Below are positions 1-37,339 of a stretch of 37,339 nucleotides of DNA, piece after piece (position 1 is the stretch's first letter; each line of letters opens with the position of its first letter). This stretch comes from an uncultured Armatimonadota bacterium (GTDB lineage: Bacteria > Armatimonadota > Fimbriimonadia > Fimbriimonadales > Fimbriimonadaceae). The translations under genes and the position numbers were made by a program. Under the pieces are notes generated by a model. The model saw only the letters and a program-made list of their open reading frames with translations, made no database searches and was not told the origin of the DNA. The DNA lies in the NCBI GenBank assembly GCA_903899015.1, contig CAIUHP010000069.1, positions 1 through 37,339 of the forward strand, in the 5' to 3' direction.

Positions 1-139
1 CTCAAGAAACAACCAGTCTAAAGTAAGATCCAAATATCGACATTTCGAAACGCGAATGGCATCTCAAAAGCTGATCGCTTTCCGTCGGAAACTTGATCGC
101 TTTCGAGCGGAATCTTGAACGCATTCACCGGAATACGCA
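1..139. mobile_element. Terminal end of an IS21-family-like insertion sequence (rest lies left of the window)
   Basis: Three imperfect 22-bp tandem units lie at 70-91, 92-113 and 114-135, each reading roughly 'cttgatcgctttc...cggaa'. The last is followed by a CA tip at 137-139. Read outward-in on the minus strand the element begins TGCGTATTCCGGTGAA. A 5'-TG/CA-3' tip plus several internal transposase-binding repeats is the known layout of IS21-family ends. The boundary at 139/140 is set by homology: minus-strand sequence from 140 rightward encodes normal methyltransferase ('GFLRRELD'), and the element supplies the next codons. The transposase genes (istA/istB type) are not in the window. Positions 1-69 show no gene. 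Confidence 0.75.
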
Positions 140-1024
140 GTCGAGCTCACGGCGCAGGAACCCACCGAGGTCTTTGTGGATGAAATAATCGAACGTGTTA
201 CGGGCGGTGTAGTCATTCAACCGCTTGGAAAGGATGGTTCGGTTAGGGTCTCTCTCAGTCGGAGCTTTCGTGGTCAGCGGAGTACTCCAGTTTGGCGGAG
301 CAACATCCAGGATGGTCGCGATAGCTGCCTCTATAAGGTCTTTCTGCTTGCGTTTTGCCGAGTCGTTCCGATATTCGAACCGGATGACGAGCTCACCGTT
401 CTCTTCCACGACCGGACTCTCTTCCGCCAAGATGAAGACCCGCTTTTCTTGCTCCTTGTTGTTGTCACGCTCAGCTTGAGCGTCCACCAGCTTGAAGTGC
501 ACCCGCTTCTCACCGACTTTGAAGATGAAGTCGCGGAAGTGCTCGGCGGTCTTGATGTAATACTGGTCGGCGTTCGCCCAGTGGAGCTTGACCTCCTCGC
601 CTTCGTACGGGATAGCATAAACGCCCTCCTTGTAACGACGCAGACTCAGAAAATCACCCTCGTCGTAGTAGCGTCGAAAGAAGCTGTACAGGTGGTTGAA
701 TACCTCTTGTTCGAGCGCTCCAATGTCGCCACCCCCGGCATACTTGGCGCGGAGCTCACGGACCTTTGGGCTGTCGTCGGGATTCAATCCCGCCGTTCGA
801 ATTTGAGTTTCGAGTGTCGCAAGTTCTTCTGCTCCAGCCGTTCCGATATCCCCTTGAGCCGTAGCTAGAACCGACTTGACCTGCGGAAGCAAGTCTTTCT
901 CCAAGAAGCGGACAATCTCGTCCCGCTTCGAGTTCATGATTCGGTAGATGCCGAAGTCGAGGTCAGCCTGGTCCAGCTGGAATATCTCGGTCAGCTTCGC
1001 TAGGAGCTTGTCATAGTTCGTCAT
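125..1024 (-). pseudogene. N-terminal fragment of a large site-specific DNA adenine methyltransferase, truncated by an insertion sequence
   Basis: The start (residues 1-50, 'LDFGIYRIMNSKRDEI' then 'RFLEKDLLPQ') is recognisable as the N-terminus of the roughly 900-1000-residue adenine methyltransferases of the type III/COG2189 kind that sit beside SNF2 helicases in restriction-modification-like operons. Only about 295 native codons remain. The final codons CVFR and the TGA come from the insertion-sequence end at 125-139. No methyltransferase motif (FxGxG or D/NPPY) is present in what is left, so this part cannot methylate DNA alone. The ATG at 1024 has a good upstream AAGGTAG, and the gene follows the 138-residue gene after 8 bases, so they were co-transcribed. 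The rest presumably lies beyond the insertion, outside the window. Confidence 0.8.
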
Positions 1025-1032
1025 TAGTTTTA

Positions 1033-1449
1033 CTACCTTGATTTTGCTTCACAGAGCCCAACAATTCGTGCGCGCAATATCGACCTCAGTTCGAAAAGAA
1101 TCTGCAGCTCAGATCGGGTTACCGGTAAGGTACTTCGATCCAGGTGTCTACCCTTCTGTTTCCACTCGTCATAATGGTCGATAACCACGTTGATCATATC
1201 GACGGTGTCCACTAATGCTTCCAGGTCAGAAGCTCCCTCATTCACCCCTTCATCGCTTGGGTGAAGCAAGCAGTGTTCTTTAACGTCACGAAGTACTCCT
1301 TGAAGAAGCACAAAATCCTTGACTCGAGCAGGTTCATGTTCAAGACAAAGAATAGTAGCTTCTTTAGCGAATTCACCTAACGGGGTCGAAAACAAGTTCA
1401 ACTGAAGTAAACGTGATCCATGACCGATTGTGTCACGCTTTCTTCTCAC
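1033..1449 (-). CDS. Hypothetical 138-residue protein in the helicase-methyltransferase operon
   Basis: I do not recognise this protein. It begins at a GTG and is predicted mostly alpha-helical, with several charged helices ('ARVKDFVLLQGVLRDVKEH', 'ELQILFELRSILRARIVG') and no signal peptide or membrane segment. It lies between the SNF2 helicase (33-base gap) and the methyltransferase (8-base gap), both on the same strand, so it is very likely part of the same transcript and system. In related operons this slot is often taken by a small accessory protein such as a DUF4391 member. The length and sequence here do not obviously match that family, so it may be a different accessory or specificity component. 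That role is inferred from position alone. Confidence 0.65.
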   Translation of the reverse strand: MRRKRDTIGHGSRLLQLNLFSTPLGEFAKEATILCLEHEPARVKDFVLLQGVLRDVKEHCLLHPSDEGVNEGASDLEALVDTVDMINVVIDHYDEWKQKGRHLDRSTLPVTRSELQILFELRSILRARIVGLCEAKSR

Positions 1450-1482
1450 AATAAGCCCGCCGTTCTTAGGCGAAAGCGCCCG

Positions 1483-4344
1483 TCAAACGACCCTCCATCG
1501 GATGGTGAATAGGGTTTCAGAGTGGGTCTTCTGCATCATTCGTTTTTCCAACGCACCGATAAGTTGATTACGCTTGTCTATGATTTCATCCTCGATTTCG
1601 AAGATGCGTTGCCTCTGCCGGCGCTGCCTTTGTTCAAGATCTCGTATCTTGCTTTGCAGGTTGAGTTGCACTTCAATAGTGGACGCTTGTCGAGCCTGAC
1701 GATTTGTCTCTCGTAATTGTGCCTTGACGTCTTTCAGCTCCTTCTCGGCAGAGAGGATCATGTCCTCAGCCCATTTGTCCAGTCGGTCCCGCTCCTCGAT
1801 CATGAAGCGATTATTAGCGTCGAAAGACTGGTGCATCGTCGCTTTCTGATGCTGTGAGGATTCGGCAATTAATCGGTCCGGTACATTTGCTTCGCCCTCA
1901 TCAATTGTGAGATTTGAGGTGCAAAGAAATAGCTTCTCCAAAACCTCTTGTTCCAGTGAAGGACCCTCATCCGAGAAGCCGGAGAGCACAAGATATTCCT
2001 CTCGCTCAAACGAGTCTATTACCAGCTTTTCAACCGTCATCCAACCCGTTTGATCTTTTAACGCCTCTACAACACTCAAGCGGGTCGAGTGGTTTGAAAC
2101 ATCAAAGTTGAGTTCCGCAAACGGAGTTGGAAGGGCTTTTGCATGGTCGACCACATACTCACCTAAAGGATGGGATAGTCGATATAGGAATTCGCCTTCG
2201 ATGTTTTCCTTGTTCTTGGAGATCAATCGATAGTTTCCGAGGTGGGCGCTTGGAGTTGGAGAACTTCTGAGCAGAAATGACAGATCTTCATCATCAAAAT
2301 CAGCATGCTCACCCACTACATGCTTGGTAAGCATCCAGAATTGCTTCCCGAATCGGTCGAGCTGTTGCTTTGTTCCCTCTAGTTGGAGCCTTAGTCTTTG
2401 GTGGATTTCTTCGTCGAAGAACTCTAGAAGCATCTGGCGAGTAGAAGCCATTCGAGCTTTGATACTCTCGTCAAGTTGCTCACGGAGTTCTCTGAAAGCG
2501 GCTTCAATCTGTTCAGGCGTTCTGCACGATTGGTAGATTTCATAGATACTTTTTTCAAAATCAACGCCTGAATAGATGCTGCCTAAAACATCATCTGACG
2601 CGCCAAAGACTCCATCAAAAAGCTTGAATTTCTCTTCCAGCAACTCAAAGGTTCTCTTGTCTGCTGCATTGCGCTCGTTGACAAAGTTAATCACGACAAC
2701 GTCGTGCTTTTGGCCATATCGGTGACACCGACCGATCCTCTGTTCAATTCGCTGAGGGTTCCAGGGCAGGTCATAGTTGACGACTAAGGAGCAGAATTGT
2801 AGATTTACACCTTCCGCAGCCGCTTCGGTTGCAATGAGGATGTCAGCATGATTCTTGAAGTGGTCGATGATTGCAGAGCGTGCATCCACGTCTCGCGAGC
2901 CAGTTACACGTCCTGTCCCTCGGTTCTCAGAGACCCATCGGTCTGTAAGCTTTCGAGATTCATCTTCCGTATTGGACCCATTAAATGTGACGACTTTACC
3001 GGCATGTCCGTTTGCTTCCAGAAAGTTTCGGAGGTAGGCTTGAGTACGTCGGGACTCCGTGAATATCAGGGCCTTGCGTGCCGCGCCGTTTTGCTGCATG
3101 TGATCGAATCCGATATCGAGAGCACTCAAAAGTGACCTCGATTTGGTATCGATGCCGATGGAACGTGCCCAGCGGATGTAGTGCTCTAGCTCTTGAATCT
3201 CCGCATCGAGCTTAGTTACGTCGATCGCCGGAGCATCAGCAGGTAAATCATCAAGATCGAGCGTCTCATCAAAGAAGTCATCATCCTCCAGATCCTCTCC
3301 TGCAATGATCTTGTCAACAAAATCACCCTCTGGAATTCCAGACTTAAGGTCTATAAGGCGCTGTTTGATGATCTCTAACGTGCCCGCGATGGCTGGTGAT
3401 GAAGATGCGAGGATTTTCCTGAGCCTTAGGGTCAAAAGCACTTTCTGGCGAGCAGGGATGCTGAACGTCTCCGCCCTTTGGAGGAACGTCGATATAGCTT
3501 CATAAAAGGCATGCTCATCATCGGTTGGCCGAAAGGGTCTGGTAACGGCCTGCCGCTTTGTGTACTGGACATATTCCAGAACATCCTTTCGCAACGTGCG
3601 CTTACAAAAGCCCTTCAGTCGCGCTTTTAGATCATTCATATCGCCTTCCGCTCCCATATAAAGTGAGCGGAAGACTTCTGGCTCCCCGAACATGTACTCG
3701 TCAATAACTGAGGACATGCCATAGAGTTCCATCAAGGAGTTTTGGAGAGGAGTAGCTGTTAGCAAAATCTTTCTCGAATCCTCGATGGCAAATCGAATTG
3801 CCTGACCGGTCTTGTTTCCCGGTTGGTGCGCATTCCTTAGCTTGTGAGCTTCGTCGATCACCACTAGATTCCATCCGTTTGACCGAACTTCATCCTTCAT
3901 CTTTGCCGCAAAATTCAGAGAGCAGATGACTACTTTTCCACAGTCGAACGGGCTAACCATCCCTGACCGCTTGGCTGCGGTGTAAGTTCGCGCGTCGAGA
4001 ATCGTTGACGGGAGATTGAATTTCTCCTCAAGTTCGTTTGCCCACTGCTTACGAATGGAAGCAGGGCAAATGACTAGGAGTTTCCGCTTTCTTTCCGCCC
4101 ATAACTGGCATAGGACGAGACTGGCCTCAATCGTCTTGCCAAGTCCAACCTCGTCCGCAAGGATAACTCCTTTCGAAACAGGAGAGCGCAAGGCAAACAG
4201 CGCCGCCTCAATTTGGTGAGGGTTAAGATCGACATTGGCATCAAAGAGGGCCATCGACAATCTTTCAAGGCCCTCTCTCGTCGCCTGGCGCGTAAGGTCG
4301 TGAGCGAAATACTTTGCGTGATAGTTCGTAATGGTCGGTGTCAT
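1483..4344 (-). CDS. SNF2/HepA-family DNA helicase-translocase of a restriction-modification-like defence operon
   Basis: This is a 953-residue superfamily 2 ATPase with the full motif set. Motif I is 'DEVGLGKT' (residues 64-71), Ia is 'VICPASIRKQW', II is DEAH (164-167), III is 'LLTATPLQN' (about 195-202), IV is 'ALIFTESRRT' (about 425), V is 'ATEAAAEGVNLQF' and VI is 'QRIEQRIGRCHRYGQ' (531-545). An acidic insert at about 345-372 separates the two RecA-like lobes. The last 100 residues are a highly charged predicted coiled coil. Such proteins hydrolyse ATP to move along double-stranded DNA or displace bound proteins. It heads an operon with a small unknown protein and an adenine methyltransferase, an arrangement known from phage-defence and type III-like systems. 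No nuclease domain is visible. The ATG at 4344 has AGGCGG upstream. Confidence 0.9.
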   Translation of the reverse strand: MTPTITNYHAKYFAHDLTRQATREGLERLSMALFDANVDLNPHQIEAALFALRSPVSKGVILADEVGLGKTIEASLVLCQLWAERKRKLLVICPASIRKQWANELEEKFNLPSTILDARTYTAAKRSGMVSPFDCGKVVICSLNFAAKMKDEVRSNGWNLVVIDEAHKLRNAHQPGNKTGQAIRFAIEDSRKILLTATPLQNSLMELYGMSSVIDEYMFGEPEVFRSLYMGAEGDMNDLKARLKGFCKRTLRKDVLEYVQYTKRQAVTRPFRPTDDEHAFYEAISTFLQRAETFSIPARQKVLLTLRLRKILASSSPAIAGTLEIIKQRLIDLKSGIPEGDFVDKIIAGEDLEDDDFFDETLDLDDLPADAPAIDVTKLDAEIQELEHYIRWARSIGIDTKSRSLLSALDIGFDHMQQNGAARKALIFTESRRTQAYLRNFLEANGHAGKVVTFNGSNTEDESRKLTDRWVSENRGTGRVTGSRDVDARSAIIDHFKNHADILIATEAAAEGVNLQFCSLVVNYDLPWNPQRIEQRIGRCHRYGQKHDVVVINFVNERNAADKRTFELLEEKFKLFDGVFGASDDVLGSIYSGVDFEKSIYEIYQSCRTPEQIEAAFRELREQLDESIKARMASTRQMLLEFFDEEIHQRLRLQLEGTKQQLDRFGKQFWMLTKHVVGEHADFDDEDLSFLLRSSPTPSAHLGNYRLISKNKENIEGEFLYRLSHPLGEYVVDHAKALPTPFAELNFDVSNHSTRLSVVEALKDQTGWMTVEKLVIDSFEREEYLVLSGFSDEGPSLEQEVLEKLFLCTSNLTIDEGEANVPDRLIAESSQHQKATMHQSFDANNRFMIEERDRLDKWAEDMILSAEKELKDVKAQLRETNRQARQASTIEVQLNLQSKIRDLEQRQRRQRQRIFEIEDEIIDKRNQLIGALEKRMMQKTHSETLFTIRWRVV

Positions 4345-4566
4345 TGTGAAGTACCGCCTATCATCTCACTCTTGTGGAATTCGACCTATTCTGGCCTGAC
4401 ATCATGGTCGTGTTACAGCATCAACTCCGGCGACAACACCCGAAACCCGAAACATTCCTGTTAGCTACCACAGATTGCAACTAGATTACCAGGTGATTCG
4501 TTAGGCTCGAAAGATTGCCTCAGCACAGAATCTCTCAATCATGGAATCTCAGAGTAAAGTTAGGTT

Positions 4567-5247
4567 ATGCAAGTTCCAGCGATGTTTAAGGATGCCAGTG
4601 AGTCGCTCGAGTTTCTGCGCTTCGCAAAAACGGATCTTCTCAAGGCAGATTCAGAATCCGGGACCATTCTTCATGGAAGGGACAAAGTGCTTGAACGATT
4701 TGGCCCATTATTCCGGAATCACGCAATGGACCTAACTGAAGACGATATTTCGGCATTCCTCGACTTCGAAAAGAACTGTCATTGGACAGGACTTCATCGC
4801 CAGAAGTCCGCGATTTGCTCCGATATTAATGCGGTCAGAAGAGCGGTCGCGAAGCTTGTGAAACGTCAGGAGCCAGATAATATTGCCACGCGTTTTGATT
4901 ATGCATATAGGGAAGTAACAGGCTTTGGAGAGGGAATTATCACGCCAATACTTTTCGTTGCTTACCCCGATTACTATGGCGTGTGGAACAGTAAGTCCGA
5001 GTTCGCGCTCCAGCTTTTGAACTTATGGACTCCAAACGCGGACCGGGGTGAAAGCAAGGGGAGTAAATACACCAGATTCAACGCAGCCATCTATCACGCA
5101 AGGAAGAGGCTAAACGAACTCCAGGAATCAAACCAGCCCCCCGTCGATTTGTGGACAATCGACTACTACTGGCATGCCATTAAGATCATGCACGACGATG
5201 GAAGCCTAACCGCCTTGGTTGATCGATTTCAAAGGGAAAGACACTGA
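4567..5247 (+). CDS. Uncharacterised defence-island protein with a 'HWTGLHRQ...YPDYYGVWN' domain
   Basis: The 226-residue protein has no signal peptide or membrane segment. Residues about 72-79 ('HWTGLHRQ') and 119-141 ('GFGEGIITPILFVAYP' then 'DYYGVWN') match a conserved module I associate with proteins encoded near restriction enzymes, McrB-like ATPases and HNH nucleases. The glycine-rich segment at 119-123 followed by a hydrophobic helix is reminiscent of a helix-hairpin-helix DNA-binding element, but that is inference. The gene diverges from the SNF2 helicase across a 222-base intergenic region and overlaps the 3' end of the opposite nuclease-like gene by 19 bases. A second ATG five codons downstream is possible. 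Catalytic function is unknown. Confidence 0.7.
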   Translation: MQVPAMFKDASESLEFLRFAKTDLLKADSESGTILHGRDKVLERFGPLFRNHAMDLTEDDISAFLDFEKNCHWTGLHRQKSAICSDINAVRRAVAKLVKRQEPDNIATRFDYAYREVTGFGEGIITPILFVAYPDYYGVWNSKSEFALQLLNLWTPNADRGESKGSKYTRFNAAIYHARKRLNELQESNQPPVDLWTIDYYWHAIKIMHDDGSLTALVDRFQRERH

Positions 5248-6410
5248 GAGATCGCCCGGACGATCGAATGGAAGTCTGATCCCAAGAATTCGACCCACGA
5301 TTTCTTGAATGTGGATTCGGCTAATAGAAGATCCCTTGTCTCAATTTCATTTGAGCCCACTAAATCGCGACGATAGAGTTGACTGTATAACGGATAAAGA
5401 GTCGTACTGCCAGGGTTGAACAGATCTCGATGACTTGAAGCATAGTCAAAAAGTTGTTGTCTAAGATCTTGGTTGCCCGGCTGAAGTTCCAGAGCGAGCT
5501 TGACTCTGTCTTTTTCAACGATTACCCAAAAAGACATCATGAAGGGTAGCGGATTATCTTCATTCTTTAATCGAGAGTGGCCCTCCCATTCAGAAGGTAT
5601 GAAGTAGGTTCGATAACCCGAGCCCCCAATAACCATTATTCCTTCTGTGCCACTAATCACCTCTCGAGTTACCAAGCTAAGTTGGTCGCGAAGGCTTGAG
5701 ACAGTGTTAGGTTTCTTTTGGACGGGTGGATTGAGTTCAGCTAAAGGCATGCCCGTTGTTTTCATGCCATGGTGCAGGAAGAATTCCCGCACGTGCTGAG
5801 TTGTCACTCTATCGTTGGGAAATTCATTTGTTAGGACCTGATGAATCGCAACTAACACGGGAGAGCCCTCATCTCTTAGCTGGCTTGATAAGAAGGAGTT
5901 GACCTTTGCATCTCGCTCTCGTTCCTGCCTTTCCGCAATTCTCTCTTGTGCGAATACCGATATTGAGTCGGACAAAACCGACTCTTTACCAATGGCTACC
6001 AAAAATCCAAGAATCAACTCGGTGTCTTTTAGTGAAACCTCGGAAACAAGCTTTTGCGCAGCGACACCTTGAATGCTGTTATCGTACAGCCGCCAGCGTT
6101 GGCCGTTGCTGAGAACAACCCAACGCTTTCCATTGTGGTTCGCGTAGTCAAGCGCTTGGATCACTTGCTTATCCTCTAAGTTGACGTTCCAAGCCTTTGC
6201 TTCGAGATACCAACTATGAGATGTATTAGGCAGAATCGTGTAGTCAGGATAGCGATGCCCTTGGTCTTTCAATTCGGGAGTTATTTCTCGGGGCAAGTAA
6301 CCGCTCGCAATCAGCAATGGATCAATTGTCCAACTACGCGTCTCTGTCTCATTCCGCGGAGTCTGTTCATAGCACCCTTGCGCATGCTCGATAGATTCAA
6401 CCAAGTTCAT
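5229..6410 (-). CDS. PD-(D/E)XK nuclease-like protein related to the type I restriction HsdR N-terminal domain
   Basis: Residues 1-125 carry the HsdR-N type fold: 'ETETRSW' (about 21-27), then 'YPDYTI' with Asp56, 'WYLEAKAW' giving Glu70-x-Lys72, the helix 'QVIQALDYANHNGKRW' and the hallmark 'SNGQRWRLYD' strand pair (101-110). Together D56, E70 and K72 form a plausible metal-dependent nuclease site. The usual helicase lobes of HsdR are absent. Instead there is a roughly 270-residue C-terminal part with a charged linker and a domain ('FMMSFWVIVEKDRVKLALELQPG') of unknown role. The ATG lies inside the end of an upstream 71-residue reading frame (14-base overlap), suggesting coupled translation. 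The 3' end overlaps the convergent 226-residue gene. A stand-alone restriction or defence nuclease is inferred. Confidence 0.75.
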   Translation of the reverse strand: MNLVESIEHAQGCYEQTPRNETETRSWTIDPLLIASGYLPREITPELKDQGHRYPDYTILPNTSHSWYLEAKAWNVNLEDKQVIQALDYANHNGKRWVVLSNGQRWRLYDNSIQGVAAQKLVSEVSLKDTELILGFLVAIGKESVLSDSISVFAQERIAERQERERDAKVNSFLSSQLRDEGSPVLVAIHQVLTNEFPNDRVTTQHVREFFLHHGMKTTGMPLAELNPPVQKKPNTVSSLRDQLSLVTREVISGTEGIMVIGGSGYRTYFIPSEWEGHSRLKNEDNPLPFMMSFWVIVEKDRVKLALELQPGNQDLRQQLFDYASSHRDLFNPGSTTLYPLYSQLYRRDLVGSNEIETRDLLLAESTFKKSWVEFLGSDFHSIVRAISQCLSL

Positions 6411-6612
6411 CTTTCAGCCATTTTAGACGAACTCTGCTCTTTAGAATTTGGGATAAGAGAACTTGGGCACCAATACGTGTCCGCTCTGTCAAGAAATCAA
6501 TAATCGTCGAAGCATTTGCGAATATCCGATAGCTGCCCCACCTGAGTGAAGAAACTCGTCCTTCACGGGGAATCACATATCCACGCCAAGCATTCGTGGT
6601 AAAGTTTGCCAC
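6397..6612 (-). CDS. Small hypothetical protein overlapping the nuclease-like gene
   Basis: This 71-residue reading frame starts with GTG and ends in a TGA that overlaps the ATG of the nuclease-like gene (ATGAACTTGGTTGA). Such an arrangement often marks translational coupling. The protein is basic, without signal peptide or transmembrane helix, and I recognise no family. The same frame stays open for about 45 further codons upstream (to about 6750) without an ATG, GTG or TTG, so this may be the surviving 3' part of a longer, decayed gene rather than a complete small one. Confidence 0.45.
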   Translation of the reverse strand: MANFTTNAWRGYVIPREGRVSSLRWGSYRIFANASTIIDFLTERTRIGAQVLLSQILKSRVRLKWLKDELG

Positions 6613-6957
6613 CGACCGCGAGGCATCTCGAAAGGATGCACGGAGATAAACGTCAGTTAATATCCTGACATTCCACGGTCTTTTGTCAGGGAAAGGTCTG
6701 ACAAAGCGCTTGGCCCGCCTACCAGTGCAGCGAGATGAGTCCTGTCATGCTCGCGACCAATTGATATTCGCGGACTCCAGAAAGGCCGAAACGAATCGAT
6801 GATTTGTAAACTTACATCGATTCAGGTGTTGAAAGCAAAACGACGGTACGACCATCCGGCGGCTACGAGACACTCCGGGATGTAGGTGACCTACGAGGCG
6901 TCATCGGGAGACCGTAAAACCGAGGTACAAACCAAGTCTGGCTACATTTCTGGCTAA
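6613..6957. other. Gene-poor interval between the defence island and the glycosidase gene
   Basis: I see no complete gene here. Positions 6613-6750 continue the minus-strand open frame of the small protein without a start codon. The rest has no recognisable coding or RNA feature apart from a perfect 9-bp inverted repeat at 6793-6823. It marks the border between the accessory defence genes and the metabolic genes. Confidence 0.5.
6793..6823. repeat. Perfect 9-bp inverted repeat
   Basis: GAATCGATG at 6793-6801 is followed by a 13-base AT-rich spacer and the exact reverse complement CATCGATTC at 6815-6823. It lies in the gene-free interval upstream of the small protein and nuclease genes (minus strand). 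It could be a regulator-binding palindrome or a weak hairpin. No T-run follows on either strand, so it is not a typical terminator. Confidence 0.4.
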
Positions 6958-9300
6958 CTACGGCGCCTTCGCTAACCCCTCGTATCGGACCTTCCACATG
7001 CCGTTCTTTGGGAAACCTGGAGCACGACCAACGGACCCGTCCCAGCCTTCCGACATCAACGCGATGGCGTAGAGTAATCCTCCGTTGGCGGGGAAATAGG
7101 GATAGGGACCACCGGTGGCAAGCCCCATTGAATCGAATTGGAAGCCAGCGGAGGGGTGGAGAAGCAGTTCGACGGCGCGCTCAGGTTCGCCTACTTTGGC
7201 AGCGCACATGGCGAGCATGGGGAAATCCCAGCCCCAGGTATGGTTGAAATCCCAGGTGGCTACGACCCTATCGAAGGTTCGGCGCATCACGGCTCGATCG
7301 ACTCCGTCGCCCGGGAGCATTCCCAGCACGGCCGTGAGAGCAGGGTGCTCGAAGGTCCATTTAGTCCACATGTCTTTCACGCCCTCGTGAAGCACGTACA
7401 GCCCCTCTTGCTGAGGTAATGGAGATAGACCCTTCAACACTTTTGACCACTCGGGCTTCGGGGCCAAGCCGAGTCGCTTGTGCCATGTTTGAGCCGTTCT
7501 CAAGCCGAATCGCCAGTATCCGAGTTCGAATGTCGGGTTCATCGTCGTCTTAGGATCGGTATTCTCCGAAGCGACAAATAGCGGCGGCCCCAGCACATAT
7601 CGCTTCGTCGCAGGATCCCAAAAAGCGTAGGAAGCCATGAAGTCAGCACTCGCTTCCACAACTGGCAACCACTTCTTCAACGTCGCCTGAGTCGGATGGG
7701 CGCGATAGTCCAGTTCGGCAAAGAAGATGGGATGAGGCTGTTGCCAGATCAGAAACGAGTGAATCTCGTGAGGCCATTCCAAGAAGTCGGGTCCGATACA
7801 CTTGGGCCATCTTGCGCCTGAATACCCTTCATCGTGGGCAGTTTTTGTCGCCATAGGAAGCAAGTTCTTATAGATCACGAGGTTCCGATCAAGCTCATTC
7901 CACCGATTCCAAACCGCCCAATGAGCGGCATGCCACCAGTTCATCTCCATGTGGAATCGGCCAAACCAGCCGTTGTTCACCAACCCACTTTCCTGGGGTG
8001 GAAGCGAGCCCGCTTCGTTTACCTTCATGAGATACTGTGAAAGAACGATTCTTCGCTCAAGCTCTTTCCAGCGAGGATCTTTACTGCCAGACAGATCAAT
8101 CGCGCCGCCAGATTTCCAGTAGGCAGGCCATTGCTTTTGGCAGGCGATGATCGTTGACTTGAATGTCGGCAAGGAGGCAGGGAGGGGCTTGGTAGAGTAA
8201 GCACAGACAAATGCCAATCGATCGGACTTCGTTCCTGGTTGCAGATAAAGGCGGTTACGATCGGTTGCGATGTTGATCAAGAGTTCTTCCCCCTCTTGAG
8301 CCTCCGTATAGCCCGGCTTGCCATCCAAAAGGTACTTCACGCGAAGCGTCTTGGTCTGTCCAAGATAAGGATCGGGCCCCATCCAGTTGCCGCCGCTGAT
8401 GGCGAGGGTGCCGTTTTGGACATATTTCTCGACAACGTCCGTCACTTCCATCCACCGATCTTTTGCGCCGAATTCGGCCTTTACGATCCTGAGAGGAAGT
8501 GCCTTACTTTTTGGGGCAGCGTGAAATGTTGCGTCGCCTTGCCACGCTAAGCTAACGTGATACGAGTTGTTTCCTAAGGCGCGATAGGCATCCATTCGCC
8601 CCGGATGGTTTCCGACGATCTGAAGAGGAACCGGGTGGGTCGAACTTCCGACATAATCCGCAAACTGACGTCCATCGTCATCGGGACATTCGAGGAAAGC
8701 GGCCAACTGTCCTTTCGCGACCAACGGAGAAATGACTTCCACGGCGATGGAATCTGACGTTGGATGAGCTAGCGTTGTGACGACCACCTTTTGGCCCTCT
8801 AATTCGAATTTGCTCGTGACTGTACCCGTCCACAAATCAAGGTGTTGATTTGGATGCTTAAGATCATCGGCGGAAGCGATTGAACCGTCGGACTTCTTTA
8901 GAATCAGACCCAGTCGACCTAGATTGATTCGATGCGGATTGCCTGCCATCCAAGTCGAAAGTTCTGGATGAAGGGGATCGGGTGCTGGATACCGCACCTG
9001 TCTCCCGTGAGTATCCCAAACTTGGCCCTGAAAGTCCTTTCGAGTCTGCCCAATTGGCGGTGCGAAGCTATTCCATCCCCACTGAGACATCGTGTTGAAC
9101 GGAACAAATGTTTGAAGCCCGGTGATATCCATCCCGAAGGCAAACTCACCGTTTCCGACCTGCATCGGACTTTTCCGATCGAGAGCCGTTCGGATGACGT
9201 TGTGCCTTCGCACCAACGCCATCCGATCAATCCTAGTATCGGTCGCCCCTGCAAGCATCGAGGTACAGAGAAGCAAAGCAAAAGCAACGTTCGGTTTCAA
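6958..9300 (-). CDS. Secreted six-hairpin glycosidase-like protein (GH65-like)
   Basis: This is a 780-residue protein with an N-terminal signal peptide ('MKPNVAFALLLCTSMLAGA'; TTG start, since the next Met would remove the signal). After it, 'RRHNVIRTALDRKSPMQVGN' and 'GEFAFGMDITGLQTF' form the N-terminal beta-sandwich entry typical of glycosidases with an (alpha/alpha)6 barrel. The C-terminal half has barrel-type segments ('FHMEMNWWHAAHW' and, near residue 690, 'HTWGWDFPMLAMCAA'). The architecture resembles GH65 and related families that hydrolyse or phosphorolyse oligosaccharides. The precise substrate cannot be read from the sequence. The protein probably acts in the periplasm or outside the cell. 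It stands alone between the defence island and the orphan-gene patch, and a general-acid residue was not identified with confidence. Confidence 0.75.
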   Translation of the reverse strand: MKPNVAFALLLCTSMLAGATDTRIDRMALVRRHNVIRTALDRKSPMQVGNGEFAFGMDITGLQTFVPFNTMSQWGWNSFAPPIGQTRKDFQGQVWDTHGRQVRYPAPDPLHPELSTWMAGNPHRINLGRLGLILKKSDGSIASADDLKHPNQHLDLWTGTVTSKFELEGQKVVVTTLAHPTSDSIAVEVISPLVAKGQLAAFLECPDDDGRQFADYVGSSTHPVPLQIVGNHPGRMDAYRALGNNSYHVSLAWQGDATFHAAPKSKALPLRIVKAEFGAKDRWMEVTDVVEKYVQNGTLAISGGNWMGPDPYLGQTKTLRVKYLLDGKPGYTEAQEGEELLINIATDRNRLYLQPGTKSDRLAFVCAYSTKPLPASLPTFKSTIIACQKQWPAYWKSGGAIDLSGSKDPRWKELERRIVLSQYLMKVNEAGSLPPQESGLVNNGWFGRFHMEMNWWHAAHWAVWNRWNELDRNLVIYKNLLPMATKTAHDEGYSGARWPKCIGPDFLEWPHEIHSFLIWQQPHPIFFAELDYRAHPTQATLKKWLPVVEASADFMASYAFWDPATKRYVLGPPLFVASENTDPKTTMNPTFELGYWRFGLRTAQTWHKRLGLAPKPEWSKVLKGLSPLPQQEGLYVLHEGVKDMWTKWTFEHPALTAVLGMLPGDGVDRAVMRRTFDRVVATWDFNHTWGWDFPMLAMCAAKVGEPERAVELLLHPSAGFQFDSMGLATGGPYPYFPANGGLLYAIALMSEGWDGSVGRAPGFPKNGMWKVRYEGLAKAP

Positions 9301-9779
9301 CAGAACGACAGATTACATCGGTTTTGGTACATTGACACTCGACACTCTGTTTCCTCGACAGACAAACAGTCAAGTCCCAGTTCGCGGCAGCATCGACACT
9401 TCGATTCCATCTCTAGTCCTGAAGCGAATTTAACTGGGTCTATGAAGGAGTCTATATTATCGAAGAAATACCAGGAGTTCTTTTAGGTTGGCCCAAGCAA
9501 GAACATTCTTAGAAGATTAGAGCAGCACCTTATAAATGGTCGCGAATTTGACACGAGTAAGGTTTAAACGAATCGAAGTAAACGGCGGAAAGCACGCTCG
9601 CGAAGTTGCTGAGCAGTGGCACCAGGACGACCTTACTTTGAAAGGATACAGGTTAACAAACAAGCGGAACTCAATCGGGCCCAAAAGACAACATCTTAAG
9701 CAAGTGCATCCGTAAAGCGGAAACTTATGATCTCAAGGTTACGAATTGGACTTAACTATTTTCAACAACTTTGACAAAA
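9301..9779. other. Mostly non-coding interval with one possible very small gene
   Basis: Upstream of the glycosidase start (minus strand) and of the leucine-rich-repeat gene (plus strand) there is about 480 bases of divergent intergenic DNA. Positions 9301-9535 show nothing I can identify. The only coding candidate is the 59-codon frame at 9536-9715, listed separately. No RNA gene or terminator was recognised. Confidence 0.5.
9536..9715 (+). CDS. Possible 59-residue basic protein
   Basis: An ATG-started frame encodes 59 residues that are strongly basic and hydrophilic, with 'NGGKHAREVAEQWHQDD' near the middle and a lysine/arginine-rich tail. There is no clear ribosome-binding site, signal peptide or recognised family. 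It reads in the same direction as the leucine-rich-repeat gene 64 bases downstream. The composition is protein-like, but a chance open frame is a real alternative. Confidence 0.25.
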   Translation: MVANLTRVRFKRIEVNGGKHAREVAEQWHQDDLTLKGYRLTNKRNSIGPKRQHLKQVHP

Positions 9780-10676
9780 ATGGATAGAGACAAACAGATT
9801 GGTCAGAAAGCTGGATGGTTCGTTGTTCCGGGACACCAGGGTCGAAGATTTTGCATCACATCGTCGTGGAGACCAGATTTCCTAGAGTTCTTTCTGCGAG
9901 AGCGGGCTGTTGAACTTGCCATAGGCCCAGACGCTGAGGACCCTATTAAGCTAGGCTACCTATCAGGCATCCCAAATTTGAAGGGGCTATTTATATACAA
10001 CCACTTTGTCAAAAGAATGGAGGATATTCCACCACTTCCCGGCTTAGTCGAAATAGATCTTCAAGAATATTCGCGTCAGCCTGTCGATTTCAACTTATTT
10101 CCCGAACTTCGAATTGCAGGAATTGAATTTACAAAGGGTCGATCTTCTATTTTCAAAGTTCAGAACTTGGATTCACTTTCCATGGTTCATTGTCCGTATG
10201 CCGATTTGAGACCCGTTACGTCCCTTGAAAACCTGACCTCGCTCTCTTTGAATCAAGGAAGCCTTGTCGACATTTCCGATATAGGAAGTTTCGAAAAACT
10301 TCAAAAACTGGAATTAACGCTCCTCAGAAAGCTTGAGAACATAAGTTCACTCGCTAATGCTCAATCAATATGTTCGCTCAGCTTGGAGGGATGTAGGAGA
10401 ATAACCAGATTGGATGCTATTGGAGAGATGAGCGCTCTAAGGGTTCTGAAGATTCCAGATTGCGGTGAAATCGAATCTCTAAAACCACTGCTCAAATGTA
10501 AGAATCTAGAAGAATTGAGATTTGAAGGGGGAACGATTATCAGCGATGGTGACATGAGCGTTCTCTTGAACATGCCAAACCTAAATCGCGTTTGGATGGC
10601 CAATCGGCGGCACTACACTCACAAACGGGAAGAAATACCTGCCTGGTCAGTACATCAAGTTGGATCAGCAGAATAA
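9780..10676 (+). CDS. Leucine-rich-repeat protein of unknown function
   Basis: From about residue 85 to 285 the protein shows successive repeats of about 22 residues, with spaced leucines and isoleucines ('LENLTSLSLNQGSLVDISDI', 'FEKLQKLELTLLRKLENISS', 'MSALRVLKIPDCGEIESL', 'CKNLEELRFEGG'). This fits a curved leucine-rich-repeat solenoid, which usually binds a protein partner. There is no signal peptide, so it is probably cytoplasmic. I chose the ATG at 9780; a TTG three codons earlier (9771) is also in frame, and neither has a strong ribosome-binding site. The gene lies in a small patch of orphan genes with no link to the flanking glycosidases. Bacterial proteins of this type can be immunity proteins of toxin systems, but no toxin is present here. 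Confidence 0.75.
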   Translation: MDRDKQIGQKAGWFVVPGHQGRRFCITSSWRPDFLEFFLRERAVELAIGPDAEDPIKLGYLSGIPNLKGLFIYNHFVKRMEDIPPLPGLVEIDLQEYSRQPVDFNLFPELRIAGIEFTKGRSSIFKVQNLDSLSMVHCPYADLRPVTSLENLTSLSLNQGSLVDISDIGSFEKLQKLELTLLRKLENISSLANAQSICSLSLEGCRRITRLDAIGEMSALRVLKIPDCGEIESLKPLLKCKNLEELRFEGGTIISDGDMSVLLNMPNLNRVWMANRRHYTHKREEIPAWSVHQVGSAE

Positions 10677-10737
10677 TTCGGGGACTGGTAAGTCAAGTCG
10701 TTCTACGCTATCTTAAATAGTGTAGAAACGGGCATAG

Positions 10738-10956
10738 ATGCTTGGATTGGTGATCGAAGAATTACTCACCAAACCCGATGGAATGGACCATACAAAAGCA
10801 GTTCAAAGTTTTCCCACAGCAAGAATCATGGCGTACGTCACTTTCGAAAACCCGTATCCAAATGAGCCTGAGTTCTTAACTCCGGCTGTTCTTAAAAGAG
10901 CATATGGCACGGTAATGGATCAGATGCCGGAGAGGATTGAAAACATTTCAAGCTAA
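10738..10956 (+). CDS. Small hypothetical protein coupled to the next gene
   Basis: The 72-residue frame starts with ATG and ends in TAA immediately followed by the ATG of the next gene (TAAATG, no gap), an arrangement that favours translational coupling. The sequence contains 'AYVTFENPYPNEPEF' and a terminal amphipathic segment, with no signal peptide, membrane helix or family I recognise. Codon composition resembles its neighbours. Confidence 0.45.
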   Translation: MLGLVIEELLTKPDGMDHTKAVQSFPTARIMAYVTFENPYPNEPEFLTPAVLKRAYGTVMDQMPERIENISS

Positions 10957-11508
10957 ATGCGAGAAATGCGCGGTTACGTTTTAACGCCAGATTCCCCTCT
11001 ATCAACGTTCGATGAGCTTCCTGCTGTGCTTTCGAGCTTAGGCAGAATGGTGCCGATTTTTGGTGATGATTATGTCCCGCCACCTCCAGGGCAAGGTCCC
11101 AATAGGGAATCCATGTTGGAAGTAGGAATATCAATTGAACGACCCGACTGTGAAACAGTCGACATGATTTCGGACGCCTCACTCCTATGGGGCGAAGCTT
11201 TCCGCAGGATATATCCGGATTCCCAATGGGCCATTGGTGCAAAACCAAAGAGTTCCATCGACTTTGGTTATCCCCTTATCATAGGCGTCGACAAATTTAG
11301 AACGCAGTTTAATACCAGGGCGATGCTGTACGGAGACACATGTCGTCTGCTATTAGGTTTTGAGAACGATAAGTCCATTTCTTGGCTTACAAACAAATGG
11401 GCTTATTTACTTGGCTTTATAGAGGATCCCTATCCGACACCGATGAGTGCTTTACAGGAAGAAATATGCAGCCTATCGCAGAGGAAACAGCCAACTGCAA
11501 ACCAATAG
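10957..11508 (+). CDS. Hypothetical 183-residue soluble protein
   Basis: I do not recognise this protein. It starts at the ATG directly after the stop of the 72-residue gene. It has a mixed alpha/beta composition with several aromatic-rich stretches ('YGDTCRLLLGF', 'WLTNKWAYLLGFIEDPYP') and no signal peptide or membrane segment. With the leucine-rich-repeat gene and the 72-residue gene it forms a run of three plus-strand unknowns, AT-richer than the flanking glycosidase genes. This pattern suits accessory or horizontally acquired genes, for example orphan immunity proteins, but that is a guess from context only. Confidence 0.6.
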   Translation: MREMRGYVLTPDSPLSTFDELPAVLSSLGRMVPIFGDDYVPPPPGQGPNRESMLEVGISIERPDCETVDMISDASLLWGEAFRRIYPDSQWAIGAKPKSSIDFGYPLIIGVDKFRTQFNTRAMLYGDTCRLLLGFENDKSISWLTNKWAYLLGFIEDPYPTPMSALQEEICSLSQRKQPTANQ

Positions 11509-11642
11509 TGCAAAGCGCATTGCATTCAATAGAGCGACAGATTACGTCCTGCGGGCGGTTCTATCGGATTTCACCCCGATCTCATCGCAGCAAAGGAAAC
11601 GAGCCATTTTCTCGCTCTGCCGAAACCCAGGCTCAATTACCT

Positions 11643-13091
11643 TCACATGGGTTCGAAATAGACTCCGATATCGGCGATTCGGAAGTCGTCTCGGGAACCT
11701 CGTAGGCTTAATCGCAATCGGCTGGTGCGGGTTTCCTTAACGGAGTGTAATTGGACTGGATGAGGCCTTTCTCCGGTGACGAGGTCCTTCCATTTTCCAT
11801 CCGTCCAAACTTGGAATTGATAACGTGCAATTCGACTCTCAGCATAGTCGTCTGAGGATCCAGAGGGTTCGACAAAGCCAACCGTGTTGAAGGTGACCGG
11901 TTTCTTGAATCGAATTTCAAGCCAGCCGTCTGTTTTTCCAGAATCAGGATGCCACGCCGATCCGAAGTTCCCGTCATTTGCCTCGTCAGGGCCGACCGTA
12001 TCGGAACAACTGCTTGCATAAATCGGCTGTCCCGTCGCTAAATTTTGCGTGGTGATAATGATTGACGGACCAAAACGTTTGGTTTTGCCATGGGCTTTCC
12101 GGGCCTTGCCGATCTCGATCAATCGCTGCACGACATTGGGAGCAATGACTCCCTCGGTCGTTGGCGGCGCATTCAGAATGAGATTGCAGTGGATCTCATT
12201 CTGTGGCTCAAGCCAATCTTCCACAACCTCTTTGACTGACTTCAAGGGGCGATCTTCATCGCCTTGTTTCCAAAACCAGCCATCGGTCAAAGTAACGCAT
12301 GACTGGGCCGGAATCGAGTTCCCGCCGGGAATATGCTGCCCCGCGTTTTGTTCAAACGCCTTGATGTCTGAATAATAAAGCCCAGCGGCAGGATATTTAC
12401 TGGCGTTAAGCTCGGAGACCAAACAATTAGGCTGAAGCTTCTTTACGTGAGCATAAATCTCGTGAAAGGGCACTTCGGTGTAGGAGATTCGACTCCAAGG
12501 AGCATCCCAGCCGTCAAAGATGACGATGCTTATTTCGCCGTATTCCGTCAACAATTCCGTGAGCTGATCCTTAATAAGTTGAATTTTTGCAGGCGTCACA
12601 TCGAAGCGACGAATATCCTGTCTCAAATCCAGGATCGAGAAATGGAATCCAACTTTAAGCCCACGCTTTCGGAAGGACTCGACAAAGCTTTTGAAAACAT
12701 CAAGCTTTTTTGGCGTCTGAAACACGCTCGCACTTTTCGTTTTTGTGGGCCAAATACAAAAACCGTCGTGGTGTTTCGGTGTAATGCACGCGTAACCCAT
12801 GCCCGCGGCAACTGCCGCATCAGCCCACTGATCAGTGTTGAGATGAGTTGGATCAAACGTTTCAGTCGGTCCCGTCGGATCGCCCCATTCCCGATTCTGA
12901 AAAGTCGCCATGTTGAAATGGAGGAACATGCCGAATCGAAGATCCACGAACTCTTGTTGAAGCTCCAGCATCGGGCGATCTGAACGATAAGGTTCGATTG
13001 GCGATTCAAACATGGTTGGAAGTGTATCGGGAAGCATCGCAGTTGCGGCTGCACCCGCTAATGAAACGCAAAATTCTCGGCGTGTGGGCAT
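11643..13091 (-). CDS. Secreted alpha-L-fucosidase, GH29, with C-terminal discoidin-like (F5/8 type C) domain
   Basis: The 482-residue protein begins with a twin-arginine-type leader ('MPTRREFCVSLAGAAATAM'), so it is probably exported folded. Residues 45-345 form the GH29 barrel: 'FGMFLHFNM' (53-61), the family-typical 'TPKHHDGFCIWPTKTKS' (104-120), and 'IVIFDGWDAPW' with Asp193 as the likely catalytic nucleophile. GH29 enzymes release terminal alpha-linked L-fucose with retention of configuration. The last roughly 130 residues ('GWLEIRFKKPVTFNTVGFVE', 'YQFQVWTDGKWKDL', ending in 'FRIADIGVYF') match a discoidin-like carbohydrate-binding sandwich. The gene diverges from an AraC-family regulator that may control it. 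The general acid/base was not assigned. Confidence 0.9.
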   Translation of the reverse strand: MPTRREFCVSLAGAAATAMLPDTLPTMFESPIEPYRSDRPMLELQQEFVDLRFGMFLHFNMATFQNREWGDPTGPTETFDPTHLNTDQWADAAVAAGMGYACITPKHHDGFCIWPTKTKSASVFQTPKKLDVFKSFVESFRKRGLKVGFHFSILDLRQDIRRFDVTPAKIQLIKDQLTELLTEYGEISIVIFDGWDAPWSRISYTEVPFHEIYAHVKKLQPNCLVSELNASKYPAAGLYYSDIKAFEQNAGQHIPGGNSIPAQSCVTLTDGWFWKQGDEDRPLKSVKEVVEDWLEPQNEIHCNLILNAPPTTEGVIAPNVVQRLIEIGKARKAHGKTKRFGPSIIITTQNLATGQPIYASSCSDTVGPDEANDGNFGSAWHPDSGKTDGWLEIRFKKPVTFNTVGFVEPSGSSDDYAESRIARYQFQVWTDGKWKDLVTGERPHPVQLHSVKETRTSRLRLSLRGSRDDFRIADIGVYFEPM

Positions 13092-13126
13092 GTTGACTCT
13101 TTCGAAAACAGTGGTATCAGTCTATC

Positions 13127-13137
13127 AGGGTTACCCT
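13127..13137. promoter_or_regulatory. Short palindrome in the fucosidase/AraC divergent promoter region
   Basis: AGGGT-T-ACCCT is an exact palindrome with a one-base centre, located between the divergent starts of the fucosidase and the AraC-type regulator. The position suits an operator or a core promoter-proximal site, but the arms are only 5 bp and AraC-family sites are often direct repeats, so the assignment is weak. Confidence 0.25.
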
Positions 13138-13182
13138 AGTAATTAAATTGGATGAATTCTCTTTTTGTGGTATGAAATCGCA

Positions 13183-14007
13183 ATGACTCCGACATGGGAT
13201 ATTTCATTGGAGCGCCCTCCGGAGGTCGTCGCAATTGGAAGGCATGCGCATGGATTTGAAGAGACGGATCGCTATTGCCTCCCGGACCTTTGGTCACTTC
13301 ACCTGTACGGATATGAAGCGAGCCTTGACATTGAAGGAACGAAGATCTCCATCATGCCTGGGTGCGCAGGGGTTATTCCTCCCGGAAAATCCGTCGAATA
13401 CCGATATGTAGGGGTTTCCGTTCATATCTTTGTTCATTTCAGAATTCCTTCCCTCCCCTTACAGTCTCACAAAATTGTCGCTATGCAAGATCTCGGAGAT
13501 CGATACGAGAACCAATATCAACGGCTCTACGAAGTGATCGGCAGTTTTGGCACCGACCCCTCGCGTGTGAACGCTCGGGTTTGGGATCTACTATGGGATT
13601 TGGCTTCACACACGACTCAGCCATTACTTCCGCCCGATTTACACCCAGCCGTCAAGAAAGCCACCGAAATCATCGCTCGCAACCTGAATACTCCGATCGT
13701 GATCGAATCTTTAGCGAATGAGGTGGGCGTTTCTTACAGCTATCTGGCTAAGCTCTTTCAGCAGTCCTTCGGCCTAACGGTCATTGCTTACATTCAGGCC
13801 CGAAGATTGGAGCGCGCAATTCATTTGCTAGAAAGATCAACTCTTCCTGTAAAAGCGGTGGCCTTCAGCGTAGGTTTTTCAGACCTTCATCACTTTAATA
13901 AGTCGATACGGAATCGATATGGCGCTAGCCCTAGGAAAATTCGAGAGGCCTTTCTCGAAACCGGTCAATCTCAAGAATTAATGGATGCCCTTATAATCAA
14001 ATCGTGA
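13183..14007 (+). CDS. AraC-family transcriptional regulator
   Basis: An N-terminal cupin-like sensing half (residues about 10-105, with 'GCAGVIPPGKSVEYRY') is followed by a C-terminal double helix-turn-helix domain (roughly 165-265). The latter has the family pattern: 'IESLANEVGVSYSYLAKLFQ' for the first helix pair, 'YIQARRLERAIHLL' in the linker and 'VKAVAFSVGFSDLHHFNKSI' for the second. Such proteins bind a sugar or related ligand and switch on nearby catabolic genes. It diverges from the fucosidase, the likely target. I prefer the ATG at 13183; a TTG six codons upstream is also in frame. The stop overlaps the start of the following membrane-protein gene by 4 bases (GTGA), so the two are co-translated. 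Confidence 0.9.
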   Translation: MTPTWDISLERPPEVVAIGRHAHGFEETDRYCLPDLWSLHLYGYEASLDIEGTKISIMPGCAGVIPPGKSVEYRYVGVSVHIFVHFRIPSLPLQSHKIVAMQDLGDRYENQYQRLYEVIGSFGTDPSRVNARVWDLLWDLASHTTQPLLPPDLHPAVKKATEIIARNLNTPIVIESLANEVGVSYSYLAKLFQQSFGLTVIAYIQARRLERAIHLLERSTLPVKAVAFSVGFSDLHHFNKSIRNRYGASPRKIREAFLETGQSQELMDALIIKS

Positions 14008-14882
14008 AGCGCGTCTACCGAGCAACTCCAGTTGCTGGCGATTATTTGGCGGTGGTCTTCATCATCGTCGGCTTAACATCGCTTCTTTTCAGTAAGACGT
14101 TTCAGGTGCCGATTATCTTCGCGGCTTGGTCGATCATCCTGGGTACCGCTATCCTTACCGGAGGACGTCTCTCTCGGTTTGAACTTACTGATTCTCGAAT
14201 TAGGCGCATAAACTTTCTTGGACAGACCATTCAGGAAATTGAGTGGACCCATGTCGATAAATTTTCAGCAGACGGAGAAATGGCTAATGAAGACGACCAC
14301 TTTTTCCAATTCAGCCTCCATTCCAATTCACGTTTCATCCGCTTTCGAGATGATCTCCCACGATGGCACGAGCTCAGGAAGGATATTGAAACGTGTCTCG
14401 CAAATTGTGGAAACGCGGTAGTCACGACGACGCCAGATGCGTTGATGGCTCAAGGTCGCACTGCCGCAGACATCAAAAAGCACACCCGATTTATCTTCGG
14501 CTTTGTTGTTGTTTGGCTCATCTTGTTTTTCCTATTCGGAGCACTATCGCCGATAGGGTTCACTCACCATGAATCGCTTTATCGGTCCGACCGAGGATGG
14601 GTTGTTCGCTACTCATTTAAGAACACGAGTGTCATGAATTCGATCACTTTCGACATTGAGAAGACCTGGCTGAACGGTGTTGCTCCATCTTCCGACACAG
14701 GGTCCCTTGAGTTGCCTCACGGAAAATCTGGGACCATCGATTTGGTGTTTCCTGAATCAGCAGTTCGGGTAGGAGGGTCCGCCAAACTCCATTCTTGGTG
14801 GCAATGGAATGCCGGATCGTCAAATGGCTATCACATGCAATCGATGGACGTCGTTTTTACGGCTAATGAAATGCGTCTCTGA
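14004..14882 (+). CDS. Membrane protein with a PH-like domain
   Basis: The 292-residue protein starts at a GTG overlapping the regulator's stop codon. Two transmembrane helices lie at about 14-31 and 36-52. They are followed by a bacterial-PH-like beta-rich segment ('LSRFELTDSRIRRINFLGQT' through about residue 125), a third transmembrane helix at about 162-185 and a C-terminal domain of about 100 residues probably on the outer face. Function is unknown. The 4-base overlap with the AraC-type gene implies joint expression, but no functional link to fucose use is evident in the sequence. Confidence 0.65.
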   Translation: MKRVYRATPVAGDYLAVVFIIVGLTSLLFSKTFQVPIIFAAWSIILGTAILTGGRLSRFELTDSRIRRINFLGQTIQEIEWTHVDKFSADGEMANEDDHFFQFSLHSNSRFIRFRDDLPRWHELRKDIETCLANCGNAVVTTTPDALMAQGRTAADIKKHTRFIFGFVVVWLILFFLFGALSPIGFTHHESLYRSDRGWVVRYSFKNTSVMNSITFDIEKTWLNGVAPSSDTGSLELPHGKSGTIDLVFPESAVRVGGSAKLHSWWQWNAGSSNGYHMQSMDVVFTANEMRL

Positions 14883-14973
14883 CGGTAAGGCTGCGAAAGG
14901 TTAAGATTTCAAGCGAAGCCTAATTTGGTATCTGCTCGTATACTGGTCTTGCATTCGCCTCACAGCAACTCTC

Positions 14974-15744
14974 ATGGTTTCAATCCAGCATCTCACGAAG
15001 CAGTTTGGGTACCAAACCGCTGTTAAAGACCTTTCGTTTGACGTACCGGGTGGTGAAATTCTTGGATTCCTCGGACCAAACGGAGCCGGTAAAACCACGA
15101 CGCTAAAGATGCTGACCGGGATGACCGCACCTACGAGTGGCACCGCCACCATCTGCGGATTTGATCTTCTCAAGCAGCCGCTCGAAGTCAAAAAGAGGAT
15201 AGGTTTCGTCCCGGACTCGGGCGCCGTCTTTGAATCATTGACAGGTCTCGAACACTTAGAAATGGTGGCAGCGCTTTACGGCATCCCTCAGGTTCAGGCC
15301 CGACTCAGAATTGAGCAATTCATTTCCTTCTTTGATCTCAGCATGGACACGCTACAAAACAAGATGCTGGGTGCCTATTCCAAGGGAATGAGACGCAAAG
15401 TAGTCATCACGGCCGCTCTGCTCCACAATCCTCCGGTCGTGTTTTTCGATGAGCCGTTGGAAGGACTTGATGCCAATGCATCGGTCGGCTTTAAGGCATT
15501 GATTCAATCACTGGCACGAGAGGGAAAGGCGATCATTTACAGTTCCCACATCCTCGATGTCGTTGAACGCGTATGTGATCGGGTCATCATCATCGACAAA
15601 GGAAGATCCTTGGTCGATGGCAAGCCGGAAGATCTGGTCGCGGAACACAACTCCGGAACGCTTGAGAAGCTCTTCACTGAGTTGACCGGCGGTAGCGAAC
15701 TGGAGCAAAGGGCCGAGACCTTTGCAAAGACATTCCTCCCATGA
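14974..15744 (+). CDS. ABC exporter ATP-binding protein
   Basis: This 256-residue nucleotide-binding subunit has Walker A 'GPNGAGKTT' (residues 34-42), an ABC signature region 'YSKGMRRK' (135-142, in the degenerate form usual for ABC-2-type exporters), Walker B 'VVFFDEP' with Asp159-Glu160, a D-loop 'EGLD' and a switch histidine in 'SSHIL'. It should energise export through the membrane protein encoded directly downstream, whose start overlaps this stop by 4 bases (ATGA). The cargo cannot be told; drug, peptide or ion exporters all use this type. Confidence 0.9.
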   Translation: MVSIQHLTKQFGYQTAVKDLSFDVPGGEILGFLGPNGAGKTTTLKMLTGMTAPTSGTATICGFDLLKQPLEVKKRIGFVPDSGAVFESLTGLEHLEMVAALYGIPQVQARLRIEQFISFFDLSMDTLQNKMLGAYSKGMRRKVVITAALLHNPPVVFFDEPLEGLDANASVGFKALIQSLAREGKAIIYSSHILDVVERVCDRVIIIDKGRSLVDGKPEDLVAEHNSGTLEKLFTELTGGSELEQRAETFAKTFLP

Positions 15745-17441
15745 AAGCGCGCTCGAGCCGGCCACCAGTGGTTGTAAAAACACTCACGCCTGAGCAAACA
15801 CTCAGACGGCTTTTCTTAACCGTCTTCCTGCGTGGCCAGTCTGCGCGCGGATTAACTAAAGAGAACGCTCCAAAGTCAGTTGCCAGCAAGATGGGATTGA
15901 TGCTCGCCATCTATGCCGGTATGGGTGCCTTTATGACGATTTTCGCCATTGGGCAACCGGTTCTCGTGCTCTCAGTGATCCTCCACGCGATGACCTTCAT
16001 GATGCTTGGAATGCTGATCGCGACCTCGGCAGGCGAAACGCTCTTCAATAAAGAAGAATCCGAAATCCTCATGCATCGCCCCGTGACCCCGAAGATGCTC
16101 TTGCGGGCTAAGGCGATTGTGCTGATTCAAATCACGCTATACATGGCAGCGGCGATGAACCTCGTCGGGCTAGTGATAGGTGTTTTTGCGTCTGACGGCG
16201 GATGGCTCTATCCCATTGCTCACATCATCTCAACCATCGCAGAGGCCTTCTTTTGCACCGGCTTAATCATCCTTGCATACCAGCTTTGCCTCCGATTGAT
16301 TGGTCGCGAGAAACTCGAAAGTGTCATGACGACTCTTCAGGTTCTCGTCATGATCTCCATCACGGTTGGGAGCCAAATTCTGCCGCGAGCGATCGGAATT
16401 CGAGACCTCCAAACGCATGTCAATCTCGATTCTTGGTGGATCAAGCTTCTGCCCCCTGCATGGTTTGCGTCCTTTGACGACGCGCTTGCTGGAAGTGGTA
16501 GTACGAACTCTTGGGCCCTAGCGCTCATAGGGTTTGCGATTACGGGAGTCGTTCTGTGGCTCGCATTTGGAAAGCTTGCCGATGTTTATCAGAGTGGCGT
16601 TCAGTCATTGAACGAAGCCACCCGCCCTGAGCCCAAGCAGCGCACACAACACCGTTTTGCCAAGAGAATCAGCGAATCAAGATGGCTGCGGCCATTCTTG
16701 CGCAATTCCGTATCGCAGGCCTCATTTCAACTCGTTGCAGCGTACATGTTCCGCGATCGAGACACCAAACTGCGCCTCTTCCCCGGTATCGCGCCGATGC
16801 TCATCATGCCCGTCATGATGTTGTTCACGAGTCGGAGCTTCAATAGTCCATCGAGATACCCGTCAGAGCTCGCTCGACACTCTGAATTCGCTAGCAAGGC
16901 AGGTGATGGATTCGCCACATTTGCGGTTGCACTGGCTGCGTCTTACATTTGCATCATTCCTCTGATGGCTCTCAATCTGTTGAAATATTCCCAGCAGTGG
17001 CGAGCTTCCGAAGTGTTTGTCGCCGCTCCGCTAGAAGGTCCCGCCCCGATTCTTCAGGGAGCACGAACGGCAGTGATGTTTTATCTCTGCCTCCCTCTCA
17101 TCGTCGCCCTCTCAATCATCATGGTGATCATGCGGGGTCCGTCCGCCATCATGTTGATCCTGGCGGGAGCGATCGCGATACCGGTGTACGCACTACTTCC
17201 GGGACTCACTGGAAATGCAACCCCGCTCTCCAACCCCCTTGAGGAGTCGAAGAAAGCAGCCGCATTCCCGCTCATGATGCTTTCAATGTTCGGTTCGTTT
17301 GGGGTTGCAGGAGCCGCAACATTCGCTTCATCGCTAGGCTTTCTTTGGCTATTTCTGATTATTGAAGCAATCATCTCGATCGTGCTTTGCACCTTCCTGA
17401 AGGCAATCGAGGCTCGCGCAAGATGGCCCAAATTCGACTAA
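15741..17441 (+). CDS. ABC exporter membrane (permease) subunit
   Basis: This 566-residue polytopic membrane protein has roughly ten or more predicted transmembrane segments, arranged as two similar halves separated by a soluble stretch at about 290-330 rich in charged residues. It starts inside the stop of the ATP-binding gene (ATGA overlap), so the pair forms one exporter, probably as (NBD)2 with one or two copies of this large subunit. The N-terminal 60 residues are cytoplasmic and basic. I cannot assign the substrate. The next gene begins 80 bases downstream and may be transcribed separately. Confidence 0.8.
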   Translation: MKARSSRPPVVVKTLTPEQTLRRLFLTVFLRGQSARGLTKENAPKSVASKMGLMLAIYAGMGAFMTIFAIGQPVLVLSVILHAMTFMMLGMLIATSAGETLFNKEESEILMHRPVTPKMLLRAKAIVLIQITLYMAAAMNLVGLVIGVFASDGGWLYPIAHIISTIAEAFFCTGLIILAYQLCLRLIGREKLESVMTTLQVLVMISITVGSQILPRAIGIRDLQTHVNLDSWWIKLLPPAWFASFDDALAGSGSTNSWALALIGFAITGVVLWLAFGKLADVYQSGVQSLNEATRPEPKQRTQHRFAKRISESRWLRPFLRNSVSQASFQLVAAYMFRDRDTKLRLFPGIAPMLIMPVMMLFTSRSFNSPSRYPSELARHSEFASKAGDGFATFAVALAASYICIIPLMALNLLKYSQQWRASEVFVAAPLEGPAPILQGARTAVMFYLCLPLIVALSIIMVIMRGPSAIMLILAGAIAIPVYALLPGLTGNATPLSNPLEESKKAAAFPLMMLSMFGSFGVAGAATFASSLGFLWLFLIIEAIISIVLCTFLKAIEARARWPKFD

Positions 17442-17521
17442 GGCAGATGCCTCTTCTCCCACGAATTAGCATTTCTTTATTACATCTCCACAAAGCTGAA
17501 CCGATTCAGTAAACTTAGCTC

Positions 17522-18262
17522 ATGTCAGCGTTGATACACGAGCTCCAGCGTCGGGAGCTACAGGAGAAGGGTTACACCGTGCTCCAAAACCTTTTCACTC
17601 CGGCTGAGATGGCCGAGTTGGCCAGCCAGATTGAAGACCACCAACGGCGGCACGTCGAGAACTTGAAGGCCATGGGTGGCACAGATGGTGGGATCTCGCG
17701 AGCCGAAGAAATTACCTTTACCGATCACCTCGCTGAGAATGACGCCAACATCATGAAATTCGTCAAGCGAGACGAGTTTGTTGACATCACAACCGCGCTT
17801 CTTGGACCGGACACCGACCTCTATTGGAACCAATCCGTTTACAAAGCAGGTCATGGAACGAAGCAGTTTCCATGGCATCAAGACGACGGGTACATGAACG
17901 TCGACCCGAGCCCATATCTGACCATTTGGCTCGCCGTGAACGATGTGACGGTCGAAAATGGGTGCGTTTGGTTTTTACCGGGAAGCCACTTGCATGGTGT
18001 GATCAATCACGAAGACACCCCGATTGGTAAGGCGTGTTATTCCTTGGATGATCCCGATCAAGGTGTCCCGGCACCTTTGACCTGCGGGTCGGCAGCGGTG
18101 TTTTGGTCGACGACCATGCACAAGAGCGGTCTGAATGTTTCAGATGGCATGCGAAAAGGCTTCGTGATTCAGTATTGCCAAGCGGGTCTAAAGTATTTGC
18201 ATAACCAAGAAACGATCACTGGACTCACGCCAGTGGCTCGAAACAACGAAGCGGCCCAGTAA
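17522..18262 (+). CDS. Phytanoyl-CoA dioxygenase (PhyH)-family Fe(II)/2-oxoglutarate oxygenase
   Basis: The 246-residue protein shows the double-stranded beta-helix iron site: 'PWHQDDGY' gives His119 and Asp121, and 'TTMHKSGLN' gives His200. Arg211 in 'GMRKGFVIQY' is placed to bind 2-oxoglutarate. The strand 'LTIWLAVNDVTVENGCVWFL' followed by 'PGSHLHG' is very typical of the family. PhyH enzymes hydroxylate diverse small molecules using O2 and 2-oxoglutarate. The gene ends 4 bases before the transporter fusion gene, and a second PhyH gene ends the operon, so a role in modifying the transported compound is likely but inferred. Confidence 0.9.
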   Translation: MSALIHELQRRELQEKGYTVLQNLFTPAEMAELASQIEDHQRRHVENLKAMGGTDGGISRAEEITFTDHLAENDANIMKFVKRDEFVDITTALLGPDTDLYWNQSVYKAGHGTKQFPWHQDDGYMNVDPSPYLTIWLAVNDVTVENGCVWFLPGSHLHGVINHEDTPIGKACYSLDDPDQGVPAPLTCGSAAVFWSTTMHKSGLNVSDGMRKGFVIQYCQAGLKYLHNQETITGLTPVARNNEAAQ

Positions 18263-18266
18263 CCTC

Positions 18267-20639
18267 GTGCGTATTCTTTTATGCCTCTTGTTTGGGCTGC
18301 TTGGCATCTGCAGCTTTGCCCAGTCAATCACCCTTCGACTTTCATCGTGGGAGGGTGACGAGGCTTTACGTATTCAACGCAAGGCCCTTTCGGAATTTGA
18401 GAAAGCGCATCCCAATATCCGAGTCAAGCTAGAAGGCAATGACTACGGAGTCTATTTTCAAAAGATCCTGACCCAAGTCGCCTCGGAAACAGCTCCCGAC
18501 GTCTCGATGATGACGTTCGAACACTTCCAGGCTTTTGGAAAGCGGCACGTGCTCTTGCCGCTAGACGATTTCTGCGCAAACACTCCTGGGTTTGACCTAT
18601 CGGAGTATTACCCGGAGATGATTCGAGCCCATCGATATGATGGAAAGCTCTACGTTCTCCCTCGCGATATCGCACCTCACGGCTTGATTTTCTATAACCG
18701 AAGGCTGTTTCGAGAAGCGGGCATTCCCTATCCCAAAACGTCTTGGACCTGGGATTACCAAGAGCGCCCTGAGCTGAAAGAACAAGACTTCCTGACGGTG
18801 ATGCATCGCTTGACAAAATTTGACGCAAGCGGAAAGACAACTCAATATGGATTTGCGTGTGATCCCACTTTCCTAGCTCGAACTTTTGCTTTCAGCCAGG
18901 GAGCTCGACTGCTTGACGACTATCAGAACCCCACAAAGATTCTTTACGGTTCTCCAATCACCATCAAGTCTTTCGACTTGGTTTCCGATCTGATCTACAA
19001 AAAACATTGGATGCCTTCGCTGACTGAACTAGCTTCTGTGATGCAAACGGACGCCGGTGAACTCTTCCGAAAGGGCAAGATTGCCATGATGCAGAGCGGC
19101 ATTTGGGAGGTTCCCAACATGCGGCTCAACCTTATACCGGGCACGCCTGGATTCTTTGATTGGGATATTACAATCATGCCCGGCTTCAAAGACGGCCGCC
19201 TGAAATTCACGACCGGAGGCTCTGGATACGCGATATTGGCTCAGACGAAACACCCTAAGGAAGCTTGGGAATTGGTCAAGTGGATGGCAGGGCCCAAAGG
19301 CATGCTCGGACTGGCGGCGAGCGGCCTCGCTCAACCAGCAATCAGACGGCTCGCGCTATCCGAGCCGTGGATTCCAGGTCCGACAACGCCGGAACCCATG
19401 CGATATCCACCCAGTCGCTTAATCACTGACGAAGCCGTAAAATACGTGATCTTCCCTCCGACTTCCGAACATTGGGATGATCTTGAGACCTTTCTCAACA
19501 GCCGTATCAGCAGCATCTGGTCTCGGGAAATGACTCCCAAACAGGCGCTAACGCTCGGTGTGAAAGAAGCTCAAGAGCGGTTAGACCAGATCAATAAGAT
19601 TGAGCACCTTCCCGAGTTTCCGTGGCCCGTTGGTTTGGGATTAGGGGCATTGATTCTGATCTTGTTGGGCGCATGGATTTGGTTGCCAAGCATGCGCAAC
19701 CGCCCCTCTCCACGACAGAGAAAGACTAATCAATCCGCTTATAAGTTCCTAGCTCCTTGGCTGATCGGGTTTACGGTTTTCACCGCCGGTCCGATGTTGC
19801 TTTCACTCATGATGAGCTTCACCGATTGGGACATGATCTTGCCCGCTCGGAACCGGATGTTCGGAAACTACATTGAGGCATTTACGACCGACCCTCGATT
19901 CTGGATTTCACTACGGGTCACCTGTACTTACACTTTTATCTCGGTTCCTCTGGGTCTCCTCACCTCGCTCGGTTTAGCACTCCTCCTTAACCAGCCGATC
20001 AAAGGAATCCCCATTTTTCGAACGTGCTTTTATGTTCCGACCGTAGGTAGCGCAGTCGCAGCCGCATTGATCTGGAAACGGTTACTACAGCCCCAAACGG
20101 GCCTAATCAACACCATCATTTATGGATTTGACGGGAAGGGTGACTTCCTCGGACTGGCAACGCTTCTCCATCCGTTTGTGCCGCCGGGTCAAACCCAAGT
20201 TGACTGGCTGGGAAGTGAGCGCACCGCGCTCGCAGGAATCATCTTGATGTCGCTCTGGGGCTTCGCGAACGTGATTGTGTTGCTAGCCGGCCTACAAGGC
20301 ATCCCTCAATATTATTACGAGGCAGCTGTACTCGACGGAGCCAACGCGCCTAGGCGGTTCCGCCACGTCACTCTGCCTCTCCTCACCCCGGCAATCTTTT
20401 TCTCCCTCGTCACTGGATTCATCGGTAGTTTTCAAACCTTCACTCAAACGTTCGTTCTGACGAGCGGAGGTCCCGGGAACGCAACTCAGTTCTACATGTT
20501 GAACCTGTATAACCAAGCGTTCAACGGTTTGCGAATGGGATATTCCTCAGCACTTGCCTGGATTCTTTTCTTCCTCATTCTGGGCTTTACAATCGTTCAA
20601 TTCAAGGGAAGCAAGTGGGTTCACACGGAGGTGGGTTAG
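18267..20639 (+). CDS. Fusion of a sugar-binding protein (family 1) with an ABC sugar permease (MalF-like)
   Basis: This single 790-codon frame starts at GTG. Residues 1-19 are a signal peptide ending 'CSFAQS'. Residues 20-440 are a family 1 extracellular solute-binding domain ('LRLSSWEGDEALRIQRKAL', 'GKLYVLPRDIAPHGLIFYN', 'MMQSGIWEV'). A transmembrane helix at about 455-475 tethers it, and residues 490-790 form a six-helix MalF-type permease with the EAA loop 'YYYEAAVLDGANAPRRFRHV' near 684. The binding protein is normally a separate lipoprotein or periplasmic protein, so here it is fixed to its channel one-to-one. The partner permease begins right after the stop. No ATPase gene is nearby. 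Confidence 0.9.
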   Translation: MRILLCLLFGLLGICSFAQSITLRLSSWEGDEALRIQRKALSEFEKAHPNIRVKLEGNDYGVYFQKILTQVASETAPDVSMMTFEHFQAFGKRHVLLPLDDFCANTPGFDLSEYYPEMIRAHRYDGKLYVLPRDIAPHGLIFYNRRLFREAGIPYPKTSWTWDYQERPELKEQDFLTVMHRLTKFDASGKTTQYGFACDPTFLARTFAFSQGARLLDDYQNPTKILYGSPITIKSFDLVSDLIYKKHWMPSLTELASVMQTDAGELFRKGKIAMMQSGIWEVPNMRLNLIPGTPGFFDWDITIMPGFKDGRLKFTTGGSGYAILAQTKHPKEAWELVKWMAGPKGMLGLAASGLAQPAIRRLALSEPWIPGPTTPEPMRYPPSRLITDEAVKYVIFPPTSEHWDDLETFLNSRISSIWSREMTPKQALTLGVKEAQERLDQINKIEHLPEFPWPVGLGLGALILILLGAWIWLPSMRNRPSPRQRKTNQSAYKFLAPWLIGFTVFTAGPMLLSLMMSFTDWDMILPARNRMFGNYIEAFTTDPRFWISLRVTCTYTFISVPLGLLTSLGLALLLNQPIKGIPIFRTCFYVPTVGSAVAAALIWKRLLQPQTGLINTIIYGFDGKGDFLGLATLLHPFVPPGQTQVDWLGSERTALAGIILMSLWGFANVIVLLAGLQGIPQYYYEAAVLDGANAPRRFRHVTLPLLTPAIFFSLVTGFIGSFQTFTQTFVLTSGGPGNATQFYMLNLYNQAFNGLRMGYSSALAWILFFLILGFTIVQFKGSKWVHTEVG

Positions 20640-21485
20640 TTGGTCAACCGGTCACCGTTCGGCCGTTTCGGGTTAGCCCTTACTTGGCTGGTGCTTCTCA
20701 TGGGCTCGGTTGCCATGCTCGTTCCGTTCTACATCATGGTGACGACATCGCTCAAGTCCCCCGATGACATTGCTACAAGCTCCTACCTTGCTTGGCCGAG
20801 AACTTTGGAATGGAAGAACTATGTGACCGTGTTGACCAATGTCAACGTAAGCTTTCCATTGTTCTTCCGAAACACCGCTTTCATTGCGATTTGCTCGACC
20901 ATTGGCGTGGTCCTGTCTTCGGCACTGGTCGCATTTCCATTCGCACGTCTCAATTTTGACGGGAAGAACAAGCTCTTCACGCTTTTGCTCAGCACGATGA
21001 TGTTGCCAGGAATCGTAACGATGATTCCGAACTACGTTTTGTTTAAGTACCTGCACTGGGTTGACACTTATAATCCACTGATCATCCCGGCTTTTTTCGG
21101 TGGAGGGGCTTACAACATCTTCTTGATGCGCCAATTCTTCATGGGAATCCCCAAGGACCTTGATGAAGCGGCCATGCTCGACGGTGCAACCAACGCAGTT
21201 ACCTTTTGGCGAGTCATCATGCCGTTGGCAAAACCGGCTTTGGCAACGGTTGCCGTTTTCTCCTTCGTCGGATCCTGGCAAGATTTCATGGGTCCACTAA
21301 TCTATATCAATGACCCAAACAAGCAGACCTTAGAAGTTGGACTCCGAACTTACACGAGCCTTACCGGAACTCAATTTCACTTGGTGATGGCTGCTGCGGT
21401 GATGGTCACCACTCCGCTGATCATCCTTTTTTTCTTCACTCAACGATTTTTCGTAAAAGGAATCGTCATGACCGGTATCAAGTAG
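20640..21485 (+). CDS. ABC sugar permease (MalG-like)
   Basis: The 281-residue inner-membrane protein has six predicted transmembrane helices and the EAA motif 'DLDEAAMLDGATNAVTFWRV' at about 179-198 followed by 'MPLAKPALATV', as in MalG/CUT1 permeases. It begins with TTG immediately after the TAG of the fusion gene, so the two permeases are translationally linked and should form the heterodimeric channel. A family ATPase (MsmX/MalK type) would have to come from elsewhere in the genome. Confidence 0.9.
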   Translation: MVNRSPFGRFGLALTWLVLLMGSVAMLVPFYIMVTTSLKSPDDIATSSYLAWPRTLEWKNYVTVLTNVNVSFPLFFRNTAFIAICSTIGVVLSSALVAFPFARLNFDGKNKLFTLLLSTMMLPGIVTMIPNYVLFKYLHWVDTYNPLIIPAFFGGGAYNIFLMRQFFMGIPKDLDEAAMLDGATNAVTFWRVIMPLAKPALATVAVFSFVGSWQDFMGPLIYINDPNKQTLEVGLRTYTSLTGTQFHLVMAAAVMVTTPLIILFFFTQRFFVKGIVMTGIK

Positions 21486-21493
21486 GAATCCCC

Positions 21494-22336
21494 ATGCCCA
21501 TCCTCACGTTCAAAGCCCCGAACCTCGCTAACAGTCCCGAACTCGCTCAAGCTATTGATGCCCTCAATCGAGATGGCATCGTCGTTCTAGAAGATGCCAT
21601 TGATCTGGACCATCTCGCAATCCTAAGGGCTCGCTGCCTGGAGGATATCGAACTGTTACTTAATCGGCCGGATAAGCCATTTAACTGGAATCCTGGCAAT
21701 CTGCAACAAGATCCGCCGCCGTTTCCGCCCTACCTGTTTCGAGACGTTTTGGTAAATGATGCGGTCATCGCGGTGACCAAAGGGATCTTAGGTGCAGGCC
21801 TAAAGAGCGCATTCTATAGCGGTAACACCGCCCTTCCAAGCCCACACCGACAACCCGTCCACGCTGATTCCGGGCAGCTATGGCCCAATTTAAAAGTTGC
21901 CCACCCTGCCTATGCCATTGTCGTAAACGTTCCCTTGGTTGACATGAACGCTGAAAACGGCGTTACCGAAATGTGGCCGGGAACTCATCGCGATACCACA
22001 GTCATCATGCAGACCGGCGACATCAAGGTGAGTCAGGAAGCGCTCGAAGCGCAAAAGAAGATTGAGGGCCCTATACAACCGACAGTAAAACTAGGAAGCG
22101 TTGTTTTAAGGGACATCCGAATGTGGCATGCAGGGATGCCGAATCACACTCAAGACCCCAGACCCATGATTGCCATGATCCACTTCGTGTCCTGGTGGCC
22201 CACTAACGCGCTCAAATTCCCAGTTGGTACCGAAGAGATCTTCGCGCACCCAGACCTTATCACCCATGCCGACTTCGTTGAAAAACCTGTCGATTACATA
22301 TCTGCGCCTGGGTCTTACGAATTCGAACAGAAGTAA
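21494..22336 (+). CDS. Second phytanoyl-CoA dioxygenase (PhyH)-family oxygenase
   Basis: This is a 280-residue Fe(II)/2-oxoglutarate oxygenase. 'PVHADSGQLW' supplies His123 and Asp125, 'MWHAGMPNHT' supplies His212, and Arg223 in 'DPRPMIAMIH' is the likely 2-oxoglutarate anchor. 'ENGVTEMWPGTH' is the usual strand-turn. It starts 8 bases after the permease gene with AGGA upstream, so it is the last gene of the PhyH-transporter-PhyH operon. It is clearly diverged from the first PhyH protein, suggesting a different step or substrate rather than a recent duplication. Confidence 0.9.
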   Translation: MPILTFKAPNLANSPELAQAIDALNRDGIVVLEDAIDLDHLAILRARCLEDIELLLNRPDKPFNWNPGNLQQDPPPFPPYLFRDVLVNDAVIAVTKGILGAGLKSAFYSGNTALPSPHRQPVHADSGQLWPNLKVAHPAYAIVVNVPLVDMNAENGVTEMWPGTHRDTTVIMQTGDIKVSQEALEAQKKIEGPIQPTVKLGSVVLRDIRMWHAGMPNHTQDPRPMIAMIHFVSWWPTNALKFPVGTEEIFAHPDLITHADFVEKPVDYISAPGSYEFEQK

Positions 22337-22572
22337 ACAAAGTCACCGGTGTCAAAGGTCTTACATGAAGGAGGTCAGAATCGTCCTTCTGGCGATGCCG
22401 TAGGGAGGCAGTTGGTTGGAGTCTGAAATCAATTTAGGTTGCTTCAACCAGCATGTTCAATTATCCAAGTTACAGGCTGACGACGCTTCGAGGTATTTGA
22501 CGTGCTAATAACGTTAGCAAATAGAAAGTATTGACGGTCTAGACACGGATCAGTAATAATGCGTGATTAAAA

Positions 22573-24627
22573 TTGGCAGTAAATCAGTTGCAGCATGAAA
22601 TTGCAAGCCGTCGGTCTGTCACGGCATGTGCGATCGGTCTCATCGTATTGGCTACTTTGGCTACGTCTGCATGGGTAGTTAGCGCGTCGCCAGTAACTTC
22701 AGTTTTTCCCGGCTGGGTTCGACTTGATCCGACCTCGGCTTTCCTATTTCTCACTTCTGGTTTTGCTCTACTCGCACGGTCCTATGCCGTATCCTTTTCA
22801 AGGACTGCCTTACTTGCCGCGTCGGGGTTGATGTTGCTAGTAGGCACCACAAAAGGTATTGGCTATCTACTTGAACATAACGTTTCGGCGGATCGATTTC
22901 TTTATTGGTCCAATTTTGGTTACTCAGGGGCACATCAGGGCAGCGGGCTTGCACCCAATACGTCCCTCTGCTTCGTCCTGATGGGCTTCGCCTTAGCCGT
23001 TTTTTCATCGTCTAGAGGTAAGGCGATTATTCCGAGTGCTGCAGTCATCGTTGCCCTGACTGTTGGAATCGCAAGCTTCGTTGGATTTGCCTTCACCACG
23101 ACGACGTCAGCATCTTTAGGGCCTTATGCTCCAATGGCGTTCCCGATGAACCTGTGCTTCCTCATGCTCGGAACCGCCGCCATCGCGCTTCGACCCGATA
23201 CTGGTATTGCAAAACTATTCACAGACAAATCGATAGGTTCGGTTCTCGTTCGACGCCTGCTCCCAGTTGTGGTGCTCGCCCCGTTTGTCATAAGCATTGT
23301 CAGGCTGCTAGCGGTTCACCATGGCCTGCTTCCTTCGGCAGTCGCAACGGCTCTTGCGATCGTTATCACCATACTCTTCATCGTTTACTTGATCATCAGC
23401 ACGGCCATCATGCTGAATATATCGGATGCTCGTCGTCAACATGCTGAGCAGCAAATGCAGATACTGGCGGAACAACTTCGAGAGGAAGCCACGAAATCCA
23501 AAGCTGCAAATCAATCGAAGTCACTCTTCCTCGCAAACATGAGTCACGAGATTCGCACCCCGATCAATGGAGTGTTAGGAACCAGCGAAATTCTGTCTAT
23601 GCGGGATTTGGATCCTGAGGTTCGTAAACTCGTGGGAATTGTTCGAGCAAGTGGTGAGACCCTTTTGAGGGTCATCAACGACATTCTCGACTTCTCAAAA
23701 ATCGAAGCAGGAAAGCTAGAGATTGAGCGTACACCCTGCAACTTGTCGATTCTCGTGAACGACATTGTTGTTCTGTATCAAGCTCAAGCCGAAGCCAGAG
23801 GGATATCGATGTCCGTTGACATTCCTGAAAAGGATCCTCCGATTGCCTCAGCGGACCCAGTACGCATCAAGCAGATTTTGGCCAACTTGATCTCGAACGC
23901 CATTAAATTCACATCGTCTGGCGAGGTGCGTGTAGCACTAGAATTTACCGAGATCGACGAAAATCGGATTCAAGCGATGCTATCTGTGAAGGACACGGGG
24001 ATTGGCATTCCCGTGGATCGTCAATCTGTTATATTTGATCATTTCACGCAAGTTGACGAATCAACTCACAGGCGATTTGGAGGGACCGGGCTCGGCCTAG
24101 CGATCTGCAAGAGACTCGTCGAGCTTATGGGCGGCGATATCACTCTCACGAGCCAGGCTGGGCACGGATCCATCTTCGTCGTTCGACTCGAGCTCCCTAC
24201 GGTCAAGGCGGGAGATGAAAAAGTCATCCCACTTGAGCCTATCCAATTCCCTTCTGGTCGTCGGTTCCTGCTTGCAGAAGATAATGAAGTGAATGCGATG
24301 GTGGCAACTGCACTGTTAGAGAGCTTAGGTTGCTCCGTTCATGTTGTCGGCGACGGGCTATCCGCCATAGCAGCGGTTGCCTCTAAGCAATTTGATGCCG
24401 TGCTGATGGATATCCATATGCCAATCTGCGACGGGTTAGAAGCAACTCGAACGATTCGCCAGATTCCGGATGTAGCCAACATTAAGATCATTGCCCTCAC
24501 CGCAAGCGCTTTGTCAGAAGACCGACGAGCCTGCCTGGAAGCCGGCATCGATGGATTCTTGAGCAAACCCTTTACGCGAGACGGCCTCGTCGCGGCACTC
24601 ACAAGCGACCAGTTCCACGTTCTTTAA
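22573..24627 (+). CDS. Membrane-bound hybrid histidine kinase
   Basis: The 684-residue protein starts at TTG. Residues 1-285 contain about eight transmembrane helices forming an integral sensor region. A short coiled coil (about 290-315) leads into the dimerisation/phosphoacceptor helix 'LANMSHEIRTPINGVLG' with His325. The kinase ATPase domain follows, with N box 'QILANLISNAIKFT', G1 'VKDTGIGIP' and G2 'FGGTGLGLAI'. A C-terminal receiver domain (about 560-684) has the acidic pair in 'LLAEDNEVNA', Asp613 in 'VLMDIHMP' and Lys in 'LSKPF'. It autophosphorylates and relays phosphate, but no histidine phosphotransfer or DNA-binding partner is encoded next to it. The ligand is unknown. Confidence 0.9.
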   Translation: MAVNQLQHEIASRRSVTACAIGLIVLATLATSAWVVSASPVTSVFPGWVRLDPTSAFLFLTSGFALLARSYAVSFSRTALLAASGLMLLVGTTKGIGYLLEHNVSADRFLYWSNFGYSGAHQGSGLAPNTSLCFVLMGFALAVFSSSRGKAIIPSAAVIVALTVGIASFVGFAFTTTTSASLGPYAPMAFPMNLCFLMLGTAAIALRPDTGIAKLFTDKSIGSVLVRRLLPVVVLAPFVISIVRLLAVHHGLLPSAVATALAIVITILFIVYLIISTAIMLNISDARRQHAEQQMQILAEQLREEATKSKAANQSKSLFLANMSHEIRTPINGVLGTSEILSMRDLDPEVRKLVGIVRASGETLLRVINDILDFSKIEAGKLEIERTPCNLSILVNDIVVLYQAQAEARGISMSVDIPEKDPPIASADPVRIKQILANLISNAIKFTSSGEVRVALEFTEIDENRIQAMLSVKDTGIGIPVDRQSVIFDHFTQVDESTHRRFGGTGLGLAICKRLVELMGGDITLTSQAGHGSIFVVRLELPTVKAGDEKVIPLEPIQFPSGRRFLLAEDNEVNAMVATALLESLGCSVHVVGDGLSAIAAVASKQFDAVLMDIHMPICDGLEATRTIRQIPDVANIKIIALTASALSEDRRACLEAGIDGFLSKPFTRDGLVAALTSDQFHVL

Positions 24628-24674
24628 GTCAAGTAGTTTCAGCTTTTCTTGCCCTTTGCTTTGGGCATTGGAGG

Positions 24675-25196
24675 CTACTTCTTGGGCTGAACAACTCGGG
24701 CGAACAAATATTCGTGTCGAAACTGGAAACTGCCGTTAACGGGTTTGGTTTCTCTCAGAATGTCAAGGCTCGTCGAGTTGAGAGTGATTGTCTCGCGCAC
24801 TTCTACAGGGGCATCGTTCTCCGTTGCCTTGCCTGACAAGATTAATGTTCCCAGACCGCTTGATTGCAGCTTCTTCAGACCTTGAACCTGATAGACATCC
24901 GTTGACTTTCCGTCGGCGGATCGAATGGTGTAGCTCAAAGCGGTTTCATCCAAAGAGACTAAGTCCTTGTCTTGAACAATCTTGTCCGGGCCATCATCGT
25001 AGACGTAGCGCATTGTCACCGAATTATCAGACTTTGTGCGAGAGATCCGCAGCATCGTAGGCAACTTGACACGAGAATTATCGGAGTAATCGCGATACTC
25101 TAGCGTCCCAATCCAGTTACCAAGAAGCGCCTTTTCAAACTGCGGCAGGTCAGCCGACTGGCCCTGGGTAAGTAGCGCAATGCAAGCGATGAACAT
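24675..25196 (-). CDS. Small secreted protein of unknown function
   Basis: The 173-residue protein starts with a short signal-peptide-like segment ('MFIACIALLTQGQSA'). The mature part is rich in alternating beta-strand patterns starting at 'LLGNWIGTLEYRDYSDNS', which suggests a small lipocalin-like or other beta-barrel fold. No family is assigned. It is convergent with the sensor kinase (47-base gap) and divergent from the GH20 gene. No functional link is visible. Confidence 0.65.
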   Translation of the reverse strand: MFIACIALLTQGQSADLPQFEKALLGNWIGTLEYRDYSDNSRVKLPTMLRISRTKSDNSVTMRYVYDDGPDKIVQDKDLVSLDETALSYTIRSADGKSTDVYQVQGLKKLQSSGLGTLILSGKATENDAPVEVRETITLNSTSLDILRETKPVNGSFQFRHEYLFARVVQPKK

Positions 25197-25328
25197 TAAA
25201 GGTAACTACGACAGAAGGTGTGAGAACAATCGCAACTCATTCCATGGTTTATATCTGGGTAGGGCTACAAGCCGGTTCAGATTTGTCAGCCTAGTTTTAG
25301 TGAGCTCGGATAGACTGCGAACTTCCTT

Positions 25329-27230
25329 ATGTCGACCCTCACAACGCTCTCGTTAGTCACAATCCTAGCTCCCGCCATCGTCGCCGCACAGCAAAATCCA
25401 AAGCCAGGAGTGATTCCTTCTATTCGCGAGTGGAAAGGTGGAGTAGGGAGATTAACACTCACTCAGAATGTAACCATCATCATCGATCGTCGCGATGAGG
25501 CCAAGCTCGTGCGAATCGCCAATGTCTTAAGAGCTGATCTAGACGAGATTGCGAAGATTCATGCTCGAATCGCAACCGGAGACCACAGCAAGCAGGGAAG
25601 CATTTTCCTCTCCCTTGACTGTAACGATTCGACTTTGAAGACAGAAGGATATTTCTACGAGGCAAATGAATCGGTGACCATTCGAGGCAAAAGTGCTACG
25701 GGAGTTTTCTACGGAACTCGTTCGATTCTTCAAATGCTCGAACTCGATCCTCGTCACCATTCGGTTCCAAAAGGACTTGCTCGCGACTATCCGCTGTATG
25801 CTACGCGAGGCTTTTTGCTTGATGTTGGACGGAAGTTCTTCGACATCGATTTCCTCCGAAAATACGCCAAGTTCATGTCTTGGTACAAGATGAATGACTT
25901 CCAGCTGCACCTGAACGACAATGCCCCCATGCGGCAGAACAAGGATTGGAAGAAGGTTTACTCCGCTTTTCGCTTACAGAGCGCCGTCCATCCGGGATTA
26001 ACTGCAAAAGACGGCTCCTATTCTCGTCGAGAGTTTGAAGGACTGCAAAAGCTTGCAAACGAACGCGGAGTCAATATCACGCCAGAAATCGACGCTCCCG
26101 CCCATGCATTGGCATTCACTCAATTTAAGCCCGAGCTTGTGAGCCCCAAATATCCGAAAGATCACCTCAATCTTGGACTTCCAGAAACCCAAACGTTCCT
26201 AAATTCGGTTTGGGGAGAGTTCATTCCTTGGTTCACTTCTCCTCATGTCCACATTGGGGCAGACGAGTATTCCTCGGACAAAGCAGCTCACGCGGATTAC
26301 AAGAAATACATCAATCAGACGGCTGCGTTTATAAAGAGCCGAGGGAAGAAAGTGCGTATGTGGGGTGGATTGAAAGTTGGTGGAGGTGCTGAAGGCGTTG
26401 ATCGTGACATCGTGGTTAACCTTTGGTATCCCGGCTATCACGACCCCAAAGATGCCGTTAAAGAAGGATACAACTTGATCAACACTCAAGATGGCTACCT
26501 ATATATCGTTCCGTTTGCGGGCTACTACTACCAGTTTCTCAATACCCAGTTCCTCTATTCGACTTGGATGCCCCACACGTTTGATAACGAGTCGTTTGAT
26601 CCTTCTGATCCCCACATCCTTGGCGGTATGTTCGCGGTTTGGAACGATAAGGTTGGATATCCCTACTCCGCAGAAGATGTTCACGAGCTAGTGCAACCCG
26701 CTATGCCGACGTTAGCCGAAAAACTTTGGAGTGGTCAGCCCAAAGTTCGATCCTATCCTGCATTTCAATCTGATGCAAAAGTTCTCGGCGATGGCCCCGG
26801 CGTGTTCATCCGAAAGCCGCAGGTTATCGTTCAGCCAGGCAACCTCGCCGCTGGTAAGGCCGCAATCGCTTCTGACGGTCAAAGCGGTAACTTTGGCGTC
26901 CAAATGATGCTCGACAGCCGAGCGGCTAGCCGATGGATCGCTAATGGAAAGAGCCCTCAACACGCAACGATCGATCTTGGAACTCTAACGGAAGTAGGAA
27001 AAGTTATGATCCGTTGGGTCCCCGATGCTTATGCTTCCACCTATCAAGTTTCCGTTTCAGTGGACGGTAATCAATGGAAAGAAGTTGCCTCTACGGCGCT
27101 TGGCAACGGATTAACGGCAACCCACACGTTCGGTCCGGTACGGGCACGATTTATTCGACTCGATTGCGAGAAACCAGGTGCACGCGACAAGCAGTATTCT
27201 GTCTTTGAATTCGAGGTCTATCGGAAATAG
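25329..27230 (+). CDS. Secreted beta-N-acetylhexosaminidase, GH20, with C-terminal discoidin-like domain
   Basis: This is a 633-residue protein with a signal peptide (residues 1-20, ending 'IVAAQQ'). Residues 28-155 are the GH20 N-terminal alpha/beta domain. The catalytic barrel starts at 'YATRGFLLDVGRKFF' (Arg160) and contains 'MNDFQLHLND', 'ITPEIDAPAHALAF' and the catalytic pair Asp312-Glu313 in 'HIGADEYSS'. GH20 enzymes cleave terminal N-acetylglucosamine or N-acetylgalactosamine by substrate-assisted catalysis. Residues about 500-633 ('IDLGTLTEVGKVMIRWVP', 'YQVSVSVDGNQWKEV', 'ARFIRLDC') form a discoidin-like carbohydrate-binding domain. The enzyme is probably extracytoplasmic, acting on chitin- or glycoprotein-derived glycans. 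The S51 peptidase gene follows 13 bases downstream. Confidence 0.9.
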   Translation: MSTLTTLSLVTILAPAIVAAQQNPKPGVIPSIREWKGGVGRLTLTQNVTIIIDRRDEAKLVRIANVLRADLDEIAKIHARIATGDHSKQGSIFLSLDCNDSTLKTEGYFYEANESVTIRGKSATGVFYGTRSILQMLELDPRHHSVPKGLARDYPLYATRGFLLDVGRKFFDIDFLRKYAKFMSWYKMNDFQLHLNDNAPMRQNKDWKKVYSAFRLQSAVHPGLTAKDGSYSRREFEGLQKLANERGVNITPEIDAPAHALAFTQFKPELVSPKYPKDHLNLGLPETQTFLNSVWGEFIPWFTSPHVHIGADEYSSDKAAHADYKKYINQTAAFIKSRGKKVRMWGGLKVGGGAEGVDRDIVVNLWYPGYHDPKDAVKEGYNLINTQDGYLYIVPFAGYYYQFLNTQFLYSTWMPHTFDNESFDPSDPHILGGMFAVWNDKVGYPYSAEDVHELVQPAMPTLAEKLWSGQPKVRSYPAFQSDAKVLGDGPGVFIRKPQVIVQPGNLAAGKAAIASDGQSGNFGVQMMLDSRAASRWIANGKSPQHATIDLGTLTEVGKVMIRWVPDAYASTYQVSVSVDGNQWKEVASTALGNGLTATHTFGPVRARFIRLDCEKPGARDKQYSVFEFEVYRK

Positions 27231-27243
27231 GAGCATAGTTGGT

Positions 27244-27876
27244 GTGGCGAATTTAATCCTTTATAGCGATCAGATTCAAAACGTCACCGACGAGATCGAT
27301 GAACGACTCGTGAAGATGCTCCCAAGAAGAGGCGCTGTCATTGGATACCTTCCCTCATCGCCCGATCCTGATCGAAAGTTCTTTAACGAACGAGTTGCCT
27401 ACTACGATCGGCTGAACCTCAAGCTGAAATACTTCGATCCAGCCATGCATTACAGCATGGACGTGATCGGCGAACTCGTGAAATGCGATGCCATTCACTT
27501 AACGGGTGGCAATACCTACGATTTCAACCATTGGCTTCAGAAAAAGGCCCTCATTTCTGTTCTTAAACAATATGCCCGTATGCGGGGAACCTTGATTGGA
27601 GTGAGTGCGGGCTCAATTTTGATGACTCCCACTCTCTTCCCATCCATGATTTGCGGTGACGTATGCCGCCACGGCGATCCAGATCAAGAAGGTATGGACC
27701 TCGTGCCTTTCACGGTCGTACCTCACTTTGACGAATCTCCCGAGATGACCAACGCGATCCTGGAGTTTGGGAAACATTTCAGTCGACCGATTTACGCACT
27801 CAAAGACGAAACAGGAATTATCGTGACTCGAAGGCAAATTGAGTTTGTCGGTCAAACGTTTTCAGTGAACGTCTAA
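27244..27876 (+). CDS. Peptidase family S51 (dipeptidase E-like)
   Basis: The 211-residue cytoplasmic protein carries 'LTGGNTYDF' and the nucleophile elbow 'GVSAGS' with Ser121, plus His161 in 'VPHFDE'. These match the Ser/His positions of PepE-type alpha-aspartyl dipeptidases (S51 also includes cyanophycinases). Length fits PepE. I start at GTG 27244, which has GGAG upstream, because an earlier in-frame ATG at 27178 lies inside the GH20 gene. It is likely co-transcribed with GH20, which would suit degradation of glycopeptides: sugar removal outside, dipeptide cleavage inside. That pairing is inference. Confidence 0.85.
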   Translation: MANLILYSDQIQNVTDEIDERLVKMLPRRGAVIGYLPSSPDPDRKFFNERVAYYDRLNLKLKYFDPAMHYSMDVIGELVKCDAIHLTGGNTYDFNHWLQKKALISVLKQYARMRGTLIGVSAGSILMTPTLFPSMICGDVCRHGDPDQEGMDLVPFTVVPHFDESPEMTNAILEFGKHFSRPIYALKDETGIIVTRRQIEFVGQTFSVNV

Positions 27877-28191
27877 GTGCCGACTGAACCGATGCCCGTC
27901 ATGCTCCGTCCATCGATCATGCGGCTTTCCGACGATCTCACCAGTCATCGCGCCATTCTGTTCAAGGGTTGGCTATTCCTCGCTCTGGGAATCCTTGCCG
28001 GTTCATGCTTGCTGATCCTCGTTCCCAGTATGCAGGTTTTTGCCTTGCTAGCGATCACAGTCTGGGCGTTTTGCCGTTGGTACTACTTCATGTTCTATGT
28101 GATTGAACATTACGTAGACTCCGAATTCAAATTCGCCGGCATCACTTCGTTCCTCAAGTACAGTTTGGATCGAAGGTCAAGTAAAAATTAG
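27877..28191 (+). CDS. Small two-helix membrane protein
   Basis: The 104-residue protein starts with GTG directly after the peptidase stop. It has two hydrophobic helices (about 31-50 and 52-72) flanked by charged ends, as in small PH-domain-type or accessory membrane proteins. The downstream segment 'FMFYVIEHYVDSEFKFAGIT' is truncated relative to typical bacterial PH domains. No family is assigned. Zero spacing to the peptidase suggests the same operon, and the gene ends 5 bases before the stop of the opposite-strand TPR gene. Confidence 0.55.
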   Translation: MPTEPMPVMLRPSIMRLSDDLTSHRAILFKGWLFLALGILAGSCLLILVPSMQVFALLAITVWAFCRWYYFMFYVIEHYVDSEFKFAGITSFLKYSLDRRSSKN

Positions 28192-28196
28192 ATCTA

Positions 28197-29741
28197 CTAC
28201 TTCTTACTAAGCTTCTTCCACAGCACAAAGAAAGTCATTTTCATCACTCCCCAGATGCCTTGCTTTTGAAGGATTCGCTTGGCAAGATAATTCACGGCGT
28301 CGGGTCGATCCTTTAGGTCAATGAACCAGCGAATCTTCTTGAATTCGACGGACGGAGTCTCTCGCTCGGCCCGAGTCAGAAGAGTCTTTGCATGGTCGCC
28401 ATAACCAGCCTCAGATAGTTTGACAATCGCATGGATGGCTTTCAGACTCGACCCGATAGGCTGGGTGATCAAATATTCGGCCGTTTCATCCGCTTCCTTT
28501 GTCCGGCCTAATGCTTTCAAAATGGTCACTCGATCGGCCAGGAGATAAATGGAATAACCCAATTCCTTGATTCCATTATCGAGAGCAATGAGAGCTTCAG
28601 CGGCTTTGCCTTGATGGCTCAGGAGAGCAGACTTTGCTCCGTAAAACTCTTCCGAAGAGTTGTGGTCAGCTTCAAGAGCCGCTATGACCGGTTCCAATTT
28701 TACGAAATCCTTCTCGCGACGAAGTGCTTCTGCTAGGAATCGAAGCCTCATTCCTCGGTGGAGCGGAAGTTCATTAGCTGGCTCAATGGAAAGCAGTGCA
28801 ATCCCCTTCTTTCCTTTACCGTCGCGCATGGCTTGCGTCGCCTGACGATAGTTCGGATTTCCCGTCAAACCAGGAACCGCCTCCTTTGCTTTCTGTTCGT
28901 AGCGAGCTTGGCTAGCCTTGTCACCTTTGATCCGTGATGCAGTAGCCAGAGCCTGGTAAGCAGTTGTCGAACGGGAATTGATTTCTAGAGAGTAGTGGGC
29001 AGCGTCGATCCCTTCTTGAATGCGGCCAGAATTAACGAGCAAGCTCGATAGAACCGCCCATGCAAGGGCTGATTCAGGATCAGCCGCGACTGCCTGCCTC
29101 AAATATCTCTCAGCGGTTTCGGTATCCCGTTTCTTAATCGCGATCGAAGCTCGATTGCGGAAATAACCACATTTCGTTTTATAGCTGGCAGGCGTGCCAT
29201 CGAGGAACGCTTCCAACTCACCAAGTTCGTTGCGAGTCATCAGATGCGAACAGAAACTGCTGAGTGCCCCTGGATTTTCAGGGTCGAGTTCGATGCGACG
29301 CAGATGCATTTGACGTGCGAGATCGGCCTGGCCGTTTAGTCCATAGATCCCGGCTTGTCGGAGCACGGTCCAGTGTTCAGGCGCCTCTCTTCTAGCTTCG
29401 TCAATAAAGGCGAGCCCTTCCTTCTTATTGCCAAGGTAGGTTTCGATCTCACCCGCAATTGCTTTCACTACTGGGCTGTCTGCACCTCGCCCCAGTGCTA
29501 GGCTCATCGCAGATTGGGCTTCCTCCAGCTTTCCACGCCAAAGTTTTGTCAGTGCCACCATGGCCCAACAATCTGCGCTCTCAGGAAACTGTCCAATCGC
29601 TTCATCGGCGACTTTCTCACCGGCTACAAGTGACTTGTAATCCAGTGTCCAACCAACCAGAGCCACAGCATCTTCGGCAGTTTCCATCCCGCCGAGAATA
29701 CCTATGTATGGTCCGATATCCACCCATCCACACGCCTTCAC
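28197..29741 (-). CDS. Tetratricopeptide-repeat protein
   Basis: The 514-residue soluble protein is built almost wholly of helix pairs with the TPR pattern, for example 'AERYLRQAVAADPESALAWAVL' followed by 'LLVNSGRIQEGIDAAHYSLEI', and 'MHLRRIELDPENPGALSSFC'. At least eight repeats span residues 30-440. TPR solenoids scaffold protein-protein contacts, and no catalytic domain is present. The GTG at 29741 gives the longest form. An ATG 18 codons downstream (29687, 'METAEDAV') is an equally plausible start. It is transcribed divergently from the polysaccharide operon across about 270 bases, so it could share regulation, but nothing in the sequence proves that. Confidence 0.8.
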   Translation of the reverse strand: MKACGWVDIGPYIGILGGMETAEDAVALVGWTLDYKSLVAGEKVADEAIGQFPESADCWAMVALTKLWRGKLEEAQSAMSLALGRGADSPVVKAIAGEIETYLGNKKEGLAFIDEARREAPEHWTVLRQAGIYGLNGQADLARQMHLRRIELDPENPGALSSFCSHLMTRNELGELEAFLDGTPASYKTKCGYFRNRASIAIKKRDTETAERYLRQAVAADPESALAWAVLSSLLVNSGRIQEGIDAAHYSLEINSRSTTAYQALATASRIKGDKASQARYEQKAKEAVPGLTGNPNYRQATQAMRDGKGKKGIALLSIEPANELPLHRGMRLRFLAEALRREKDFVKLEPVIAALEADHNSSEEFYGAKSALLSHQGKAAEALIALDNGIKELGYSIYLLADRVTILKALGRTKEADETAEYLITQPIGSSLKAIHAIVKLSEAGYGDHAKTLLTRAERETPSVEFKKIRWFIDLKDRPDAVNYLAKRILQKQGIWGVMKMTFFVLWKKLSKK

Positions 29742-30012
29742 AATGGGCGGTCGATTAACCGTTTAAACTTTATTCAAAAGCTGCAATCAATTGGTTTACC
29801 GGTTCGTCTTTACTGACAGGTGTATTTCTCTCATGACCGACCTAGTTTAATTACTAGGAAAGAACGGATTCTTGATGGCTTTTGCTTCCCAGCGAAGGTC
29901 AAATTGTGTTATAAGAGGTTGTTACATTTAGGATTGTTAAACCACCCATGGATGGATGGTCAACGTAAAGCAGGATCGCTTTACTTACTTCCTAGTTGCA
30001 AGGATTGCATTA

Positions 30013-30567
30013 ATGATACAACAAGCGCACTTCGATCAAGCCCAGTTTGGCTGTTGCCCCCGTTGCGGAAGCAAAGAGATCTCCTCTATGGCTGAACTTG
30101 GCGAACTTATTTCCACGCCTTCTTATCAATTCTCCTCCGACTTAGCGGAGTGGGTTTCCGCGCCCCAAAGTCCGGATCGCCCCGTGTCGCATAGACGACG
30201 CATTGGCTTGCGAAATAGTATCGCCTTCGGATTGGTATGGGTAATCGTTTTTTCAGTGGCTTACTTTGCACTGACGGGTGCACTTCCATCCCTTCCATTT
30301 TTGATTCTCGTTCTTAGCTCAGCAACAGTCATCGCAGTAAGAACATGGCGAGGTGAGCTCAAGCTTGCAGATCAAGAAGACAACCTTCTCCTTGACACGC
30401 ATGCAGAGCGATACCGATCCTATCTCCACCGGCGCCGAGTTTGGTCACGCCTCAGATACTGTTTCAAATGCGCAATGGTCGTCGATCCAGCAACGCTTCA
30501 AGCAACCTCTTTGTTCGATGTTCACGAACTCGCACATACACGCGTTACCGGGGTGAGCCTCCAATAA
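30013..30567 (+). CDS. Membrane protein with two CxxC zinc knuckles flanking a transmembrane hairpin; first gene of the polysaccharide operon
   Basis: The ATG at 30013 is preceded by AAGGA at a suitable distance, so I prefer it to an upstream ATG at 29956. Of 184 residues, the N-terminus has 'CCPRCGSKE' (Cys15, Cys18) and the C-terminal part 'YCFKCAMVVDP' (Cys150, Cys153). Between them lie two hydrophobic helices (about 72-115) forming a hairpin. Both cysteine pairs should therefore face the same side, probably the cytoplasm, and could build one four-cysteine zinc site. Its stop TAA overlaps the probable ATA start of the BcsB-like gene. I know no characterised homolog. A role in assembling or regulating the synthase is inferred from position. 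Confidence 0.7.
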   Translation: MIQQAHFDQAQFGCCPRCGSKEISSMAELGELISTPSYQFSSDLAEWVSAPQSPDRPVSHRRRIGLRNSIAFGLVWVIVFSVAYFALTGALPSLPFLILVLSSATVIAVRTWRGELKLADQEDNLLLDTHAERYRSYLHRRRVWSRLRYCFKCAMVVDPATLQATSLFDVHELAHTRVTGVSLQ

Positions 30568-31952
30568 AGGGACTTGTAGCGATCTTATTTTTGGGGTCGC
30601 TAACGGCGATCGGATCTGGCGCAGATATTCAGATTCATCCGTTCCTAAGCGATAAACCCGCTCACTCCAACAGTGATCGGTGGAGATACTTCTTTGAATT
30701 GCCGAAAGGTGTTGAAGTTCCGAGAGATGGCGCTTTCACTCTGGACTACGACACCTCATCGGATCTGAACGGAATACGCGAGAGTATGACCATTCTTTTC
30801 AATGGTCAACCGATCGATTCTCGCGTCGTCAAGCCATCGACCACTGAAGCATGGCACTGGGTGATCAATCTCCCAAAGGGATATTTTCGACCAGGATTTA
30901 ACGAACTCACGGTCGTCACTCGTAGCCGAACCATTGAGGGCCCTTGCCTTGAAGAAGATGACATGCGGAACTGGGTTCGGTTTAGAGCCAGTTCTACCCT
31001 TTCGTTTCATCTCGAGGATCTCAGTAGGTTTCCACTTAATTGTTATCCTTATCCATACATTAATTGGATGAATCAGCCCGCCGCTGCTGTTCCGATTGTG
31101 CTTGGACAAAATGCGTCGGATTCTACAATTTCCTCCGCATTGAATCTTGCCGCGAGTTGGGGACGTCGCTTAATTCAAAAGCCGCTCATCATCCAAGTAA
31201 CTCGCAATCCCATTTCAGGGCAAGCGATCCACTTGGGCTTACGAAGCGAACTTGACAACCCAAAGCAAAAGAAGTCCATTGAAGTTCATGAGAGTGGATT
31301 GTGGATCACCGGATTCAATAGCTCGCGCCTTGACTCTGCGGTTCGTACACTCGGTAATCCAGCGACGGCGAGTCAGATGCGAGGTTACGCCGCTGGCGCA
31401 ATCGATTATGTGCCCAAGCCTCAAGACGCAGAAACTCGCCTTGGTATCGCCAGCTTCAACGAGCTTGGATATTCTGCAATCAACCTTGCGGGGATAGGAA
31501 ACCAAAGCACGACGATCGTTCTTAGGCGTCCGATTTCCACTCGACTCGGAAGAGGAGCTCAATTAAGGTTGAGGTTTAGGCATGCCGCGGTCCTTTTAAA
31601 GGCCCGGTCGATGCTCTCTGTAACGATTAACAACCAAGCGGTTGGAAGTGTCGCTCTCACACCCGAAAATGCAAATGAAGGTGAACTCGTTTGTACGGTC
31701 CCCATAAACCTGGTGGACAGTAACGAATGGAGTGTGATGATTACCGCCCACAACGAACTTGGCGCAATTGACTGCGACAAGACTTACGAGGATGTTGCCT
31801 GGACCACCATTCTGGGAGCATCCGAGTTTGAGCTACGAGATGGCATTCTTCCAAGCGTTCCTTATCTCGAAGGATTTCCGTACGAGCGAGACAAAGACGG
31901 CTTGCTACCCCACGATTTAACCGTGAATCTTGGCCCCAATCCAAGCGACTAG
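30564..31952 (+). CDS. bcsB: BcsB-like polysaccharide synthase partner, N-terminal two thirds, ending at an in-frame TAG
   Basis: BcsB proteins are periplasmic, membrane-anchored partners of family-2 glycosyltransferases and guide the emerging polysaccharide. This part has a signal peptide ('KGLVAILFLGSLTAIGSGA'), then alternating carbohydrate-binding and flavodoxin-like domains ('FELPKGVEVPRDGAFTLDY', 'LPKGYFRPGFNELTV', 'VPIVLGQNASDSTISSALNL', 'TVNLGPNPSD'). No ATG, GTG or TTG lies at the signal-peptide start; the natural position is an ATA at 30564 overlapping the previous TAA. Longer in-frame starts (ATG 30441) lie within the upstream gene and would spoil the signal peptide. The frame stops at TAG 31950-31952 in the middle of a conserved domain, and homology resumes in the same frame after it. 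Confidence 0.8.
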   Translation: MKGLVAILFLGSLTAIGSGADIQIHPFLSDKPAHSNSDRWRYFFELPKGVEVPRDGAFTLDYDTSSDLNGIRESMTILFNGQPIDSRVVKPSTTEAWHWVINLPKGYFRPGFNELTVVTRSRTIEGPCLEEDDMRNWVRFRASSTLSFHLEDLSRFPLNCYPYPYINWMNQPAAAVPIVLGQNASDSTISSALNLAASWGRRLIQKPLIIQVTRNPISGQAIHLGLRSELDNPKQKKSIEVHESGLWITGFNSSRLDSAVRTLGNPATASQMRGYAAGAIDYVPKPQDAETRLGIASFNELGYSAINLAGIGNQSTTIVLRRPISTRLGRGAQLRLRFRHAAVLLKARSMLSVTINNQAVGSVALTPENANEGELVCTVPINLVDSNEWSVMITAHNELGAIDCDKTYEDVAWTTILGASEFELRDGILPSVPYLEGFPYERDKDGLLPHDLTVNLGPNPSD

Positions 31953-32006
31953 ATCCTTTCATTCATCGCCGCAAGCGCGGCTCTCGCAGCTCAATCAAAC
32001 CATGGT

Positions 32007-32522
32007 GTGCCGGATTGGAACGCGACGACCAAAGACCTAACCGGAAATGAAGACCTGATGATCGGTCTTATGAACGAAGACAAGCGCTTCAGTCGAATTG
32101 CCGATCTCTTGATGGTGAAACCTTCGAAGTCTGGAGTTCCGATTGTGGACAAGAACGTTCCTATCCTGCCGTCCACACTTGAAGACTCAGTCGTAGTCCA
32201 GGCAATTCACAAAGTGTCTGGCGGAGTTGCTTACGTTGTCTTAGGATCCTCAAATCAAGCCCTTGATCGTTTTGCTGCGTTCCTTGCCGATCCTAAATCT
32301 GAAGGCGCATTACGAGGGCAAGTAGCGGTATTCACCGTTCATGGTGAGCTCTTCACCTTTGACTCGCTGTCACCCACGGATCGTCACAAATTGGAATCAG
32401 ACGAGATGCATCGATATAAGCCACAGATGCAGTACGGGATGACGGCCGTTCTCGTCGTAATCGGCCTTGTCGTTCTCTTTATTGGTAGCAAATTCGTGAA
32501 GAAGAAGAAACCAAAGGGCTAG
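32007..32522 (+). CDS. bcsB: BcsB-like protein, C-terminal part with membrane anchor, separated by an in-frame TAG
   Basis: This 171-codon frame begins at a GTG but is in exactly the same frame as the preceding BcsB-like part. The codons between the TAG and this GTG (31953-32006) also read as BcsB ('ILSFIAASAALAAQSN'). It contains the end of the last flavodoxin-like domain ('GNEDLMIGL', 'SGGVAYVVLGSSNQALDRFA', 'LRGQVAVF') and finishes with a transmembrane helix ('MTAVLVVIGLVVLFIGSKFV') and a lysine-rich tail, which is the usual C-terminal anchor of BcsB. On its own it lacks a signal peptide and carbohydrate-binding domains, so it is most likely the detached C-terminus of one roughly 650-residue protein. 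Confidence 0.75.
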   Translation: MPDWNATTKDLTGNEDLMIGLMNEDKRFSRIADLLMVKPSKSGVPIVDKNVPILPSTLEDSVVVQAIHKVSGGVAYVVLGSSNQALDRFAAFLADPKSEGALRGQVAVFTVHGELFTFDSLSPTDRHKLESDEMHRYKPQMQYGMTAVLVVIGLVVLFIGSKFVKKKKPKG

Positions 32523-32532
32523 GACAAACACT

Positions 32533-34566
32533 TTGAAACTCGACCAATACGATTGGCTGTTGATGCTGCGAGATTTCTTTGCTGGCATTACTTGGATCGT
32601 TGCGGTTGTCTACTTTCTGAGCGGTTCTCAAGACCTCGTTTACGATGTAGGAGCCTATTGGCTAAGGTTCTGGCGACAATTCACCTATCGCAAAAAGCCA
32701 CGACTCACGCTTGAGCGGCTACGGGCGAGAGATCAACAGCGAATTGCGGTGATGGTTCCCGCTTGGAATGAGGGCGAAGTCGTCGCCAGCATGGTCGACA
32801 ACATCATTAAGCGAGTGGAGTATGACAATTACTCGATTTTCGTTGGGACATATCCAAACGATCCCGCGACGCAGGCTTGTGTTGATCGCTTGTCGAAAGA
32901 ATATCCGCAGATCATCAAGGTTGTAACCGCACGACCAGGACCCACCACCAAGGCCGACTGCCTACACAACGTTCTCGCGACGATCCGAACGAAGGAAGAG
33001 GCGGAAGGAATCAACTACGACATCATTCTCATGCACGATGCTGAGGACTGGGTTCACCCCCAGGAGTTCCTGGTCCACAACTATCTCATCCCTCAGATAG
33101 ATGTCGTTCAGCTACCCATTCTTCCGTTTCCCGCGAAGTGGAACAAATGGATTCATTGGATTTATGCCGACGAATTCAGCGAGAACCACATGAAGGATGT
33201 ACCTGTCCGGGAGAAGATCTCTGGATTCGTACCTTATGCAGGAACGGGCACGGGATTTTCTAGAAAAGTCATCGAATTTCTTGCCGATGAATATGGCGGG
33301 CACGTCTTTAACGAATCTTCAATGACGGAGGATTACTCCATGTCAAAGAAAATTCGCGAGGCAGGAATGCGTTCTGTGTTCGTGAATGTCGTTTTAGGGG
33401 ATGACGATTCTCCTTGGTGGAAACCGCTATGTAAGCGGCCAATGTTCATCTCTAACTGGTCGTATTTCCCGATGGACTGGACTCGATCCGTCCGCCAAAA
33501 ATCCCGTTGGATCATTGGTATCTCGCTTCAAGAGTGGGAACAATCAGGTTGGACGGGCAGTTGGCTGATGAAGGAAAACTTCGTCAAAGACCGTAAGGTT
33601 TTCGTCGCAGCCTCGGCATCCTTTTTAGGCTATCTCGTCCTCATTTACAACATACTCTACGTGATGGGGTACTTCCAATTAGTGCCCTTTCAGCTCTTGC
33701 CGACCCTCGTCGCCGGCGAGCCACTGGCCAACCTGGTTTCCTTCTGCACCTTCTTTATGGTCCTACGAATCACCCAGCGCATCACCTGGGTTGGACTTAC
33801 CTACGGACTAGCGCAGGGCCTAATGTCAGTGCCTCGACTGATCGTTGGCAACATTCTGAACGGACTCGCTTCGTTCCGAGCGCTAAAAGTATTTGCTGAT
33901 TCGCGAAGTGGAAAAGCCGCCGTTCGATGGGATAACACGATGCACCTGGAAGGCATCGGCCAAATGGGCGGTGAAGATGTCAAGAAGTCACGGACTTTGG
34001 TTCAAAACGTACCCTTTGAGCAGGTCTTAGCCGGCCTTATTTCCGAGGATCCTAACGAGGTCGTGAGGGCGCTCCGTTTAATTCCGGAGGATGCTTCGCA
34101 AATTGAGAGAGCTGAACTCGTTTCATACATGAGGAATCTTGTGTCCAACAAGGAGCTTCGAGTTCGTGCGGCTCTTGCTCAAACGATCGGTAGGCTAACC
34201 TGGAACGAGCTAACGCCCACCCTTTTTACGGCTCTGAACGATCACGATTCCATCGTTTTATCAAATGCGGCCCGATCCTTATTGGAGCGTCCTCGACTGG
34301 GAGCGTTGCTTGAACAAGCATTCTCCGTTGCCAGGCCGCGGGCTGTCGAAGCGATTATTCACTCGATTGAACAAGATCGGCGGAAACAAAGACAGATCTT
34401 CGAATTACTATCGACAGACCAGTTACTCGTCACGAAAGCCACGATTATCGCGGCATCTCCCGTCTTAAGAAAGCGCTATCAAACGTTTCTGGAATCGCTC
34501 AAACCAGAGTCGGCAACAACGCATTTGAGCGTTCACGTTGACCATCCTCAACCAGACGCATTGTAG
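32533..34566 (+). CDS. NfrB-type family-2 glycosyltransferase with a C-terminal HEAT-like region
   Basis: The 677-residue membrane enzyme has an N-terminal transmembrane helix (about 15-35). Its GT2 domain resembles NfrB: 'VMVPAWNEGEV', 'VGTYPNDPATQA', 'RPGPTTKADCLH', 'HDAED' (Asp169, Asp172), 'TEDY' (Asp267, catalytic base) and 'RQKSRWIIGI' (Gln322, Arg325, Trp326). At least three membrane helices follow at about 355-450. It should polymerise and translocate a polysaccharide using a nucleotide sugar. NfrB proteins usually end in a c-di-GMP-binding MshEN domain. Here residues about 493-650 look like HEAT repeats ('DPNEVVRALRLIP', 'ELRVRAALAQTIGRL', 'DSIVLSNAARSLLER'). The start is TTG, 10 bases after the BcsB stop. 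Confidence 0.85.
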   Translation: MKLDQYDWLLMLRDFFAGITWIVAVVYFLSGSQDLVYDVGAYWLRFWRQFTYRKKPRLTLERLRARDQQRIAVMVPAWNEGEVVASMVDNIIKRVEYDNYSIFVGTYPNDPATQACVDRLSKEYPQIIKVVTARPGPTTKADCLHNVLATIRTKEEAEGINYDIILMHDAEDWVHPQEFLVHNYLIPQIDVVQLPILPFPAKWNKWIHWIYADEFSENHMKDVPVREKISGFVPYAGTGTGFSRKVIEFLADEYGGHVFNESSMTEDYSMSKKIREAGMRSVFVNVVLGDDDSPWWKPLCKRPMFISNWSYFPMDWTRSVRQKSRWIIGISLQEWEQSGWTGSWLMKENFVKDRKVFVAASASFLGYLVLIYNILYVMGYFQLVPFQLLPTLVAGEPLANLVSFCTFFMVLRITQRITWVGLTYGLAQGLMSVPRLIVGNILNGLASFRALKVFADSRSGKAAVRWDNTMHLEGIGQMGGEDVKKSRTLVQNVPFEQVLAGLISEDPNEVVRALRLIPEDASQIERAELVSYMRNLVSNKELRVRAALAQTIGRLTWNELTPTLFTALNDHDSIVLSNAARSLLERPRLGALLEQAFSVARPRAVEAIIHSIEQDRRKQRQIFELLSTDQLLVTKATIIAASPVLRKRYQTFLESLKPESATTHLSVHVDHPQPDAL

Positions 34567-34640
34567 GGCTTGTCTAAACTTGGCAAACACCTAAGGTTGC
34601 TTTGACTCTGAATCGTTGTATCCTTCCAGCACAACTTGAC

Positions 34641-35726
34641 ATGCCAAAAGCAAACTCAATAGAACGCCAATTTTCGACTCGATGTAAATATTTGTCGGTC
34701 GCCATCTGCATAGGTTTGGCATCATGCGCTTCAGCCCAATTTGATGTTAATAGCCAGCTTGACCGACTCATTGCCAAAACTCTGGAAGGCGGTGAGCCCT
34801 ACCGACTAGATAATAGTATGGCTTTCCCTGAAGCGGACGGTCGTGGGTTTCAATTCACCAATCCTGTTGTTTTTGACTCGGCGTTCAAGGTTGCTCAGGC
34901 AATGAAAAGTCCGTTATCACCGGGAAATTATGCGGTTCCAGTAATCGCATACGGTCTCATGTTTGGTCAAGCTCAGCCGGGCGACGGACAACAATATCGA
35001 CTAGGACAGCTATCGGGCCGGTATTCCAAAGTCGTCAATCAACTTATGGTTCTTGGAACGATTAAGAGCATCGCGCCTGCCCAGTTAAACGCAATCTGCT
35101 GGCGAATCTCCGCAGGCATTCCTCTATCGGAAATGAGCAAGGGTGACCAAGCAGTCATTCACAGTCTCATCCCGGAATATGAAGGTAGCTTGAAGCGCGA
35201 CTTCCTTGATGGAATTCACGCTCAATACCGTAATCTGAGCTTATTCCTCGGGGGTAAATCGTTCGAAGAGGAACTCGAATCATTGGGTGATAATGGCCAG
35301 CACGCCGCTATGCTGTACCGAAGTCGCCGATACCTCCTCGCGAAATCTATAAAGGATGCGGATCTACCCTCATCCATCTTTCAGGCTTTCCTTCCCAACG
35401 AATTATTCGTGTTGCCGAAAATTGATAACCCGCCTGATTGCCCTTGGGCCGAAATCCGACCAGGAATCTTTGTTCGACCTGCCATTTACGACGGTGTTTG
35501 GAAACAAAACTGGCTCGAAATTCATGTCAACGCCCGTAAGAAGACGGACGGAGCCCAAAGCTCACCTACACAAACAGTTGAAACACTAGGAGATCTGCTC
35601 GGCATGAACGGAACGCGAATGGGCAGCCCACTGTATGCACGCTCGCCAAACGCACTGGTTGGTTATTCGGCGAATGATAGCTCGACCCCGTTGCTATTCA
35701 TTCCAGATTTCATTACTGACAAATAG
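34641..35726 (+). CDS. Secreted protein of unknown function at the end of the polysaccharide operon
   Basis: I chose the ATG at 34641; a TTG at 34602 is the longest option but has less support. The N-terminus is a signal peptide ('KYLSVAICIGLASCASA'), where 'LASC' could be a lipobox or 'ASA-QF' a signal peptidase I site. The mature roughly 325 residues are mixed alpha/beta with several aromatic and proline-rich turns ('PWAEIRPGIFVRPAIYDGVW'), and no family I recognise. It is not an obvious GH8 cellulase such as BcsZ. It follows the glycosyltransferase by 74 bases in the same direction, so a periplasmic or surface role in handling the polymer is likely but unproven. Confidence 0.65.
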   Translation: MPKANSIERQFSTRCKYLSVAICIGLASCASAQFDVNSQLDRLIAKTLEGGEPYRLDNSMAFPEADGRGFQFTNPVVFDSAFKVAQAMKSPLSPGNYAVPVIAYGLMFGQAQPGDGQQYRLGQLSGRYSKVVNQLMVLGTIKSIAPAQLNAICWRISAGIPLSEMSKGDQAVIHSLIPEYEGSLKRDFLDGIHAQYRNLSLFLGGKSFEEELESLGDNGQHAAMLYRSRRYLLAKSIKDADLPSSIFQAFLPNELFVLPKIDNPPDCPWAEIRPGIFVRPAIYDGVWKQNWLEIHVNARKKTDGAQSSPTQTVETLGDLLGMNGTRMGSPLYARSPNALVGYSANDSSTPLLFIPDFITDK

Positions 35727-35750
35727 CCAAATAGGTTCGTCAAAATGGCG

Positions 35751-35775
35751 TAACACTTGAGCAACTCAAGCGTTA
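35751..35775. repeat. 25-base near-perfect hairpin downstream of the polysaccharide operon
   Basis: TAACACTTGAG (35751-35761), a 3-base loop CAA, then CTCAAGCGTTA (35765-35775) pair over 11 positions with one A-C mismatch. It lies 24 bases after the stop of the secreted-protein gene. No T-run follows, so it is a weak terminator at best; it may protect the 3' end of the mRNA or be a regulator-binding site. Confidence 0.4.
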
Positions 35776-35904
35776 AATAGTGTCAGGCATTGAGGCGTTA
35801 AAGTGTGGTGCCCAACGAATGCGGCCCTCGGCACTTCCTCACTCAGCTAACCGACTGATGCTTCGAAGAACCTCAGGATTATTCGACACAAACCGCACTA
35901 TCAT

Positions 35905-35932
35905 TTGCGTATAAGAAAAGCTTTGCTAGAAT
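35905..35932 (+). promoter_or_regulatory. Sigma-70-type promoter for the Gly/Ser-rich protein gene
   Basis: TTGCGT (35905-35910), a 16-base spacer and TAGAAT (35927-35932) fit the -35/-10 pattern. They lie 64 bases before the ATG of the following gene in an otherwise gene-free 270-base interval. A ribosome-binding AGGA at about 35983 follows, so this gene is probably transcribed independently of the polysaccharide operon. Confidence 0.45.
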
Positions 35933-35996
35933 CCGAAACAAGCAAAGATCAGCAGTTGCCAGATTAAGCAACTCACGAACATAGGAACAACATAGG

Positions 35997-37172
35997 ATGA
36001 AACTGCTCACCAAATCCCTCATCGCCCTAATCGGAACGATGACGCTCGCGATGGCTCCAGCTATGGCGAATGCCGAACGTGTCTACTTCCTGGTAGGCGT
36101 GCGGCACATTTACCGGATCGGACTCGACCGCGATGCAAACCTTCAGCAACGTATCGAGATCGAGAAAGATTACGCGGACGGCGTAGCCAATGACCGAGAC
36201 ACGTTCCAAAAAAATGTAGACGATGGAGCAGATGCGACCAAGGAAAGCGATCTTCTCAACGATGACCTCGACCGTCTGGCAGACGAGCGTGACAAAAAGC
36301 TCGGAGCTCTTTTTGAGCGAGCCGACGAAATGCACGATCGACATCCAGAACTTCATATCGAAGGTGATGGTCCCTATCAGGTGATGGGAATCGATTACCA
36401 CGTTGAAGACCGAGTCGAAGTCTTTGAGCGGTTCGTGGTCTATGCTCCATGGCCGGGATATGTCGTCGTTGGAAGACCTTACGGCGGCTGGGTATTTGGC
36501 GTTGAGTACGGTCCAACCGTTTTCTTCGGTCTGTACTCAGGTTGGCATGAGCACTACTATCACGGAGAGCGATTCCACGACGGATTTTACGGTCACCATG
36601 GCCCTGTCGCTTTTGCTCCCCACGGATTCATCGATCGACGCCCGGTTGTAATGTACGGTGGCAAAGTTGGACGCCCTAGCAATCAGGTTCGGACCGGAGG
36701 ATACGGTCGACCAACCGACGGACGACGTACAGAAACTCGCAGTGGTGGATACGGAAGGTCAACTGGCATTAGCTCCAGCGGGCGCCCTACTGGCAATTCA
36801 GGCGGGAGTTTTGGTCGGTCGAGCGGCGGAACTGACAATCGGACAAGTGGATACGGACGAACATCTGGAGGAGTCACTCGGGGTTCCTCTTCGGACTCAT
36901 CGTATGGAAACCGAACAGGTGGTTACAGCCGATCCAATGATTCATCGACGAATACATCTCGCTCTACTGGCAATGGAAGGTCGACCGGAAACAACGGCTC
37001 CAGCGACGGTCGTGGCACAAGTACCCGTGGCACCGGTTCCTCAACCGGTTCGTCAGCCGGAACTCGTGGCCGAACAGGATCAGGCTCAACCAGTTCCACA
37101 GGTTCGTCTCGCTCCAGCGGAAGTAGCTCCCATTCTAGTGGATCAAAAGATGACAAGAAGAAAGGCAATTAG
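35997..37172 (+). CDS. Secreted Gly/Ser/Arg-rich low-complexity protein
   Basis: The 391-residue protein has a clear signal peptide (residues 1-27, 'MAPAMANA' before 'ERVYFLVG'). Residues 28-130 are charged and helical, with a heptad-like acidic stretch ('ESDLLNDDLDRLADERDKKL'). Residues 135-225 are rich in Gly, Tyr, Trp and His ('PWPGYVVVGRPYGGWVFGV', then 'HEHYYHGERFHDGFYGHHG'). Residues 225-391 are almost only Gly, Ser, Thr, Arg and Asn, with repeated GGYGR(S/P)T-like units, and end in a lysine-rich tail. Such tails occur in surface, sheath or matrix proteins and could bind polyanionic polysaccharide. It has its own promoter and terminator. Function is unknown, and the link to the polysaccharide genes is by proximity only. 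Confidence 0.8.
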   Translation: MKLLTKSLIALIGTMTLAMAPAMANAERVYFLVGVRHIYRIGLDRDANLQQRIEIEKDYADGVANDRDTFQKNVDDGADATKESDLLNDDLDRLADERDKKLGALFERADEMHDRHPELHIEGDGPYQVMGIDYHVEDRVEVFERFVVYAPWPGYVVVGRPYGGWVFGVEYGPTVFFGLYSGWHEHYYHGERFHDGFYGHHGPVAFAPHGFIDRRPVVMYGGKVGRPSNQVRTGGYGRPTDGRRTETRSGGYGRSTGISSSGRPTGNSGGSFGRSSGGTDNRTSGYGRTSGGVTRGSSSDSSYGNRTGGYSRSNDSSTNTSRSTGNGRSTGNNGSSDGRGTSTRGTGSSTGSSAGTRGRTGSGSTSSTGSSRSSGSSSHSSGSKDDKKKGN

Positions 37173-37191
37173 CTAAAAAAGACACTCTTCA

Positions 37192-37236
37192 AACTTGTGG
37201 GGCTGTCTCACAAGTTGAGGCAGCCCCTTCTTTTTG
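37192..37236 (+). terminator. Rho-independent terminator with an overlapping alternative hairpin
   Basis: GGGGCTGTCTC (37199-37209) pairs with GAGGCAGCCCC (37217-37227) through an 11-bp stem with one G-U pair and a 7-base loop, followed by TTCTTTTT. This is a strong intrinsic terminator 27 bases after the stop of the Gly/Ser-rich protein gene. AACTTGTG (37192-37199) can instead pair with CACAAGTT (37209-37216), which would use one base of each arm and the loop of the terminator. Confidence 0.85.
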
Positions 37237-37339
37237 TCTTCTTGTTTCGTCTTTAGTCTATGGCATCGGTTAATCGTCGGGCAACTTTCAAGCCCTACAC
37301 TCAGTCTCAACCGAGCCTTCTTCCTCCGAGTTTGGACGA
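37237..37339. other. Window edge without an identifiable gene
   Basis: After the terminator no coding frame or RNA feature can be supported in the last 103 bases. The sequence may be the upstream region of a gene beyond the window. Confidence 0.4.

Follow-up and report, generated by a model that had tools for sequence, protein, structure and literature searches.

BcsB-like genes and their glycosyltransferase partners

In E. coli, the tail anchor of the cellulose synthase co-polymerase BcsB (structures 6yg8, 9fmt, and 7l2z) sits in a groove of the synthase, and this C-terminal anchor together with BcsA is enough for synthesis in vitro (PMC11470070). Another E. coli protein, NfrB, is a c-di-GMP-activated glycosyltransferase that carries an MshEN c-di-GMP domain (PMC8669469). 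The locus described here resembles both systems in part. It lies in a stretch of 37,339 nucleotides (the window), which is the whole of contig C69 in a 4.94-Mb, 119-contig genome; among relatives with names, Fimbriimonas and metagenome assemblies of uncultured Armatimonadetes come nearest to it.

The gene in question matches the Pfam family BcsB (PF03170), to which the part before its internal stop codon aligns with 120 bits against a cut-off of 21; all ten aligned relatives match the same family. It shares with the E. coli BcsB proteins this match, the fold, and a C-terminal membrane helix, but the identity is only about 13%, the window copy has an internal TAG, and in place of BcsA it is paired with an NfrB-like glycosyltransferase that carries HEAT-like repeats. 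Since no BcsA is encoded beside the gene, and the adjoining family 2 glycosyltransferase has no PilZ match, we call the gene BcsB-like and not a cellulose bcsB proper. The glycosyltransferase aligns over its catalytic part to the NfrB-type models NF008411 (409.7 bits) and NF012033 (445.8 bits), in both cases under the curated cut-offs. Unlike NfrB, it is paired with a BcsB-like protein, and it has HEAT-like repeats where NfrB carries the MshEN domain (PMC8669469); neither MshEN nor PilZ was matched in its C-terminal part.

The order of the cassette, a 203-aa gene followed by the BcsB-like and glycosyltransferase genes (Table 1), is conserved in three related genomes (G013, G005, and G004). Two more pairs of BcsB and glycosyltransferase genes are found in the same genome, on contigs C89 and C45, and both of these BcsB genes are open at the site of the stop; contig C89 starts inside its BcsB-like gene. 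Cassettes of this kind (window 30564-34566; L058-L065) were observed in a few species of the genus, with one to three copies in each genome.

Table 1. Features of the BcsB-like cassette (positions in the window)
Feature	Position	Strand	Remarks
Upstream cassette gene, 203 aa	29956..30567	+	No Pfam family; kept beside BcsB in relatives
BcsB-like gene before the stop, 462 codons	30564..31949	+	Signal-peptide-like N-terminus; PF03170, E 1.3e-34
In-frame TAG	31950..31952	+	Sense codon in 13/13 homologs
BcsB-like gene after the stop, 189 codons and terminal TAG	31953..32522	+	Rest of second flavodoxin-like domain, C-terminal membrane helix
NfrB-like family 2 glycosyltransferase, intact	32533..34566	+	C-terminal HEAT-like repeats

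An in-frame TAG private to one gene

The TAG, in the context ...AAT CCA AGC GAC TAG ATC CTT TCA..., is in frame within the BcsB-like gene. With X in its place, the frame extends from 30564 up to a second TAG (32520-32522) and contains this one internal stop; counting from the overlap of start and stop at 30564, the joined protein comprises about 652 amino acids. Both sides align without gaps across the site to uninterrupted relatives; the part after the TAG, which has no Pfam match of its own, aligns over its full length with the C-terminal part of the relatives' BcsB-like proteins at 44-67% identity. A preliminary description of this locus had reported a BcsB-like gene split by a single in-frame TAG, with no base inserted or lost, a frame that continues through the C-terminal membrane anchor, and an intact gene downstream. 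The read-through frame and the alignments agree with all of this, and the identity between the 677-aa glycosyltransferase and its counterpart in the nearest relative is 81%.

When 85 genomes of the taxonomic family were searched with a full-length profile, 14 BcsB-like genes came up in eight of them, and an internal stop, the one TAG, occurs only in the window gene. At this site the other 13 genes, two of which are paralogs within the same genome, encode Glu (six), Gly (four), or else Ala, Ser, and Thr. Thus the stop is private to the window gene, and substitution at the site, where Glu is the most frequent residue, is tolerated. Two homologs have the Glu codon GAG, one base away from TAG. The gene of the nearest relative (genome G013, contig C44) is uninterrupted and is 67% identical to the window gene before the stop and 67% after it.

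The same comparison bears on the possibility that each half works as a protein of its own, the second being made by re-initiation downstream. Possible in-frame starts exist (GTG at 32007; ATG at 32058 and at 32070), but no convincing ribosome-binding site was seen by inspection before the GTG, the downstream piece would have no signal peptide ahead of its periplasmic domain, and the break is predicted to fall inside the second flavodoxin-like domain and not between domains. Nor is any of the 13 homologs split into two proteins here. We regard a functional split as most improbable.

The structural consequences of the stop were assessed on a model of the read-through protein (ten sequences, mean pLDDT 69), in which the CBD-FD-CBD-FD fold and the C-terminal membrane anchor are present. 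When the model was compared with all of the PDB, BcsB chains matched best: Foldseek aligned it to 9fmt_D with E 4.2e-28 and VIA-align to 6yg8_B with Z 23.1 and an rmsd of 10.1 over 512 residues; the top chains in the latter comparison were all BcsB (Z 12.5-23.1), and the following rows scored 9.6. The stop corresponds to residue 463, in a confidently modelled region (pLDDT about 90) of the second flavodoxin-like domain, where it follows the first strand (451-455) and lies at the beginning of the first helix (462-479). The upstream frame had previously been said to end in a flavodoxin-like domain; the model places the stop within the second such domain, which is left incomplete. Neither the rest of this domain nor the membrane helix, located within residues 604-644, would be part of the predicted 462-residue product. 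As the tail anchor of BcsB suffices with BcsA in E. coli and the same part is lost here, loss of function is to be expected, and the truncated protein would presumably be inactive with its NfrB-like partner.

Tests of amber recoding

The usage of TAG in the genome is that of a normal terminator. In an 837-kb sample, it ends 117 of 311 long open reading frames (TAA, 120; TGA, 74); it also terminates the BcsB-like gene itself, and the release factor RF1 is encoded (prfA, 474.8 bits, over the curated cut-off of 423). A search for an amber-suppressor tRNA, proposed in the preliminary description, yielded no CTA anticodon, and no TTA or TCA anticodon either, among 44 tRNAs (ARAGORN; 150 of 280 first-look candidates scored); the window holds no tRNA gene. 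The best match to PylS scored 20.3 bits against a cut-off of 178, and in the control genomes, 13 of 14 had matches, only one of them above the cut-off. Insertion of pyrrolysine was rejected on this result. The 116 bases that surround and follow the stop folded no better than shuffled sequences (z +1.08), and none of the 13 homologs conserves a stop at the site. Reassignment of the amber codon was rejected, as TAG is not avoided as a terminator, RF1 is kept, no CTA tRNA was found among the 44, and the stop is not conserved.

Programmed or suppressor-driven readthrough of the TAG would yield full-length BcsB, perhaps as a means of dosage control. The tolerance of the site for five different residues (E, G, A, S, and T) and the equal constraint on the two parts of the gene (see below) speak for such a mechanism, but each of the tests above argues against it, and we consider it very unlikely. 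A leaky amber stop in this lineage, giving a little membrane-anchored BcsB beside a soluble anchorless form, seems scarcely credible. Three readings had been offered in the preliminary description: a recent nonsense mutation, a consensus error, and readthrough or recoding. The first two stand, whereas the third is unsupported, because none of the 44 tRNAs has a CTA anticodon, RF1 is present and no PylS match passes the cut-off, TAG is a normal terminator, and neither a conserved stop nor an unusual RNA fold was detected. These checks form a useful negative result for amber recoding in this genome.

Age and origin of the stop

Since dS relative to the nearest relative is saturated or undefined, selection was judged by amino acid relative rates and by differences at codon positions. 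Changes unique to the window gene or to that of its nearest relative were counted with three outgroups. Before the stop there were 38 versus 39 (outgroup L004), 28 versus 41, and 32 versus 28; after the stop, 13 versus 16 (L004), 13 versus 16, and 13 versus 10. In both parts of the gene the differences concentrate at third codon positions. The relative rates thus gave no sign of faster evolution on either side of the stop, in line with the earlier statement that the rest of the gene shows no decay; the lesion is therefore so young that it has not yet left a trace, or it is not real, or it is read through. A young nonsense lesion fits the undecayed 3' part, which would fit equally well with a consensus error or with a low level of readthrough protein.

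We conclude that the TAG is probably an ordinary recent nonsense mutation in a gene for a BcsB-like periplasmic co-polymerase, a helper of an exopolysaccharide synthase, in a bacterium of the Fimbriimonas type. If the assembled DNA is correct at this codon, translation would end after about 462 residues; the product would keep the two carbohydrate-binding domains together with the first of the flavodoxin-like domains, whereas most of the second and the C-terminal membrane anchor would be lost. The partner glycosyltransferase gene is intact. The loss is probably tolerated, perhaps through redundancy, since two more BcsB/glycosyltransferase cassettes exist in the genome.

An artefact of the consensus or of a strain mixture, where the true or majority allele is a sense codon and the assembly took an error or the base of a minority strain, is the main rival, a possible but clearly less probable explanation. 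The genome is a draft, the nearest relatives are metagenome-assembled, and the gene has neither another lesion nor relaxed selection. Moreover, no internal stop was found in 21 MFS and 74 ABC-transporter domain matches of the genome, so that internal stops are rare. The same 95 clean domains, however, reveal no general problem with errors, and a single isolated base error is uncommon in an otherwise clean assembly.

Taken as a recent nonsense mutation, the gene shares with ordinary young bacterial pseudogenes one private in-frame stop, intact flanks, and paralogs, and nothing sets it apart from them save that its base call is taken from the assembly. The interruption is an ordinary event. In annotation it should be recorded as an interrupted gene, neither as two genes nor as evidence of a changed code.

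Other in-frame stops in the genome

Interruptions were scanned for in 837 kb of the genome. The codon-usage scan and the hexamer scan with tight limits miss the BcsB-like TAG, which a relaxed coding scan recovers among 15 in-frame junctions. Twelve of these, with a start codon no more than 12 codons away, look like neighboring genes. The three junctions without a nearby start are the BcsB-like TAG and two TAA codons.

One of the TAA codons interrupts an OprB-porin remnant (L078:8100-8699, corresponding to C43:248100-248699 on the minus strand), in which the N-terminal half is missing. The sequences on the two sides of the codon align to neighboring stretches of the OprB profile, and the genome has no other OprB match. 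Nonsense-broken genes therefore occur in this genome, though at a low rate, and they are not specific to amber codons. The other TAA (L092:9302-9304, C45:129302) follows a 542-codon peptidase M48 frame and precedes 82 in-frame codons with a strong coding signal, the first start being 24 codons on.

Start of the BcsB-like gene

None of ATG, GTG, and TTG occurs at the natural start of the BcsB-like gene (window 30564-30567). The start overlaps the stop codon of the upstream gene as ATAA, after the Shine-Dalgarno-like GGGGTGAG, and the same overlap is seen in four relatives (L058, L059, L060, and L061) as ATAA, CTGA, CTGA, and TTGA. In two further loci (L117 and L118), no ATG, GTG, or TTG lies ahead of the signal-peptide region. 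A conserved start that is coupled and does not use AUG (but AUA, CUG, or UUG) is likely for the BcsB-like gene, and it may hold more interest than the internal TAG.
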